64,000 bases of DNA from Dietzia sp. JS16-p6b (GTDB lineage Bacteria > Actinomycetota > Actinomycetes > Mycobacteriales > Mycobacteriaceae). A model generated the notes under the pieces. It was not told the DNA's origin and made no database searches. It saw only the letters and a list, made by a program, of their open reading frames with translations. Positions 1 through 64,000 of this stretch are shown one piece after another (the first letter of the stretch is position 1; every line of letters begins with the position of its first letter). The DNA lies in the NCBI RefSeq assembly GCF_003052165.1, contig NZ_CP024869.1:2390001-2454000 (forward strand). The letters are read 5' to 3'. A program made the position numbers and the translations under genes.

Positions 1-310
1 GCACCGGCTCGCCGTCCGGTCCGGTGATCGGCGGCGTCACGGCGAGGGTCTGCGAGGCGAGCACCGACCCGATCGCCGCGATCGCCACCACGCCCACCGC
101 GGCCGGCCGCACCCACCGCCGGCGACGCGCGGCGACGAGCCAGACCAGACCGCCCAGGCCCAGCACGAGAAGGGGTAGCCACGCCCATAGTGGGACCGAC
201 GTGGTGAGGGGCAACAGGAGCACGGGAAGGAGCAGGAGGACGACCGCGACAACGGCCGCCGCGGTAACCCACCCGTGCGCCCGACCAGGCGACTTACGGC
301 GCGCTGCCAC
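1..310 (-). CDS. membrane-anchored protein, N-terminal part (possible alpha/beta hydrolase)
   Basis: The minus strand reads from a GTG at 310 off the left edge, giving about 103 residues. The start lies inside the 3' end of the small heat-shock gene, so the two genes overlap by 17 nt and are probably co-transcribed. A basic start (VAARRKSPGR) is followed by three hydrophobic stretches at about residues 14-34, 39-56 and 65-80, then an ITGPDGEPV segment. Some membrane-tethered proline-iminopeptidase-like alpha/beta hydrolases have this layout, with a short loop of this kind just before the hydrolase domain. The catalytic part lies outside the window, so the family is an inference. The membrane topology is directly visible. 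Confidence 0.5.
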   Translation of the reverse strand, partial: MAARRKSPGRAHGWVTAAAVVAVVLLLLPVLLLPLTTSVPLWAWLPLLVLGLGGLVWLVAARRRRWVRPAAVGVVAIAAIGSVLASQTLAVTPPITGPDGEPV

Positions 311-728
311 CGGACCCGATCTGGATCTTCGTCGGCGCGGAGATCTCCGCCAGGGGGACGGTGACCTTGAGGACACCGTCGTCGTAGTCGGCCGTGATCT
401 TCTGGACATCGGCGTGATCGGGCAACGCGATGCTGCGGAAGAAGCTGCTGCTGCTCTCGCGGACGACGTACTTGCGCGACTTGTCCTCGTCGCGCTCGTG
501 CCGCTCGGCCTGGATGGACAGCGTCCCCTTGTCGACGGCGACGGAGATGTCCTTCTCCTCGAAGTTCGGGAGATGGACCTCCACCACCAACCCCGTGTCC
601 CCCTCGGTGTACACGTCGGTGGTCGGGGCCCTGCCGCGGAGGGTGCCCAACAGACCGCTGTCCAGGAACTCCCTCCGCAGGGCGTCGAGCCCCGCGAACG
701 GATCGAATCGTGCCAGGTTGTCCGCCAT
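294..728 (-). CDS. small heat-shock protein, Hsp20/alpha-crystallin family
   Basis: This 144-residue protein is an ATP-independent holdase chaperone of the Hsp20 family. The N-terminal arm (MADNLARFDPFAGLDALRRE) precedes an alpha-crystallin domain at about residues 37-135, with the typical LPNFEEKDISV strand and the conserved DDGVLKVTVP motif near the C-terminus. The usual IxI tail motif is only approximated by KIQI. It diverges from the universal stress protein gene across a 243-bp region containing two DosR-box-like palindromes, and the DosR/DosS pair lies 2 kb away. By analogy with mycobacterial HspX it is probably induced by hypoxia or NO through DosR. The family call is firm; the regulation is inferred. 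Confidence 0.93.
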   Translation of the reverse strand: MADNLARFDPFAGLDALRREFLDSGLLGTLRGRAPTTDVYTEGDTGLVVEVHLPNFEEKDISVAVDKGTLSIQAERHERDEDKSRKYVVRESSSSFFRSIALPDHADVQKITADYDDGVLKVTVPLAEISAPTKIQIGSGGSAP

Positions 729-813
729 GATCGTGCTCCTTCTGCTCGGACGACATCACGCAACATCGTGACGGGTGGTCACGACCCATCGTCGTCCCGC
801 CGATCGGGGCGGA

Positions 814-833
814 GTAGGGCCATTGGGCCCGAC
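814..833. promoter_or_regulatory. candidate DosR box (hsp20 side)
   Basis: An imperfect 20-bp palindrome with GGGCC and GGGCCC half-sites around an ATT core. It matches about 13 of 20 positions of the mycobacterial DosR consensus (TTSGGGACT-WW-AGTCCCSAA). It lies about 86 bp upstream of the hsp20 start, in the shared hsp20/usp promoter region. DosR assignment rests on this match and on the neighbouring dosRS genes. Confidence 0.4.
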
Positions 834-918
834 CTCGACGGTCCACTCGACCGGCATGCCCGACCACCGACGGGCACACGCACGGTCGGACGGGTCGATC
901 GACCCGGGGACCTCTCAC

Positions 919-938
919 CGCGGGACTTTCGGCCCTAT
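919..938. promoter_or_regulatory. candidate DosR box (usp side)
   Basis: An imperfect palindrome with a perfect left half-site CGGGACTTT and a right half GGCCC. It matches about 14 of 20 consensus positions. Its centre is about 43 bp upstream of the usp ATG, a sensible position for an activator site overlapping a weak -35 region. Confidence 0.45.
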
Positions 939-971
939 CGGCGGTTCCGGTACCGGTACGACGATGACGGC

Positions 972-1403
972 ATGACCGAAGCACTGAGCCCGGACCGCAT
1001 CGTCGTCGGAGTCGACGGGTCCCGTCCGTCACTCTCCGCACTACGACGAGGCGCGCAGATCGCCGCCGCCCTGGACCTGACGGTGGAGGCGATCACCACC
1101 TGGGACTACCCGCCGATGATCGACGCCTACTACACGGCGGACTGGACGCTCGACGAGGACGCCGCAAAGCTGCTCGCCACCGCGGTCGACGACGCGTTCG
1201 ACGGATCACCCCCCGAAGGGCTCCGCCAGACGGTCCTGCAGGGGCCCGCGGCGCGCCTGCTGATCGAGCACAGCAGGGGCGCGTACATGCTCGTGCTCGG
1301 CAGCCGCGGGCACGGCGGTTTCGTCGGGCTGCTGGTGGGATCGGTGAGTTCCGCCTGTGCCGCCCACGCGCACTGCCCCGTCCTCATCATGCACGAGGAC
1401 TGA
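972..1403 (+). CDS. universal stress protein, UspA family
   Basis: A 143-residue single-domain Usp protein that probably binds ATP. The first strand IVVGVDGS (residues 10-17) carries the conserved Asp, and the C-terminal nucleotide loop reads GSRGHGG-x-GLLVGSVSS followed by CPVLIM, the standard G-x2-G-x9-G-S/T signature. The ATG at 972 starts exactly at the family N-terminus; the reading frame stays open upstream but that part is non-homologous. A candidate DosR box ends 33 bp before the start. In M. tuberculosis a Usp gene (Rv3134c) sits beside dosR, and this arrangement is similar. Confidence 0.92.
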   Translation: MTEALSPDRIVVGVDGSRPSLSALRRGAQIAAALDLTVEAITTWDYPPMIDAYYTADWTLDEDAAKLLATAVDDAFDGSPPEGLRQTVLQGPAARLLIEHSRGAYMLVLGSRGHGGFVGLLVGSVSSACAAHAHCPVLIMHED

Positions 1404-1421
1404 CCGGGATCCGGGGCTGAA

Positions 1422-2522
1422 TCAGGCCGTGGCCCTGGCTGCCGCCGCCACCCCGGAGGACATCGTCGTCAGGATGTCCGCCACCGGCCGTCGCGGCGTC
1501 AGCGGTAGGGCCTTCGCGCCCGGCCGCGCCCACCCCATCCGGATGATGAGCTGGGGGAAGCATCCGCTCGACATGGCGGACTGCTGCAACACCCGCCGGG
1601 TCGCCGGCACCTCCAGCGCCTCGCTGATCGGGCAGGTCGACAAGCCGAAGGACGTGGCCTCCAGGAGCACCGCGCTGCTCGCCTCACCAGCACGGAGATG
1701 GCTGAAGTGGTCGTCACCGGGCGTCGCCATGACGAGGAACGCGCCCGCGTCCTCGGCGTCGCCGGCACGGCTTCCGGGGTCGCCGGCGTGGCGCCCCGGG
1801 TCGCCCTCGTGGCCCCCGGCCGCGGTGTCGGCCAGCGAGGCCGCCGCGAATCGCCGCGAGGCGATCGCCCCGTCGGAGGCGGAGGACCGCGGTACGTTCC
1901 TGGCGGGCACACCGTCGACCTCACGGAACGACCCACTCCACCCCTCGATCTCCGATCGGTAGGCGTCATCGCCCGCGTGGATCCGCGCCGCGGCGTGGAC
2001 GGCGCCGGCCAGCGCCGACGACACCTCGAGTCGCTCGAGCACGACCCCCTCCCGCGCGGCCCGCACTGTCAACGGGGCGAAGACGTGCTCGGGCACGGGG
2101 TAGGAACTGAACCGCCGGCGATCCGAGCGGCGCTGCAGCATCGACGCGGCCAGGTGCCGGTTCTCGATCGTCGGCGGGGTCGGTGTCATGCGCAGAACCG
2201 CCAGGAGGTCCGCATCCCCGTCGTCGGGGAAGCGCTCCACGGTCGTGGCCCACCCGACGGCCGCCAGCGCGACCCGCATGTGGTGCAACATCATGCCGCA
2301 GCTCAGGTAGATCCCGCGCCGGTCGGGGTCCGAGCTGGGCAGATGGCGGCGTCGGTCGGCACGTAGATGGAGCAGCGGGCCGTCCAGGCTCCACAGCCAG
2401 GGCTGCGAGTTGTGCAGCGACGGGGCGCGGGAGGCGAGTCCGGCGGCACGGAGGATCGACGAGGGTGCAGGGGCCGTGGTGGCCGACGAGCGAGGCGAAC
2501 CGGTCATCACCTCACTGTCCAC
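1422..2522 (-). CDS. Acg-family nitroreductase-like flavoprotein
   Basis: A 366-residue protein of the Acg (Rv2032/Rv3131) branch of the nitroreductase fold. These are FMN-binding, DosR-regulated proteins with a lid that may sequester FMN. The N-terminus has the AGLASRAPSLHNSQPW motif (flavin phosphate region), followed by YLSCGMMLHHMRVAL and the C-terminal LQQSAMSSGCFPQLIIRMGWA. Residues about 226-243 are a Gly/Asp-rich repeat (GDPGRHAGDPGSRAGD) not expected in the family. Translation could also begin at the internal ATG at 2507. It lies 46 bp downstream of the dosR-like gene on the same strand, so co-transcription is likely. Confidence 0.85.
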   Translation of the reverse strand: MDSEVMTGSPRSSATTAPAPSSILRAAGLASRAPSLHNSQPWLWSLDGPLLHLRADRRRHLPSSDPDRRGIYLSCGMMLHHMRVALAAVGWATTVERFPDDGDADLLAVLRMTPTPPTIENRHLAASMLQRRSDRRRFSSYPVPEHVFAPLTVRAAREGVVLERLEVSSALAGAVHAAARIHAGDDAYRSEIEGWSGSFREVDGVPARNVPRSSASDGAIASRRFAAASLADTAAGGHEGDPGRHAGDPGSRAGDAEDAGAFLVMATPGDDHFSHLRAGEASSAVLLEATSFGLSTCPISEALEVPATRRVLQQSAMSSGCFPQLIIRMGWARPGAKALPLTPRRPVADILTTMSSGVAAAARATA

Positions 2523-2568
2523 CGGATGAGTGGCCGCGACCAGGGACCAACGGCACGACCCGGATGAC

Positions 2569-3216
2569 CTACGACCCGCCGCGCCCGTCGATGATCCGGG
2601 CCGCGAAGACAGCGGCCTGGGTGCGACGCTCCATCCCGAGCTTGGCCAGAAGCCTGGAGACGTAGTTCTTCACCGTCTTCTCGGCGAGACACATCCGCGC
2701 CGCGATCTGCTTGTTGGTCAGCCCTTCACCCAAGTGGGTCAGCAATCTCTGTTCCTGCGTGGTGAGATTCGCGAGGGGTCCCGCATCGTCCTCCCGACGC
2801 CGACGCAGGCGATCCATGAGCACGCCGGCCGCCCGGTTGTCCAACGTCGATGCGCCCCGCCCCACGTCGGCGACGGCCTTGGCCAGTTCCATACCGGTGA
2901 TGTCCTTGACCACGTACCCGCTCGCCCCGGCCATGATCGCGTCCAGCATCAACTGGTCATGGGTGTACGAGGTCAGGATCAGGCAGCGCAGCCCCTCCAC
3001 CTGTGCCAGGAGGTCACGACACAGCTCGATGCCGTCCCCGTCGGGCAGCTGGATGTCGAGCACGGCGACATCCGGCCGCAGGGCGGGTATCCGGGCCAGT
3101 GCCTGCGCACATGTGCCCGCCTCTCCGATGACGGACAGCGCAGGGTCGGCGTCCAGGAGCTCGATGAGACCGCGGCGGACGATCTCATGGTCGTCGACGA
3201 GGAAAACCGTGGTCAT
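2569..3216 (-). CDS. dosR: DosR/DevR-type response regulator
   Basis: A 215-residue NarL/FixJ-type response regulator. The receiver domain (1-120) has acidic D8-D9, phospho-acceptor D54 ([13 protein letters not shown]), T82 and K104, at the same numbers as mycobacterial DosR. The LuxR-type HTH (150-210) contains [20 protein letters not shown], matching the DosR recognition helix, including the DNA-contacting Lys-Lys-Asn set (K180, K183, N184 here). The ATG at 3216 was chosen because the receiver domain starts there; the frame stays open upstream without homology. The kinase gene diverges 158 bp away, whereas in M. tuberculosis dosR and dosS form one operon. Orthology is strongly supported by sequence. 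Confidence 0.92.
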
Positions 3217-3374
3217 CGCGGGCGCCTCCAGAGGCGGGTGATGGTGTGGGGCCAGTGTACGAGCGCCCGGAGACCGAAGAGCCGGCATGAGGGGAACGAA
3301 GCCCGTCGTGCGAGGGCCGTCCCCCGGGTCGAAAAGGTACGTACGTCGAGCGCTCTGCGTCCTAGTATTCGGGA

Positions 3375-5030
3375 ATGACCGCCGAGTCGGGGAGCGCGAA
3401 CGATCGCCCACCGGTCGCCGGGGCACCACGGGACAGCAGGGACGCGCTCGTCGACGCGATGCTCGCGATCACCTCGGACCTCGGGCTCGAGACGACCCTC
3501 CGTTCCATCGTGCGATCCGCGATGGATCTCCTCGACGCGCGCTACGGCGCGCTGGGGGTGCTCGGCGAAGACCAGACCCTGTCCGACTTCCTCTTCGAGG
3601 GGATCGACGAGGAGACGAGGCAGAGGATCGGCCGACGTCCGAACGGTGACGGAGTGTTGGGACTGCTGATCGCCCAGCCGGAGGTGGTCCGACTGCGTGA
3701 CCTCCGCCGGCATCCCGCCGCGGTCGGCTTCCCCTCCCACCATCCGACGATGACCACGTTCCTCGGCGCGCCGATCCGGGTGCGGGGCTCGCTCTACGGG
3801 AATCTCTACCTCGCCGGGAAGAACCGGGGCGAGCACTTCACCGAGGACGACGAGACGGTCATCCGCTCGCTCGCGGCGGCGGCGGGAATCGCGATCGACA
3901 ACGCTCGCAACCACGAGAACGCCCAGACGCGCCTCAGGTGGATCGAGGCCGCCCGTGATGTCCGCACCGAACTCCTCGCCGGTGTCGGCGACCGCGAGGT
4001 GCTGGCTCTGATCACCAGGAGGGTGCTGGGTCTCGCGAACGCCGACCTCGTCTTTGTCGCGCGTCCGGACGATCCCGAACGCCCCCCGCACATGGTGGAG
4101 CATCTCGTCGTCTCGGTCGCGTCCGGGACCGGGGCGGACCGATTCGAGGGGGTGTCGCTTCCCGTGGCGGGGTCGACGACCGGGGCGGCGTTCGTGGCAC
4201 GGCAACCCTCGCGTGGTCACTGGCTCGACCGCGCGGTCACGCCTACCGTTCGCGACGGGTTCGGCCCGGTACTGGCGGCGCCGATGCGCGCGTTCGACGC
4301 CACCACCGGCGTTCTCGTGGCAGTGCGCGCGGACGGACGGCCCGCCTTCACCCGGGACGACGTCGAGATGACCGCCCACTTCGCGGACCAGGCTGCGCTC
4401 GCCCTCCACCTGGAGGCCTCCGCCACCCGCGCCCGGCAGATGGAGGTCCTCGCCGAACGGGAGCGCATCGCGCGGGACCTGCACGATCACGTGATCCAGC
4501 ACATTTTCGCCGCGGGCCTGAGCTTGCAGGGGACGCTCCAGCGCACCCGGTCCCCCGATGTCCGTGAACGGCTGACGAGAACCATCGACACCCTCCAGGA
4601 CATCGTGCAGGAGATCCGCACGACGATCTTCGACCTCCACACCGAGGACACGCAGACGACCCGCCTGAGGCAGCGCATCCACGAGGTGATCGACCAACAA
4701 CTCGGGGACTCCTCCCTGTGCACACGCGTCCGCATCTCCGGTCCCCTGTCCGTGGTGGGCCCGCGCACCGCCGAACACGTCGTCGCGGTGCTACGTGAGT
4801 CGGTGACCAACGTCGTCCGCCACGCACGGGCCGAGTCCATGACGGTCACCGTGGGGATCGGGGACGACATCGTGGTGGAGGTGGCCGACGACGGGGTCGG
4901 TCTGGAGGAGTCGACCGACCGGAGCGGACTGGCCAACCTCAGGCGACGCGCCGACGACCTCGGTGGCACGTTCGCCACGTCGACGCACGCCGGGGGAACG
5001 GTGATCCGATGGTCGGTGCCACGTCGGTGA
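3375..5030 (+). CDS. dosS: DosS/DevS-type heme-GAF sensor histidine kinase
   Basis: A 551-residue cytosolic kinase with GAF-A (about 24-180), GAF-B (about 195-350), a HisKA_3 dimerisation domain and a HATPase_c domain (about 455-551). GAF-A has the [21 protein letters not shown] segment that in mycobacterial DosS carries the proximal heme histidine; H123 is the best candidate here. The phospho-acceptor is H370 in [13 protein letters not shown], and the ATP lid contains DDGVGL and GLANLRRRA. Heme-based O2/NO/CO sensing and phosphorylation of DosR follow from the family. It is transcribed divergently from the regulator gene, so the two genes are probably co-regulated from the shared 158-bp spacer. 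Confidence 0.92.
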
Positions 5031-5213
5031 CGACCTCGTCGTCGTCACCCACCGGGCCTGTCCCTCCCGGGCCATCTCGAGACCACCCCCGACCCGCATT
5101 CCATTGTGCTAGTCCCACACGAGGCGGATGATGAGGATCGAGTGATAAGTCCAGGTGGGGCACGTCAGAAGCGACGAGCGCTCGCCGATGCTCGAGCAGG
5201 GAGGCACACGACC

Positions 5214-5735
5214 ATGCGCACACTGATCGTCTTTGAATCGATGTACGGCTGCACCCACGACATCGCCGATGCGATCGCACGCGGAGTCGGACAGGTGGGT
5301 GACGTGACGACTGTCCCCGTCTCGCACGCCGGTGACGAGGACACCTCGGCCTACGACCTGGTGATCGTGGGCGGCCCCACCCACGTCCACGGGATGAGCC
5401 GCGAGTCGACCCGGCAGGGCGCGGTCGAGGCCGCCGACCGACCGGACAGCACGCTGACGGTCGAGCCCGACGCGGCCGGCCCGGGGATCCGGGACTGGCT
5501 CGGGGGACTTCCCCGGAGCGAGGGCTCCGCGGCGGCGTTCGACACCCGCGTCGACAAGCCCGCGATCCTCACCGGGCGGGCATCCAAGGGGATCTCGAAG
5601 AAGCTGGCGAGCCTGGGGTTCAGCCTCGTCGCCGAGCCCGAGAGCTTCCTGGTCACGTCCGAGACCGAGCTGATCCAGGGCGAAGACGCCCGCGCAGAGC
5701 AGTGGGGGCAGAGGGTGGCCGCGCGGCTCCAGTGA
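5214..5735 (+). CDS. flavodoxin-domain protein
   Basis: A 173-residue flavodoxin-fold protein. The N-terminal FMN phosphate loop reads FESMYGCTHDIADAIA (residues 6-21) and the second loop is VGGPTHVHGMSR, giving a protein likely to bind FMN. It resembles stand-alone flavodoxin-domain proteins rather than the 140-residue electron-transfer flavodoxins. The ATG at 5214 has a good Shine-Dalgarno (AGGGAGG) about 10 nt upstream and begins at the conserved first strand. It follows dosS by 183 bp on the same strand and may belong to the same stress regulon, but no clear DosR box was found before it. Confidence 0.82.
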   Translation: MRTLIVFESMYGCTHDIADAIARGVGQVGDVTTVPVSHAGDEDTSAYDLVIVGGPTHVHGMSRESTRQGAVEAADRPDSTLTVEPDAAGPGIRDWLGGLPRSEGSAAAFDTRVDKPAILTGRASKGISKKLASLGFSLVAEPESFLVTSETELIQGEDARAEQWGQRVAARLQ

Positions 5736-5829
5736 CCCAGCGCTTCGCCGGCGGCGTCGGAGGAGCACACCCCGGCACTGCTCGCATCGTGTGGAGACCG
5801 GGGGTTGACGTTATTGGCAGACTCGGTGG

Positions 5830-6312
5830 ATGCAGAGCAACCGAGACAGGGTGATCACCCCTGCACAGGCGTTCAGGCTCGGCTTCTCGCCTCTGGGGTG
5901 TGTCGCCGTTCTGCTGCCGATGATCCCCAACGTTCTCTGGGTGCTCCTCCCCCCGGTCTTCTCCCCGCTGACGGCGGACACGCCCTTTCCGCCGTGGGTC
6001 CATGTGATCGGGCTCGTCTGCCAGTCGGTGATGATCGCCCTGCTCATACTGGTCATCAACACGCGACGACGATCCACACCGGGCACCGCGGTCGTCGGCC
6101 TCATCGGTGCTCTGGCCCTGCTCGGTTACCTGGTGTTGTGGGTGTTGTACTTTCTCACGCCGATCACGCCGACCATTCTGGTGATGATGGCGATTCTGCC
6201 CTCGGTCTACTTCCTCTGCGTGGGGTTGTACCTGCAGAACTATCCCTCGCTCGTCCCGGCAGCTCTTTTCGCGTCCATCCACATTTCGGACACCGCGATG
6301 AGCTACCTCTAG
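5830..6312 (+). CDS. small integral membrane protein, unknown function
   Basis: A 160-residue protein that I do not recognise. After a short polar start it has four hydrophobic spans at roughly residues 20-43, 58-77, 86-110 and 114-150, separated by a basic loop (NTRRRST) after span two, so a four-helix polytopic protein is expected. Codon use looks like its neighbours. It stands alone: the flavodoxin gene ends 94 bp upstream and a convergent ABC gene begins 190 bp downstream. Confidence 0.65.
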   Translation: MQSNRDRVITPAQAFRLGFSPLGCVAVLLPMIPNVLWVLLPPVFSPLTADTPFPPWVHVIGLVCQSVMIALLILVINTRRRSTPGTAVVGLIGALALLGYLVLWVLYFLTPITPTILVMMAILPSVYFLCVGLYLQNYPSLVPAALFASIHISDTAMSYL

Positions 6313-6503
6313 ACCGCCCTGTATCAGCGCTGCACGCGCACGGCATCATCGGCGATGCGGAAAGCTTCACGGTCGACGCCGTCCTGATGAGGTCAACCGG
6401 GCGGCCCCGACATGCTGCTGGTGCGCGACGACTACCCGCCGTCCCGCCTGGATCACGGGCCGGAAGAGGCTCCCCCATGGGAACCGGCGATCACCCCCTC
6501 CCC

Positions 6504-8330
6504 TCACTCTCCCCCGAACCACGCCCGACTGAGCTCGGCGTACCTGCCGTCCGAGTGCAGCAGCTCGTCATGAGTCCCGGATTCCACGATCCGGCCGTGC
6601 TCCATCACCAGGATCCGGTCCGCGGCCGCGGCCTGGCTCAGCCGGTGCGCCACCACCAGTCCCGCCCGGCCCCGCAGCACTGCGGCGGCCGCGGAGTCGA
6701 GGCGACGAGCCCCGGCGGAGCCGGCCTCGGCGGTGGCCTCGTCGAGGATCACCACGTCCGGGTCGGCCAGCTCCACGCGCGCCAGGGCGATCATCTGGGC
6801 CTGCATCGGGTCGAGCGGGTGCCCACCCTCACCGATCACGGTGCCGATGCCGTCGGGCAGGTCGTCCACCCAGTCGGCCCCCACGGTCTGCAGGGCCGCG
6901 CGCACCTCGGCCAGGCCGGCCTCGGGGCGGGGCGCCCGGACGTTCTCGACGACCGACGTCGCGAAGGAGTGCACCTCCTGGGAGACCATGGTGATGTGCT
7001 GACGCAGGGCGAGCGGGTCGACCTCGGCCAGCGACACCCCGCCCATCCGCGCGGTCCCGCGGGTGGGGACCACGGACCCGGCGGCCACCAAGGCCAGGGT
7101 GCTCTTGCCCGCGCCGGTCGAGCCGACCACGGCAACCACCTCACCCGGCGCGACGGTCAGATCGACGTCGACCAGGGCCGGTGCCCCCTCGCCGTACGAG
7201 TGCCCGACGCCGGCCAACTCGAGGACGCCGGGCCGGTCGCCGGGTTGGTCGGTGACGGGCCCGAGCGTGGCCGTGCGGTCGGGCACGGGCATGGTGATCA
7301 CCCCGACCATCCGGACCAGCGAGGCGCCGGCGGACTGGACCTGGTCGACCATCCCCACCAACGCGCCGATCGGGTTGAACAACCGGTGGAACAGCAGCGC
7401 GGCGGTGGTCACGGCGCCGGCGGTGAGGGTGCCGGAGTCCACCAGGACGAACCCCACGACCAGCAGCAGCCCGAGGACCGTGACCTCGGCGCGGTTGTTG
7501 CGACTGAAGGCGCGGGTGACAAAGGAGAACACCCGGATGGACAGGTCGCGCGCTCGGGCCGAGGCCGCGGTGATCCGGTCGAGCTCGGAGTCCTGGGCAT
7601 CGTAGGCGTGCAGGGTCCGGGACCCGGTGATGCCGCCGAGGAGCCGGCTCGCGCGGGTGCCGAACGCTGCCCGCTCCGCCGCGTAGATGGGACCGGACCG
7701 GGGCAGGTACCAGCGCAGCGTGGTCCAGTACATGGGCAGCGCGACCAGGCCCACCAGCCCGAGCCGCCAGTCGACGGCGGCCAGGCCGATCCCCGAGACG
7801 ATCACCGTGAACAGCGACTGCACGACCAGCGGGACCACGGCGGTGGCGGCCTGGCTGATCTCACGGGCGTCCTCGGCCACGCGGGAGACCAGGTCACCGG
7901 TCTCGGTGGTCTCCATCTGCGCGGCGCCCAGCTGCAGGGAGCGGTCCATCACCATCTCGCGCAGCCGAGCCACCGTGGGCTCGGTCAACCGGGCGAGCCA
8001 CGCCTGCCCGGCCCAGGCGCAGCCGGCGCCCACGATGCCGGCGGCAGCGATCGCCCCCGCGCCCACCCACACCGCGGTGTAGTCCTCGCTCCCGGGCAGG
8101 ACGTCGACCAGCCAGCCGATCACCCACGGCGCCACCAATCCTGCGACGGACGCGACCAGGCCGGTCAGGCACACCAGGATCAGGTAGAGGCGGCGTTCCT
8201 TCAGAAGCGGCCACAGCGCGGCCAGGGACTCGCGGCCGCTGGCCAGCGGAAGGGTCCCGATGGTGACCAGGGCCCCGGTGCTGTCCGGGGTGGTGGTGTC
8301 GGCGTGCGTGCCGGTATCGGTGCCGCTCAT
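6504..8330 (-). CDS. heterodimeric ABC exporter subunit B (intact Walker A, degenerate signature)
   Basis: A 608-residue half-transporter: an ABC transmembrane domain with six predicted spans (about 50-330) fused to an ATPase domain. Walker A is canonical (GSTGAGKST, near residue 408), Walker B ends ILDEAT with the catalytic Glu, and the H-loop is AHRLS. The ABC signature, however, reads HPLDPMQ in place of LSGGQ. The upstream partner has the opposite pattern. The start at 8330 overlaps the partner's stop (ATGA), giving translational coupling, so the two should form a heterodimer with one competent ATP site. Substrate is unknown; multidrug, lipid or siderophore export are all possible for this type. 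Confidence 0.9.
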   Translation of the reverse strand: MSGTDTGTHADTTTPDSTGALVTIGTLPLASGRESLAALWPLLKERRLYLILVCLTGLVASVAGLVAPWVIGWLVDVLPGSEDYTAVWVGAGAIAAAGIVGAGCAWAGQAWLARLTEPTVARLREMVMDRSLQLGAAQMETTETGDLVSRVAEDAREISQAATAVVPLVVQSLFTVIVSGIGLAAVDWRLGLVGLVALPMYWTTLRWYLPRSGPIYAAERAAFGTRASRLLGGITGSRTLHAYDAQDSELDRITAASARARDLSIRVFSFVTRAFSRNNRAEVTVLGLLLVVGFVLVDSGTLTAGAVTTAALLFHRLFNPIGALVGMVDQVQSAGASLVRMVGVITMPVPDRTATLGPVTDQPGDRPGVLELAGVGHSYGEGAPALVDVDLTVAPGEVVAVVGSTGAGKSTLALVAAGSVVPTRGTARMGGVSLAEVDPLALRQHITMVSQEVHSFATSVVENVRAPRPEAGLAEVRAALQTVGADWVDDLPDGIGTVIGEGGHPLDPMQAQMIALARVELADPDVVILDEATAEAGSAGARRLDSAAAAVLRGRAGLVVAHRLSQAAAADRILVMEHGRIVESGTHDELLHSDGRYAELSRAWFGGE

Positions 8331-10126
8331 CGGTCGACCGCCGCCCGGTAGGACGCGGAGGTCTCGCGCAGCTCGAGATGGGTGCCCGAGCTCGCCTCGC
8401 CGCTCCGCGGGAGGTGGACCACCCGGTCGGCGGTCGCGAGAAACGGCGGCGAGGAGGTGACGATCAGCGTCGCCTGCCCCGGCCGGCTCGAGCGCAGCTG
8501 GCGCACGGCCTGCGCGATCTCCCACTCGGTCACCGCGTCCACGGCGCTGGTCGGGTCGTGTAGCACCAGCACGTCCGGGTCGGCGTGCAGGGCGCGGGCC
8601 AGCGCGATCCGCTGACGCTGCCCGCCGGAGAGGTTGCGTCCCCCCTCCTGGACCACGTGGTCCAGCCCGTCAGGGAGGTGCTCGACGATCTCCGCGACGG
8701 CCGAGGCGGCGAGGACCTCATCGGAAATCGGGGTGTCGTCGTCGTCCAGGGTCTTCTCACCCGGGGCGTCGTGGCGCATCGCGATGTTGGATCGGATGGT
8801 GCCGACGAACAGGTCGACCCGGTGGGGGGCGACGACGACGTGGTCGGCGATCGCCGGGGCCAGGCGGCTGCGTCGATGCCCGCCCACCGCCACGGCGTCG
8901 GCCCCGTCGCTGTGGCCGGCGATCGCGGCCGTCACCGCCTCGGCGGCGGCTGGCTGCTCGGCCACCAGCGCGACCAGCTCCCCTGCCCTCACCTCGAGGT
9001 CCAGCTCCCGGCCGTCGGGCAACTCCAGCCCGGTGACCTGCAGGTGCGACCCGGCGGGGATCTCCGCTCCGGACTCGTCCACCGGTGCCGAGGCCTGCAG
9101 GTCGACCAGGCGCTGCGCGGCACCGTGGGACCGGGCGTAGATGCCCACCATGGCGGTGATGAGCCGGACCGGTTCCTCGAAGAACACGGCCACACCGACC
9201 ACCGAGACCAGCGTGCCGATCGCCATCTCCCCCGACAGCACGCGGTACCCGGAGGCCAGCAGGACCAGCGCCAGGACCACGGCCATGCCGAGCGAGCCGA
9301 TGCCCTGGACCCGGCCGGTGCGCTCTGCGGTGACGATCCCGGCGTCGGCGGCGGCGCGCGAGGCGTCGCGGTACTGCTCGGCCGCCCAGCGCTCACCGCC
9401 GCCCGCCTTGAGCACGCGCAGTCCGGCCATGATGTCGGTCGCGCGGTTGCTCGCCATACCGATGGCCGTCTGCTGCGCGGTGCTGTGCCGGGAGATCACC
9501 CGGCTGGGCAACGCCACCAGCACCAGGCTCAGCGGGACGCCGATCAGGACGATCAGCCCCACCAACAGGTCGGTCCACAGCAGGTAGACCGAGATCCCCG
9601 CGATGCCGATGAACGCGGAGCCGCCCAGGGCGATCTGCCGGAAGATCTGGGCCGCCACGTCGGCATCGGCCGAACACACCGAGAGCACGTCGCCCGAGCT
9701 CGCGTCGTCCATGGCGCGGCGCCGGGTGAGCGGGACCCGCGTGGCCTCCACCCGCAGGTCGTGGGCCTCCTCCTGCACGGCCCGGTTGGCCATCCGTGCG
9801 CCGAAGCGGTAGCTCAGGCTGAGCACGGTGAACAGTGCGACCAGCCCGAGGACCGACCACACCATCGCCCAGCGGTCCAGCGGGATGATCGCCCGGTCGA
9901 CGATCACGCCGATCGCGATGGGGACCAACGCCTCACACACCTGCCACATCGTCATGAGCACCAGACCGGGAACGACCAGGCGCTTGCGGCGTCCGATCGC
10001 CCGGAGCAGGAGCCCGTTCGCGGTCGACGGGACGCCGGTGGCCCGCCGGTGCGTCGCTGCTGGTGCTGACATGCGTGTGGGGCTCCCGCCGGTGGTGATG
10101 GGCTGTGAGTCGGTCTCGCGACCCAT
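8327..10126 (-). CDS. heterodimeric ABC exporter subunit A (degenerate Walker A, intact signature)
   Basis: A 599-residue half-transporter with six predicted transmembrane spans and a C-terminal ATPase domain. The signature NLSGGQRQRIALARAL is perfect, but the P-loop region reads VAEQPAAAEAVTAAI, with no GxxGxGKS/T and no Walker A lysine. The Walker B strand ends LVLHDPTSAVD (Asp instead of catalytic Glu), and the H-loop His is missing (TSSPPF). It should therefore supply only the signature to the composite site built with subunit B. ATG 10072 (MSAPAATHRR) is a plausible alternative start. First gene of a two-gene operon. Confidence 0.9.
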   Translation of the reverse strand: MGRETDSQPITTGGSPTRMSAPAATHRRATGVPSTANGLLLRAIGRRKRLVVPGLVLMTMWQVCEALVPIAIGVIVDRAIIPLDRWAMVWSVLGLVALFTVLSLSYRFGARMANRAVQEEAHDLRVEATRVPLTRRRAMDDASSGDVLSVCSADADVAAQIFRQIALGGSAFIGIAGISVYLLWTDLLVGLIVLIGVPLSLVLVALPSRVISRHSTAQQTAIGMASNRATDIMAGLRVLKAGGGERWAAEQYRDASRAAADAGIVTAERTGRVQGIGSLGMAVVLALVLLASGYRVLSGEMAIGTLVSVVGVAVFFEEPVRLITAMVGIYARSHGAAQRLVDLQASAPVDESGAEIPAGSHLQVTGLELPDGRELDLEVRAGELVALVAEQPAAAEAVTAAIAGHSDGADAVAVGGHRRSRLAPAIADHVVVAPHRVDLFVGTIRSNIAMRHDAPGEKTLDDDDTPISDEVLAASAVAEIVEHLPDGLDHVVQEGGRNLSGGQRQRIALARALHADPDVLVLHDPTSAVDAVTEWEIAQAVRQLRSSRPGQATLIVTSSPPFLATADRVVHLPRSGEASSGTHLELRETSASYRAAVDR

Positions 10127-10528
10127 GACACTAGTTCCACCCGGGGACGCGGCGGTTCACACGTCCCCTCCGGCTTGCGCGTCCTCTACGGCTTGCGCGT
10201 CCTCTTTGCCCGGGCCACCGCGGCTTGTGCGGCGTGTCCGGACCAATCCGCGCGCGCAAGCCAGGGTGGGAACGCGGAGGGCCACTCTGCAGCCGCCACT
10301 CCGCAGCCGCCACGGCGCGGCCGCCTCACCTCGGCATCCGCGCGCAACCACTGCATCCGCTTAGGTAATTTCTTGTGCAGATACACGGATCGCGCGCGCC
10401 TGCGGGGGCGGAGGGCCGCGCGGCTGCGAGGTGGGGACGGGGCCCCGGGCGCGCGGCTGCGAAGTGGGGACGGGGCCCCGGGGCGCGCGGCTGCGGCGCC
10501 GGGGCGCCGGGGCCGGGCTCCGCGGCCC
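10127..10528. other. intergenic region with short repeats
   Basis: About 400 bp between the divergent ABC operon start and the 3' end of the transglycosylase gene. No credible gene was found. It holds a doubled 17-bp motif (CGGCTTGCGCGTCCTCT-like) near 10173-10206 and a roughly 33-bp tandem repeat at 10417-10496. The ABC operon promoter should lie near 10130-10250. Confidence 0.6.
10417..10496. repeat. 33-bp GC-rich tandem repeat, 2.4 copies
   Basis: Two nearly identical units built on GCGCGGCTGCGA, GTGGGGAC and GGGGCCCCGGG start near 10417 and 10450, and a partial third unit starts at 10484. They differ at one base (GAG/GAA). Each unit contains the self-complementary GGGGCCCC and could form a hairpin. 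It lies just past the transglycosylase stop and may act in transcript termination. Confidence 0.75.
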
Positions 10529-11275
10529 CTATGGCGCGGTGGTCCCCACCGAGTACGCGGCCGCCGCGTCGCGGACGTCCATGAGGTACTCCCGCGAGGC
10601 GTTGTAGGCCAGCACGGCCCGCTGCCAGTTCTCCGCCACCGAGAGGTCGCCGCCGTTCTCGCACAGCAGCCGGGCGGCGGACACGGCGGCGTCGTCGATC
10701 TGATTGGGGTCGGCCCGTCCGTCACCGTTGGCGTCGACGCCGTACCTGCGCCACGACTCCGGGATGAACTGCATGGGTCCGACCGCCCGGTCGAACTCGG
10801 GGTCCCCGTCCAGCTCACCGCCGTCGGTGTCCGGGATGCGGGCGAAGCCGGGCGAGCCGTCGAGCTGGATGCCGATGATCGGGGGCAGCGCGTAGCCGTC
10901 GTCGTTCAGGGTGGAACCCCGGTACCGGCCGTGGCGGGTCTCCACGTGGCCGATCCCGGCCAGGGTGGTCCACGCGAGGTTGCACTCGGGCCGCGTCTGC
11001 CGCATGGTCTCGGCGGCGTTGCCGTAGGCGGCCAGGGCGGCGGCGGGGATGTTCATCTGCTCGTTGATCCCCTGAGCCCACGGCCGCAGCTGATCGGAGG
11101 TCCGCCCGGGGGCGTTGATGTCCACCTCGGGGACGGGAGCGCCGGCGGCGGGCGGGATGCCGGGCGGGATCGGGGGCGGCGCCTCGCGGGTCGGTCCGTA
11201 GGCACACCCGGATGCCACCACGGCCGCGACGAGGGACAGGGCCACAGCGCAGCCGCGGAGGGGGCGAATAGTCAT
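10529..11275 (-). CDS. lipoprotein lytic murein transglycosylase, LpqU-like
   Basis: A 248-residue exported lipoprotein. A lipoprotein signal peptide (basic MTIRPLR, hydrophobic ALSLVAAVVA, lipobox ASGC with Cys24) precedes a Pro-rich linker (residues 29-50) and a lytic transglycosylase domain of the SLT_3/MltB type. The likely catalytic Glu is in GIGHVETRHGRY, with GPMQFIPESWRRYG and an AVLAYN motif. It should cleave peptidoglycan at the outer membrane face to give anhydro-muropeptides. The ATG at 11275 is fixed by the signal peptide. In M. tuberculosis LpqU (Rv1022) sits next to mazG and mfd; here those genes are on the same strand 5 kb away, so orthology is likely. Confidence 0.88.
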   Translation of the reverse strand: MTIRPLRGCAVALSLVAAVVASGCAYGPTREAPPPIPPGIPPAAGAPVPEVDINAPGRTSDQLRPWAQGINEQMNIPAAALAAYGNAAETMRQTRPECNLAWTTLAGIGHVETRHGRYRGSTLNDDGYALPPIIGIQLDGSPGFARIPDTDGGELDGDPEFDRAVGPMQFIPESWRRYGVDANGDGRADPNQIDDAAVSAARLLCENGGDLSVAENWQRAVLAYNASREYLMDVRDAAAAYSVGTTAP

Positions 11276-11370
11276 CGTGTCCCATTCTGCCGAAACCCGG
11301 CGACCCCCCGCCTCCGGGTATCCCCTGATCTCAGCCGCGCTGAGCTGATGTCGGCAGCGCTGCCCCGATC

Positions 11371-11964
11371 TCAGCCGCGTTGCGCGTATCCCCCGGCCAG
11401 AGCGGTGAACTCGTCGAGGAGCGCCTCTCGGCTGATCCGCGGCCGATCCAACACCCAGCGCACGGCCACGTTCTCCACCGCCATCACGATCACCCACGCG
11501 CGCACGGCGGGATCGCCGACCGGAACCCCCGCCGCGGAGAGGTAGACGGAGAGCAGTTCGCGCACCCGGAGCTCGAGCGCGTGCTGCGCGGCCCGGTGAC
11601 GCACGGCGGGCAGCTCCTCCCACACGATCCGCAGCAGCCCGGCGTCCGCCTCCAGGGCGGTCAGCAGGGCGTCGGCGATCGAGCGCACCGAGCCTGGGTC
11701 GCGGACGTCGACGGGGCCGGCGCCGGCGAGAGAGGCGGCCACCCGATCGGAGATCTCGGCCGACCACCGGTTCATGACCTCGGTGACCAGGGCCGACTTG
11801 TCCGGGAAGTACTGGTACAGCGAGCCCGGGCTGACGTGAGCCTGGTCGGCCACGCGGTTGGTGGTGAACGACTCGTAGCCGTCACGCACGAGCACGATGC
11901 GAGCGGCGTCCACGATCCGCTCGACCATGGCCCGGGACCGTGCCTGCTGGGGGACCTTTCGCAT
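11371..11964 (-). CDS. TetR-family transcriptional regulator
   Basis: A 197-residue TetR repressor. The N-terminal HTH (about 12-58) includes IVDAARIVLVRDGYESFTTN and VSPGSLYQYFPDKSALV; the C-terminal ligand domain is divergent. I chose the ATG at 11964 rather than 12000 because a perfect palindrome, the probable operator, lies at 11980-11995 and would otherwise be inside the coding region. It diverges from a DUF2236 oxygenase-like gene 45 bp away and probably represses both itself and that gene. Confidence 0.85.
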   Translation of the reverse strand: MRKVPQQARSRAMVERIVDAARIVLVRDGYESFTTNRVADQAHVSPGSLYQYFPDKSALVTEVMNRWSAEISDRVAASLAGAGPVDVRDPGSVRSIADALLTALEADAGLLRIVWEELPAVRHRAAQHALELRVRELLSVYLSAAGVPVGDPAVRAWVIVMAVENVAVRWVLDRPRISREALLDEFTALAGGYAQRG

Positions 11965-11979
11965 GAACGCGAATTGTAT

Positions 11980-11995
11980 GCGAGTAAAAACTCGC
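11980..11995. promoter_or_regulatory. TetR operator palindrome between tetR and the DUF2236 gene
   Basis: A perfect inverted repeat, GCGAGT-AAAA-ACTCGC, 15 bp from each divergent start. Its position and symmetry are typical of an autoregulated TetR operator. The A-rich centre stands out in this GC-rich background. Confidence 0.7.
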
Positions 11996-12009
11996 GTCAT
12001 AGTTGCCCC

Positions 12010-13239
12010 ATGACCACAGCGCCTGAGCGTGACGCCGTCACCACCCCGTATCCGACCCGACACCGCGAGGCCGAGGACCGCTCCCGCCGCATCGGCCGCG
12101 CCCTGAAGCACATCGCCCGCGTGGACCGGGTCGACGAGCACCTCATGGACCGACTGGGCCGCGGATACCTGGAGAAGGACGAACCCGGCGCCCGGCTGGC
12201 CCGCGCCATGCGGCTGCGGTCCGGCGAGCCCGGGGCCGTGACCCGGCGACAACTCGACCAGGCCCTGACGAGCGGGACCGCGGGCCTGCCGGACGACGCC
12301 CCCGAGGCACTACGCGACTACCTCGCCCTGCTCGAGGACACCCCGGACTGGGTGGACTGGGATCAGATCTCCCGCGGACAGCGGGTGTACCTGCGCCTGG
12401 GCCAGAACGCCGCGGACATCCTGCTCCAGCTCTCCCTCATCGGGGGTTACCGCTTCGGCGGCCCCACCGACCTCCTCGTGGCCACCGGCGGACTGACCGG
12501 CAGCACCACGCTGCGGCGCCTGGCCGAGACCAGCCACTGGACCATGTCGCTGTCGATCCCCGACGGGTTGCGGCCGGGCGGCGAGTCGTGGCGCCTGACC
12601 GGGCACGTGCGGGCCATGCACGCGGTGGTCAACGAGGCCATGGAACCGCGCTGGGACACCGGACGCTGGGGCCTGCCCATCAGCCAGAGCGACCTGGCCG
12701 CCACCCTGGGCCTCTTCGACGCCGTGGTCCTGTTGGGCGTACGCACCCTGGGCGTGCCGATCTCCCGCGAGGACTCCGACGCCGTGATGCACGTGTGGCG
12801 CTACGTGGGATGGCTGTTGGGGGTCGACGACGACTTCCTGGTCGACCACGAACGCGACCGGCACCGGATCAATTACCACATCCTGCTGGCGCAGGCCGGA
12901 CTGAGCGAGGCCGGCCCGCAGCTGACCCAGGCCCTGGTCGCGGCCCAGCGCGAGCGCTCCCGCAGCGGGCCGTTGCCCGGCGTGCAGGCGTGGGTGGCGC
13001 ACGAGCGACTCCTGAGCATGCTCACGGTGCTGCTCGGCCGCGATTCCATGCGCGAGTTCGGGCTGCCGGTCCGCCCGCCGTGGGCGCACGCCTACCTGGT
13101 GGCGCTGAACGGGCTGCGGTACCGCACCCCGTGGGGCCGCGCCCGGCTCGACTCGTGGGGCGAGAAGGTCCGGGACCGCGAACGCAAGCAGACCTTCGGG
13201 GACGCCGCCGCCGACATCGGTCGCCCGCTGTCGTCATGA
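12010..13239 (+). CDS. DUF2236 (MpaB/Lcp-like) putative heme oxygenase
   Basis: A 409-residue cytosolic helical protein of the DUF2236 superfamily, which includes latex-clearing protein Lcp and fungal MpaB. Typical features are DTPDWVDWDQI (about residue 115), the membrane-like helix NAADILLQLSLIGGYRF, the H-rich centre (RLTGHVRAMHAVV and DAVMHVWRYVGWLLGVDDDF), and a conserved Arg/His set that binds heme b in Lcp. Substrate is unknown. It is the divergent partner of a TetR gene with a shared operator, so a small-molecule inducer, possibly its substrate, is likely. A second TetR/DUF2236 pair occurs at 34.8-36.9 kb. Confidence 0.82.
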   Translation: MTTAPERDAVTTPYPTRHREAEDRSRRIGRALKHIARVDRVDEHLMDRLGRGYLEKDEPGARLARAMRLRSGEPGAVTRRQLDQALTSGTAGLPDDAPEALRDYLALLEDTPDWVDWDQISRGQRVYLRLGQNAADILLQLSLIGGYRFGGPTDLLVATGGLTGSTTLRRLAETSHWTMSLSIPDGLRPGGESWRLTGHVRAMHAVVNEAMEPRWDTGRWGLPISQSDLAATLGLFDAVVLLGVRTLGVPISREDSDAVMHVWRYVGWLLGVDDDFLVDHERDRHRINYHILLAQAGLSEAGPQLTQALVAAQRERSRSGPLPGVQAWVAHERLLSMLTVLLGRDSMREFGLPVRPPWAHAYLVALNGLRYRTPWGRARLDSWGEKVRDRERKQTFGDAAADIGRPLSS

Positions 13240-13246
13240 GGGATCC

Positions 13247-13359
13247 TCGCCTCATGAGGCCTGCTCTCCTTATCCCGAAGAATTAGGTCCTTCCGGCTAA
13301 TTACTCACAATTAGGCATTTTCGCCTCATGTCAGCCGAATGTGGCAGGATCGCCTCATG
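13247..13359. promoter_or_regulatory. AT-rich promoter region with three TCGCCTCATG repeats
   Basis: The 10-mer TCGCCTCATG occurs at 13247, 13321 and 13350. The last copy includes the start codon of the SatD-like gene. An inverted copy (CATGAGGC) overlaps the first. Between copies one and two lies an unusually AT-rich stretch with repeated TAATT/AATTAGG. The arrangement suggests an autoregulatory operator for the downstream HTH protein. Confidence 0.45.
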
Positions 13360-13980
13360 TACGTGGTGACGATCGACCAGCGCGGCAGCCGCGACGCCGA
13401 CGATCTCGTGCCGGGACTGCTCGAGGCACTGGAGGGCATCCCCTGCGCGGCCGTCTTCGAGCGCACCGCCGGCGACGAGGTCCAGGGCCTGCTCACGGAC
13501 CCCGCCGCGGTGCGCCGCGCCGTACTCGTCGCGCTGCGCGGGGGCCAGTGGCACTGCGGCGTGGGAGCCGGAGAAGTCGACGACGACTCCTACGCCTCCG
13601 GCACGAGGGCCGGCCGGGGTCCGGCGTACCTGGCAGCGCGCGACGCGGTCGAGGCGGCCAAAGGACTGAGCAGCTCGGTCGCGGTGCGCGTCCCGGTAGA
13701 AGCGACGTCCGAGGCGGTCGCCTGGGCCGCCGACTGCGAGGCCGTGTGGGGACTCACCGCTCCCCTCGTGCTCGACCGCACCGAGGCGCAGTGGCGGGTC
13801 GTGGACGCCGTCGACCGCTCCCCCACCCAGGCGGCGGCCGCTCACGCGCTGGACATCACCCCGGCCTCGGTCACCGGCGCGCTTCGGCTCTCCCGCATCC
13901 GCGAGGAGCGGGCGGCGTACCCCGCGCTCGACCGGCTCCTGTCCGGCGCGCACGACGCGGCCACGGGGGCCGCGCGATGA
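13357..13980 (+). CDS. SatD-family regulator-like protein
   Basis: A 207-residue protein resembling the SatD family. The N-terminal half (1-150) has the DQRGSR start and the conserved GDEVQGLL motif (residues 44-51), a nucleotide-cyclase/polymerase-palm-like fold in related proteins. The C-terminal part (about 150-200) is a helix-turn-helix (RVVDAVDRSPTQAAAAHALDI). It overlaps the following membrane-protein gene by 4 nt (ATGA), and such SatD/membrane-protein pairs recur in actinobacteria. The start at 13357 is favoured over 13339 because homology begins at MYVVTIDQRG. The molecular function is not established. Confidence 0.7.
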   Translation: MYVVTIDQRGSRDADDLVPGLLEALEGIPCAAVFERTAGDEVQGLLTDPAAVRRAVLVALRGGQWHCGVGAGEVDDDSYASGTRAGRGPAYLAARDAVEAAKGLSSSVAVRVPVEATSEAVAWAADCEAVWGLTAPLVLDRTEAQWRVVDAVDRSPTQAAAAHALDITPASVTGALRLSRIREERAAYPALDRLLSGAHDAATGAAR

Positions 13981-14417
13981 GCACCTGGCCCGAGTGGATC
14001 CCCACGCTCATCGTCGTCGTCATCAGTCTGCTCGCCTCGGCCGGGCTCGGATCACCGATCGCCTCGCTGGTCCTGCGCTCCGCCCACGTGCCCGACCCGC
14101 CGACGGTCGAGCTCAGCGGAGACTCCCGCAGCCCGGTGGTGGAGCGGCGCGAGACCTCAGAACCACAGGTCCGGGAGGTGCTGCGGGGCGGGATGTGGAT
14201 CGGGATCCTCGAACGGGTGGGGCTCACGGCGGCGATCCTGGCCGGTCGGTTCGAGCTGGCGGCCGTGGTGGTGGCCATCAAGGCGTTGGGCCGCTACCCG
14301 GAGATCCGCGAGAACCCGGCCGTGAGCGAGCGGTTCATCATCGGCACCCTCGCCTCCCTGCTCGTGGCCGCCGCGTGCGGGGCCACCGGGCTCGCGGTGC
14401 TGGGCCTCGTGGGCTGA
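13977..14417 (+). CDS. small membrane protein coupled to SatD-like gene
   Basis: A 146-residue protein with hydrophobic spans near residues 6-32, 73-98 and 119-145 and a polar, charged loop (about 33-70) between the first two. The motif AIKALGRYPEIRE in the second half recalls DUF3307-type and related membrane proteins that accompany SatD genes. The ATG at 13977 overlaps the SatD-like stop, so expression is coupled. Function unknown. Confidence 0.7.
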   Translation: MSTWPEWIPTLIVVVISLLASAGLGSPIASLVLRSAHVPDPPTVELSGDSRSPVVERRETSEPQVREVLRGGMWIGILERVGLTAAILAGRFELAAVVVAIKALGRYPEIRENPAVSERFIIGTLASLLVAAACGATGLAVLGLVG

Positions 14418-14466
14418 CCTCGTCCGCCACCCGCGGCCGGATCGACCCCTCAGTAGGCTCGACCGC

Positions 14467-15792
14467 ATGACCTCTGACTCCCTGACCGAGCCCGAGAACA
14501 TCGCCCCCGGCCGCGCTCGCCAGAACACCATCTACCGAGCGGGCGTCTCGGGCATCACCCCCTCGGTGCCCACCAGCGCGGACACGCTCGAGGCCGCCGC
14601 ACGGCGCGCCCTCCTGCGTCGGCCCGGCGGCCGGAGAGCCTGGGCCTACGTCTACGGCGGCGCGGGCTCCGGGGAGACGATGAGCGCCAACCGCGAGGCC
14701 CTGGACCGGCGCCGGTTGGTCCCGCGCGTCCTGCGCAGCACCGAGCAGCGCGATCTGTCGACGGAGGTGCTCGGGCAGTCGCTCCCCGCGCCCGTCCTCG
14801 TCGCCCCCATCGGCGCGGCGGGACTGGTGCGCCGCGACGCCGACGTGCACATCGGCCGCGCCGCGGCCGAGCGCCGGTTGCCGTACATCCTGTCCTCGCA
14901 GGGGTCGTCCCCGATGGAGGCCACGGCCGCGGCCATGAAGGACGCGCCGCGCTGGTTCCAGCTGTACTGGAGCAGGGATGAGCAGCTCGTGGACAGCTTC
15001 ATCTCCCGGGCGGAGGCCGCGGGCGCCGGCGCGCTGGTCGTCACCCTCGACACCACGACGCTGGGCTGGCGCCCCTGGGATCTGGACCTGGGCTCATTGC
15101 CGTTCACGCGCGGGGTCGGGATCGCGCAGTACACCTCGGATCCACGGTTCGTCGAGATGGTGGCCGAGCGGGTCGCGCAGGAGGCCGATCCGGGTTCCGG
15201 CCCGGAGCCGGAGGCGGTCAAGGTCACCCCCAGGGCCGTCGTGACGCTGCTCGAGATGGCCCGGAACCACCCGGGTGGGTTCCGCAGGAATCTCAGCGCG
15301 CCGGAGACCCGCGCCGCCGTCCAGACCTTCCTCGACACGTTCTCGAATCCGGCGCTGAACTGGGACCACATCGCCACCCTGCGGGACCGGACCCGCCTGC
15401 CGGTCGTGCTCAAGGGCGTCCTGCACCCGGACGACGCCCGGCGGGCCCTGGACATGGGCGTAGACGCGGTCATGGTCTCCAACCACGGAGGCCGGCAGGT
15501 GGACGGGTCCATCGGCACCCTGGACGCCCTCGTGCGCATCCGCGAGGCCGTCGGTCCCGAGCCGACCCTGCTGCTGGACTCCGGCATCCGCAACGGCACC
15601 GACGTGGTCAAGGCCATGGCGTGCGGCGCGGACGCCGTGACCATCGGGCGGCCCCACATCTACGGGTTGGCCATCGCCGGGCAGAAGGGGGTCGGCGAGG
15701 TGCTCGACAACCTGCTCGCCGAGATCGACCTCACGCTGTCGCTGTGCGGCGCGAGTTCGTGGGACGACGTGGACGGCTCGTTGCTGGCCTGA
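14467..15792 (+). CDS. FMN-dependent alpha-hydroxy-acid oxidase (lactate 2-monooxygenase-like)
   Basis: A 441-residue TIM-barrel flavoenzyme that oxidises L-2-hydroxy acids such as L-lactate. Visible motifs are PVLVAPIGAAGLVRRDAD (FMN site), ILSSQGSSPME, WFQLYWSRD, VVLKGVLHPDDA with the FMN lysine, SNHGGRQVDGS with the catalytic His and Arg, and LLLDSGIRNGTDVVKAMACGADAVTIGRP (phosphate loop). The length and the extended loop at residues 195-260 fit lactate 2-monooxygenase/mycobacterial LldD2-like enzymes better than 380-residue glycolate oxidases. Monocistronic, or with the following glycosyltransferase gene 40 bp downstream. Confidence 0.88.
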   Translation: MTSDSLTEPENIAPGRARQNTIYRAGVSGITPSVPTSADTLEAAARRALLRRPGGRRAWAYVYGGAGSGETMSANREALDRRRLVPRVLRSTEQRDLSTEVLGQSLPAPVLVAPIGAAGLVRRDADVHIGRAAAERRLPYILSSQGSSPMEATAAAMKDAPRWFQLYWSRDEQLVDSFISRAEAAGAGALVVTLDTTTLGWRPWDLDLGSLPFTRGVGIAQYTSDPRFVEMVAERVAQEADPGSGPEPEAVKVTPRAVVTLLEMARNHPGGFRRNLSAPETRAAVQTFLDTFSNPALNWDHIATLRDRTRLPVVLKGVLHPDDARRALDMGVDAVMVSNHGGRQVDGSIGTLDALVRIREAVGPEPTLLLDSGIRNGTDVVKAMACGADAVTIGRPHIYGLAIAGQKGVGEVLDNLLAEIDLTLSLCGASSWDDVDGSLLA

Positions 15793-15832
15793 GAGGGTCG
15801 CGTCGGCTCGTCGGATCGAGAGGGAGGAGCCC

Positions 15833-16639
15833 ATGCGGGACCCCGAACTGACCGTCCTGCTCACCGTCTACCACGCGATCGAGCCCTCACAGCTGCGCGA
15901 CGCCCTGGCCAGCGTGCACGCTCAGACCGTCCAGCCGGCCGAAGTGGTCGTGGTGGAGGACGGCCCCCTGTCGCCAGCGCTGATGGAGGTGCTCGACTCC
16001 ACCCCCAGACTGCGCAGGTTCGCCCTCCCCGAGAACTCGGGCGCCGCGGCGGCGTCACAACGCGGGCTCGACGAGGTCCGCACCAGCTGGGTCGCCCGCC
16101 AGGACGCCGACGACATCTCCCTGCCCGAGCGGTTCGAGCGTCAACTCGACGCCGCCCGCGCGCTCGGGGCGGATGTCCTGGGGTCGGCGATGCTCGAGTT
16201 CGACGCCGATCCGGAGCGTCCCACGGCCCTGCGTGCCCTGCCGACCGAGCACGAGGACATCGCCCGCTACGCGCGCATCAACAACCCGGTCAACAACCCG
16301 TCCCTGCTCGCGCGAACCGAGGCCATCCGTGCCGTCGGGGGGTACCGCACGGTCCCGTACCAGGAGGATTACGACCTGATGATCCGGCTGATCGGCGCCG
16401 GGTACCGCCTCCACAACCTGCCCGAACCGCTCGTGCGGTTCCGGGTCACGCCCGCCCAGTTCAGCCGTCGCAAGAGCCGCGCGCTCACCGCGTCCGAGCG
16501 GATCATCCAGCGCACCCTCCTCGACGCGGGCATGATCTCCCGCCCCCGCGCCGTGGCCAACTACCTCGCGCGCAACGCCTACCGACGGTTGCCCGCTCCC
16601 GCCATGAACGCGGCCTACCGGCGACTCTTCCACCGCTGA
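15833..16639 (+). CDS. family 2 glycosyltransferase
   Basis: A 268-residue GT-A fold glycosyltransferase. It starts with LTVLLTVYHAIEPSQLRDAL, followed by VVVVEDGP (nucleotide-binding Asp), the metal-binding DxD equivalent RQDADDIS (residues about 86-93), and the acceptor-side YQEDYDLMIRL motif with the catalytic ED. No membrane span is visible. The likely role is addition of a sugar to a cell-envelope glycan; donor and acceptor cannot be read from the sequence. The ATG has a strong GAGGGAGGAG ribosome site. Confidence 0.88.
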   Translation: MRDPELTVLLTVYHAIEPSQLRDALASVHAQTVQPAEVVVVEDGPLSPALMEVLDSTPRLRRFALPENSGAAAASQRGLDEVRTSWVARQDADDISLPERFERQLDAARALGADVLGSAMLEFDADPERPTALRALPTEHEDIARYARINNPVNNPSLLARTEAIRAVGGYRTVPYQEDYDLMIRLIGAGYRLHNLPEPLVRFRVTPAQFSRRKSRALTASERIIQRTLLDAGMISRPRAVANYLARNAYRRLPAPAMNAAYRRLFHR

Positions 16640-16659
16640 GCCGCGCGCTGCGGGCTGGT

Positions 16660-17526
16660 TCAGGCGGGCCGGGCTGGCCAGGCGGCGCGCCAGTCTTCTG
16701 CGGCGGCGTCCGCGACCGGGACGTCGAGCCGCGCTTCGGCCTCGCGGAGGTCGCGCGCGAAGCTCCTGACCACCTGACGGTAGGCGACCTCGGCGGAGCC
16801 GAAGCCGGGGTCGGAGCCGGACTCGGAACCGACAGCGGAGCCGGACCCGGGCTCTGAACCGGATACGGCCCGCGCGTCCGGACCGTCGTCGTGCTCGCCG
16901 GCGGTGTGCTCGCCTGCGGTGTGCTCGTGGAACAGGCCGGCCGCGTCCACCTGCACCACTCTCATCCGCGAGGGCACCAGGTCGCCGGGCACCCCCGCCG
17001 CGCGGGCACGGGCCAGCACCTTCTGCCCCAGGGCGAGGGCCGGCATGTCCCAGGGGATCCCGTCGACGACTCCCCGCGGCGGGCGGTCGGCGCGTTCGGC
17101 GGCCTTGGCCTCCTGCCACAGGCGGTCCTGTTCGGTGGCGTCGAGGCCGGCCGCGCCCTCAGCGGTGAACCAGTAGGGCGCGCGCCGGCGCAGCTTGTCC
17201 AGCAGGGCGCCGGCGACGTCGTCGATGTCGAACGACCCCTCGGCCCGCCCCTCACCGATCGCGGCGTGGAACAGCACCTGCAGGAGCAGGTCGCCCAACT
17301 CGGAGACCATCTCGTCGCGGTCGCCGTCGGCCACGGCGTCGACCAGCTCCCAGGACTCCTCTAGCAGGTACGGCAGCAGCGAGGCATGGGTCTGGGCGGC
17401 CTCCCACTCGCCGTCGCGGCGGATCCGGCCCATCACCTCGACCGCCTCGGCGAGCCGATCGCCCACGCCCGATCCAGCGCCCGGCCCATCGCCGGGGCTG
17501 GGCTCGCGACCGGGCTCGGGACTCAC
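16660..17526 (-). CDS. mazG: MazG-family NTP pyrophosphohydrolase
   Basis: A 288-residue protein that hydrolyses (d)NTPs to monophosphates and pyrophosphate, a housecleaning activity. The all-alpha MazG domain (about 30-170) has the metal-binding EExxE and ExxD sets in [12 protein letters not shown] and [12 protein letters not shown]. The C-terminal part (about 200-265) is a low-complexity insert with tandem [12 protein letters not shown] and many Gly-Ser-Glu-Pro repeats. The GTG start at 17526 overlaps the mfd stop (GTGTGA), so the two genes are coupled, as in M. tuberculosis Rv1020-Rv1021. Confidence 0.88.
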
Positions 17527-20500
17527 ACCGACACCGGCTCCGCCTGGATCACCGGGTTCGAGCCCTCCGGGTCCCCGGCCATGGCGGTGAGGAAGTCGGC
17601 GGCGTACTGCAGCATCTCGTCGTCGCGCGCCTTCTCCGCGCCCGCCCCGGCACGCGCTCCGGCGGCCTTGGGCAGCGGGAGCAGCACGGTCTTCTGCGTG
17701 GCCCGGTACTGGGCGGCCGGGTACATGCGCTTGAGGCGGATCTGCTGCGAGTCGAGCAGGTCGAGCGGGCCCACGCGCAGGCGGGAGCCGGCCAGCACGA
17801 TCTCCCGCACCTTGTACTTCTGGCACACGAGCCGCAGCCGCGACACCGACACCACGCGCCGGGCCTCGGCGGGCATGGGACCGTAGCGGTCCACCAGTTC
17901 CTCGACCACCGCGTCGATGTCCTCGGGAGCCCGTGCCTGGGACAGCTTGCGGTACGCCTCGAGTCGCAGCCTGTCGCCGTCGACGTATTCGACCGGGATG
18001 TAGGCGTCGACGGGGAGCTCGATGCGGATCTCGCCCACCTCCTCCTCGACCTCCACGGACTCGCCGTCGGCGATGGCGCGGTACGCCTCCACCGCCTCGC
18101 CGACCAGACGGATGTAGAGGTCAAAGCCGACGCCGGCGATGTGCCCGGATTGTTCGGCGCCCAGCACGTTGCCGGCCCCGCGCAGCTCGAGGTCCTTCAT
18201 CGCCACGGCCATGCCGGCACCCAGGTCGTTGTTCTGCGCGATGGTCGCCAACCGGTCGTAGGCGGTCTCGGTGAGCGGCTTCTCGGGGTCGTAGAGGAAG
18301 TAGGCGTACCCACGCTCACGCGACCGTCCCACGCGCCCGCGCAGCTGGTGCATCTGCGACAGGCCCAGCTGGTCGGAGCGGTCGACGATCAGGGTGTTGG
18401 CGTTGGAGATGTCCAGGCCGGTCTCGACGATGGTCGTGCACACCAGCACGTCGTATTCGCGGTTCCAGAACCCGCCGACGGTCTGCTCGAGCTGCTCCTC
18501 CCCCATCTGCCCGTGGGCCACCACCACCCGCGCCTCGGGCACCAGGTCGCGGATCTTGGCCGCGGTGGCGTCGATGGTCCGCACCCGGTTGTGCACGTAG
18601 AACACCTGCCCCTCACGCAGCAGTTCGCGGCGGATCGCGGCGGCGACGTGCTTGTCCGAGTGCGCCCCCACGTACGTGAGCACGGGCAAGCGCTCCTCGG
18701 GCGGGGTGAGGATCTGGCTCATCTCCCGGATCCCGGCCAGCGACATCTCCAGCGTCCGCGGGATGGGCGTGGCGGACATGGTCAGCACGTCCACGTGGGT
18801 GCGCAGCGAGGTGATGTGTTCCTTGTGCTCCACGCCGAAGCGCTGCTCCTCGTCCACCACCACCAGGCCGAGGTTCTTCCACCGGACACCCGTCGCGAGC
18901 AGGCGATGGGTGCCGATCACCACGTCCACCGTGCCGTCGGCCAGGCCCGCGAGGATCTCCTTGGCCTCCGCGTCGGAGGTGAACCGGCTCAGGCCCTTGA
19001 CGGTCACGGGGAACCCGGTCATGCGCTCGACGAAGGTCGCCTGGTGCTGCTGGGCCAGCAGCGTGGTGGGCACGAGCACGGCCACCTGGGTGCCGTCCTG
19101 CACGGCCTTGAACGCCGCCCGCACCGCCACCTCGGTCTTGCCGTAGCCCACGTCACCCACCACCACGCGGTCCATGGGGGCGGTCTTCTCCATGTCCCCC
19201 TTGACCTCCTCGATCGCCGTGAGCTGGTCGACGGTCTCGGTGAACGGGAACGCGTCCTCCATCTCCCGCTGCCACGGGGTGTCGGGGCCGAAGGCGCGGC
19301 CGGGTGCGGACTGCCGCTTGGCGTAGAGCTGCACCAGCTCGGTGGCGATCTCGCGTACGGCCTTGCGGGCCTTGCGCTTGGTGTTCTGCCAGTCGGCGCC
19401 GCCCATCTTGCTCAGCGTCGGGGCCTCCCCGCCCACGTAGCGGCTCAGCTGGCCGAGGGATTCCATGGGCACGAACAGGCGGTCTCCGGCGCCGCCGCGC
19501 TTGCCGGGCGCGTACTCGATCACCACGTATTCGCGCCGGCTCGAGCCGTCCCCGCCGCGCACCTGCCGCTCGACCATCTCCACGAACCGGCCGATGCCGT
19601 GCTGGTCGTGCACCACCCAGTCGCCGGCCTTGAGGGCCAGGGGGTCCACCTGGTTGCGGCGCTTGGCGTGGCGCGCCTTGGGGCGCGCGGTGGCGCCGAG
19701 TCGGTTGCCGGTGAGATCCGTCTCGGAGACGACGACGAGCTGGTCCCCCTGCTCCCCGGAGTCGGTCGCCAGCGCGAACCCTCCGTGCAGGATCGCCTCG
19801 TACACCGACACCACGCCGGGGGCGGGCTCGGATCCCGCCGGGGCGGCGGTGGCCGGGACCTCGGCCTCGGACAGTCGCTCCAGGACGCGATCGACGGTGC
19901 CGTGGCCCGGGACCACCACGGCCGCCCGGCCCCCGGAGGCCATGAGCGCCCGGAGTCGGACGAACATGGCCTGCATCTCCGAGTCCTTGCCGCGCGGCGC
20001 GGGCGGATCGCCGGCGGGCGCGTCGACCACCTGGCCGTCCTCGGGGTCGGTGAGGAAGCCCGGGGGGACCAGCTGCCACCAGGGCACGCCGGCGGCGGAG
20101 GCCTCGGAGCGGACGGCCGAGAAGGTCCGGTACCCCGAGCCCGACAGGTCCAGGGTCTCGCTGTCCACAGGGGCGTCGCCGCCCATGGTCGCGGCGGACC
20201 ACGAGGCCTCGAGGAACTCCCGGCCCGCGGAGGCCAGGTCGGCGGCGCGGCGACGGACCTTGTCCGGGTCGCACACCACGACGCGGGTGCCCGGCGGCAT
20301 GAGCATCGGCAGCGTGGCCATCTCCTCCGGCACGAGCACCGAGGTCAGTGCCTCCATGCCGTCCCGGGGGATCCCCTCGGCCAGCGAGTCCAGCAGCTCC
20401 GCCAGGGTCGGGTTCTCGCGGTGCGCCTCGGCCAACCGCCGTGCGCGCTCGCGGACGTCCTCGTCGAGGAGCAGCTCCCGGCAGGGGAACAACACGGCCG

Positions 20501-21203
20501 AGTCGACCTCTCCCTCGGGCAGGGACCGCTGGTCGGCCACGGAGAACTCGCGGATCTCGGCGATCGTGTCCCCGTCGAACTCCACGCGGAGCGGGTGGTC
20601 GGCGGTGGTGGGGAACACGTCCACGATCCCGCCGCGCACCGCGACGTCACCGCGGCGGGCCACCATGTCCTCGCGGCTGTAGGCGAACTCGGTCAGGGTC
20701 GCCAGGAACTGCGCGGGGTCGAGCTCGGCGCCGCGGGCCAGCCGGATCGGCTCGCGGCGGGCCGCCCCCGGCGAGATGGGCTGCACCACGGACCGCGCCG
20801 CCGCCACGACGATCCTGGGGGCCCGCCCGGCCATCACCGAGTTCAGGACCTGCAGCCGGCGACCGATCGTGTCGGAGGCGGGCGACAGGCGCTCGTGCGG
20901 AAGCGTCTCCCAGCTGGGGAACTGCGCCACAGCCGCATGTGACTGGCTTGGGTCGTCGACGAGCCCCGCCAGCTCGTCGGCCAGTTCCTCGCACTCGCGC
21001 TCGGTGGCCGTCACCACCAACAACGGCGCGCGCTCGGCCAGGGTCGCCACCAGGAACGGCCGCAGGGCCTCCGCGGCCCGGACCACCGCGGCGTCCCGGT
21101 CCAGGCCCGCCCGCAGATCGGCCAGCGCCGGGTTCGCGGCGACCGCCCCGGCCAGGCCGGACAGAGCTGCGGTCGTGGTGGGGCTGCTGACAGTGGTGGT
21201 CAC
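17523..21203 (-). CDS. mfd: transcription-repair coupling factor Mfd
   Basis: A 1226-residue ATP-dependent translocase that removes stalled RNA polymerase and recruits UvrA to lesions in transcribed strands. The N-terminal UvrB-like module (about 25-360), the RNA-polymerase interaction domain with the [16 protein letters not shown] motif (about 525-600), and the RecG-like motor (about 640-1000) are all present. The motor has Walker [12 protein letters not shown], the DEEQRFG box and motif [21 protein letters not shown]-terminal TRCF domain follows. The length is normal for mycobacterial-type Mfd. It heads an mfd-mazG operon and diverges from the Nit1C operon. Confidence 0.97.
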
Positions 21204-21344
21204 GCGTGTGAGTCCTCCGGGTGGGTGGGCGCGGCGGACGGGGCCGCACGGAGAGCACCAGTGTAGTCAGCCTCGACAGCACCGAGCGCGGGCGTGACCC
21301 CGCTCACCGGACCCCATCGTCGCGGGCCGCGGCCCCACCCGTGT

Positions 21345-21461
21345 GTTACGTGGACGCCGGACGGGTTGTTCCAATCGCAACCACCCGGTAACGGACCGAC
21401 ACTCAGCGGTAACGCCGCGGGCGTGTACTCGCTGCCATGTCACCGGAACCCCTCCGGTGAC
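21345..21461. promoter_or_regulatory. GTnAC-rich control region and hairpin before the Nit1C operon
   Basis: Five GTnAC elements (the core of actinobacterial GlnR sites) occur at 21345, 21388, 21409, 21439 and 21457. The two GTAAC copies lie within an identical CGGTAACG octamer exactly 21 bp apart. The last two elements form a perfect 9-bp inverted repeat, GTCACCGGA-5 nt-TCCGGTGAC (21439-21461), ending 21 bp before the GTG start and just upstream of the GAGGAG ribosome site. Nitrogen control by GlnR would suit the operon, but the canonical GlnR spacing is not met, so this is a hypothesis. Confidence 0.45.
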
Positions 21462-21482
21462 CCCGTCCCCGAGGAGCCCACA

Positions 21483-22007
21483 GTGCCCGAGTTCGACGCC
21501 GCCATCACCGAGAACATCGCCGCCTCCCTCAAGGAGATCCCGCACCCGTCGCTGCCCAAGGGCACGAGCATCTACGGCGGCACCAAGATCTTCCCCGACT
21601 ACAAGGCCGAGGAGGGCGAGTCGTACTTCACCCTCGTGCACGGCATCGCCCACGAGTCGTCCGTCTCCTTCGTCGCCGTGCTCCAGGCCACCCGCGCCCT
21701 GCGCAAGGGGTTCGAGTCGGCCATCTACTTCTACGGCCCCGGCGCCATCAACTGCCTCGCCACCCGCGGATTCCCCACCACCGGGGACTCCGGCTTCCCC
21801 GGCGAGCAGAACATCAACGAGTCCCTCGAGGCGTTCATCTCCGAGGGCGGGACAGTGTTCTGCTGCCGCTTCGGGCTCGGCCTCCACGGCGGCCGCGAGG
21901 AGGACCTGATCGAGGGCGTGATCCCCGCGCACCCGCTCGACGTTCAGGACGCCCTGATCCACTACGCCCGCAAGGGCGCCATCATCAACTCCACCTACAT
22001 GGTCTGA
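21483..22007 (+). CDS. MSMEG_0572/Sll0783-family nitrogen-starvation protein
   Basis: A 174-residue soluble protein of the MSMEG_0572/Sll0783 family, first gene of the Nit1C cluster. The family is induced by nitrogen starvation in several bacteria, but its activity is unknown. Visible conserved stretches are SLPKGTSIYGGTKIFPDYKAE, FVAVLQATRALRKGFESAIYFYGPGAINCLATRGFPTTG and VIPAHPLDVQDALIHYARKGAIINSTYMV; the middle part recalls DsrE-like folds. The GTG at 21483 follows a GAGGAG ribosome site. The nitrilase gene starts 4 bp after the stop, so the operon is tightly packed. Confidence 0.85.
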   Translation: MPEFDAAITENIAASLKEIPHPSLPKGTSIYGGTKIFPDYKAEEGESYFTLVHGIAHESSVSFVAVLQATRALRKGFESAIYFYGPGAINCLATRGFPTTGDSGFPGEQNINESLEAFISEGGTVFCCRFGLGLHGGREEDLIEGVIPAHPLDVQDALIHYARKGAIINSTYMV

Positions 22008-22011
22008 CGTC

Positions 22012-22902
22012 ATGACCACCATCGGCTCGGTCGCGGCCAACTTCACCCGCGACCTCGAACAGAACTACCGGACCATCGCCCACTACGCGGAGCTCGCCCG
22101 TGAGCGCGGGGTCGACTTCCTGGTCTTCCCCGAGGCCGCCATCGGGGGCTATCTCTCCAGCCTCGGCAACCACGGCGACACCACGCGTACCGCCCGGTCG
22201 CTGCCGCCGGCGATCCGTCTCGACGGCCCCGAGATCGCCCGCGTCCGGGAGATCGTCGGAGACCTGGTGGTGGCCATCGGTTTCTGCGAGCTGGGCGCCG
22301 ACGGCGTGAGCCGCTACAACGCCGCCGCCGTCCTCGACGGAACCTGCGTCTACGGGACCTACCGCAAGGTGCACCAGCCTCTCGGGGAGAACATGTCCTA
22401 CGCCTCCGGCGGCGACTACCAGGTCTTCGACACCCCGGTCGGGCGGGTGGGCCTGCAGATCTGCTACGACAAGGCGTTCCCCGAGGCCGCTCGCGTCATG
22501 GCCCTGCAGGGCGCGGAGATCATCGCCTCCCTGTCGGCGTGGCCGGCGGCGCGCACGGCGACCGCCGCCAACCTGCAGGAGGACCGCTGGACCTACCGGT
22601 TCAACCTCTTCGACTCCGCCCGGGCCCTGGACAATCAGGTGTTCTGGGTGGCCTCCAACCAGGCGGGGACCTTCGGGTCGCTCCGGTACGTGGGCAACGC
22701 CAAGATCGTCGATCCCGGCGGGAACGTCCTGGCCACCACCACTCTCGACGAGGGCCTGGCGGTCGCCGAGGTCGACATCGCGGGCACCTTCTCCGCTATG
22801 CGCGCCGGGATGTTCCACCTGCGCGATCGGCGTCCCGACGTCTACGGGCCGCTGGTCGAGCTGAACGACCCGGTCGAGGAGAGGAGGCTCGCCAGTGCCT
22901 GA
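22012..22902 (+). CDS. nitrilase-superfamily hydrolase, intact catalytic triad (Nit1C)
   Basis: A 296-residue carbon-nitrogen hydrolase. The catalytic triad is complete: E41 in FPEAAIGGY, K119 in YRKVHQP and C151 in LQICYDKAFPE. The fold and length (about 300) fit the nitrilase superfamily. The Cys context (CYDKAFPE) differs from that of the cyanobacterial Nit6803-type nitrilase usually quoted for Nit1C clusters (CWEHYNP, from memory), and instead matches the second hydrolase of this operon. In Nit1C clusters the nitrilase is thought to act on a nitrile, possibly one formed from cyanide; whether this enzyme makes an acid plus ammonia or acts as an amidase is open. It overlaps the next gene by 8 nt. 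Confidence 0.87.
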   Translation: MTTIGSVAANFTRDLEQNYRTIAHYAELARERGVDFLVFPEAAIGGYLSSLGNHGDTTRTARSLPPAIRLDGPEIARVREIVGDLVVAIGFCELGADGVSRYNAAAVLDGTCVYGTYRKVHQPLGENMSYASGGDYQVFDTPVGRVGLQICYDKAFPEAARVMALQGAEIIASLSAWPAARTATAANLQEDRWTYRFNLFDSARALDNQVFWVASNQAGTFGSLRYVGNAKIVDPGGNVLATTTLDEGLAVAEVDIAGTFSAMRAGMFHLRDRRPDVYGPLVELNDPVEERRLASA

Positions 22903-23191
22903 GATGAACTTCGCCGTCCGGTGGCCCGACGGCACGGTCCGGGACTACTACTCCCCCAGTCTGGTGATCCACGACCACCTCACGGTCGGCGAGCGACTCA
23001 GCGTCGCCGAGTTCCGCGCCCGGGCCACCCACGCCCTCACCGAGGCGGGCGAGCGGGTCCGCGCCCGCTACGGGTTCCTGTGCACCTCCGCCGCCGAGAC
23101 CGCCGCGCAGGTGACCTCGGCGAGCCTGGCCCACCCCGGGGACGCCCTCGTCGAGGTGGTCGCCATGGATCCTCTCGAGGAGCACCCATGA
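22895..23191 (+). CDS. MSMEG_0570-family nitrogen-starvation protein
   Basis: A 98-residue soluble protein of the MSMEG_0570 family, a constant but uncharacterised member of Nit1C clusters. It begins MPEMNFAVRWPDG and contains DYYSPSLVIHDHL and LSVAEFRARATHALTEAGERVRARYGFLC, suggesting an alpha/beta fold with two conserved His residues and one Cys. The GTG at 22895 lies inside the nitrilase gene's last codons behind GAGGAGAGG, and its stop overlaps the next start (ATGA). Stoichiometric co-expression with its neighbours is therefore likely. Confidence 0.82.
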   Translation: MPEMNFAVRWPDGTVRDYYSPSLVIHDHLTVGERLSVAEFRARATHALTEAGERVRARYGFLCTSAAETAAQVTSASLAHPGDALVEVVAMDPLEEHP

Positions 23192-24471
23192 GCCCCACAC
23201 AGGTTTCCCCCGGCACCCACATCCCGGTGCTCGTCATCGGCGGCGGCCAGGCCGGTCTCTCGGTGAGCCACCACCTCGGCGCCGCGGGCGTCGAACATCT
23301 GGTGGTGGAGAAGCAGACCGCCGTGCACGCCTGGGCCGACACGCGCTGGGACTCCTTCACGCTCGTCACCCCGAACTGGCACTGCCGACTGCCGGGCTAC
23401 CACTACGAGGGGCCCGACCCCGACGGGTTCATGACCCGCGACCAGGTGGTGGAGTGGCTGCACGGGTGGCTGGAGACCTTCGAGCCGCCGTTGGCCGAGC
23501 ACACGGCCGCCACGCGGCTCCGCCGGACCGGGACCGGCTTCGAGGTGACCCTCGCCGGCCCGGTCGGCGAGCGGACGGTCACCGCGGACGAGGTGGTGGT
23601 GGCCACCGGCGGCTACCCGATCCCCGTGATCCCGCCCTACGCCTCCTTCCTCGATCCCGCCGTGGTGCAGCTGCACTCCGAGCAGTACCGCAATCCCGAC
23701 CAGCTGGCCGAGGGCGCGGTCCTGGTGGTGGGGTCGGGCCAGTCCGGTGCGCAGATCGCCGAGGACCTGCACCTCGCGGGCCGCCGTGTCCACCTGGCGG
23801 TCGGCAACGCCCCGCGCGTCGCCCGGTTCTACCGGGGCCGGGACTGCATGACCTGGCTCGCGGACATGGGGCTGTACGACACCCCCGCCCAGCAGTACCC
23901 GGGGGGCAAGGCCGCGCAGGAGAAGACCAACCACTACGTCACCGGCCGCGACGGTGGACGGGACGTGGACCTGCGGCGCTTCGCCGCCGAGGGGATGCGC
24001 CTCTACGGCACGCTCACCTCCGGACGGGACTCCGAGCTGCGCTTCGCCCCGACGCTGACCGACGCCCTGGACTCGGCGGACCGGGTGTACAACTCCATCT
24101 GCGCCGACATCGACCGGCACATCGACGCCCACGGGATCGACGCCCCGCCGCCGTCGCGGTACTCCCCGGTGTGGGCGCCCGAGGCCGACCCGACCTCACT
24201 CGACCTGGCGGCCGAGGGGATCACCACCATCATCTGGGCCATCGGCTACCGGCCCGACTACCGCTGGATCGAGGCCAGCGCCTTCGACGGCGCGGGCCAC
24301 CCCATGCAGACCCGCGGTGTGACGGAGGTGCCCGGCCTGTCGTTCGTGGGCCTGCCCTGGATGCACACGTGGGGTTCCGGCCGGTTCCTCGGGATCGACC
24401 GCGATGCGAAGTACCTCGCCGACGGCATCATCGCCCGGCGTCACGCCAACCGAGAGGAACGCGCATCATGA
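23188..24471 (+). CDS. MSMEG_0569-family FAD-dependent oxidoreductase
   Basis: A 427-residue flavin-dependent monooxygenase-like protein. The N-terminal FAD fold is VLVIGGGQAGLSVSHHLG (residues 11-28), and a second Rossmann motif VLVVGSGQSGAQIAEDL for NAD(P)H lies near residue 180. Conserved SFTLVTPNWHCRLPGY and the C-terminal IIWAIGYRPDY and GLPWMHTWGSGRFLG regions match the family. In Nit1C clusters it is the flavoprotein predicted to oxygenate a nitrogenous substrate. The start overlaps the previous stop, and its stop overlaps the radical SAM start. Confidence 0.88.
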   Translation: MSPTQVSPGTHIPVLVIGGGQAGLSVSHHLGAAGVEHLVVEKQTAVHAWADTRWDSFTLVTPNWHCRLPGYHYEGPDPDGFMTRDQVVEWLHGWLETFEPPLAEHTAATRLRRTGTGFEVTLAGPVGERTVTADEVVVATGGYPIPVIPPYASFLDPAVVQLHSEQYRNPDQLAEGAVLVVGSGQSGAQIAEDLHLAGRRVHLAVGNAPRVARFYRGRDCMTWLADMGLYDTPAQQYPGGKAAQEKTNHYVTGRDGGRDVDLRRFAAEGMRLYGTLTSGRDSELRFAPTLTDALDSADRVYNSICADIDRHIDAHGIDAPPPSRYSPVWAPEADPTSLDLAAEGITTIIWAIGYRPDYRWIEASAFDGAGHPMQTRGVTEVPGLSFVGLPWMHTWGSGRFLGIDRDAKYLADGIIARRHANREERAS

Positions 24472-25562
24472 CCACCTCCACCACCACAGCGGCCGCCACC
24501 ACCGCAGGGGCCACCTCGACACGGGTCGACCTGGCGCTGCTCGGCATCCGGGGCACCCCGCCCCTGCACCGCAGCGGGGGCGCGGGGCCGAGCGACGACG
24601 GGCATCTCGTGGTCTCCGGGCGCGACGCCGCGCTGCCCCGCAACCCCGACAGCCCCTTCGTCTTCGACGGCGACCGGGTCCTGCGCGACGGGGTGGACAC
24701 CGGGCTCGAGATCTCCGCGATCGGCCGCCCCCGCTTCTACGACCGCCGCACCGCGGACGGGGTGCCGTACGAGAAGATCGCGCGGCTCCACGGCCGGGAC
24801 GTCCTGGCCACGACGGTGGTGCAGACCTGCATCCGCTACCGCCGCGACGAGCGCTGCCGGTTCTGCTCGATCGAGGAGTCGTTGCGCTCCGGCACCACCG
24901 TGCCGGTCAAACAGCCCGAGCAGCTCGCCGAGGTCGCGCGCGCCGCCGTGGACCTCGACGGGGTCCGGCAGATGGTCATGACCACGGGGACCTCGGCCGG
25001 CCGCGACCGCGGGGCGGCACACCTGGCGCGCTGCGTCCGGGCCGTCCGGGCCGCGGTCCCGGACCTGCCGATCCAGGTCCAGTGCGAACCGCCCGCCGAC
25101 CTGGCGGTGCTGACCGACCTCCGCGAGGCCGGTGCGGACGCGATAGGCATCCACGTCGAGTCGCTCGACGACGACGCCCGCCGGCGGTGGATGCCCGGCA
25201 AATCGACGGTCCCCCTGACCGAGTACCGGGCCGCCTGGGACGAGGCGGTCCGGGTGTTCGGACGCAACCAGGTCTCGACCTACCTCCTCGTCGGGCTCGG
25301 CGAGGACCCCGACGAGATGATCGCCGGCGCGCGGGAGCTCGCCGACTCGGGGGTCTACCCGTTCATCGTCCCGTACCGCCCCCAGGCGGGGACGCTCGCC
25401 GTCGACGTCGACGGGGCTCCCGCACCAGACCACAGGCGGGTGGAGTACATCAGCCGCGAGGTGGGTGCACACCTGCAGCGCCTGGGGATGGCCGGGTCGG
25501 ACCAGCGCGCGGGTTGCGCGGCGTGCGGGGCGTGCAGCGTCCTGCAGTCGGTCGGCGGGTGA
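24468..25562 (+). CDS. MSMEG_0568-family radical SAM protein
   Basis: A 364-residue radical SAM enzyme of the Nit1C cluster. The likely [4Fe-4S] cysteines are C121, C130 and C133, giving C-x8-C-x2-C (TCIRYRRDERCRFCSIE), not the canonical C-x3-C-x2-C. A barrel follows, with MVMTTGTSAGRDRG, IQVQCEPPADL and STYLLVGLGEDPDEM. The C-terminus has a further Cys cluster, GCAACGACS, which may bind an auxiliary cluster. The first 20 residues are Thr/Ala-rich and probably disordered. The reaction is unknown; the long spacing seems to be a family trait but I could not verify that by alignment. Confidence 0.88.
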   Translation: MTTSTTTAAATTAGATSTRVDLALLGIRGTPPLHRSGGAGPSDDGHLVVSGRDAALPRNPDSPFVFDGDRVLRDGVDTGLEISAIGRPRFYDRRTADGVPYEKIARLHGRDVLATTVVQTCIRYRRDERCRFCSIEESLRSGTTVPVKQPEQLAEVARAAVDLDGVRQMVMTTGTSAGRDRGAAHLARCVRAVRAAVPDLPIQVQCEPPADLAVLTDLREAGADAIGIHVESLDDDARRRWMPGKSTVPLTEYRAAWDEAVRVFGRNQVSTYLLVGLGEDPDEMIAGARELADSGVYPFIVPYRPQAGTLAVDVDGAPAPDHRRVEYISREVGAHLQRLGMAGSDQRAGCAACGACSVLQSVGG

Positions 25563-25566
25563 GTCG

Positions 25567-27045
25567 ATGCTCGACATCCGAGACCTCACCGGGCACTCGC
25601 CCACCGGCCCCGCGCTCACCGGCCGGGCCCGCACGGTGCACCCCGTCCCGGGCTCGGCCGCCGCGACGATCCTCGCCGGGGGACGCCGCGCAGAGCCGGG
25701 CCCGGTGGTTCGGATCGCGGACGACCCCGGAGTGCTGGCCGCCTACCGCCGGCTCCGCCACGAGGAGTTCGTTCTCCGCCAGGGACTGTTCCCCCGCACC
25801 GACCTCGACGACGTCGACGACGATCCCCGCACCGTGGTGCTCGTCTCGGTCGCGCCGGACGGCACCGTCCTCGGAGGGGTCCGGATCGCGCCCTGCGCCC
25901 GGCCGGACATCGGATGGTGGTCCGGGAGCCGGCTGGTGGTGGCCGGTACGGCCCACTCCGGCGGCATCGGCCCCGCGTTGATCCGCTCCGCCTGCGCGCA
26001 CGTGGAGGCCCGCGGGGTGCTGCGCTTCGACGCGGACGTCCAGGACCGCTACTGCCCGCTGTTCACCTCCCTCGGGTGGGTCGACACCGGGGAGGGACCG
26101 GTCCTCTCCGGTCGCGCCCACCGCCGGATGCGGTGGCCGGTCGACCGGGTCCAGCGTCTGGCCGACACCACCAAGTCCCTGCTGTCCGGGCTGCTGGCCC
26201 CGTTGGCCGACCAGCCCGGCGGACTCGGCGGCGCCGGCTTCCGCGGCGACGACGGGGCGCCGGTGCCGGGCACCGATCTCGTGGCGGCGTGCGACGCGAT
26301 CCTGCCCTCGATGGTCGAGCGCGACCCGGAGTGGGCCGGCTGGTGCTCGGTGTTGGTCAACCTCGGTGACCTCTCGGCCATGGGCGCCGACCCCGTGGGA
26401 CTGCTCGACGCCGTCGCCGCCCCGACCACCTCCCATCTCGAGCGGATCGTCAGGGGCGTGGCCGCCGCCGCGGCCGCCTGGCGTGTCCCCGTGCTCGGTG
26501 GCCACACGCAGGTCGGTGTCCCGTCGGCGCTGTCGGTGACCGCGCTGGGGCGCACCTCCCGGCCGGTGCCGGCCGGCGGGGGCCGCGCGGGCCACATCCT
26601 GTCCCTCACCGCGGACCTCGGTGGCTCCTGGCGGCCGGGATACCACGAGCGGCAGTGGGACTCCTCGAGCAGCCGGACCTCCGAGGAACTGCGCCTGCTC
26701 GCCGGGCACGTCGCGCGGATCGCCCCCGCCGCCGCCAAGGACGTGAGCATGGCGGGGATCGTCGGCACGGCGGGGATGCTCGCGGAGGCCTCCGGGACGG
26801 GCGCCGAGTTCGACGTCGCGGCGATCCCCCGCCCTCCGGGCGCGAGCGCGGGCGCCTGGCTCACGTGCTTCCCCGGTTATGCCATGCTCACCGCCGACCG
26901 GGACCCGGCCCCCGCCCCCGCGGGCCCGGCGGTCACCGCGGCCTGTGGACACCTCACCGACGAGCCCGGGGTGCGACTGCGCTGGCCCGACGGAGAGGTC
27001 ACCGTCGCCGTCGTCGGCACCGTGACGGGACTCGGTCCCGCCTGA
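25567..27045 (+). CDS. MSMEG_0567/Sll0787-family fusion: GNAT plus AIR-synthase-like domain
   Basis: A 492-residue two-domain protein. Residues about 45-190 form a GNAT-type acyltransferase (LRHEEFVLRQGLF start, GGIGPALIRSACAHVEARG as the CoA loop, CPLFTSLGW end). Residues about 200-490 are an AIR-synthase/PurM-like domain (DLSAMGADPVGLLDAV, PVLGGHTQVG, AKDVSMAGIVGTAGMLAEASG), a fold that phosphorylates or cyclises amides with ATP. In some bacteria these domains are encoded separately in Nit1C clusters; here they are fused. The stop overlaps the next start (TGATG). Confidence 0.86.
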   Translation: MLDIRDLTGHSPTGPALTGRARTVHPVPGSAAATILAGGRRAEPGPVVRIADDPGVLAAYRRLRHEEFVLRQGLFPRTDLDDVDDDPRTVVLVSVAPDGTVLGGVRIAPCARPDIGWWSGSRLVVAGTAHSGGIGPALIRSACAHVEARGVLRFDADVQDRYCPLFTSLGWVDTGEGPVLSGRAHRRMRWPVDRVQRLADTTKSLLSGLLAPLADQPGGLGGAGFRGDDGAPVPGTDLVAACDAILPSMVERDPEWAGWCSVLVNLGDLSAMGADPVGLLDAVAAPTTSHLERIVRGVAAAAAAWRVPVLGGHTQVGVPSALSVTALGRTSRPVPAGGGRAGHILSLTADLGGSWRPGYHERQWDSSSSRTSEELRLLAGHVARIAPAAAKDVSMAGIVGTAGMLAEASGTGAEFDVAAIPRPPGASAGAWLTCFPGYAMLTADRDPAPAPAGPAVTAACGHLTDEPGVRLRWPDGEVTVAVVGTVTGLGPA

Positions 27046-27926
27046 TGCGCGCGGTGACCCTGGGGGCGTTGGCGGGGAACTTCGGCCGGGACCTCACGCG
27101 CTGCGTGGCCAAGGCCGTCGGCATCATCGATGCCGCGGCCCGCGACGGCGTCGACCTGCTCGTCTTCCCGCACGCGACCCTCGGCGGCTACCTCGGCGAT
27201 CTGCGCCACCCCTCCCCCGCGACCCTCCCCCCGGCCCTCGACCCCGACGGCCCGGAACTGGCCGCCATCGCCGCCGCCGCGGGAGACATGACCGTGTGCA
27301 TCGGCTACACCGAGGCCGGGGACGGCACGCGCTACAACACCGCCGTCTGCCTCACCGGCGACGGTGTCCTCGGCGTCCACCGCAAGGTGCATCAACCCGT
27401 CGACGAGGGCACCCGCTACGGCGCAGGGGACGCGTTCCGCGCCTTCGACACCCCGATCGGGCGCCTGGGGATGCTCATCGACTACGACAAGACCTTCCCC
27501 GAGTCCGCGCGGTCGCTCGCCCTCGACGGCGCGCAGGTGGTGGCCACCCTGTCGGCCTGGCCCGCCAGCGTGACCGACCGCGCCGCCCGGCTGCCCGCGG
27601 ACCGACAGTCCCGACTGTTCGACCTCTACGACTGCGCCCGGGCCGCCGAGAACCAGGTGTTCGTGGTGGCCTCCAACCAGACCGGGGTCATGGGGTCCCT
27701 CCGCTTCCTCGGCCAGGCCAAGGTCGTGGGTCCCGGGGGCGAGATCCTGGCCGCGACACGGTCCAAGGGCGGGCTCGCCCGGATCGAGGTCGATGTCCAC
27801 ACCGAGCTCGCACGCTCGCGTCGGGTCCTCGACCACCTGGCGGAGCGGCGACCGGAGACCTACGCGACGGAACCACGCCGGGCGCCCTCGCCTGCGCGAC
27901 CGGGAGGCGACACGACGTGCGGATAG
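27045..27926 (+). CDS. nitrilase-fold protein lacking catalytic Glu and Cys
   Basis: A 293-residue paralogue of the upstream nitrilase, aligned along its whole length (NFGRDL, VHRKVHQP, GSLRFLGQAKVVGPGGEILAAT). The catalytic positions are changed: Glu becomes H43 (FPHATLGGY) and the nucleophile Cys becomes D146 (MLIDYDKTFPE), while Lys K114 is kept. Classical nitrilase/amidase chemistry should therefore be impossible. It could be a structural or regulatory partner that co-assembles with the active paralogue, or carry a new activity with the His/Lys/Asp set. The reading frame is intact, so it is not a decaying gene. It occupies the MSMEG_0566 position and overlaps the glycosyltransferase gene by 10 nt. 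Confidence 0.85.
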   Translation: MRAVTLGALAGNFGRDLTRCVAKAVGIIDAAARDGVDLLVFPHATLGGYLGDLRHPSPATLPPALDPDGPELAAIAAAAGDMTVCIGYTEAGDGTRYNTAVCLTGDGVLGVHRKVHQPVDEGTRYGAGDAFRAFDTPIGRLGMLIDYDKTFPESARSLALDGAQVVATLSAWPASVTDRAARLPADRQSRLFDLYDCARAAENQVFVVASNQTGVMGSLRFLGQAKVVGPGGEILAATRSKGGLARIEVDVHTELARSRRVLDHLAERRPETYATEPRRAPSPARPGGDTTCG

Positions 27927-29050
27927 CCCTGCTCACCTATTCGACCCGCCCCCGCGGGGGCGTCGTCCACACCCTCCACCTGGCCGAGGCGCTGGCCCGG
28001 GCCGGACACCGAGTGACGGTGTACTCCCTGGCGCGCGGCGCCGACGCGGGCTTCTTCCGCGAGGTCGATCCCGCGGTCACCGTCCGCCTCGCGCCGTTCC
28101 CGGACCGTCCCGGCGAGTCCGTCACCGACCGGATCGTGCGCTCGATCGCCACCCTGCGCGAGTTCGTCGACCCGGACGGGTTCGACATCGTCCACGCCCA
28201 GGACTGCATCAGCGCCAACGCGGTCGGGCGGTGCATCCGCACCGTGCATCACCTCGACGACTTCACCACCCCCGTTCTGGTGGACTGCCACGAGAAGGCC
28301 CTCACCACCCCCTACGCCCACGTGTGCGTGTCCGAGGCCGTCGCCGCCGAGGTCCGCCAGGGATGGGGTCTGGCCCCCACGGTGATCCCCAACGGTGTCG
28401 ACCACGCCCGCTTCGCCGAGGCCGCCGGCCCGGGCGCGGCCGCCGTCGCCGCCCGCGTCCGGTGGCGCCGCACGCTCGGCCCGTACGTGCTGGCGGTGGG
28501 GGGCATCGAGCCGCGCAAGGGCAGCATCGACCTCCTGGAAGCGTTCGCGCTGCTACGACGGAGGCGTCCGGATCTCTCGCTCGTCTTCGCGGGCGGGGAG
28601 ACCCTGTTCGACTACCGCGACTACCGCGCCCACTTCGACCGGCGGTGCGACGAGCTGGGGTTACACCCCGTGGTCCTGGGCATGGTGCCGGAGGGCGATC
28701 TGCCGGGCCTCGTCGCGGCCTGCGACGCCTTCGCCTTCCCCTCCACTAAAGAGGGCTTCGGGCTGGCGGCGATGGAGGCGCTCGCCGCGGGTCGTCCGGT
28801 CGTCGCCCGCGACCTGCCGATCCTCCGGGAGGTCTTCGGGCCCTGCGTCGACTACGCCGGATCGGTCCCGGAACTCGCACACCTGTTGGAGTCAGCACTG
28901 TCTGCCGATCCGGCGCGGGCCGGGGAGGGCCGTGCCCTGGCGGCCTCGCTCACCTGGGACGCGGCGGCCGCGGCGCACCTGCGGTTCTATGTCGACCACT
29001 CCGGCGGCCACCTCGGGCAGCCACCACCGGCGCAGATGAACGCCGACTGA
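27917..29050 (+). CDS. MSMEG_0565-family glycosyltransferase
   Basis: A 377-residue GT4-type (GT-B fold) glycosyltransferase, last gene of the Nit1C operon. The N-terminus IALLTYSTRPRGGVVHTLHLAEAL is the acceptor-side glycine-rich loop; VIPNGVDHARF and AVGGIEPRKGS mark the donor domain, and PSTKEGFGLAAMEALAAGRPVVA is the conserved E-x7-E donor-binding motif. The GTG at 27917 lies within the preceding gene. It probably glycosylates the small-molecule product or intermediate of the cluster, since no envelope genes accompany it; that is inference. Confidence 0.88.
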   Translation: MRIALLTYSTRPRGGVVHTLHLAEALARAGHRVTVYSLARGADAGFFREVDPAVTVRLAPFPDRPGESVTDRIVRSIATLREFVDPDGFDIVHAQDCISANAVGRCIRTVHHLDDFTTPVLVDCHEKALTTPYAHVCVSEAVAAEVRQGWGLAPTVIPNGVDHARFAEAAGPGAAAVAARVRWRRTLGPYVLAVGGIEPRKGSIDLLEAFALLRRRRPDLSLVFAGGETLFDYRDYRAHFDRRCDELGLHPVVLGMVPEGDLPGLVAACDAFAFPSTKEGFGLAAMEALAAGRPVVARDLPILREVFGPCVDYAGSVPELAHLLESALSADPARAGEGRALAASLTWDAAAAAHLRFYVDHSGGHLGQPPPAQMNAD

Positions 29051-29073
29051 TCGGCCATCGGTACGCTAGCCGC

Positions 29074-29772
29074 ATGCGCGAGACCCCAGACGCCCCGCAC
29101 GACGACCCCGCGGGCGCCCCCGCCGAGCCGGTGACGATCGCCCCCTCGACGACCACCGACGCCGACGTCCAGCCCGGCCCCGTCTCGCGCGTGTTCACCG
29201 ATCGGTGGATGGGCGTGTTGCTGACCGTCGGGTCGATCGTCGCCCTGGTGGCGTCGTTCCAGCTCAGCCTGGACAAGATCCGACTCCTGGAGAACCCGGA
29301 CTTCGTTCCGGCCTGCAACTTCTCCATCCTGATGAGCTGCAAGAGCGTCATCAACTCCGAGCAGGGGGCGGTCTTCGGATTCCCCAACCCCTTCATCGGA
29401 CTGGTGGGGTACGCGCTGCTCATCGCGATCGGCGTCGCCGCCGCGTCAGGGGTGCGCTTCCCGCGCTGGTACTGGGTGGGTGCGCTCCTCGGGCTGACCT
29501 TCGCCGCCGGGATGGTGCACTGGCTGGCGTACCAGTCCATCTTCTCCATCCAGGTGCTGTGCCCCTGGTGCATGGTCGTGTGGGCCATGACCATCCCGAT
29601 GTTCTGGTACACCCTGCTCCACGTGCTGGCCAAGCTCACCGGCGCCGGCTGGGTCCGCGCGCTGCAGCGGTGGCACCTGGTCCCGGTGGTCGTGTGGTTC
29701 CTGGCCCTGGCCGCGGTCATCCTCTGGGCGTTCTGGGACTTCTACTGGGCGGACTTCTTCGCCAACCTCTGA
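29074..29772 (+). CDS. VKOR-family membrane thiol oxidoreductase
   Basis: A 232-residue membrane protein of the vitamin K epoxide reductase family, which reoxidises periplasmic disulfide catalysts using quinone. After a disordered Pro/Ala-rich N-terminus (1-40) there are about five membrane spans. The active-site CPWC (in QVLCPWCMVV) lies in the fourth helix region, and the loop cysteines are in PACNFSILMSCKSV. No DsbA-like partner gene is adjacent. It follows the Nit1C operon by 23 bp; co-transcription is possible but a functional link is doubtful. Confidence 0.88.
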   Translation: MRETPDAPHDDPAGAPAEPVTIAPSTTTDADVQPGPVSRVFTDRWMGVLLTVGSIVALVASFQLSLDKIRLLENPDFVPACNFSILMSCKSVINSEQGAVFGFPNPFIGLVGYALLIAIGVAAASGVRFPRWYWVGALLGLTFAAGMVHWLAYQSIFSIQVLCPWCMVVWAMTIPMFWYTLLHVLAKLTGAGWVRALQRWHLVPVVVWFLALAAVILWAFWDFYWADFFANL

Positions 29773-30426
29773 TCACCCCGTGGTCGTGGCCACCCCGCCC
29801 GCGGCCTGCTCGACCAGGTGCACGATCGCGCTCGCGTGGAGCCTGAACAGCGCGGCCACGTCGGCGTCCCCGGTCAACGACGCGAGGAAGATCCCGTCCC
29901 CGCCGGCCAGAGCGTAGGTGGCCACCAGCATCGCCTCCGTCGGCGACAACGCGGGCCGCACCTGCTGCAGCTCAGCCGCGATCCGCTCGATCGCCTCCCC
30001 CCGCAGCCGCAGGTATATCTCCCTGGCCACCGGCTCCACGGGACGCCGTTCCACCGCGAGCATCAGCACCAGCCGGAGGAAATCCTGTGACTCGGTGAAC
30101 GTCCGGGCCACACCCAGGCACAGTTCGGTCACCCGTTCGGCGAGCGACTGCCCCTCCCCTCTGGTCACCTGACCCAGCCACAGTTCGATGCTCTCCTCCA
30201 CCACCGCGGCCAGGAGCGCGTCCTTGTCCGCGAAATGCCAGTAGATCGAGCTCGCGGGCAGCCCGCTGACCTCGCTCACCCGCGCGATGCTCGTCCCCTC
30301 GTAGCCGCGCTCCCCCGCGACCGCCGCGGCGGCCTCGAGGATCCTCCGCCGGGATTCGCGGCCCCTCGCGCGCGTGCGCCTGGTCCCGCCCGGCGCCTCG
30401 CCGCCCTGCGACCCGCGTTCTGCCAT
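29773..30426 (-). CDS. TetR-family transcriptional regulator
   Basis: A 217-residue TetR regulator with a basic, Gly/Arg-rich N-terminal tail (1-27) before the HTH (about 28-75; RRILEAAAAVAGERGYEGTS and LPASSIYWHFADKDALL). The C-terminal half is a TetR_C-type ligand domain. The ATG at 30426 is used; one 11 codons further upstream is possible. It diverges from an HdeD-like gene, with a 22-bp perfect palindrome at 30482-30503, 55 bp before its start. Its stop abuts the convergent VKOR gene with no spacer, so termination must be shared or overlapping. Confidence 0.86.
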   Translation of the reverse strand: MAERGSQGGEAPGGTRRTRARGRESRRRILEAAAAVAGERGYEGTSIARVSEVSGLPASSIYWHFADKDALLAAVVEESIELWLGQVTRGEGQSLAERVTELCLGVARTFTESQDFLRLVLMLAVERRPVEPVAREIYLRLRGEAIERIAAELQQVRPALSPTEAMLVATYALAGGDGIFLASLTGDADVAALFRLHASAIVHLVEQAAGGVATTTG

Positions 30427-30481
30427 CCGACCTCCCCGGTCCTGTGTCCAGCGCCTCATTGCCCGGGCACCACCCGGGACT

Positions 30482-30503
30482 TACTGTAGTGATCACTACA
30501 GTA
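30482..30503. promoter_or_regulatory. 22-bp perfect palindrome, TetR operator
   Basis: TACTGTAGTGA followed directly by its exact reverse complement, midway between the divergent tetR and hdeD-like genes. A perfect palindrome of this length in a divergent TetR spacer is strong evidence for the operator. Confidence 0.82.
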
Positions 30504-30541
30504 CCGCGGTGGCGACAGGCCGCCGCCCGAAAGGTGAAGAA

Positions 30542-31114
30542 ATGATCGATGCACTCACCCGCAATTGGTGGATTCAGCTGATCCGCGGGGGCCTGGCCCT
30601 CACGCTGGGCGCCACCGCCCTCTCGGCCCCTGGTGCCGGCTCCGGTGCAGGCATGATGCTCGCGGTGTTCCTGGTGGCCGCGTTCGCGATCGGCGACGGC
30701 GCGATGACCGTCACCACAGCGTTGGCATCGCCGGCCGACCACCGGGGCCGGCGCGCTCTGCTCGCGACCGGCGCCGGCGAGATCGTTCTCGGGATGGTCG
30801 TCCTGTTCTGGCCCGGGCTGTCCGCGACCGCACTCACCGTGCTGTTCGCCGCCTGGCTCGTGGCCTCGGGGGCACTCGTGGCCCACGGCGCGCGGACCCT
30901 GCGTCGTCAGATCCCGGACTCGTGGGTCATGGGGACGCTGGGAGTGGCGCTCATCGCACTCGGCGTCGGCATCGGCGCCTTCGGCCCCTCGGCGACCGGC
31001 GCGTTCGTCACCTTCGCCGGCTGGTTCGGACTGGCTGCGGGCGCCGTGATGGTGGCCGTCGCGTTCCGTCTGCGGGCCGACCTCGAACGGCTGCCCTCAC
31101 CCGCCGCGGCCTGA
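30542..31114 (+). CDS. HdeD-family (DUF308) membrane protein
   Basis: A 190-residue protein with six hydrophobic helices arranged as DUF308 repeats, as in HdeD. Glycine-rich helices (RGGLALTLGATAL, GAGEIVLGMVVLFWPG and TLGVALIALGVGIGAFG) are characteristic. Family members are linked to acid or envelope stress but no activity is known. The ATG follows GGTGAAGAA. It is expressed from the promoter overlapped by the TetR palindrome, so it is the regulator's most likely target. Confidence 0.8.
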   Translation: MIDALTRNWWIQLIRGGLALTLGATALSAPGAGSGAGMMLAVFLVAAFAIGDGAMTVTTALASPADHRGRRALLATGAGEIVLGMVVLFWPGLSATALTVLFAAWLVASGALVAHGARTLRRQIPDSWVMGTLGVALIALGVGIGAFGPSATGAFVTFAGWFGLAAGAVMVAVAFRLRADLERLPSPAAA

Positions 31115-31143
31115 GGTCGACGACCGGCCCGGGACGGGGATCG

Positions 31144-31857
31144 CTACGGGCGGCCCGGGCCCGGGCGTAGGTCACGGCCCGCCAGGGTGCCCTCCGGACT
31201 GCTCGGGCCGGCGTACTTGTCTCGCACCTCGGCCTCGAGGCTCGGCCGCGGGTCGAGGTGGGACAGCCCGTTGAAGCACAGGTTGACGATGTGCGCGGCC
31301 ACCTCCTCCTTGGGCGGGGTACGCACGTCCAGCCACCACTGCGCGGTGCCGGAGACCATGCCCACGAGCGCCTGCGCGTACACGCTCGCGGTGACGGGGT
31401 CGAAGCCGCGGTTCACGAACTCCTCCTCGAGGATGTACGTCACGCTCGCCGTCGCGTCGTTGAGCAGGGTCGAATACGATCCACCGGGGGCGATCGACGA
31501 CTCGCGGACCAGGATGCGGAAGCCGTCGGTGCGTTCCTCGACATACCGCAACAGCGCCATGGCGGCGCGCTCGATGCGCCTCCGCGACCCCTCGCCCTGA
31601 AGGGACTCGGTGATCTCCGCACCCAGGTACGCCAGCTCGCGATCGCAGACCACGGCGTAGAGCCCCTCTTTGCCGCCGAAGTGCTCGTAGACCACCGGCT
31701 TGGACACCCCCGCCACGGCCGCGATCTCCTCGACGGTGGCGGAATCGTAGCCGTACTCGGCGAAGATCCGGCGACCCACGTCGACCAACTGCTGCCGTCG
31801 TTTGGCGGCCGTCATCCTGGTCCTCGGCGCCGGAATGCCCTCGCCCGTCATCATCAA
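31144..31857 (-). CDS. TetR-family regulator, Rv1019-like
   Basis: A 237-residue TetR protein. The HTH region (about 18-65) contains LVDVGRRIFAEYGYDSATVEEIAAVAGVSKPVVYEHFGGKEGLY, a very conserved mycobacterial-type segment, followed by an all-helical ligand domain and a Pro/Gly-rich tail. In M. tuberculosis the TetR gene Rv1019 lies between mfd and glmU, and this gene holds the same place, although the Nit1C operon now separates it from mfd. Start options are the closely spaced ATGs at 31857 and 31854. Targets unknown. Confidence 0.85.
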   Translation of the reverse strand: MMMTGEGIPAPRTRMTAAKRRQQLVDVGRRIFAEYGYDSATVEEIAAVAGVSKPVVYEHFGGKEGLYAVVCDRELAYLGAEITESLQGEGSRRRIERAAMALLRYVEERTDGFRILVRESSIAPGGSYSTLLNDATASVTYILEEEFVNRGFDPVTASVYAQALVGMVSGTAQWWLDVRTPPKEEVAAHIVNLCFNGLSHLDPRPSLEAEVRDKYAGPSSPEGTLAGRDLRPGPGRP

Positions 31858-32018
31858 CCCCTTCGCGACAGTCCCCCAAGACTAGTCGGCCGAACGATCC
31901 CTCCCCCGCAGCCGCCCCCGGCCCGGCGGGACCGGACGGGAGCACACCGGTGCGACCAGGTCTGCGCCAGCGGGCCTCGTGAGATGTGCCAGACTGTTAC
32001 CGACCCGGACAGGGTCGT

Positions 32019-32090
32019 TCCCCCGTGGTGTAATCGGCAACACTTCTGATTTTGGTTCAGACATTCCAGGTTCGAGTCCTGGCGGGGGAG
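32019..32090 (+). tRNA. tRNA-Gln (UUG)
   Basis: A 72-nt cloverleaf. The acceptor stem pairs TCCCCCG (32019-32025) with CGGGGGA (32083-32089), the anticodon stem pairs TCTGA with TCAGA around the loop TTTTGGT (anticodon UUG), and the T arm is CCAGG-TTCGAGT-CCTGG. The discriminator is G32090; the 3' CCA is not fully encoded. The 3' half is duplicated 2.65 kb downstream, showing that this gene served as an integration site. Confidence 0.96.
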
Positions 32091-32092
32091 CC
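32046..32092 (+). repeat. attL-like repeat (3' half of tRNA-Gln)
   Basis: A 47-bp segment from the anticodon stem through the acceptor end plus CC. It matches 34698-34744 at 45 of 47 positions. Confidence 0.85.
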
Positions 32093-32354
32093 TTAAGTCT
32101 TTTGACCTTCGTCAAAGCCACTGGCTCTCCCCACCCCCTCATCGCAGGTCCCGCGCTGGTCCCGCATCACGCCCGCGGGCCACGGCGAACGGCGACCCAA
32201 AGGTGTCTGACGTGAACTGCCAGCGGCGCCTCTGGGAGTGTCGACTCGGCCGGCCAGCGCTCGATGAGGAGAACTCGCTCGCGCTTGTCTGCGCATGCTG
32301 GAAGATCGACAGACTCCTGCGTCTGTTTGCTAAGGAAACCCTCGAATGGGGCCT

Positions 32355-33029
32355 CTAGCCGCCGAGAGCCAGTTGCACGAGGGCCTGGGCTGGAACTGCC
32401 GAGGCAAGGTTGACCCCGAATGGCCAGGCGAAATTGTTGAATACGGAGCCCCAGCGGGCCTTGTTCTTGGACGCCGCGGCGGCTCGAATCACCGAAGCCG
32501 CCAGTCTCTCCACCGCGGCAGAGAGATCGAAGTCACCGACAGTCTCGTAGTGGTTCAAACACCAGTGGACGTGCTTGATCACGTCTCGGATATGTGCCTT
32601 AAGGGTGTCCGGAATGTCCGGGTCCTGCTCGAGGAGATCGGCGACTCTAGTTGTGAAGTCGTAGATTACTTCAGCGCCATCGGCGTGCAAGGTGGGCACG
32701 ATGACGGAGAGCGCGTCACCCAGGTTGCCGAGGTGCTCGGTAGCGACAGAGTCGATCCTGGCGCTTCCCTGGCCTTTCCAACCATTCGGATATCCGAAAA
32801 CAATCTTGGTCCAGGTGGGGAAGTACTTGCGGTAGGTAATCACGCGTCGCCCAGCAGCTTCCATCTGTCGAAGCAGATCGTCGATCGCGTCGAGGTGTCT
32901 TGCCGCTTGAAGGTGCGCTTCAATCGTGTCGGCTCCCCACCCACCGCGGGCACGTGCAGCCGGAACATTCTCCGCTTCCTCATGCCAGACCACGAATTGG
33001 TCGTGCAGCAGTTCCGCCGGGTTCGCCAC
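32355..33029 (-). CDS. island gene 1: unknown helical protein
   Basis: A 224-residue protein I do not recognise. The GTG at 33029 is chosen because a strong ribosome site (GAGGAGGG) precedes it; the frame stays open upstream without such a signal. The N-terminal half is charged and helical (IEAHLQAARHLDAIDDLLRQM), the middle has a conserved-looking WTKIVFGYPNGWKG loop, and the last 40 residues (KARWGSVFNNFAWPFGVNL and following) are hydrophobic and could contact a membrane. No catalytic motif is evident. It is the last of the three island genes. Confidence 0.7.
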   Translation of the reverse strand: MANPAELLHDQFVVWHEEAENVPAARARGGWGADTIEAHLQAARHLDAIDDLLRQMEAAGRRVITYRKYFPTWTKIVFGYPNGWKGQGSARIDSVATEHLGNLGDALSVIVPTLHADGAEVIYDFTTRVADLLEQDPDIPDTLKAHIRDVIKHVHWCLNHYETVGDFDLSAAVERLAASVIRAAAASKNKARWGSVFNNFAWPFGVNLASAVPAQALVQLALGG

Positions 33030-33458
33030 TGCGTCCCTCCTCACCAACGAATTGCCCGATGCGAGGCCCGGTTGGGGCGGGCGTGACACAACTCGCAGGA
33101 GCATTCATGCCAGAACCAGAGGTTACCCGAGCCCCCATATCGGATCGAGCCACCTCCACTACCGCTAGGCTCTTCCACTCGGACCAAGTCTCCGACTGGT
33201 GGTCTTTCGACCGCTGAGGTGCTAGCGCGAAATCGGGCCTTGCGGCCTGTGTGCTCTGCGGGTCGGTTCGCAAGGGACGAGTTCCGCCGGCCGAACTCGA
33301 TCGTTAAGAGCGGGAGCGTTCCGCCGAGGCATCAAAAGAAGACCCAGTGCGGACGACGCGAAGGTTCTCACGCCTATACCGGCGACCGGTTCAGCGTGAT
33401 CCGCCACCCCGAATCTGGGACCCCATTTCTTCGCCGCATGTCCGAAGCGGACGGCCGG
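33030..33458. other. island spacer between genes 1 and 2
   Basis: A 429-bp stretch without a convincing gene on the minus strand. On the plus strand a 36-codon frame at 33108-33217 begins near AGGAG, but it has no homologue I recognise. The rest contains short frames only. The promoter for island gene 1 should lie here. Confidence 0.5.
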
Positions 33459-33857
33459 CTACTTCTCATTGCGGACCTCGGGGATCTCAACAGTAAGAAT
33501 GGGCGTGAACACCCCGTTCGTGAGTTCAGCGCGGAGACCGATGTCGAGTCGCCGCGGTCGGACGCTGTCGGGACGAAATAGCATCTCATCGGAGAACTGC
33601 GGACCGTCGAATCCGCCGGCAGTCGCCATGCCACCGCGCGCCTCGTAGGCGACGCCACGCTCATCGACGGCGTGGAAGATGAACGGTCGCATCGCGCCTG
33701 TGGGGACGAGCGCTGCAGCGACGCGCAGAACGACCCATCCGTTCCACAGCTCGACGACGGTGACGAACAATCTCGACTTGCTGAGCACAAGTTGGGGATT
33801 GGGGACAACAATCACTGCTTCGAGGTCAGCCGACAGCGGAAAACCATCCATTTCCAT
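33459..33857 (-). CDS. island gene 2: unknown beta-rich protein
   Basis: A 132-residue soluble protein, predicted mainly beta strand (LFVTVVELWNGWVVLRVAAAL, PFIFHAVDERGVAYEAR, RRLDIGLRAEL and PILTVEI), with no cysteine. It resembles uncharacterised actinobacterial beta-sandwich proteins that share a similar W-V-V-R-V strand and DDRGxxY motif. A ribosome site AGGGAGAAG lies 4-5 nt before the ATG at 33857. Function unknown. Confidence 0.68.
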   Translation of the reverse strand: MEMDGFPLSADLEAVIVVPNPQLVLSKSRLFVTVVELWNGWVVLRVAAALVPTGAMRPFIFHAVDERGVAYEARGGMATAGGFDGPQFSDEMLFRPDSVRPRRLDIGLRAELTNGVFTPILTVEIPEVRNEK

Positions 33858-34005
33858 TAGTCTTCTCCCTGCTCGGTGTGTCGTATCTGAAGGGTAGGAG
33901 AATCCTCAGCGGGAGGAGACGCTTCTAGCCATCCCGTCGTTGGCGAAGCTGAATCCACATGCGTGCCCGGGTCGCCAGGTAGCCCCGACGGCCCGTGCCG
34001 ATACG

Positions 34006-34425
34006 TCAATCGTCGAAATCGTCTCTCTCCTCCGAATTGCCGAGACGGCGGACAAGTTCGGCTTCACGCAGTCTGAGCTCGCGAAGCTCAAACCTCAGTC
34101 GATCCGAATGTGGCTCACCCTCAAGGACCAGCCAGGCAGAGTGCCACACCAACCCCAACATCGCCGCCATGCCTGCGATCGAGATTGCGCTGGTCAAATA
34201 GATCGCGAATCTAGGCGCCCCTTCTCCACTTGCCTGCTCAGTCAGCGAGATCCCAGCCAGCGCCGCAAGAATGCCGGCCATTCCTGCGCGAAGCAGCCAC
34301 TTATGCAGCCTCGCAGTTTTCTGGTGTCTGGACGCGGAGAGAAGCGTTCGCCGCTCCAGCGCGCCGGCAACCATCAGTATCGGGATCGCGGTAAAGATAG
34401 CGACGAACCAAGTTTGACTGGACAA
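34006..34425 (-). CDS. island gene 3: small membrane protein
   Basis: A 139-residue protein with three predicted membrane helices (about 5-22, 45-65 and 74-100) and a charged C-terminal coiled-coil-like tail (LRFELRELRLREAELVRRLGNSEE). The start is a TTG at 34425 preceded by AGGGAGAAG, the same ribosome site type as gene 2, which supports this choice. It is the first gene of the minus-strand set. Unknown function; a membrane protein next to soluble unknown proteins on a tRNA island would suit a small defence or satellite cassette, but nothing in the sequence proves it. Confidence 0.62.
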   Translation of the reverse strand: MSSQTWFVAIFTAIPILMVAGALERRTLLSASRHQKTARLHKWLLRAGMAGILAALAGISLTEQASGEGAPRFAIYLTSAISIAGMAAMLGLVWHSAWLVLEGEPHSDRLRFELRELRLREAELVRRLGNSEERDDFDD

Positions 34426-34829
34426 TCAACTTCTCCCTTTTCGGTCTTTGATGCTGCGAGTCAAGTACGAAAAGGAACTCGCCCCGACTGAGCGCTGAAC
34501 GCCTCTAGCAACGTGCCGAAACGGGCCAGGCCGGAGAGTCCTCATGTAGCGCATGGGCAGATGGTAGTCACGATGTCCGACAGCTCTTTCGGTCCCGCAA
34601 CAACTCCCACCTCCCTTCAAGTTCAGCGTGCATTGAGCAGATGGAAAGCGCTGCTGCCAACGGCGATGCAAGGATCGCTACCCACCCAGTTCTCCGACTG
34701 ATTTTGGTTCAGACACTCCAGGTTCGAATCCTGGCGGGGGAGCCGAGTGAACGGCCCGGCCTGCGCCGCGGCGCAGCGTGGAGTGGCGCCGTGTGGGGTG
34801 GCGCGGGGCGGAGTCCTAGGCGTGGAGTC
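34426..34829. other. island right end and att flank
   Basis: A 404-bp region without a convincing gene. It holds the promoter side of island gene 3, the duplicated tRNA 3' half at 34698-34744 and, beyond it, a short GC-rich chromosomal spacer before the convergent tetR stop. Confidence 0.55.
34698..34744 (+). repeat. attR-like repeat (duplicated 3' half of tRNA-Gln)
   Basis: A 47-bp copy of the tRNA-Gln 3' half, starting in the anticodon stem, with two substitutions relative to the intact gene (one in the variable loop, one in the T loop). It lacks the 5' half, so it cannot be a functional tRNA. Confidence 0.85.
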
Positions 34830-35474
34830 CTACCCCGCCGGAGCCTCAGGTGAAGTATCCGACGTCCTCTGGTCGACCAGGCTCGTCAGCGTCGTGGCCA
34901 GGAGACCGGTGATCTCCTGCGGGCCCACCTCCAGCGCGCCGTCGAACCATCCACGGACCAGTTCGGACGCCCCCGCCATCACCACGACCGCGATGACGTC
35001 AGCCGACGCCTTGTCGAGCGGCTCGCCGAGCTCGGTGGACTGCTCGACCAGCGCGTCCGCCGCCCGATGGACGAATCGCCGACGGGACTCGACCACAGCA
35101 GGCGTGTCGGACAGGAGAAACCGCCCCCGACGGACATCGTTCGCGATCGACTCGACGATGGCCCCCACGGCGGCATGCGCGCGAGCGTAGACGTCGTGCG
35201 GGGCTGACACGAGCGCCACCGTCGCCCGCGTCACGAGGTCGGCCGCGATGGTGTCGTAGACGGAGATGATCAGGTCGTCGGTATCGCGGAAGTGGTCGTA
35301 GAAGAAGCGAGGTCCCACTCCGGCCGTCGCCGAGATTCGGCGGACCGTCGCGGCAGAGGGCCCCTCGGTGGCAATCACCTCGACGATCGCCTCCTCGAAC
35401 CGCCGGCGCCGCTGCACCCGGCGCTCCTCGGGTTCCATACCCGCGTACGTGCGCGAGCCCTCACGTGGTGACAC
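34830..35474 (-). CDS. TetR-family transcriptional regulator
   Basis: A 214-residue TetR regulator with the HTH at about residues 20-70 (RRRFEEAIVEVIATEGPSAATVRRISATAGVGPRFFYDHFRDTDDLI) and a C-terminal helical ligand domain. Start is either GTG 35474 or ATG 35438; the latter gives a conventional short N-terminus. It diverges from a DUF2236 gene about 110-145 bp away, repeating the arrangement at 11.4-13.2 kb. Confidence 0.85.
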   Translation of the reverse strand: MSPREGSRTYAGMEPEERRVQRRRRFEEAIVEVIATEGPSAATVRRISATAGVGPRFFYDHFRDTDDLIISVYDTIAADLVTRATVALVSAPHDVYARAHAAVGAIVESIANDVRRGRFLLSDTPAVVESRRRFVHRAADALVEQSTELGEPLDKASADVIAVVVMAGASELVRGWFDGALEVGPQEITGLLATTLTSLVDQRTSDTSPEAPAG

Positions 35475-35553
35475 GGGTCAAGGATGGCACAGGGCCGGGG
35501 AATCGACCATTTCCGGAATCAGGTGTTTACCAATTGGGGGTGGTTGTGCCATG

Positions 35554-35566
35554 GTGGTCCGACCAC
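35554..35566. promoter_or_regulatory. possible operator before the second DUF2236 gene
   Basis: A 13-bp inverted repeat, GTGGTC-C-GACCAC, placed directly upstream of the AGGAGGAG ribosome site. It is short, but its position suits repression by the divergent TetR protein. Confidence 0.4.
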
Positions 35567-35582
35567 ACCCAGGAGGAGATCG

Positions 35583-36863
35583 ATGACGCACGCCCCGTCG
35601 ACACCACGAACGATTCCGACGCCTCGTCTCCACGACAGGGACGCTCGGGTCGAGACACCCTCGATCCTCCAGCGGGGTGTCCTCCGCGGGATCATGTCGT
35701 TGATGGCCGGGGACTCGGTCCGGCCGACCGAGGCCCAGGTGCAGGCGTTCACCAAGCTCATGCACACCTGCGACCCCGTGGCCGACGAGCTGGTTGCCGC
35801 CATCCACGGCGGGGGTGGCGCGACACTGCGAGGCCAGGTCGAACAGGCCCTCGAGGAGGGCATCGAGACGGTGGCGGATCCGCACCCGGCGGTCGCGGCG
35901 TTCATCGCGAGCATCGACGACGTGCCCTACTGGGTGGACTACGACAAGCTGGACCTGGCGGCACGGGCGATCGCGCGCACGCCGACCCACACGCTGACCG
36001 CGCTCACCGCCGGGATCGCGTTCCCCGCCAGCTACGTCTCACCCCGCGTGAACGACGTGCTGCTGCGCGGAGGGGAACTGGCCGACCGGACCGCGGCACG
36101 GATCACCGAAACCGTCTCGTGGTCGATCGACTGCGCCGCGCCGGGAGGGATGGAGCGGTTCGGCGAGGGGACCAAGAACACCGCCCGGGTCCGCCTGGTC
36201 CATGCCTACATCCGCGCCGGTATCGAGCACGGCGGGGACTGGAACCCCGACACCCACGGTAAGCCGGTCAACCAACTGCACTACTGCGTGACAATGGTTC
36301 CGATCATCGGTGTGGCGCTGGGGGCGATGGCCGCCGGGCACTGGTACTCCCGACGCGAACGTGACGCGATCATCCATCTGTACCGCTACATCTCGTACTC
36401 GATGGGCGTGGTTCCCGAACTGCAGGTGACGTCCATCGACGATCTCCTGCGCCTGACGTGGTTGGCGGCCTGGGCGGAGGTCGATCCGGACGAATCGTCC
36501 ACGTCGCTCACCGAGTCGACCCTCGCGGCCGCTCCCCTGCTCTACGGTCGCCGGGTCCGGGACTCACGCATTCCCGGCCTGGACGGGCTGCTCTATCGGG
36601 TCCACTCCGACCTGGCGCGCCTGTCACTGGGATCGGAGTACGCCGACGCGGTCGGCATCCCTCGCCTGAGCCCTGCGGTCGCTCTCCTGCCGCTCATCGC
36701 CGCCCGCAACCTTGTCGCCGATCGGGCACAGGTGGCCCTGCCCGGTGGACCCGTGCGAGCCGCTCGGCACGGCCATCGGCGACGCGTGCGCGCGATCGAG
36801 GACGTCAAGCGCCGTGTCGAGGCGCGCCGTCACGACCGCACCCCGTCGCCCGCACCGGCCTAG
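35583..36863 (+). CDS. DUF2236 (MpaB/Lcp-like) putative heme oxygenase
   Basis: A 426-residue member of the DUF2236 family, a distant paralogue of the protein at 12.0-13.2 kb. Family marks are DVPYWVDYDKLDLAAR, the helix TPTHTLTALTAGIAFPASY, RVRLVHAYIRAGIEHGGDWN, and REREAI-like RRERDAIIHLYRYISYSMGVV, with a conserved Arg and several His residues available for heme b. The first 35 residues are low complexity and the last 30 are basic and disordered. ATG 35583 follows a strong AGGAGGAG site. Divergently paired with a TetR gene; substrate unknown. Confidence 0.82.
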   Translation: MTHAPSTPRTIPTPRLHDRDARVETPSILQRGVLRGIMSLMAGDSVRPTEAQVQAFTKLMHTCDPVADELVAAIHGGGGATLRGQVEQALEEGIETVADPHPAVAAFIASIDDVPYWVDYDKLDLAARAIARTPTHTLTALTAGIAFPASYVSPRVNDVLLRGGELADRTAARITETVSWSIDCAAPGGMERFGEGTKNTARVRLVHAYIRAGIEHGGDWNPDTHGKPVNQLHYCVTMVPIIGVALGAMAAGHWYSRRERDAIIHLYRYISYSMGVVPELQVTSIDDLLRLTWLAAWAEVDPDESSTSLTESTLAAAPLLYGRRVRDSRIPGLDGLLYRVHSDLARLSLGSEYADAVGIPRLSPAVALLPLIAARNLVADRAQVALPGGPVRAARHGHRRRVRAIEDVKRRVEARRHDRTPSPAPA

Positions 36864-37018
36864 CCTCCGCCGGACATCACGAGCGCCAGGACGAGCACCA
36901 GGATCGCCGCGATCGCCAGGACGGCGAGCAGGGGCTGACGGCGGTTGCGGGGGGTGCGGACCTCCTCCTCGCCCTGACGGGTGACGGACTGCGGGTCGGG
37001 CTCGTTGATCCCGGTCAT
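36860..37018 (-). CDS. 52-residue single-span membrane protein
   Basis: A small protein with a polar N-terminus (INEPDPQSVTRQGEEEVRTP), a basic RNRR and one hydrophobic helix (LLAVLAIAAILVLVLALVM) ending in SGGG. The EPDP start recalls short DUF6480-type actinobacterial proteins. Its ATG overlaps the stop of the upstream ThDP enzyme gene (ATGA), which strongly supports translation. It might tether or stabilise that peripheral enzyme at the membrane; this is a guess from the coupling. Confidence 0.68.
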   Translation of the reverse strand: MTGINEPDPQSVTRQGEEEVRTPRNRRQPLLAVLAIAAILVLVLALVMSGGG

Positions 37019-38835
37019 GTGAACCTCTCCTCTTCGATTCGGGCGTACTCCTCCAGCAGTACCAACCCGTGGTGTCCTTCGTCCCCCTCTGCCCGGAGTC
37101 CCTCGCGCATCGAACCCAGCATCTCCCGGCCGTGGGGGAAGGGGGGCAGCAGCGGGACATCCGGATCGGTGACCGCCTCGATCACCGTGGGCCGGTCCGC
37201 GGTGAAGGCCTCCTCGAGCGCCGCGTCGAGTTGCCGGCCGTCCTCGACGCGGACGCCCCGCAGGCCCAGGAGCCTGGCGTAGCCGGCCATGTCGAACGCC
37301 GGGACGTCCTGTGACGGCGCGAACCGCGGGGCCGACTCGGTCTCCCGCTGCTCCCAGCTCACCTCGGCCAGGTCGCCGTTGCACAGCACCACCACGACCA
37401 TCGTGGGGTCGGCCCATCCGGGCCACGCCTCGGAGACGGTGATCAACTCGTTGATCCCGAGCATCTGCACGGCTCCGTCACCCGCCAGCACCACGACCGG
37501 ACGGGCCGGGGCCGTGGCCTTGGCCGCGATCGCGTACGGGATGCCGCACCCCATCGACGCCAGCGTGGACGACAGGTGGGCCGGTACCGACGTGGGCAGG
37601 TCCATCTGCCGGACGTAGTGGTACACCGAACTGCCCACGTCCACGGCGAGCCGGGAATCGTGCGGCATGTGACGGCACAGCCGACGGGCCACCAGCTCGG
37701 GGTTGAGTCCCCGGGCCGGGACCTCCGCGCGCTCGCGTGAGATCTCCCGCCACTGCCCGACCCACGTCTCCACCTCTCCGCGCCACGTCGACCGATCTCG
37801 CTCGCCCACGCGCTCGGTCAGGGCGCGTAGCGCCACCGCCGAGTCCCCGACCAGCCCCACCTCGACCGGGTAGCGGTTGGCCAGGTGCGAGGGGTCGAGA
37901 TCGATCTGCACGGCCCGCGCCTGCCCGGGCCGCGGGTAGAACTCGGTCCAGGGGTCGTTCGATCCGACGATCAGGAGGGTGTCGCAGTTCTGCAGGATGC
38001 GGGCGCTCGCCGTGGTCCCCAGGTGGCCCATCGTCCCACCCACCAGCGGGTGTGACTCGTCGACGTACGGCTTGCCCAGCAGGCTCATCGTCACGCCGGC
38101 GTCCAGGCGTTCGGCCAGGGCCATGAGCTCCTGCTGCGCCCCGGCCATGCCGCGCCCGGCCAGGATCGCCACGCGCTCCCCCGCGTCCAGCACCTCGACC
38201 GCGCGCGCGAGGTCGTCCTCACGCGGGCAGACCACCCCGTGCGTCCACTCGGGCGCGGTCACCACCACGCCGTGTTCTTGGACCCCTTCCTCCTGACCCT
38301 GCTCGCCGGCCAGCTGCGGCGCCGGCGCGGTCTGCACGTCGTGGGGGATGACGACGACGACCGGGGTCCGGTGCGTCAGAGCGGAGCGGAACGCGCGGTC
38401 GATCACCATGGGCAGTTGCTCGGCCGACACGACGGTCTGCATGAAGGGGCCGGCGACGTCGGCGAACACACTGCTCAGGTCGATCTCCTGCTGGTAGTCC
38501 GAGCCGAGCGCGCTCGTGTGCTGTTGCGCCACCAACGCCACCACCGGGACGCTGTCGAGCTTGGCGTCGTACAGGCCGTTGATCAGGTGTGCGGCGCCCG
38601 GGCCCTGGGTGGAGGTGACCACCCCCACCCCGCCCGAGTATTTCCCCTCGGCCACCGCCATGAACGCCGCCGACTCCTCGTGCCGCGCCCGCATGAACCT
38701 CGGTGCCACGTCAGACCGTTGCAGCGCGCCGAGCAGCGGGTTGTTGCCGTCACCGGCGTACCCGTAGATCCGTTCCACATCCCAGGCGACCAACCGTTCG
38801 ACGACGAGGTCGGCCACCGTCTTGTCGTGGGTCAT
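37015..38835 (-). CDS. thiamine-diphosphate enzyme, PoxB/pyruvate oxidase-like
   Basis: A 606-residue ThDP-dependent enzyme with the three acetolactate-synthase-type domains. The N-terminal domain has the activating Glu in ARHEESAAFMAVAEGKYSG (about residues 48-66), the middle domain has VAILAGRGMAGAQ and NDPWTEFYP, and the C-terminal domain has GDGAVQMLGINELITV with CNGDLAEVSWEQR as the cofactor-Mg site. Overall it resembles pyruvate:quinone oxidoreductase or pyruvate oxidase rather than acetolactate synthase. The C-terminal region lacks an obvious amphipathic membrane helix of the PoxB kind. ATG 38835 begins at the conserved DLVVERLVAWDV helix; a 52-residue membrane protein is coupled downstream. 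Confidence 0.82.
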   Translation of the reverse strand: MTHDKTVADLVVERLVAWDVERIYGYAGDGNNPLLGALQRSDVAPRFMRARHEESAAFMAVAEGKYSGGVGVVTSTQGPGAAHLINGLYDAKLDSVPVVALVAQQHTSALGSDYQQEIDLSSVFADVAGPFMQTVVSAEQLPMVIDRAFRSALTHRTPVVVVIPHDVQTAPAPQLAGEQGQEEGVQEHGVVVTAPEWTHGVVCPREDDLARAVEVLDAGERVAILAGRGMAGAQQELMALAERLDAGVTMSLLGKPYVDESHPLVGGTMGHLGTTASARILQNCDTLLIVGSNDPWTEFYPRPGQARAVQIDLDPSHLANRYPVEVGLVGDSAVALRALTERVGERDRSTWRGEVETWVGQWREISRERAEVPARGLNPELVARRLCRHMPHDSRLAVDVGSSVYHYVRQMDLPTSVPAHLSSTLASMGCGIPYAIAAKATAPARPVVVLAGDGAVQMLGINELITVSEAWPGWADPTMVVVVLCNGDLAEVSWEQRETESAPRFAPSQDVPAFDMAGYARLLGLRGVRVEDGRQLDAALEEAFTADRPTVIEAVTDPDVPLLPPFPHGREMLGSMREGLRAEGDEGHHGLVLLEEYARIEEERFT

Positions 38836-38945
38836 AACTGTCCCCTCTCCGCTGGACGGCCAGGTCGGTGGGGCCCACCGTAGGGGCCGCACCGACCGGC
38901 CTCCACCGGTTGTCCTCTCAAGGCCCGGCTCCTACCGTCCCCGCC

Positions 38946-39557
38946 ATGGAGACCTCACTGAACGCAATCGCCCTGGTGTGCTCGCTCAAGGCCTCACCCG
39001 CCGAGTCGAGCAGCGACCTCATCGCCCGTCAGGTACTCGACGAGTTGGCGTCCCACGGGATCGACGGCGACACCGTGCGGGTGGCCGACTTCGACGTGCG
39101 TCCCGGGGTGGAGGACGACATGGGGGACGGCGACCAGTGGCCGCGGATCCTGGACAGGATCAAGGCCGCCGACGTGCTGGTGCTCGCGACCCCGACCTGG
39201 GTGGGGCACATGTCGAGCATCGCCCAGCGGGTGCTGGAGCGCCTGAACGCCCAGTTGTCGGAGACCGACGAGCAGGGACGGCCCGCGATGTTCGGCAAGG
39301 TCGCCGTGACGGCCGTGGTCGGTAACGAGGACGGCGCGCACAAGATCGTGGCCGACACGTTCCAGGGTCTCAACGACATCGGGTTCACGATCCCGGCGCA
39401 GGGGTGCACGTACTGGAACCACGAGGCCATGAACCCCAAGGACTACGCAGATCTCGACGAGACCCCGTCCGCGGTGTCCTCGACCATCGCCACGTTGTCC
39501 GCCAACGCCGCGCATCTGGCGCGGCTCCTGCGCGCGGAGCAGTACCCGCCGGTCTGA
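38946..39557 (+). CDS. NAD(P)H-dependent FMN reductase / flavodoxin-fold protein
   Basis: A 203-residue flavodoxin-like protein with the FMN phosphate loop CSLKASPAESSSDLIA (residues 14-29), ATPTWVGHMSS and a TAVVGNEDGAHK segment. These fit the NADPH-dependent FMN reductase family, which reduces FMN or quinones. It diverges from the ThDP enzyme gene 110 bp away, so the two may share regulation. ATG 38946 begins at the first beta strand. Confidence 0.82.
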   Translation: METSLNAIALVCSLKASPAESSSDLIARQVLDELASHGIDGDTVRVADFDVRPGVEDDMGDGDQWPRILDRIKAADVLVLATPTWVGHMSSIAQRVLERLNAQLSETDEQGRPAMFGKVAVTAVVGNEDGAHKIVADTFQGLNDIGFTIPAQGCTYWNHEAMNPKDYADLDETPSAVSSTIATLSANAAHLARLLRAEQYPPV

Positions 39558-39681
39558 GCAGGTCCCCTGGCCGGTGCGGCTAGGGCAGACCCGGTCCTCC
39601 CGTCCGGGGACACCCTTTATCCTTGCCGGGACGAACCGCCACGCCCGCCAGCGCGGAACTCACGCCGCCCGAGGAGACTTG

Positions 39682-41142
39682 ATGACCACACCCGACACCG
39701 ACCGCTCGCAGGCCGCAGTCATCGTCCTGGCCGCCGGCTCCGGCACCCGGATGAAGAGCTCGACCCCCAAGATGCTGCACCGGGTGTGCGGCCGGACCAT
39801 GCTCGGCCACGCGCTGCACGCCGCCGCCGGGATCCGGCCGGAGCAGATCATCGTGGTGGTGGGGCACCAGCGTGAGCAGGTCGGGGCCGCGGTGGACGAC
39901 CTCGCCGTCGACCTGGGGGTGCCGGTGGCGACCGCGGTGCAGGAACAGCAGAACGGGACGGGTGACGCGGTGGCCGCCGGCATGGCGGCGTTGCCCGCGG
40001 ACTTCTCGGGGACAGTGCTGGTCACCACCTCGGACATCCCGCTGTTGGACGCCGACACCCTGCGCGAGGTGGTGACGCGACACGACCTGCGTCCGCGGGC
40101 GGCGGTGACCGTCCTGACCTCCACGGCACCGGACCCCACGGGGTACGGACGGATCGTCCGGAACGACGACGGCGAGGTACTGCGGATCGTCGAGCACAAG
40201 GACGCCTCGGACGGGGAGCGGGCGATCGATGAGGTCAACTCCGGCATCTACGCCTTCGACGCCCGCGTGCTGCGGGAGAAACTGGGCGAACTGAGCACGG
40301 ACAATTCGCAGGGCGAGTTGTATCTCACCGACGTAATCCAGCTTGCCCGTCAGTCCAACGGGCTCATCCGCGGTCACCGTATCGAGGACGCCGACCTGGT
40401 GGCCGGGGTCAACGATCGCGTGCAGCTGGCCGCTCTCTCGGCCGAGATGAACCGCCGCCTGTGCGAGGAGGCCATGCGGGCCGGGGCGACGATCGTCGAT
40501 CCGAGCAGCACCTGGGTGGACGTGGGGGTGCGCATCGGCCGGGACGTGACCATCCTGCCGGGCACCCACCTCACCGGGTCCACGGACATCGGCGACGGCG
40601 CGACCATCGGCCCGGACACCACCCTGCAGGACACCACGGTCGGCGAGGGCGCGACCGTGGTGCGGACCCATGCCGTCAGCGCGAGCGTCGGGGCCGGAGC
40701 CGAGGTCGGGCCGTTCGCGTACCTGCGTCCGGAGGCGGAGCTGGGAGAGCGCAGCAAGATCGGCACCTTCGTGGAGGTCAAGAAGTCCTCGATCGGGGCG
40801 CACACCAAGGTCCCGCACCTGACCTATGTGGGCGACGCGCAGATCGGCGAGCACACCAATATCGGGGCATCGAGCGTCTTCGTCAATTACGACGGGGTGA
40901 ACAAGAACCGTACAGTGATCGGCGATCACTGCCGCACCGGTTCGGACACCATGTTCATCGCGCCGGTGACCGTCGGGGACGGGGCCTATTCGGGCGCGGG
41001 TACCGTGATCAAGAACGACGTCCCGCCCGGGGCCCTGGCGGTGTCCGGCGGACGACAGCGGAATATCGACGACTGGGTGATCCAGAACCGACCGGATTCC
41101 GGTTCGGCCGAGGCCGCCCTACGTACCCGGAACGACTCCTAG
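39682..41142 (+). CDS. glmU: bifunctional GlmU: UDP-GlcNAc pyrophosphorylase / glucosamine-1-phosphate acetyltransferase
   Basis: A 486-residue enzyme making UDP-N-acetylglucosamine for peptidoglycan. The N-terminal uridyltransferase domain has LAAGSGTRMKSSTPKMLH (residues 15-32) and the metal Asp in TTSDIPLLD. The C-terminal left-handed beta helix has hexapeptide repeats (from about residue 262) and the acetyl-CoA region with KKSSIGAHTKVPHLTYVGDA and the FVNYDG motif. GAGGAGA precedes the ATG. As in mycobacteria it is followed by prs, 17 bp downstream. Confidence 0.97.
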   Translation: MTTPDTDRSQAAVIVLAAGSGTRMKSSTPKMLHRVCGRTMLGHALHAAAGIRPEQIIVVVGHQREQVGAAVDDLAVDLGVPVATAVQEQQNGTGDAVAAGMAALPADFSGTVLVTTSDIPLLDADTLREVVTRHDLRPRAAVTVLTSTAPDPTGYGRIVRNDDGEVLRIVEHKDASDGERAIDEVNSGIYAFDARVLREKLGELSTDNSQGELYLTDVIQLARQSNGLIRGHRIEDADLVAGVNDRVQLAALSAEMNRRLCEEAMRAGATIVDPSSTWVDVGVRIGRDVTILPGTHLTGSTDIGDGATIGPDTTLQDTTVGEGATVVRTHAVSASVGAGAEVGPFAYLRPEAELGERSKIGTFVEVKKSSIGAHTKVPHLTYVGDAQIGEHTNIGASSVFVNYDGVNKNRTVIGDHCRTGSDTMFIAPVTVGDGAYSGAGTVIKNDVPPGALAVSGGRQRNIDDWVIQNRPDSGSAEAALRTRNDS

Positions 41143-41159
41143 AAGGACGGACTCACCGA

Positions 41160-42137
41160 GTGAGCGAGTGGATCGACAACCAGAAGAACCTGATGTTTTT
41201 CGCGGGGCGCGCGCACCCCGAACTCTCGGATCAGGTCGCCGCCGAACTGGGGGTCGAGGTCACCCCTCAGACCGCCCGCGACTTCGCCAACGGGGAGATC
41301 TTCGTCCGCTTCGAGCAGTCCGTGCGCGGCTGCGACGCGTTCGTGCTGCAGAGCTGCCCGGCGCCGCTGAACAAGTGGATCATGGAGCAGCTCATCATGA
41401 TCGACGCCCTCAAGCGGGGTAGCGCCAAGCGGATCACGGCCATCTTGCCGTTCTATCCGTACGCGCGGCAGGACAAGAAGCACCGCGGGCGTGAGCCCAT
41501 CTCGGCCCGCCTCGTGGCCGACCTGCTCAAGACGGCCGGTGCGGACCGGATCATCACGGTCGACCTGCACACCGACCAGACCCAGGGCTTCTTCGACGGC
41601 CCCGTCGACCACATGCACGCCCAGGGCCAGCTGTCGGACTACGTGCGTGAGCACTACGGCACGGACAACATCTGCGTGGTCTCCCCCGACGCCGGCCGCG
41701 TCAAGGTGGGCGAGAAGTGGGCCGACGCTCTCGACGGCGCTCCCCTGGCCTTCGTGCACAAGACCCGCGACCCCAACGTTCCCAACCAGGTCAAGTCCAA
41801 CCGCGTCGTCGGCGACGTCGAGGGGCGCACCTGTGTGTTGATGGACGACATGATCGACACCGGCGGCACCATCGCCGGCGCGGTCAAGGTGCTCAAGGAC
41901 GCCGGCGCCGGCGACGTCATCATCGCCTGCACGCACGGTGTCTTCTCGGACCCGGCCGCCGAGCGGCTGGCCTCGTGCGGGGCCAAGGAGGTCATCACCA
42001 CCGACACCCTGCCGATCCCGCCGGAGAAGCGGTTCGACAACCTCACTGTGCTCTCCATCGCCCCGCTGCTCGCCCGCACCATCCACGAGGTCTTCGAGAA
42101 CGGCTCGGTGACCAGCCTGTTCAACGGGAACGCCTGA
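41160..42137 (+). CDS. prs: ribose-phosphate pyrophosphokinase
   Basis: A 325-residue PRPP synthetase (ribose-5-phosphate plus ATP). Family marks are FFAGRAHPELSDQVA, RFEQSVRGCDAFVLQS, the catalytic flexible loop region YARQDKKHRGREPISARLVAD, DLHTDQTQGFF and the PRPP-binding VLMDDMIDTGGT. The GTG at 41160 is behind AAGGA. Part of a glmU-prs-arsC-like operon. Confidence 0.97.
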   Translation: MSEWIDNQKNLMFFAGRAHPELSDQVAAELGVEVTPQTARDFANGEIFVRFEQSVRGCDAFVLQSCPAPLNKWIMEQLIMIDALKRGSAKRITAILPFYPYARQDKKHRGREPISARLVADLLKTAGADRIITVDLHTDQTQGFFDGPVDHMHAQGQLSDYVREHYGTDNICVVSPDAGRVKVGEKWADALDGAPLAFVHKTRDPNVPNQVKSNRVVGDVEGRTCVLMDDMIDTGGTIAGAVKVLKDAGAGDVIIACTHGVFSDPAAERLASCGAKEVITTDTLPIPPEKRFDNLTVLSIAPLLARTIHEVFENGSVTSLFNGNA

Positions 42138-42138
42138 C

Positions 42139-42498
42139 GTGTCCGCGGACGCCGCGGGCAGCGCCACGATCTACCACAACCCTCGCTGTTCCAAGTCCCG
42201 GCAGGCGCTGGAGTTGCTCCGCGAGCGGGGCGTCGAGCCGACCGTGATCAGGTACCTCGACACCCCACCCACGGTCGACGAGCTCCGGACCCTCATCTCC
42301 GACGCCGGGCTGACGGTGCGGCAGGCCGTGCGGGTCAAGGAGGCCGAGTTCACCGAGCTCGGCCTGCTCGAGGCCTCGGACGAGGCGCTGCTCGAGGCGA
42401 TGGTGGCGCACCCCCGGCTCATCGAGCGGCCCTTCGTCGTCACCGGCAGGGGCACGCGCCTGGCGCGGCCCACCTCCGCGGTCGAGGAGATCCTCTGA
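42139..42498 (+). CDS. ArsC/Spx-family glutaredoxin-like arsenate reductase
   Basis: A 119-residue thioredoxin-fold protein. The active-site Cys is in YHNPRCSKSRQALELL (C17), followed by the Arg triad region (IRYLDTPPT, RVKEAEF) and PFVVTGRGTRLARP, matching ArsC of the glutaredoxin-linked type. Arsenate reduction is the family assignment, although no other ars genes are nearby, so another oxidoreductase role is possible. The GTG start is one base past the prs stop. Confidence 0.88.
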   Translation: MSADAAGSATIYHNPRCSKSRQALELLRERGVEPTVIRYLDTPPTVDELRTLISDAGLTVRQAVRVKEAEFTELGLLEASDEALLEAMVAHPRLIERPFVVTGRGTRLARPTSAVEEIL

Positions 42499-42717
42499 CG
42501 GCGGCGGGGCCCGGTGTGATTTGGGGGCCGGGCCCGGCGCCGCTAGGCTGATCGGGTCATCTCGGCGAGGGAGGGCCCTGAGACGGGCCACTCCGTTATC
42601 GACGCGATCATTGTCGGTGTGGTCCCCGGTGGGCCGCCCAGCGCGATCGTCTCGGTCGCCGGGGAGGTCTCCCGCCCGCAGAGCGCACGCGCGCTCCCCA
42701 CCGACAGAAGGTTCACC

Positions 42718-43362
42718 ATGGCCAAGGAAATCAACAACCTCAAGACCTCCATCCGCACCGAGTTCGGCAAGGGTTCGGCCCGCCGCGCCCGCCGCGCGGG
42801 CCAGGTCCCCGCGGTGCTCTACGGTCACCACACCGAGCCGCGTCACCTTCTCCTCGACACGCTCGAGTTCGCCGCGGTCCTCCGTGCCCACGGCACCAAC
42901 TCTCTGCTCACCCTCGACATCGAGGGCGAGGAGCAGCTCGCGCTGCCCAAGCAGATCGACGTGCACCCGCTGACCCGCATCATCGAGCACACCGACCTCC
43001 TCGTCGTGCGCAAGGGCGAGAAGGTGACCGTCGAGATCCCCGTCGCCCTCACGGGAGACGCGGCGCCCGGCACCCTCGTCACGCAGGACGCCGACGTCAT
43101 CGAGGTGGAGGTCGACGCCACCGAGATCCCCGAGGGCTTCGAGATCTCGGTCGAGGACGCCGAGGCCGGGACCCAGATCACCGCCTCGGAGATCACTCTG
43201 CCCTCCGGAGCCACCCTCGTCTCCGACCCCGAGCTGCTGATCGTCAACATCATCGAGGCGCCCTCCGAGTCCGATCTCGAGGCCGAGGAGGAAGAGGCGC
43301 CCGAGGGTGAGGCCGCCGAGGACGCCGCCCAGGAGGCCGAGCAGGCGGGCGCGGAGTCCTGA
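42718..43362 (+). CDS. rplY: 50S ribosomal protein L25 / general stress protein Ctc
   Basis: A 214-residue L25 of the long (TL5/Ctc) type: an N-terminal 5S-rRNA-binding beta barrel (about 8-95; [21 protein letters not shown]) and a C-terminal TL5 domain (about 100-190), ending in a very acidic tail rich in Glu and Ala. The ATG begins at MAKEINNL. It follows the ArsC-like gene by 219 bp with its own probable promoter region, and converges on the LysE-type gene, with a strong hairpin between them. Confidence 0.95.
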
Positions 43363-43400
43363 CCTCCCGCGGCGAGGCCTGACCTCCCGCGACCCGGCAC

Positions 43401-43436
43401 CGGGCCCGGTTCGACCACCGCGTCGGACCGGGCCCG
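43401..43436. terminator. bidirectional terminator hairpin between rplY and lysE
   Basis: A 10-bp stem (CGGGCCCGGT with ACCGGGCCCG), one unpaired pair, then a second 4-bp stem (CGAC with GTCG) around a 6-nt loop. It lies between two convergent genes. There is no T-tract on either side, which is common in actinobacteria. Confidence 0.65.
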
Positions 43437-43504
43437 AGGTCATTCGCCCGGGCTCCCGCTCCCCACGGAGCTCCGCGCCCGGCTGTACTCCCCGGCCCCG
43501 GTCG

Positions 43505-44122
43505 CTACCCGCGGATCAGGCCGACGGCCAGCGCGACCATCATCACGGCGATCCCGGCGTCCAGCACCCGCCACGCACCGGGGTTCGCGAAGACCCCCCG
43601 TAGGGCCCTGCCACCGAAGCCGATCACCACGAACCACACCGTGCCCGCGAGGAACGCGCCGGCCGCGAACACCCAGCGAAGGTCCCCGGCCTGTTGATTG
43701 GCCAGGGTCCCCAGGAAGACCACGCTGTCGAGGTAGGCGTGAGGGTTGAGCCAGGTGAACGCCGCACACGCCGCGACCGCGCCCAGGGTCGAGGGGACGC
43801 GCGAGTCCCCGTCCACCTGCAGCCCGCTGCCGGGCCGGAGGGCCCGGGACGCGGCAACGGCGCCGTAGGCCAGCAGGAAGACGACCCCGAACCACGTCAT
43901 CACGGTGAGGGCGGCGGGCGCGGACTCGACCAGCGCCCCGACCCCCGCCACACCGAGCAGGAGCAGGGCGGCCTCGGACACGACGCAGAACAGGACGATC
44001 GGGACCATCGCCACGTCTCCGCGAATCGAGCGTTGGAGAACGTAGGCGTTCTGGGCGCCGACGGCGGCGATGAGCCCGAGGCCCATACCGGCGCCCATCA
44101 GGAGGGTGGAGGTGGTGGTCAC
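43505..44122 (-). CDS. LysE/ArgO-family basic amino-acid exporter
   Basis: A 205-residue membrane protein with about six helices. The family motif GLGLIAAVGAQNAYVLQ (residues 14-30) and AFTWLNPHAYLDSVVFLG are nearly invariant in LysE/ArgO exporters of lysine and arginine. It diverges from a LysG/ArgP-type regulator gene 67 bp away, which normally activates it when basic amino acids accumulate. lysE or argO cannot be told apart from sequence alone. Confidence 0.92.
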   Translation of the reverse strand: MTTTSTLLMGAGMGLGLIAAVGAQNAYVLQRSIRGDVAMVPIVLFCVVSEAALLLLGVAGVGALVESAPAALTVMTWFGVVFLLAYGAVAASRALRPGSGLQVDGDSRVPSTLGAVAACAAFTWLNPHAYLDSVVFLGTLANQQAGDLRWVFAAGAFLAGTVWFVVIGFGGRALRGVFANPGAWRVLDAGIAVMMVALAVGLIRG

Positions 44123-44189
44123 GCACTCACGCTAGATCCGCGCGGTCTGCAGTGCTACTACAGTTCTTCAGCTAGCATTAGCCAGACTT

Positions 44190-45086
44190 ATGCACGCACT
44201 GCATCTGGATCACCTGCGTACCCTCGTGGCCGTCGTCGACCTCGGCTCCTTCGACGCGGCCGCCGCCCATCTCCACGTCACCCAGTCGGCGGTGTCTCAG
44301 CGCATCCGGTCGCTGGAGGACTCCGCCGGCCGCATCCTGGTCCGCAGGGACCGTCCCGTCACGGCGACCGATGCCGGCGAGACGGTGCTCAGGACCGCAC
44401 GTCAGATGCTCCACCTGGAGGAGTCCCTGTCCCGCGAGTTCGACGGAGCGGAGACCCCGTCGGAGCACGTGGTCCTGGCGGTGGCGTGTAATTCCGACTC
44501 GCTCGCCACCTGGTTCCTCGACGCCATGACCGAGGTCCACGGCTCGGGCCAGGTGGTCTTCGACCTCCGCCGCGAGGACGAGTCATTGTCCTCCCAGCTC
44601 CTCCGTCGCGGCGAAGTGATGGCGGCGGTGACCAGCGAGTCCCGGGCCGTCCAGGGATGTCGGTCACTCCCCCTGGGGTCGATGCGATACCTCGCGTGCG
44701 CCAGTCCCGGATTCGTGGCCCGGCACCTGCGCGACGGTTCGCCCACGACCGCGCTGGGCCGGGCCCCCATCGTCGACTTCGATCGCAGCGACGCCCACCA
44801 GGAACTCCACTACCGTCGGCTCGCGCGACGCGAACCGACCGGCCCCCGCCACTTCGTCCCCAGCTCGCACGACCACGTCCGTGCCATCGCCGCCGGCTTG
44901 GGCTGGGGCCTGGTCCCCGAACAGTTGGCCACCCCGTGGCTGGTCTCCGGTGAGCTCACCGAGGTCTCTCCCGACCGCCCCCTCGACGTCCCGCTGTTCT
45001 GGCAACACTGGAGACTCCAGTCGCCCGGCCTCGACGCCCTGACCGCCGCGGTGCTCGAGATGGCCAGGGCAGAGTTGCGACCCTGA
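44190..45086 (+). CDS. LysR-family regulator, LysG/ArgP type
   Basis: A 298-residue LysR-type regulator. The winged HTH (about 4-62; HLDHLRTLVAVVDLGSFDAAAAHLHVTQSAVSQRIRSLE) is of the ArgP/LysG kind, followed by the effector domain with HVVLAVACNSDSLATWFL and VPSSHDHVRAIAAGLGWGLVPE. It should sense lysine/arginine and activate the divergent exporter gene. Partial dyads around CTGCAG...CTACAG in the 67-bp spacer could be its site. Confidence 0.91.
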   Translation: MHALHLDHLRTLVAVVDLGSFDAAAAHLHVTQSAVSQRIRSLEDSAGRILVRRDRPVTATDAGETVLRTARQMLHLEESLSREFDGAETPSEHVVLAVACNSDSLATWFLDAMTEVHGSGQVVFDLRREDESLSSQLLRRGEVMAAVTSESRAVQGCRSLPLGSMRYLACASPGFVARHLRDGSPTTALGRAPIVDFDRSDAHQELHYRRLARREPTGPRHFVPSSHDHVRAIAAGLGWGLVPEQLATPWLVSGELTEVSPDRPLDVPLFWQHWRLQSPGLDALTAAVLEMARAELRP

Positions 45087-45170
45087 CGAGGTGAGCGGGC
45101 CGGGGCGGGAGGGCCGGGGTGGGAGGGCCGGGGTGGGCCGCCGACCGACCCGGTCTGGGACCATGAGACC

Positions 45171-45770
45171 GTGAGTACCGCTGACACCCCCGGGCCCCGA
45201 CTCGTGGTGGGCCTGGCCAACCCCGGTCCCGACTACGAGGGGACCCGCCACAACATCGGCTGGGACGTGCTGCTCGAGCTGGCCTCCCGCGCCCTGCCCA
45301 TGCCGGCGAGTTTCTCCACACACAAGCGGACCAACTGCGAGGTGGCCCAGACGCGGGTCGCCGACCAGGCCGTGATCCTGGCCCGGCCGCGCAGCTACAT
45401 GAACCTGTCCGGGGGGCCCGTCGCCGCGGTGGCCAAGTACTTCTCCGTCGCGCCCACCGACGTGATCGTGGTGCACGACGAGATCGACATCGACTTCGGA
45501 CAGGTCCGTCTCAAGCGCGGCGGGGGCGAGGGCGGGCACAACGGGCTCCGCTCGGTCACCGCGGCCCTGGGCACCAGGGACTACATCAGGGTCCGCGCGG
45601 GGGTCGGCCGGCCACCGGGGCGAATGGCCGTGGCGGACTACGTGCTCAAGCGCTTCTCCAAGCTCGAGCAGCCCGACGTGCCGTTCCTGGTACAGGACGC
45701 CGCCGACGCGGTCGAGCTCCTGCTCACCCACGGACTGGAGACCGCCCAGAACCAGGTCCACTCCGCGTGA
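45171..45770 (+). CDS. pth: peptidyl-tRNA hydrolase
   Basis: A 199-residue hydrolase that recycles tRNA from peptidyl-tRNA dropped by ribosomes. The motifs are GLANPGPDYEGTRHNIGWDVL (catalytic His24 region), RPRSYMNLSGGPV, VVHDEIDIDFG and KRGGGEGGHNGLRSV. The GTG start at 45171 lies behind a GC-rich stretch with a 15-bp GGGAGGGCCGGGGTG repeat. In M. tuberculosis pth is also next to rplY; here the lysE/lysG pair intervenes. Confidence 0.96.
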   Translation: MSTADTPGPRLVVGLANPGPDYEGTRHNIGWDVLLELASRALPMPASFSTHKRTNCEVAQTRVADQAVILARPRSYMNLSGGPVAAVAKYFSVAPTDVIVVHDEIDIDFGQVRLKRGGGEGGHNGLRSVTAALGTRDYIRVRAGVGRPPGRMAVADYVLKRFSKLEQPDVPFLVQDAADAVELLLTHGLETAQNQVHSA

Positions 45771-46136
45771 GCCGCCCCCGGCGGTTCCGACGCGACGCCG
45801 TTCTGGGCTCCGGGGCCGACTCTTCGACCGCGCGAGCCGCGCACTGTTCACCTGGGACATGCATCGCCGCGCCGGCCTCGTCGTCGTCTCCGACGGTCCC
45901 TCGCGCTTCCCGGCCACCCCGAGACAGGCCGGGAGTCGTTCCTGGTCGAGCGCGACCCGTCCACCGACGTCGTACGCCTGCGGATCGAGGCCGAATCCGC
46001 CCACGCCACCCTGCTCGCGAAGTGGGTCGCGCCGGTCGCCCGCTACGAGCAGAACCGGCTCACCCGCCGCTACCTCGCCGCGCTCGTGGAGCACCCCGGC
46101 GCACCGAGCCCCGGGAGCGATCACCGACCCGCGTGA
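45771..46136 (+). pseudogene. DUF1990 family remnant with two frameshifts
   Basis: Three frames read in succession give pieces of a DUF1990 protein: RRDAVLGSGAD (to about 45820), then FDRASRALFTWDMHRRAGLVV (about 45823-45909), then GHPETGRESFLVERD through WVAPVARYEQNRLTRRYLAAL (45912-46136, stop TGA). Each junction looks like loss of one base (near 45821, and in a C run near 45910). The N-terminal third and a middle segment of about 40 residues of the usual family domain (170 or so residues, from memory) are also missing, so this is a decayed gene rather than only a sequencing error. It directly follows the pth stop. Confidence 0.65.
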
Positions 46137-46257
46137 CCACTGTTTTCGCGCGCGCCCGCCGACCCCGGCGGCGCACCCGCGGATTGGGTGCTCGACCGCG
46201 CACGGACGTACCCTGGGATGACGACGGCGAGGGCCGCCGGAGCACCGAGGAGGACGC
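46137..46257. promoter_or_regulatory. spacer before prfC
   Basis: A 121-bp GC-rich gap after the DUF1990 remnant, with a GGAGGA ribosome site just before the prfC GTG. It presumably contains the prfC promoter; no clear -10/-35 pair could be assigned. Confidence 0.4.
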
Positions 46258-47931
46258 GTGACCGAGACCGCCGAGCACACCGGGACCACCGGACGGTCGG
46301 CCGGTCCGGATGCGTCCGGCCACGTCGCGTCGGAGGTCGCCCGCCGCCGGACCTTCGCGGTGATCGCCCACCCGGACGCCGGCAAGTCCACCCTCACCGA
46401 GGCGCTGGCGCTGCACGCGCGCGTCATCACCGAGGCCGGTGCCGTCCACGGCAAATCCGGCCGTCGAGCCACCGTGTCGGACTGGATGGAGATGGAGAAG
46501 GCCCGCGGCATCTCCGTCAGCTCCACCGCGCTGCAGTTCACCTACAAGCCCTCCGGGTCTGCCGAGGACGACGAGCCCTACGTCATCAACCTCGTCGACA
46601 CCCCCGGCCACGCCGACTTCTCCGAGGACACCTACCGGGTGCTCACCGCCGTCGACGCGGCGGTGATGCTCATCGACGCCGCCAAGGGCCTCGAGCCACA
46701 GACGCTCAAACTGTTCCGCGTGTGCAAGCACAACGGCCTGCCCATCATCACGGTGATCAACAAGTGGGACCGTCCGGGGCAGGCGCCACTGGAGCTGCTG
46801 GACGAGATCACCGAGCAGATCGGCCTGGTGCCGACCCCGCTGTTCATGCCGGTCGGCATCGCCGGCGACTACCGGGGGTTGCTCCGCCGCGGCCCCGACG
46901 GTGCGCCCGAGGAGTACATCCACTTCACCCGCACCGCCGGTGGATCGACCATCGCCCCGGAGGAGCACTACGACCCGGACACCGCCGCCCAGCGGGAGGG
47001 CGAGGTGTGGGAGACGGCCGTCGAGGAGTCCGAACTGCTCTCCGCCATGGGGCAGGACCACGACCAGGAGCTCTACCTGGCCGGCGAGACGAGCCCGGTG
47101 ATCTTCGCCTCCGCGATGCTCAACTTCGGTGTACACCAGATCCTGGACGCGCTGGTCGAACTGGCCCCACCGCCGCACGCGTGGGAGACCGTGACGGGAG
47201 CACCCCGGGAGACCTCGGATCCGTTCTCCGCGGTCGTGTTCAAGGTTCAGGCCGGCATGGACGCCGCGCACCGCGACCGGCTCGCGTTCATGCGCGTGGT
47301 CTCCGGGGAGTTCGAGCGCGGGATGGTGGTCACCCACGCCCAGTCCTCCAAACCGTTCACCACCAAGTACGCCCTGACCGTGTTCGGCCGCGACCGCACG
47401 ACCGTCGAGACCGCCTACCCGGGCGACGTCGTGGGCCTTGTCAACGCCACCGCCCTCGCACCCGGCGACACCCTCTACACCGGTAAGAAGGTGCAGTTCC
47501 CGCCGATTCCCCAGTTCGCACCCGAGCACTTCGCCGTGGTGCGCGCGCAGTCGCTGGGCAAGTACAAGCAGTTCCGTAAGGCCATCGACCAGCTGGCCGC
47601 CGAGGGCGTGGTGCAGATCCTGCGCAACGACACGCGTGGGGATGCCAACCCCGTCATGGCGGCGGTCGGGCCGATGCAGTTCGAGGTCGTCACCGCCCGC
47701 ATGAAGGCCGAGTTCAACGTCGAGGTGGTCGTCGACCGCCTGCCGTACTCCATCGCCCGCCGCACCGACTCCGCCTCCGCCGACGAACTCGGCCGGCAGC
47801 GCGGGGTGGAGGTGTTCCAGCGCACCGACGGTGAACTCCTGGCTCTGTTCGGCGACAAGTGGCGCCTGCAGTACATCAGCAAGGAGATGGAGCACCTCAC
47901 CATAGAACCGCTGGTCGCGGACACCAACTGA
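46258..47931 (+). CDS. prfC: peptide chain release factor 3
   Basis: A 557-residue translational GTPase that removes RF1/RF2 after termination. G1 is AHPDAGKSTLTEAL (about residues 40-53), G2 lies in ARGISVSSTALQF, G3 is DTPGHADFSEDTYR, and G4 is NKWD; the C-terminal RF3 domain includes VVDRLPYSIARRT. The length is a little above the E. coli protein (529) because of an N-terminal extension of about 30 residues. The GTG follows GGAGGA. Confidence 0.95.
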   Translation: MTETAEHTGTTGRSAGPDASGHVASEVARRRTFAVIAHPDAGKSTLTEALALHARVITEAGAVHGKSGRRATVSDWMEMEKARGISVSSTALQFTYKPSGSAEDDEPYVINLVDTPGHADFSEDTYRVLTAVDAAVMLIDAAKGLEPQTLKLFRVCKHNGLPIITVINKWDRPGQAPLELLDEITEQIGLVPTPLFMPVGIAGDYRGLLRRGPDGAPEEYIHFTRTAGGSTIAPEEHYDPDTAAQREGEVWETAVEESELLSAMGQDHDQELYLAGETSPVIFASAMLNFGVHQILDALVELAPPPHAWETVTGAPRETSDPFSAVVFKVQAGMDAAHRDRLAFMRVVSGEFERGMVVTHAQSSKPFTTKYALTVFGRDRTTVETAYPGDVVGLVNATALAPGDTLYTGKKVQFPPIPQFAPEHFAVVRAQSLGKYKQFRKAIDQLAAEGVVQILRNDTRGDANPVMAAVGPMQFEVVTARMKAEFNVEVVVDRLPYSIARRTDSASADELGRQRGVEVFQRTDGELLALFGDKWRLQYISKEMEHLTIEPLVADTN

Positions 47932-48092
47932 CGCTCCCGCCACACACGCCCCAGCGGTGCGAACCCAACTCTGAACAGCTGTCCAGAAATCTCCGGGAAC
48001 GGGCCGTGCCACGGCCGAACCTTGGTTAATCTCCCTTTCACACCGACGCCCCCGCCGACCCACGGCGGGCGCCGTCTGAGAGGGGCACGTCC

Positions 48093-49718
48093 ATGGGAAA
48101 CGGCAGTTCGACCACGAGGTCCACGACCACCGGCAGATGGGCGCGCTCGGCGCTGGCTCTGCTCTCGGCTGTCGCGGTGACCGTCCCGCTGACGGCCGCG
48201 CCCGCGGCGTCCGCCACGCCGATCCGGGGCATGGTGGACGCCCACGCGCACATCGCCGCCTCCCAGGCGTTCGGCGGCGCCCTACGGTGCGGTGAGCCTT
48301 TCGCCCCCGGCGGGATGGCGCAGGCCCTGGCCGACTGCCCCACGCACTCGGACTTCGGACACTTCTCGCTGCTCGAGTCGGTCCTCGGCGGCACCGCGGT
48401 TCCGGGCGGCACCCAGGGCTACCCCACGTTCGCGCAGTGGCCGGCCTCCAACTCGCAGTTGCACGAGCAGGCCTATTACACCGGTATCGAGCGCGCGTGG
48501 CGGGGCGGCCTCCGGGTGCTCAACAACTACCTGGTCGCCAACCGGGTGCTGTGCGAGATGCTCATCGGTTCGCCGTACTCGTGTGACGAGATGGATCAGC
48601 TGCGTCGTCAGGTCGACTACATGAACCGGATGGAGGCCCACATCGACGCCGAGCACGGCGGCCCCGGCCGGGGCTGGTTCCGGATCGCACGGTCTCCCGA
48701 GGAGGTCCGGTCGATCGCCGCGCAGGGCAAGCTCGCGGTGACGGTGGGCGTCGAGGCGTCCGAGCCGTTCGGCTGCCGGATGGTCGACGACGTGCCGCTG
48801 TGTTCGGCCGAGGACATCGACCGCGGCCTCGACGAATTCGCCTCGTGGGGCGTGTCCACCGTGTTCCCGGTCCACAAGTTCGACAACGCCCTCGGCGGCG
48901 CCCGCATGGACGAGGACCTGGCGGGCCTGGCGGTGAACGTGGGCAACAAGATCGGTACCCAGCGGTTCTGGGAGACCGAGCCGTGCACCGGCCCCGACGC
49001 GGACCACGACCAGCCGATCGCGAGCACCCCGGTCGCTGACGGGCTGGCGGCGGTGACCGGGGGCGCCCCCGCGGGAGCGGCATTGCCCGTGTATCCCGAG
49101 ACGCCACTGTGCAACGTCCGCGGACTGACCCCGCTCGGCGAGCACGCCGTGCGGGGGATGATGGCGCGCGGCATGGTGATCAACATCGACCACATGAGCG
49201 TCAAGACGGCCACGCGGACGCTCGACATCGCCGCGGAGTCGGGGTACACGGGGCTCATCTCCGACCACACCTGGGCCACGCAGGGCATCACGCGCCGCAT
49301 GCACGAACAAGGCGGGTTCGTGGCCGCGTTCGCATGGCCCGCCGATGCGACCGAGACCTTCGACACCGGCTTCCTCGAGGCCTGGCGCGCCAACACCGCC
49401 GGCACGACCCGCCCCTGGGCCGGGTATGGCTACGGCTCGGACGTCAACGGCCTGGCGCACCTCGCGGACGCGCGCCCCAGCGCGGCCACCGATCCCCTGG
49501 TCTACCCGTTCACCGCGCTCAGCGGCGAGGTGATGGACCGGTGGCGGTTCGGTGACCGTGTCTACGACCTCAACGTCGACGGTGTGGCCCAGTACGGGCT
49601 CTACGCGGACTGGGCGGCCGACCTGCTGCACCGGGCCGGGCCCGACCGGCCCGAACTGGAGCGTCAGCTCATGGGCGGCGCCGAGGCGTGGACGGCCAAC
49701 TGGGAACGCGTGCGGTGA
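48093..49718 (+). CDS. secreted amidohydrolase-fold protein, M19 dipeptidase-like
   Basis: A 541-residue exported enzyme. A Sec-type signal peptide (residues about 1-42; ARSALALLSAVAVTVPLTAAPAASA) is followed by a metal-dependent hydrolase domain with MVDAHAHI (metal ligands), NIDHMSVKTATRTLDIA, GLISDHTW and YGYGSDVNGLAH; the last recalls the GSDFDG motif of membrane dipeptidases (M19). Several Cys residues suggest disulfides outside the cell. The substrate is not predictable. The MFS gene start overlaps its stop, so they are co-expressed. Confidence 0.78.
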   Translation: MGNGSSTTRSTTTGRWARSALALLSAVAVTVPLTAAPAASATPIRGMVDAHAHIAASQAFGGALRCGEPFAPGGMAQALADCPTHSDFGHFSLLESVLGGTAVPGGTQGYPTFAQWPASNSQLHEQAYYTGIERAWRGGLRVLNNYLVANRVLCEMLIGSPYSCDEMDQLRRQVDYMNRMEAHIDAEHGGPGRGWFRIARSPEEVRSIAAQGKLAVTVGVEASEPFGCRMVDDVPLCSAEDIDRGLDEFASWGVSTVFPVHKFDNALGGARMDEDLAGLAVNVGNKIGTQRFWETEPCTGPDADHDQPIASTPVADGLAAVTGGAPAGAALPVYPETPLCNVRGLTPLGEHAVRGMMARGMVINIDHMSVKTATRTLDIAAESGYTGLISDHTWATQGITRRMHEQGGFVAAFAWPADATETFDTGFLEAWRANTAGTTRPWAGYGYGSDVNGLAHLADARPSAATDPLVYPFTALSGEVMDRWRFGDRVYDLNVDGVAQYGLYADWAADLLHRAGPDRPELERQLMGGAEAWTANWERVR

Positions 49719-50935
49719 CCCGACCGGCCGACCGCGTCGGTCCCCTGTGGATCCTGGCGCTCACCCTCGGCGTCGTGGCGGTCTTCGCCTCGTGGTTCGG
49801 CCCGCTCCAGATCCTCCTGCCCGTGCAGACCGACAGGATCGGTGGCCCGGACGGCCGCGAGGCGCTGCTCGGGCTGGTGGTGGGCACGGGGGCCGCCGTC
49901 GCCCTGGTGGCCAACCCGCTGTGGGGCCTGGTCTCCGACCGGTGCCGCGCGCGGCTCGGCACCCGGATGCCGGTGGTGTACGCGGGCACGGCGATCGGGG
50001 TGGCGGGCCAACTGCTGCTCCTGACCTCCGATTCCGGGCCGGCCACGGTCGCGGGCTGGGTGCTGGTGCAGCTGGGATTCAACGGACCGTTCGCGGTGCT
50101 GGCCGCCCTGATGGCCGATCGCGTCCCCGAGCAACAGCGGGGCGTGGTGGGGTCGTTGTTCGGAGTCGGGCAGATCGTCGGGGTGATCAGCGGCGTGGCG
50201 GTGGCGGAGTCCGTCGGCGGTGGCCCGGCCGGGTACCTGGTGCTCGCGGTGCTCACGCCCGCGCTGCTCTCGGCGATCGTGCTGGCGGGGCGCGCGGCAC
50301 CGGTCGTCTCACCCCGTTCCGCGGGAGCGGACATCGACCCGCGACCCCGGATCGCGCTCGCCGACTTCCGTCCGACCCGGCAGTACTGCTGGGCGTGGGC
50401 GCTCCGGTTCCTCATGAACCTCACCAACGCGATACTGCTGATCTACCTGTTCTTCTTCCTCGACACCGTGGTCGGGGTGGCCGACCCCGGGAACGCGGTC
50501 CTCATGATCACCGTCGTCACCCTCGTCCTCTCCGCGGTGTGCGCGGCGGCGGCGGGGACGTTCTCCGACCGGCTCCGCCGCCGCCGCGAGTTCGCCGCCG
50601 CCGGGGCACTGATCACCGCCGGCGGGTTGACCGGCCTCGCGGCGTCCACCACCATGCCCGCCGTGCTGGCCGCCGCGGGCATGCTCGGCGTGGGCTGGGG
50701 GTTGTTCATCGCGGTCGACATGGCGATCATCACCGGGTCGCTGGCCACCTCCGGCACCGCGGGCACCCTCCTGGGCATGGCCAACATCGCGACCTCACTG
50801 CCGCAGGTGGTCGCACCCGCGATCGCGGTACCCCTCGTGACCTCCGCCGCCGGGTACCCCGCCCTCTACGGGGCCGGCGCGGGCATCGCCGTCGCCGCCG
50901 CCCTGTGCACCCTGCGACTCCGCGGCGTCCGATAG
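49715..50935 (+). CDS. MFS transporter
   Basis: A 406-residue major facilitator with about 12 membrane helices. The first half has a loop motif GLVSDRCRARLGTRMPVVY after helix 2 (the MFS A-motif, G-x3-D-R-x2-R-x-G-R-R type), and the second half has [13 protein letters not shown]. The GTG start at 49715 overlaps the preceding stop. It lies between a secreted hydrolase and a beta-glucosidase, so uptake of a glycoside or oligosaccharide is plausible. Confidence 0.88.
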   Translation: MTRPADRVGPLWILALTLGVVAVFASWFGPLQILLPVQTDRIGGPDGREALLGLVVGTGAAVALVANPLWGLVSDRCRARLGTRMPVVYAGTAIGVAGQLLLLTSDSGPATVAGWVLVQLGFNGPFAVLAALMADRVPEQQRGVVGSLFGVGQIVGVISGVAVAESVGGGPAGYLVLAVLTPALLSAIVLAGRAAPVVSPRSAGADIDPRPRIALADFRPTRQYCWAWALRFLMNLTNAILLIYLFFFLDTVVGVADPGNAVLMITVVTLVLSAVCAAAAGTFSDRLRRRREFAAAGALITAGGLTGLAASTTMPAVLAAAGMLGVGWGLFIAVDMAIITGSLATSGTAGTLLGMANIATSLPQVVAPAIAVPLVTSAAGYPALYGAGAGIAVAAALCTLRLRGVR

Positions 50936-50958
50936 ACCCACGAGAAAGGACACCTTCC

Positions 50959-52404
50959 TTGCCGACCCGAGACCCGATCCTGCCCCCCGGTTTCCGCCTG
51001 GGCACCGCCACCGCGGCCGCCCAGATCGAGGGCGGGGCCGACGCCGACGGGCGTGGCCCGAGCATCTGGGACACCTTCGCCGCCGAACCCGGCCGCATCC
51101 GCGGCGGCGACACCCCGGCCGTGGCGTGCGACCACTACCACCGCCACGCCGAGGACGTCCGCGACCTGGCCGACCTCGGGGTCGACGACTACCGGTTCTC
51201 GATCTCCTGGTCCCGGGTCCTGCCCACCGGACGCGGGCGGGTCAACGGACCCGGCCTGGACTTCTACTCGCGGCTCGTCGACGATCTCCTGGCGGCCGGC
51301 ATCCGCCCCGTGCCCACCCTCTACCACTGGGACCTGCCGCAGACCCTGCAGGACGAGGGCGGGTGGTTGCGCCGGGACACCTCCCGGGAACTGGCCGACT
51401 ACGCCGCGGTGGTGGTCGACGCCCTCGGCGACCGCGTCACCCGCTGGCACACGCTCAACGAGATGAACGTCCACACCCTGTACGGTCACGGGCTCACCGA
51501 TCACGCGCCGGCCCTCGGAATGGGGCTGGACTGCCTGCCCGTGGCGCACAATCTGCTCCGCGCCCACGGCCTGGCGGTCGAGGCCATCCGGGCCTCCGGG
51601 ACCCGGCACGAGGTGGGGGTGGTCCAACAGCACTTCCCGGTCCTCGCCGCGACCGACTCCGCCGAGGACCTCGAGGCCGCCGAGATGTTCCGCATCCTCA
51701 CCAACTGGCTGTTCTCCGATCCCGTCCTGCGCGGTGAGTACCCGCAGGACTGGGTGGCCGAGCTCGTCATGAGCTCCGCGGGACTGACCCCCGACCAGCT
51801 CGAGCAGGACCTCGTCGTCATCGCCGGCCCCCTCGACCACTACGGGGTCAACTACTACGAACCCACGTTGATCGAGGCCCCGCGCCCCGACACCGACTAC
51901 TCCAGGGTGCTCGAGGTGGACTTCCCGCAGGACATGCCGTTCCGCCCGGTACGTATCGAGGGCGTCGAGCGGACCGATTTCGACTGGCCCGTCGTGCCGT
52001 CGGGCCTCACGGACATCCTCGTGGCGCTCCACGAGCGCTACCCGGGGCTGCCGCCGGTGACGGTGACCGAGAACGGGGCCTCGTTCCACGAGGGCCCCGG
52101 AGCGGACGGAGCGGTCCACGACGACCGGCGGATCGAGTATCTCCGCGCACACCTCGCGGCCGTGGCGGACGCCGTCGAGGCGGGCGTGAACGTGGACGGG
52201 TACTACGTGTGGTCGGCGATGGACAACTTCGAGTGGGCCGCCGGCTACGCCGAGCGCTTCGGCCTGGTCCACGTGGACCACGGCACCCTCACGCGGACCC
52301 GCAAGGACTCCTGGTACTGGTACCGCGACCTGATCGCCGCGCAGCGGGACCGAGTAGCGGGTGGTGGTCCGACACGACCCTCGGGAGAGGATCCGGCGGT
52401 CTAG
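50959..52404 (+). CDS. beta-glucosidase, glycoside hydrolase family 1
   Basis: A 481-residue GH1 enzyme for hydrolysis of beta-glucosides in the cytoplasm. It has the FRLGTATAAAQIEGG start, the acid/base Glu in HTLNEMNVH (about residue 161), and the nucleophile Glu in VTVTENGASFHE; YYVWSAMDNFEWAAGYAERFG closes the barrel. The TTG at 50959 is preferred because AAAGGA lies 9 nt upstream and homology begins at once. It follows the MFS gene by 23 bp, forming a transport-hydrolysis pair. Confidence 0.92.
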   Translation: MPTRDPILPPGFRLGTATAAAQIEGGADADGRGPSIWDTFAAEPGRIRGGDTPAVACDHYHRHAEDVRDLADLGVDDYRFSISWSRVLPTGRGRVNGPGLDFYSRLVDDLLAAGIRPVPTLYHWDLPQTLQDEGGWLRRDTSRELADYAAVVVDALGDRVTRWHTLNEMNVHTLYGHGLTDHAPALGMGLDCLPVAHNLLRAHGLAVEAIRASGTRHEVGVVQQHFPVLAATDSAEDLEAAEMFRILTNWLFSDPVLRGEYPQDWVAELVMSSAGLTPDQLEQDLVVIAGPLDHYGVNYYEPTLIEAPRPDTDYSRVLEVDFPQDMPFRPVRIEGVERTDFDWPVVPSGLTDILVALHERYPGLPPVTVTENGASFHEGPGADGAVHDDRRIEYLRAHLAAVADAVEAGVNVDGYYVWSAMDNFEWAAGYAERFGLVHVDHGTLTRTRKDSWYWYRDLIAAQRDRVAGGGPTRPSGEDPAV

Positions 52405-52413
52405 GCTGGGCGG

Positions 52414-54060
52414 ATGACCACAGTCTCGACCGCCGGTCGCCGTCGTTCCCTGGGCCTGATCGGCGTGGGCACGGCCCTCGCGCTGCTCGGGTCGGCGTGT
52501 GGGACGCCGTTGGCGACACCCGATCCGGACGCGAGTCCGGCCGCGTACTCGGCGCTCGAGGTCGGCGAGGACCGGATCGACTACGCGGTCGGCAAGGTCA
52601 CCGACATCGTCGAGGAGGAACTGGAGGCCTCAGGGATCCCGGGCGCGGCCGTCGCGGTGGTGCACGGCGGCGAGGTGGTCCTCGCGGAGGGCTTCGGCGT
52701 CCGTGACACCAGCACCGGCGCCGAGGTGGACGCGGGGACAGTCTTCCCACTGGCCTCGATCTCCAAGTCGGTCAGCGCGACAGTGGTGGCCGCGGAGAGC
52801 GGGAACGGCGAGGTCGACTGGTCCACCCCGGTGAGCGAGTACCTACCGTGGTTCGAACTCTCCGATGCCCAGCTGTCCCCGCTCGTCACCGTGGGCGACG
52901 TCTTCGCGCACCGCTCGGGCCTGCCCGAGCACGCGGGGGACGATCTCGAGGACCTGGGGTATGACCGGCCCGCGGTCCTGCACGGTCTGCGGCACCTTCC
53001 GCTCACGCCGTTCCGGGCCTCGTACGCGTACACGAACTTCGGGCTGACGGCCGGTGCGGAAGCCGTGGCGGTCGCCGCGGGGACGCCCTGGGACGAGTTG
53101 AGCCGCGAGCGAATCTTCGAGCCCCTCGGGATGAGCGAGACCTCCTACTCGCACGTCGAGCTGCTCGAGCGGGACAACCGGGCCGTCGGCCACGTCAGGA
53201 ACGACACGGGCGCGGGTACCGGCGACTGGGTGCCCGCCGATCCCCAACGCGATCCCGACGCGCAGGCCCCGGCGGGGGGACTGAGTTCGTCGGTGACCGA
53301 CATGGCCGCGTGGATGGCCATGGTGCTGCACGACGGCAAAGGACCCGACGGCACCCAGGTGGTCCCCGCCGAGGCGCTGCGCGAGGCCCTCACCCCACAG
53401 ATCGTGTCCGCGCCCCCACAGGCCGCAGCCGACCGCCCCGGCTCCTACGGGTACGGCTTCAACATCGGCACCAGCTCGTCAGGGCGGGTCCAGTGGAGCC
53501 ATTCCGGGGCCTTCGCGCTCGGCGCGGGCACCGCGATGCTCATGCTGCCCTCGCTGGACCTCGGGATCATCACCGTGACCAACGCCTCGCCCACCGGGGT
53601 GGCGGAGACGATCAACGCCCGGTTTGCCGACTACGCCCAGTACGGCGACCCCACGCTGGACTGGCGCGAACTGTTCGGACAGGCGTTCGCCCCAGTGCTC
53701 GATCCCGTGGGAGACCTGGTGGACGCGCGGCGACCCGCCGCCCCGGCGCCGGCACCGGACCCGGCCGAGCTCGTCGGCACTTACGACAACGACTACTTCG
53801 GGACTCTGGAGGTCCGCGAATCGGAGGACGGGCTGGAGATGATCGTGGGCCGGGTGGCCGTCGCGTGGCCGCTCGAGCCCTGGGACGGCGAGACGTTCGC
53901 CGTCGAACCACGGAGCGAGAACTGGCCGCCGGGGTCGCGGGGCTCGGTGACGTTCGACGACGACGAGGTCACGGTCGAGCTCCTGGACGGCAACAGACTC
54001 GGGACCTTCACCCGAGCTCCTGCCGGAGAGGACCCCGCCGAGGGCGATCCCGGCGACTGA
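52414..54060 (+). CDS. lipoprotein beta-lactamase-family serine hydrolase
   Basis: A 548-residue exported protein. The lipobox LLGSAC (Cys29) marks it as a lipoprotein. The serine hydrolase domain (about 50-400) has SISK (the S-x2-K nucleophile), YTN and HSG motifs, typical of class C beta-lactamase/esterase relatives. A C-terminal beta domain (about 430-535; ELVGTYDNDYFGTLEV) follows. Such proteins act as esterases or D-amino-acid peptidases; beta-lactam resistance is not implied. Its 3' end overlaps the convergent AI-2E gene by 53 bp. Confidence 0.86.
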   Translation: MTTVSTAGRRRSLGLIGVGTALALLGSACGTPLATPDPDASPAAYSALEVGEDRIDYAVGKVTDIVEEELEASGIPGAAVAVVHGGEVVLAEGFGVRDTSTGAEVDAGTVFPLASISKSVSATVVAAESGNGEVDWSTPVSEYLPWFELSDAQLSPLVTVGDVFAHRSGLPEHAGDDLEDLGYDRPAVLHGLRHLPLTPFRASYAYTNFGLTAGAEAVAVAAGTPWDELSRERIFEPLGMSETSYSHVELLERDNRAVGHVRNDTGAGTGDWVPADPQRDPDAQAPAGGLSSSVTDMAAWMAMVLHDGKGPDGTQVVPAEALREALTPQIVSAPPQAAADRPGSYGYGFNIGTSSSGRVQWSHSGAFALGAGTAMLMLPSLDLGIITVTNASPTGVAETINARFADYAQYGDPTLDWRELFGQAFAPVLDPVGDLVDARRPAAPAPAPDPAELVGTYDNDYFGTLEVRESEDGLEMIVGRVAVAWPLEPWDGETFAVEPRSENWPPGSRGSVTFDDDEVTVELLDGNRLGTFTRAPAGEDPAEGDPGD

Positions 54061-55183
54061 CGCGCCGTCTGTCGCGTCTGGCGTCGGCGTCGGGGGTGGT
54101 CAGGAACGTCGAGAGCCACCTCATCCGCGGATCGGCGTCCACCAGGAAGGCCTTGACCACGAGCGTCAACGGCACCGCCAGGATCGCGCCCAACGCGCCG
54201 GCCACCGAGGTCCAGAACACCAGCGAGAGAAACGTCACGGTGGGGGTGAGTCCCACGGCGTCGCCGGTGAACTTGGGCTGGATGAAGCTCTGGATCACCA
54301 GGTTGACCACGCAGTAGATCACCACCACCCAGATGGCGTCGACCGGTCCCCCGGTCAGCAGTGCGAACAGCGCGGGCGGCACGAGGCCCAGCACGAAGCC
54401 GATGTTGGGGATGTAGTTGGTGACGAAGGCCAGCACGCCCCACACCACCGCGAGCGGCACGCCGATGATCATCAGAGCCACCGTGTCGATGATCGCGACG
54501 AGGAGACCGAAGATCGTCGAGACGATCCAGTACGACTTCACGCCGTCGGTGAAGGAGCTGAGCGCGTCGGCCAGCCGGGGCCGCTGACGGACGATCACGG
54601 CTCGACGGCGGGTGACGCCCGGGACGTCGAACACCAGGAAGGTCAGCGCGATCACCAGGACGGTGAGCTGGCCCCCCGCCGAGGACACCTGCCCCGCCAC
54701 GTTCTGGACCGTCCCGATGATCGTGCCGGGGTCCACGCCCGCCAGGCTCGACGAGACCTGATCCTGGCTGACCCCGAACCGGCCGAGGAACTCGATGGTC
54801 TGACCGTAGAGCTCGACGAACCTGTCCTGATACTGCGGGATCTCCTCGGCGGCGATCCACAGCGCCCACACGAGCATCCCCACCAGCGCGGCCAGCAGCA
54901 GGTAGAGCACGAGCAGGACGATGATCATCCCACCCCACCGCGGCAGGCCGGCCCGCTCCAGGCGCCGCTGCAGCGGCTGGGCGGCGATCACCAGGTTGAG
55001 GGCGAGGAAGGCCGGCATGACCATGGCCGCGTGCTGGGAGATCCCCCAGACCACCGCGAACGCCGCGGCCAGCGACACCACCGTGACGCCGGCGATTCCC
55101 CACCCCCTGGGCTCCTCGTGCGGGGCGGGCACCTCGGTTTCGCGCACGCCGGGTTCGCGAACGCCATCGCCGGTGGTCGTCAT
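54008..55183 (-). CDS. AI-2E family membrane transporter
   Basis: A 391-residue protein with about eight membrane helices of the AI-2E/PerM family. Conserved parts are the FVTNYIPNIGFVLGLVPPALFALL segment and FIQPKFTGDAVGLTPTVTFLSLVFW near the C-terminus. A basic tail (RRDRRRVSRRDRPRRG) follows. Members transport various small molecules or ions; autoinducer export is not shown for actinobacterial members. The last 53 bp overlap the convergent lipoprotein gene. Confidence 0.88.
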   Translation of the reverse strand: MTTTGDGVREPGVRETEVPAPHEEPRGWGIAGVTVVSLAAAFAVVWGISQHAAMVMPAFLALNLVIAAQPLQRRLERAGLPRWGGMIIVLLVLYLLLAALVGMLVWALWIAAEEIPQYQDRFVELYGQTIEFLGRFGVSQDQVSSSLAGVDPGTIIGTVQNVAGQVSSAGGQLTVLVIALTFLVFDVPGVTRRRAVIVRQRPRLADALSSFTDGVKSYWIVSTIFGLLVAIIDTVALMIIGVPLAVVWGVLAFVTNYIPNIGFVLGLVPPALFALLTGGPVDAIWVVVIYCVVNLVIQSFIQPKFTGDAVGLTPTVTFLSLVFWTSVAGALGAILAVPLTLVVKAFLVDADPRMRWLSTFLTTPDADARRDRRRVSRRDRPRRGPLRQELG

Positions 55184-55237
55184 GGCCCCTCCTCGACCCG
55201 CGCCCAGCGCGCAGGACGCGGATCAGAGTAGCCCCTG

Positions 55238-56281
55238 TCAGCCCCCGTTCAGCGCCGAACGGATGGCGTGGACGTCGACGTCGTCGAGGTCGGCCGGATC
55301 CCACGTGGGATCGCGGTCCTTGTCGATCACCACGGCCCGCACTCCCTCGACGAAGTCCGGACGGGCGGTGATCCATCCGCCCAGCGCCAGCTCGTTGTCG
55401 AGGCATTCGCGGAGATCGCCCGCGGCGGCCCCGGCGCGGAGCAGCTCGATGGTGGCGATGACGGAGGTCGGGCAGTGGGACCGCAGCATCCCGAGGGTCG
55501 CGGTGGCCCACTCGTCCTGGGGGCCGGACTCCAGGGCGTCGACCATCTCCTGCGCGGTGCCGCGGCCGAAGACGTCCTCGATCCGGTCGATGTGCTGCTC
55601 GACCGCGGACTCCCCCGCCGCCGCGCGCTCGAGGCCGTGTCGCTCGAGGGCGGCGTCGAGGCCGTCGGATCCGATGGCGGTGACGAAGGTGTCCCGGTCG
55701 GCGTCGTCGATCAGATGGGTGGCCAGACCCGTGTAGAGGGCGTCCGCGGAGTTCATCCGGACCCCGGTGGTGCCGAGGTAGATCCCCACCGCCAGGCCGC
55801 GGGTCCCGCCGCCGCACAGTCGGGGCAGGAAGTGGCTGGCGCCGACGTCGGGGATGAACCCGATCGCCGTCTCGGGCATCGCCATCATGACCGTGGTGGT
55901 GACCACCCGGTGCGAACCGTTGATGGAGATCCCGAGGCCGCCGCCCATCGCGACGCCGTGGATCACCGCGACCGTGGGCACCCGGTGGGTGTGGTACGCG
56001 AGGTCCATCGCGTACTCCTCGGAGAAGAACTCCCGGTTGGTCTGGTGCTCCCCGGCGGCCGCGGCGTCGCGCAGGGCGCGGATGTCGCCGCCCGCGCAGA
56101 ACGCCTTCTCCGAGGTACTCGTGGTGACGACGGCCTCCACGCCCGAGTCCTGCGAGGCGGCGTCCAGTGCGGAGTGCAGGGCCCGGCACATGGGTAGGTC
56201 GAGGGAGTTCAGGGCCTTGGGGCGGTCCAGGACGATGTGCTGCATCCGGCCTTCTCGCCGGGTGGTGACGAATTCGCTCAT
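55238..56281 (-). CDS. 3-hydroxyisobutyryl-CoA hydrolase-like (enoyl-CoA hydratase family)
   Basis: A 347-residue crotonase-fold enzyme. Oxyanion-hole motifs are AFCAGGDIRAL and HGVAMGGGLGIS; catalytic Glu residues are in PETAIGFIPDVGASHFL. The length (about 350) and the C-terminal extension (ELALGGWITARPDFVEGVRAVVIDKDRDPTW) fit 3-hydroxyisobutyryl-CoA hydrolases of valine breakdown better than 260-residue enoyl hydratases. Monocistronic; a 12-bp palindrome lies 44 bp upstream. Confidence 0.88.
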   Translation of the reverse strand: MSEFVTTRREGRMQHIVLDRPKALNSLDLPMCRALHSALDAASQDSGVEAVVTTSTSEKAFCAGGDIRALRDAAAAGEHQTNREFFSEEYAMDLAYHTHRVPTVAVIHGVAMGGGLGISINGSHRVVTTTVMMAMPETAIGFIPDVGASHFLPRLCGGGTRGLAVGIYLGTTGVRMNSADALYTGLATHLIDDADRDTFVTAIGSDGLDAALERHGLERAAAGESAVEQHIDRIEDVFGRGTAQEMVDALESGPQDEWATATLGMLRSHCPTSVIATIELLRAGAAAGDLRECLDNELALGGWITARPDFVEGVRAVVIDKDRDPTWDPADLDDVDVHAIRSALNGG

Positions 56282-56324
56282 GCCCCCAGTGTGTCAGGCC
56301 GGTCACCCGCCGTCGCCGAGATAC

Positions 56325-56336
56325 TAGGAATTCCTA
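56325..56336. promoter_or_regulatory. 12-bp palindrome upstream of the hydrolase gene
   Basis: TAGGAATTCCTA, perfect and AT-rich in GC-rich surroundings, between the hydrolase start and the ppk2 stop. It may be a regulator site or a promoter element. Function not assignable. Confidence 0.35.
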
Positions 56337-56358
56337 CCTAGATCGCCCCCGCCTCACC

Positions 56359-57258
56359 TCAGAGCAATTCCGACGCGACATCCGGGACGTACTTGAACTC
56401 CTCGCGTGGCGGCCGCTCGTAGTTGGCCCCCTCGGGTCGCTCCGGGATCTCGAAGGTCGGCGGCTCCAGCTTCTCCCACGGGACGGTGGAGAGCAGGTGG
56501 GAGATCACGTTGATCCGCGACCTCTTCTTGTCCTCGGACTCCACCGTGTACCAGGGCGCCTCCGGGATGTCGGTGTGGATGAACATCTCATCCTTGGCGC
56601 GGCTGTAGGCCTCCCACCGGTTGATCGACTCCAGGTCCATCGGCGAGAGCTTCCACCGGCGCATGGGATCGTCGTGCCGGGAGCGGAACCGGCGCTCCTG
56701 CTCCTCGTCGGACACGGAGAACCAGTACTTGCGCAGCATGATCCCGTCCTCCACGAGCAGGCGCTCGAAGATCGGCGCCTGGTGCAGGAAGCGGCGGTAC
56801 TCGTCGGTCGTACAGAACCCCATCACGCGCTCCACGCCGGCCCGGTTGTACCAGGAGCGGTCGAAGATCACGATCTCACCGGCTGCCGGCAGATGCTCGA
56901 CGTAGCGCTGGAAGTACCACTGCGTCTTGTGCACCTCGGTCGGCGCGGGCAGTGCGACCACGCGGGCGTACCGGGGGTTGAGGTACTGGGTGATCCGCTT
57001 GATCGCCGACCCCTTTCCTGCGGCGTCGCGACCCTCGAACACCACCACGAGCCGGTTCCCCGTCTCCTTGAGCCAGGCCTGCATCTCCACGAGCTCGGCC
57101 TGCAACCGCTCCAGTTCGGCCTCGTAGGCCTTCTTGGGCAGCTTCTCGAGCCCGCTGGGCAGCAGGTCCTTCGTGCCCGCCTTCGTGCCCGCCGCGTCCG
57201 AGGAGGCCTTGGGGCGCGCCTTCTTGGCGCCCTTCTTGCCCTGCTTGTCGCCACTCAT
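56359..57258 (-). CDS. ppk2: polyphosphate kinase 2 (PPK2)
   Basis: A 299-residue PPK2. A Lys/Ala-rich disordered N-terminus (1-30) precedes the kinase: Walker A VFEGRDAAGKGSAIKRI (about 72-88), Walker B EIVIFDRSWYNRAGVERVM and the lid FRSRHDDPMRRWKLSPMD. The enzyme transfers phosphate between polyphosphate and nucleotides, normally favouring NTP formation from NDP. The single-domain layout suggests class I. Confidence 0.93.
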   Translation of the reverse strand: MSGDKQGKKGAKKARPKASSDAAGTKAGTKDLLPSGLEKLPKKAYEAELERLQAELVEMQAWLKETGNRLVVVFEGRDAAGKGSAIKRITQYLNPRYARVVALPAPTEVHKTQWYFQRYVEHLPAAGEIVIFDRSWYNRAGVERVMGFCTTDEYRRFLHQAPIFERLLVEDGIMLRKYWFSVSDEEQERRFRSRHDDPMRRWKLSPMDLESINRWEAYSRAKDEMFIHTDIPEAPWYTVESEDKKRSRINVISHLLSTVPWEKLEPPTFEIPERPEGANYERPPREEFKYVPDVASELL

Positions 57259-57307
57259 CCCACCGATACTACGGCCGCGCAGGCGGCTCCGGGCCCGGAG
57301 GAACGTC

Positions 57308-57337
57308 TTGACAGTAGTCCAGACGACTGTCTAGCTT
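57308..57337 (+). promoter_or_regulatory. promoter with overlapping palindrome for the cholesterol-oxidase-like gene
   Basis: A consensus -35 (TTGACA, 57308-57313) and a -10-like TAGCTT (57332-57337) are separated by 18 bp. The spacer is filled by an imperfect inverted repeat (57310-57331) with outer arms GACAGT/ACTGTC and inner GTC/GAC pairs. A repressor bound there would block the polymerase. The TetR gene downstream of the oxidase is the obvious candidate. Confidence 0.65.
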
Positions 57338-57391
57338 CGGGCGAGGGTGACGCTCGTCACCGCACCGACACGATCCTGACGGTTAGGCGAC

Positions 57392-59005
57392 ATGACGACT
57401 CTCACCCGCCGGGGGTTCCTCGGCTCACTCGCCGCCGCCGGGGTCGCGGCACTCGCGTCCGACCCCCTCGCCGCCGGCCAGGGGACCGACCCCGCGAGCC
57501 CCGCACCCGCAGGCCCCGGACGAATCCCCCACGAGGTGCAGGACCACCGGGTCCTCGTGGTGGGCAGCGGGTTCGGCGGCGGCGTCGCGGCGCTCCGGCT
57601 CGCCCAGGCGGGCGTCCCCGTCGTCGTCATGGAACGAGGACGCCGCTGGCCCACCGGCCCCAACTCGACCACCTACCCCAGCGTCAGCGCACCCGACGAG
57701 CGCATCCTGTGGTTCCGCTCCGCACCCGAGGTCTTCGGCCGACCCGTGGACCTGCCGCGCTACACCGGGCTGCTCGACGCCTCCGTGGGCGAGAACATGA
57801 CCTCCGTGTGCGCCACCGGCGTCGGAGGCGGGTCCCTCATCTACCAGGGCATGTCACTCCAGCCCAGCGAGGAGTTGTTCCAGACCTGGTTCCCGGGCGC
57901 GATCGACTGGCGCGAGATGGAGCAGGAGTACTTTCCCCGCGTCTCCCGGATGCTCCGCCTGGCCGAGGCCCCGGACGAACTCGTCAACTCCGCCCAGTAC
58001 ACGGCCCCCCGCGTTTTCGCCCAGAGGGTGCGGGCCGCCGGTCTGCCACTGCGCAAGATCCCCATGCCCATCGACTGGGACTACGCACTGGCCGAGCTGC
58101 GCGGCGAGATGCGGCCCTCCTACACCGACAGCTCGGGCGCGCTCGGCGTCAACAACGGCGGCAAACACACCGTCGACGTGACCTACCTCGCCGACGCCGA
58201 GGCCACGGGACTCGTCGAGGTCCGACCGCTCCACGACGTCCGTGCCATGCGGCGGCTGCCCGACGGACGCTGGGAGCTCGACGTCGAGGTCCTCAACACC
58301 GCCGGACGCCTCCTCAAGACGCTGGCCATGCGCGCACCCGCGGTCATGTTGGGTGCCGGATCGGTGGGCACCTCCACGCTGCTCACCCGAGCCTCCGCCA
58401 CCGGCACCATCACGGACCTCCCCGACGCCGTCGGCAGCGGCTGGGGCACCAACGCCGACCGGATCTACACCTGGACCGACCCCACCGCAGGATTCGGCGC
58501 CGTCCAGGGCGGGCCTGTGGTCTACGGGAGCCTCAACTGGTCGGACCCCACCACCGCCCACACCCTCATCCAGGCGTCGATCCCCGCATTCGGTGCGGAT
58601 CTGCACACCACGATGATGGTCGGGTACGGCGTGAGCGCCGACCGTGGCCGGATCGTCTACGACGCAGCGCAGGACCGCGGCGTCATCCGATGGCCCGCCG
58701 CCGGTGACGCGGGGATCCTGCGCGGTCACATCGAACCCACCGCGCGCGCCATCGTCGGCCCGACCGGCCACCTCACCGACACCAACGACATCGTCAACTC
58801 CACCTGGCACCCGCTCGGCGGCGCGGCCATGGAGCAGGTCTGCGACCTCGACGGGCGGGTCCTGGGCCAGCGGGGCCTGTACGTCGTCGACGGGGCCCTC
58901 ATCCCGGGCACCACCGCCGCCTGCAACCCGTCACTGACCATCGCGGCGATCGCCGAGCGAGCCCTCGACCGGATCGTCCGCCACGATGTGGGCGCGATCA
59001 TCTGA
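57392..59005 (+). CDS. Tat-exported cholesterol-oxidase-like GMC flavoprotein
   Basis: A 537-residue FAD oxidoreductase. A Tat signal (TRRGFLGSLAAAGVAAL, residues 5-21) shows export of the folded protein. The FAD motif VLVVGSGFGGGVAALRLAQAGV (about 54-75), CATGVGGGSLIYQGM and the C-terminal WHPLGGAAM (catalytic His) and NPSLTIAAIAERALD (catalytic Asn) match type I cholesterol oxidases. Oxidation of a 3-beta-hydroxysteroid is thus the best guess, though related GMC oxidases use other alcohols. A strong promoter with a palindrome precedes it and a TetR gene follows. Confidence 0.87.
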   Translation: MTTLTRRGFLGSLAAAGVAALASDPLAAGQGTDPASPAPAGPGRIPHEVQDHRVLVVGSGFGGGVAALRLAQAGVPVVVMERGRRWPTGPNSTTYPSVSAPDERILWFRSAPEVFGRPVDLPRYTGLLDASVGENMTSVCATGVGGGSLIYQGMSLQPSEELFQTWFPGAIDWREMEQEYFPRVSRMLRLAEAPDELVNSAQYTAPRVFAQRVRAAGLPLRKIPMPIDWDYALAELRGEMRPSYTDSSGALGVNNGGKHTVDVTYLADAEATGLVEVRPLHDVRAMRRLPDGRWELDVEVLNTAGRLLKTLAMRAPAVMLGAGSVGTSTLLTRASATGTITDLPDAVGSGWGTNADRIYTWTDPTAGFGAVQGGPVVYGSLNWSDPTTAHTLIQASIPAFGADLHTTMMVGYGVSADRGRIVYDAAQDRGVIRWPAAGDAGILRGHIEPTARAIVGPTGHLTDTNDIVNSTWHPLGGAAMEQVCDLDGRVLGQRGLYVVDGALIPGTTAACNPSLTIAAIAERALDRIVRHDVGAII

Positions 59006-59115
59006 GGCGGGAGCGGGCGAAGCCGTCCGAGCCGGGAGCGGGCGAGGCCGTCCGGACGGATGTGCACACCGTCATCAGCGTCGAATGCCCGGGACCGGTG
59101 GCGGCGACCGGGATA

Positions 59116-59676
59116 ATGGGCGGTGTGAGGTCTCGCGAGAACATCCTCGACGCCACCCGCCGCGTCATCGGCGAGGTGGGCTTCGAGGGCGTCAACATCG
59201 CGGTGGTGGCCAAGCGAGCCGGGGTGAGTCGACAGACCGTGTACTCGATCTTCGGTACCCGTGAGGAACTCGTCAGCGAGGCGATAACCCATCAACTCAG
59301 CGCACTCCTCGGTACCTACGAGTCGCTCATCGACTCGGCGGACTCGCTGCTCGAACTCCTGGTGGAGATGGTGGTCGTGTCCCGGCAGAGGATCCTCGGC
59401 GACCCCCTCCTCCGCGCGCTGACGCTCTCCGGCGAGGGCAATCCGATCCACCATCCCGGAGCCATCGACAGATCCCTCGGCTACACCGCTCAACTGTTGA
59501 GACCGGCGGTCGAGCGCTTCCCCGAGTACGCCGACCGCATCGACTTCCTCGCCGACGTCGGAGTCCACATCGGCTGGTCGGTGATCGTGCTCGACCCCCC
59601 CGACTCCCGCTCCGACGCCGAACTGCGGTCCTTCCTCACCGCCTGGCTGGCGCCGCTGTTCACATCGGCGTCGTGA
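59116..59676 (+). CDS. TetR-family transcriptional regulator
   Basis: A 186-residue TetR regulator. The HTH (about 5-52) reads RENILDATRRVIGEVGFEGVNIAVVAKRAGVSRQTVYSIFGTREELV; the rest is a helical effector domain. The start at ATG 59116 puts the HTH at the usual position; GTG 59125 is the alternative. It lies 110 bp after the oxidase gene on the same strand and overlaps the HAD gene by 4 nt. It probably controls the palindromic promoter upstream of the oxidase. Confidence 0.85.
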   Translation: MGGVRSRENILDATRRVIGEVGFEGVNIAVVAKRAGVSRQTVYSIFGTREELVSEAITHQLSALLGTYESLIDSADSLLELLVEMVVVSRQRILGDPLLRALTLSGEGNPIHHPGAIDRSLGYTAQLLRPAVERFPEYADRIDFLADVGVHIGWSVIVLDPPDSRSDAELRSFLTAWLAPLFTSAS

Positions 59677-60545
59677 GCACCCGGCTGGTCCTGTGGGATC
59701 TCGACCTCACGTTGCTCGACCCCGCCGGGTTCGGTTCCCGGATGATCGGGCCCGCTCTCGCAGAGATGGTGGGCGGGGAACCGATCATGGACACCTCCTT
59801 CGCCGGGCGGACGGACCGCGCGATCTGTACCGACCTGCTCGCGAGAAACGGGATCGAGCCGCGCGAAGGACACGTCACCCGCCTCCTCCGCGCGGTCGCC
59901 GAGAGGTGCGAGACCCACGGTCATGATCTGCTCGACTCCGGCGGCGGGCCTCTGCCGGGCGCGCACGAGGCGGTGGGCGCCCTCGCCTCCGTGGCCGGGG
60001 TGCACCAGGGGATCGTCACCGGCAACATGCGGCGGACGGCGCTGCTCAAGCTCCGGTTGTGCGGTTTCGACGGCCTGCCGGATCCTCGGCTGGGCGCGTT
60101 CGGTGATCACCACGCCGACCGCGCCGACCTCGTGCGCGGGGCGATCGCCACGGCCCGCACCCTCGGGCTCGACGTCTCCGCCGGTACCACCGTGGTCATC
60201 GGGGACCACGTGCACGACGTGCGCGGGGCACTCGATGCGGGGGCACACTGCGTCGCGGTAGCCACCGGCCGGGTCAGCGCTGACGAGTTGCGCGCGGCCG
60301 GAGCCCACGCCGTCCTGCCCGACCTCACCGACGTGGAGTCCCTACTCGAGGCGATCTCCGCCCTGACGCCCTCGGCGGTCCCCTGCCCCACCGCGCCTGA
60401 GACCTCCACCGCGGTTCGGCCGTCACAGCCGCTCGGGCCCCGCAGCACCTCGGGCCCCCGCAGCACCTCGGGTCCCGCAGCACCCCGGGACCCCGCAGCA
60501 CCCCGGGACCCCGCAGCACCCGGTGAATGGTCGTGTCCGTTGTGA
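59673..60545 (+). CDS. HAD-family phosphatase
   Basis: A 290-residue haloacid-dehalogenase hydrolase. Motif I is LVLWDLDLTLLD (nucleophile Asp), motif II the Thr in GIVTGNM, motif III the Lys/Arg region of ALLKLRLCGFDG, and motif IV GDHVHDVRGA. This resembles phosphoglycolate-phosphatase-like members. The last 70 residues are a Pro/Ala/Ser-rich tail made by a tandem repeat (60433-60525). The GTG overlaps the tetR stop. Substrate unknown. Confidence 0.87.
   Translation: MSTRLVLWDLDLTLLDPAGFGSRMIGPALAEMVGGEPIMDTSFAGRTDRAICTDLLARNGIEPREGHVTRLLRAVAERCETHGHDLLDSGGGPLPGAHEAVGALASVAGVHQGIVTGNMRRTALLKLRLCGFDGLPDPRLGAFGDHHADRADLVRGAIATARTLGLDVSAGTTVVIGDHVHDVRGALDAGAHCVAVATGRVSADELRAAGAHAVLPDLTDVESLLEAISALTPSAVPCPTAPETSTAVRPSQPLGPRSTSGPRSTSGPAAPRDPAAPRDPAAPGEWSCPL
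60433..60525 (+). repeat. tandem repeat in the HAD gene 3' end
   Basis: Five units of 15-18 bp built on CCCGCAGCACC and CGGG/CGGGAC, encoding RSTSGP, RSTSGP, AAPRDP, AAPRDP and AAPG. The unit length is a multiple of three, so copy-number changes keep the frame. Confidence 0.8.
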
Positions 60546-61478
60546 TCAGATGGCGCCTCCGTCACAGTGGGCACGACCAACCTGTGAGGCGATGTGGTGG
60601 CGGCCGCGCTCGAGGGCCGCGCGGGCCTGGCGGAGCACCGCCCGAGGATTCCTGAGCATCGACCCGGTGACGCGGACCACCTGCCAGCCGAGTTCGGCGA
60701 GTTCGGCGTTGACCCGGGCGTCGTACTCCCACTGGTCCTTCCCTCGATGGACCTCGCCGTCATAGAAGACCGCGACCATCTCGGCCTCGTACGCGAGATC
60801 CGCGGTAGCGATTCTCGCTCCGTACTCGTTGCGGATCGCGACCTGTGGAGTCGGGTCAGGGAGGTCCGACCGGACGAGGAGTAGCCGAAGTCTGGTCTCC
60901 GGTGGCGAGTCCGCCCGCGGGTCGCACCAGTGCAGCAGGCCGCGCACCCTGCGCAGACCATGCAGTCCTCGCACGCTCTCCGCGAGTGCACTGACCTCGC
61001 TGACCGAAATGCGGGACCGATTGCACACGGCATCGATCTTCGCGATGGCGGCGTCGTCGTCGAACTCCCACCTCGCGACGTCGACCGCCGTCCGCGCCGC
61101 GGAGGTCACCCGGAGACCACCGATCGTCACCACGTGCCCGGCAGGCAGGGCACGCCGGAGTCGGCGCAACCGCACTCCGCGCGGAGCGGGCGCCGTACCG
61201 ACCGCGTAGACGTCGACGCCTCTCCCGACCGCCGCCGGCGCGTACCAGCGCTCACGGTGGAACAGTCCCGCCGCGAGACCGCCGATCACAGCTCCGGCGG
61301 GCGCCCACAATGCCGCGCCGCGAACCAGGCGATCAGGGGTGACGGGCTCCCCGGCGGCCAGGTACACGTCGGGGAACAACCGGCGATGTCCTGACCTCAG
61401 CTGATGGCCGGTCAGGCGGCCGGCCTGCACCGCGGCACTTCCGACGAACGGCTCAGCAGGATCGGCTAGAGGCACCAC
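60546..61478 (-). CDS. DUF559-type (restriction-endonuclease-like) protein
   Basis: A 310-residue protein of a type very common in actinobacteria. The N-terminal part has a AbiEi/DUF559-associated winged-helix-like region (GRLTGHQLRSGHRRLFPDVYLA and the LRRLRRALPAGHVVTIGGLRVTSAARTAVDVAR segment). The C-terminal part (about 200-290) is DUF559-like, with ADLAYEAEMVAVFYDGEVHRGKDQWEYDARVNAELAELGW as the PD-(D/E)xK-type core (Asp/Glu with a following basic residue). A nuclease or DNA-binding function is possible, but most such proteins are untested. It converges with the HAD gene with no spacer. Confidence 0.72.
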   Translation of the reverse strand: MVPLADPAEPFVGSAAVQAGRLTGHQLRSGHRRLFPDVYLAAGEPVTPDRLVRGAALWAPAGAVIGGLAAGLFHRERWYAPAAVGRGVDVYAVGTAPAPRGVRLRRLRRALPAGHVVTIGGLRVTSAARTAVDVARWEFDDDAAIAKIDAVCNRSRISVSEVSALAESVRGLHGLRRVRGLLHWCDPRADSPPETRLRLLLVRSDLPDPTPQVAIRNEYGARIATADLAYEAEMVAVFYDGEVHRGKDQWEYDARVNAELAELGWQVVRVTGSMLRNPRAVLRQARAALERGRHHIASQVGRAHCDGGAI

Positions 61479-61727
61479 AGCATCATCACGCGCCGCGTCC
61501 GATCACACCCGCCGGGAGCGTCGCCTGTGGAGGAGCAGAACGACCATCCACAACCACCCGCGCACGCCGGTGACAGTCGCAGGTGGTCCTCCCGCGTTCT
61601 GGTCGTGCCCAGCGCGGCGAGACGCGCGATTCACCGCAGCAGAGACGACCAAGACCGATGGACGCCTGAGTGCGTCGTCCCCCTGGCGCGCCGGCCTGCG
61701 GTCAGCCCTCTGGTCGTCGGCCTGCGG

Positions 61728-63643
<1,916 letters not shown>

Positions 63644-63644
<1 letters not shown>

Positions 63645-64000
63645 TACTGCTCCGGTGTCTGTTGCGGGTTGTCTATGACGTGGGCCCCGGCGACGGGGCC
63701 GCGGGTGAGTCGGACCTCGCGCGCGACACCGGTCTCGCTCACCTCGGTGGCCACCGCGATCGCCTGGTCGCGGTCGGCGCAGAAGAACAGGCAGGTGGGG
63801 CCGGAGCCGGAGACCATGCCGTGCAACGCTCCCGCCTCGGCTCCGGCCCGCAGGGTCCTGCGCAGCGCCGGCATCAGCGAGAGCGCGGCGGGCTCGAGAT
63901 CGTTGGCGAGCACCCCGGCCACCCGCGCGGGGTCGTCGCCCGCGAGCGCCTCGACCAGTGCGTCGACGCCCCCTGCCCGGGGCAGCTCACGGCCGATTCC
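63644..64000 (-). CDS. ispE: 4-diphosphocytidyl-2-C-methyl-D-erythritol kinase, C-terminal part
   Basis: The 3' end of ispE (118 codons in the window; the 5' part lies beyond the right edge). The GHMP-kinase C-terminal motif MVSGSGPTCLFFCADRDQA (about 50 codons from the end) is clear. IspE phosphorylates the methylerythritol pathway intermediate. In M. tuberculosis it is followed by unrelated genes but lies in the same conserved region. The stop overlaps the ABC-F start by one base, so co-expression is likely. Confidence 0.9.

Follow-up and report, generated by a model that had tools for sequence, protein, structure and literature searches.

The 64,000-nucleotide stretch of Dietzia sp. JS16-p6b DNA analysed here (the window) carries on its + strand an operon with the gene order 0572, A, 0570, 0569, 0568, 0567, B, 0565, where B is a nitrilase-fold protein at 27045–27926 (+; MSMEG_0566 position), A is its paralogue at 22012–22902 (+; MSMEG_0571 position), and the remaining genes are named after their MSMEG families. 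The first gene encodes an MSMEG_0572/Sll0783 family protein (frame as scanned 21414–22007, +; TIGR04044, 251.8 bits), with 21414 being the scanned start only and the model match beginning at residue 41, at about 21534. Two GGTAAC copies at 21387–21413, upstream of 0572, might belong to a candidate GlnR site. A is followed by an MSMEG_0570 family protein (22895–23191, +; TIGR04042, 110.6 bits), an MSMEG_0569 family flavoprotein (frame as scanned 23188–24471, +; TIGR04046, 642 bits), an MSMEG_0568 family radical SAM protein (frame as scanned 24468–25562, +; TIGR04043, 503.2 bits), and an AIR-synthase-like MSMEG_0567 family protein (25561–27045 as scanned, +; TIGR04050, 488.9 bits), the GNAT-like N-terminal part of which scores 67.8 bits against TIGR04045, slightly below the cut-off of 68.45. 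The ATG of B shares one base with the stop codon of 0567, and the MSMEG_0565 family glycosyltransferase behind it (27917–29050, +; TIGR04047, 458.2 bits) was scanned from 27923, with the nearest in-frame start being a GTG at 27917 that gives a 10-base overlap with the end of B. All genes of the operon pass their NCBIfam cut-offs except A and B, which reach the cut-off of no model, and the GNAT part of 0567.

The GTG of 0570 overlaps the stop codon of A (22895–22902). Among 130 distinct A frames this codon is TGA in 127, and the other three end in TAG. Together with the overlap, these stops speak against the selenocysteine reading of the MSMEG_0571 UGA given in the published account of the gpr cluster (PMC6039565).

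The Nit1C/gpr gene set of adjacent 0572, 0570, 0569, 0568, 0567, and 0565 is complete at 21414–29050, as expected from the original prediction of a Nit1C operon, however the cluster lacks the subfamily-1 (Nit6803-type) nitrilase that marks Nit1C. Neither nitrilase-fold protein is a member of the Nit6803 family, with B and A scoring 38.8 and 34.3 bits against TIGR04048 (cut-off 502.6), and a search of this genome with the same model returned no protein over the cut-off, the best being B itself at 33.3 bits. On the strength of these scores the operon is Nit1C-like rather than canonical, with a different nitrilase-fold enzyme.

B fills a single open frame of 293 amino acids plus a stop codon, intact as had been claimed, and its best match elsewhere in its own genome is A, the two aligning lengthwise, again as claimed, at 49% identity over residues 4–274. 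E-K-C is the usual triad of the nitrilase superfamily, and scripted residue numbering reproduces the predicted difference between the paralogues, with A retaining an intact E41-K119-C151 and B reading H43-K114-D146, or H43-K114-(E121)-D146 instead of E-K-E-C with the second Glu included. PF00795 profile scores are 126 bits for B and 151 bits for A (cut-off 23.2), and B, which also has a full-length fold match, belongs to the family by fold, the Glu-Lys-Cys triad of the active enzymes being replaced in it by H-K-D. A profile of 18 B proteins matched 43 distinct solved-structure sequences at E <= 1e-10, with 1j31 and 3ivz aligning their Cys, Glu, and Lys with B columns D146, D/H43, and K114, and in five solved-enzyme alignments Glu and Lys (and Cys where unmutated) sit on the same three sites of B. 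Four PF00795 proteins were found in the genome itself, and A, L323, and L325 retain the Cys, with L325 aligned only around this residue. The predicted model of B is poor at residues 171–190 (pLDDT of 56 and 69 for the blocks of ten), and the predicted model of A, made from seven sequences with a pLDDT of 72, was left out.

The original prediction proposed looking for the His and Asp changes across many genomes. The survey covered 160 distinct B proteins. All 160 have Asp at the Cys site and the Lys is likewise kept in 160 of 160, whereas site 1, occupied by Glu in A, is Asp in 144, His in eight, Gly in seven, Gln in one, and Glu in none, so the Cys to Asp change is universal in this set but the His is an atypical, minority state (the window's genus included), with Asp as the usual residue. 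The distinct A proteins are E-K-C in 123 of 123. Distinct proteins were counted since the underlying 317 loci are partly redundant, with identical and contained copies removed, and with matches of fewer than 200 aligned residues or missing a triad site excluded, the partial L158 and an A copy in L022, which aligns over 173 residues and is odd at sites 1 and 2, being among the exclusions. Clustering at 97% leaves Asp in 109, His in seven, Gly in seven, and Gln in one at site 1 of B, and 101 A proteins; the 80 named loci read DKD in 74 and HKD in six, with A being EKC in all 71 seen, and silent codon changes occur at both sites with the residue unchanged (GAC or GAT). The invariance of K114 and D146 spans B proteins down to 57% identity to that of the window in the alignment, and the second Glu (E121) is present in 77 of 78 representatives, with Asp in the remaining one.

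Of the named relatives returned for B, the nearest comes from Dietzia natronolimnaea (95%), and M. smegmatis MSMEG_0566 presumably carries D-K-D, judging from the named Mycolicibacterium and Mycobacterium loci. The sole B with Gln at site 1 (L257, genome G824) lies in an operon of altered gene order, where B precedes 0569 and 0567 and the stretch contains no 0565. Nine further homologues fall outside A and B, seven of them E-K-C and two Nit6803-like; the latter, 31% and 29% identical, give RKC and ERC, readings that are probably due to misalignment.

A local mutation or a decaying gene has in its favour that His at site 1 is confined to 8 of the 160 distinct B proteins, a group that includes the window's genus, however the survey refutes this reading, which we regard as extremely improbable. 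The original prediction had tied a local mutation to orthologues that keep Glu and Cys, and none does so (0/160 for each), with Asp standing in for Cys throughout. Furthermore, the median NG86 dN/dS of B is 0.068 (quartiles 0.051, 0.083; 249 pairs), that of A being 0.079 (quartiles 0.054, 0.100; 248 pairs), and comparison of the window with the B of D. natronolimnaea gives a dN of 0.025 and a dS of 0.223. Mean column entropy is 0.96 bits in the 78 B and 1.13 bits in the 65 A representatives, two sets that are unmatched for divergence. Columns identical in both groups include F13, P42, G47, G48, Y49, R113–H116, E121, Y147–K149, W172, P173, and N203, which bears out the claim of conserved residues around the site. 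Given the low dN/dS, B is under strong purifying selection, and on these data it is no drifting remnant, in agreement with the proposal that selection maintains it. Eight columns are fixed differently in the two groups (B/A: D146/C151, T150/A155, Q188/W193, L191/R196, A201/L206, L222/V227, L262/M267, and E267/D272), with T150/A155 four residues beyond the Cys/Asp site, and with Q188/W193 and L191/R196 being at most candidate pocket positions, the site being judged here from sequence columns.

A quick tree with 149 rows puts all 78 rows of B on one side of a branch with a support of 94, and the His and Gly labels need two changes each. A second quick tree of 145 rows, made without the seven active-site columns and with the rows of four loci left out as long, has Cys/Asp changing once (support 99) and site 1 changing five times within B, with change counts of this kind giving no direction; from the usual triad of the superfamily, we infer that E-K-C came before the B state. 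Within the window's class B occurs in several family codes, and outside the class it occurs in G513, a genome of the same phylum, so it is old, was transferred, or both. It may be that B represents a separate branch of the superfamily, in which Cys changed to Asp once and the site, with its Lys, second Glu, and Asp, was rebuilt to bind or convert a metabolite of the Nit1C-like pathway without covalent thiol chemistry. We hold this only tentatively and think it unlikely; if true, a working nitrilase-fold enzyme and one adapted to another task would operate together in one operon.

Hydrolysis in the superfamily proceeds through a covalent Cys intermediate, with Glu acting as the base. As both the Cys and the first Glu are gone, hydrolysis of nitriles or amides by the Cys route is not expected of B, which is a maintained and seemingly old member of the nitrilase fold. 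Because its relatives in many actinobacteria lost the same two residues and stayed intact, B probably persists as a non-hydrolytic helper rather than as a functioning amidase. The reading that we prefer, with a probability of about one half, is that B binds a compound of the pathway in its preserved site and serves as a carrier or a regulator. Having arisen by an old duplication of an E-K-C enzyme of the nitrilase fold, B would have lost its nucleophile and first Glu, judging by the tree in one step or in close steps, and would thereafter have been retained without Cys-route hydrolysis. The preserved site (K114, E121, D146, and neighbours) would bind a small molecule of the operon's pathway, this putative ligand perhaps being related to the substrate or product of A, and B may in this way serve the steps of A and 0565 when nitrogen is limiting. 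The invariant Lys and Asp and the near-invariant second Glu suggest that the preserved site is in use, though the Lys-Asp pair could also be a buried salt bridge that holds the fold, explaining part of the conservation without a ligand.

The same residues, K114 and D146 being invariant in the 160 distinct B proteins and E121 nearly so in the 78 representatives, would also suit an enzyme whose active site is new and uses Lys, the second Glu, and the new Asp for a non-Cys reaction, such as acid-base chemistry. With D, H, G, or Q at position 43, however, there is no constant catalytic residue or metal ligand there, and we know of no precedent for an Asp doing the work of this Cys, making new chemistry at this site rather improbable. 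The four residues seen at site 1 argue for relaxed demands at this position, which counts against the binding-protein reading too. An active-site metal site formed by D/H43, E121, and D146, with D/H exchange, was a further candidate, and was dropped when wider sampling gave Gly and Gln at 43.

The family sample of 151 has 41 genomes with matches, always two or more per genome, of which the second is A-like in 41 of 41, and in the family sample of 401 B is present in 107 genomes, A having fallen under the threshold used. The class sample of 394 has 49 matching genomes, with B in 33 (accompanied in 32 by another, A-like match) and an EKC A-type protein only in 16; B is thereby absent from 16 of the 48 genomes with an A-type or second match, and 0565 lies in the fetched stretch of all 16. 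Nine genomes match in the phylum sample of 396, five with B and four with EKC proteins only, and the radical-SAM gene is over its cut-off in 22 genomes of this sample, including all five with B. The existence of A operons without B in some lineages counts against the binding-protein reading. In G557, a genome that is 98% complete, a D-K-D B lies in an open frame (L238, 8342–9205) with no Nit1C-like neighbour in 17 kb, and neither an A-type protein (the best other match to A being 35% identical, 1e-19) nor an MSMEG_0568 radical-SAM match was found there, which argues against a role bound to the Nit1C-like pathway alone.

This distribution also bears on whether B might be a catalytically inactive partner subunit of A, possibly contacting it by the dimer surface common to nitrilases and stabilising or activating it in a prozyme-like manner, which is conceivable but in our estimation doubtful. 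The frequent company of an A-like protein fits such pairing, as do the occurrence of A-type proteins without B in 16 genomes and of B without A once, as expected for an accessory, and the direct adjacency of A and B in eight stretches (L255, L303–L309). Against it, A is swapped for a type of ~59% identity to the window's A in Rhodococcus-like operons while B and 0565 remain, and G557 carries B although a search of that genome returned no A-type protein. The partial distance correlation of B is 0.42 with 0568, 0.26 with 0572, 0.16 with 0565, 0.13 with 0567, and 0.10 with A, and this method, which is weak, covers 93 loci with six operon genes, and has A coming in two types, does not point to A as the special partner. 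A strict need of B for A, upheld throughout the family sample (41/41), is broken by G557. The earlier interpretation is partly supported, and the mixed filament that it suggested is not favoured.

0565 is next after B in 80 of 80 named loci and lies on the same strand in 194 of the 243 B-holding loci, with at least 45 of the other 49 being bare slices of B. A mutual strict dependence of B and 0565 was rejected, with 0565 occurring without B in 16 of 16 A-only class genomes and over its cut-off in 10 further genomes that have no B match at 1e-50. In G289, where 0565 is over the cut-off, the single match is an EKC protein, and two f42 genomes have the operon with an EKC protein, without B and without 0565 over the cut-off. 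Searches of 16 stretches of Nit1C-like loci from other lineages with the A and B profiles (L174–L186 and L189–L191, some of them short contigs) found no nitrilase; in L174–L183 and L189, most of 0572, 0568, 0567 (split up), and 0565 are represented by relatives, with no carbon-nitrogen hydrolase found in the stretch.

A occurs as two types (L089–L123, L134, L135, L143), ~80% and ~59% identical to that of the window, with the latter lying between 0567 and 0570, and some genomes have a separate 0572-A-0569 cluster with the ~80% type. In L121 and L111, A is absent from the B operon, and an A-type match (77% identity) lies elsewhere in the genome. Four Rhodococcus plasmids, known by match alone, gave matches of 66–68% identity, three of them annotated as carbon-nitrogen hydrolase family protein. 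Two titles look wrong, that of L111 (Kitasatospora arboriphila), whose genome yields match coordinates identical to those of G106, a member of the window's family, and that of L053, an Acidobacteriaceae contig with genes 68–80% identical to the window's operon.

Genes of the M. smegmatis operon are reported to change on nitrogen starvation, with GlnR binding upstream of msmeg_0572 (PMC4222082), and the nitrogen-limitation transcriptome includes msmeg_0571 and msmeg_0566 (PMC4617892). The gpr cluster is described as giving peroxide resistance, with the enzyme mechanisms left open in 2018 (PMC6039565), and the metabolic role of Nit1C was without experimental evidence as of 2005 (PMC1199592), as far as the excerpts of these papers go. 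MSMEG_0566 is called an aliphatic amidase (PMC4617892, PMC4222082, PMC6039565), and one M. smegmatis paper proposes a role for it in supplying nitrogen for assimilation; related sequences argue against amidase function by the Cys route. The titles and abstract openings of the open-licence nitrilase and Nit1C papers searched make no mention of the missing triad. A pseudoenzyme kept beside a live paralogue and a glycosyltransferase offers a handle on what Nit1C-type pathways do.

In its neighbour genes (0572, 0570, 0569, 0568, 0567, and 0565), the window agrees with the Nit1C cluster (PMC1199592) and with the M. smegmatis gpr cluster MSMEG_0565-0572 (PMC6039565) as described in the excerpts of these sources, and it differs from Nit1C in that its nitrilase lies outside the Nit6803 family and in the additional non-EKC paralogue B. 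The folds nearest to B are those of the Medicago N-carbamoylputrescine amidohydrolase (5h8l) and the Pyrococcus horikoshii amidase PH0642 (1j31, 6ypa). Unlike the nitrilase superfamily (PF00795), B has Asp in place of the Cys nucleophile and Asp, His, Gly, or Gln in place of the first Glu in every one of the 160 distinct proteins. The AdoMetDC prozyme of trypanosomatids has a different fold from the nitrilases. According to the part of its published account used here, this dead paralogue forms a heterodimer with the live enzyme (PMC6221367), and B resembles it, from sequence only, in being a dead paralogue retained beside a live enzyme; the enzyme concerned is another one, and the heterodimer is a feature of the prozyme.
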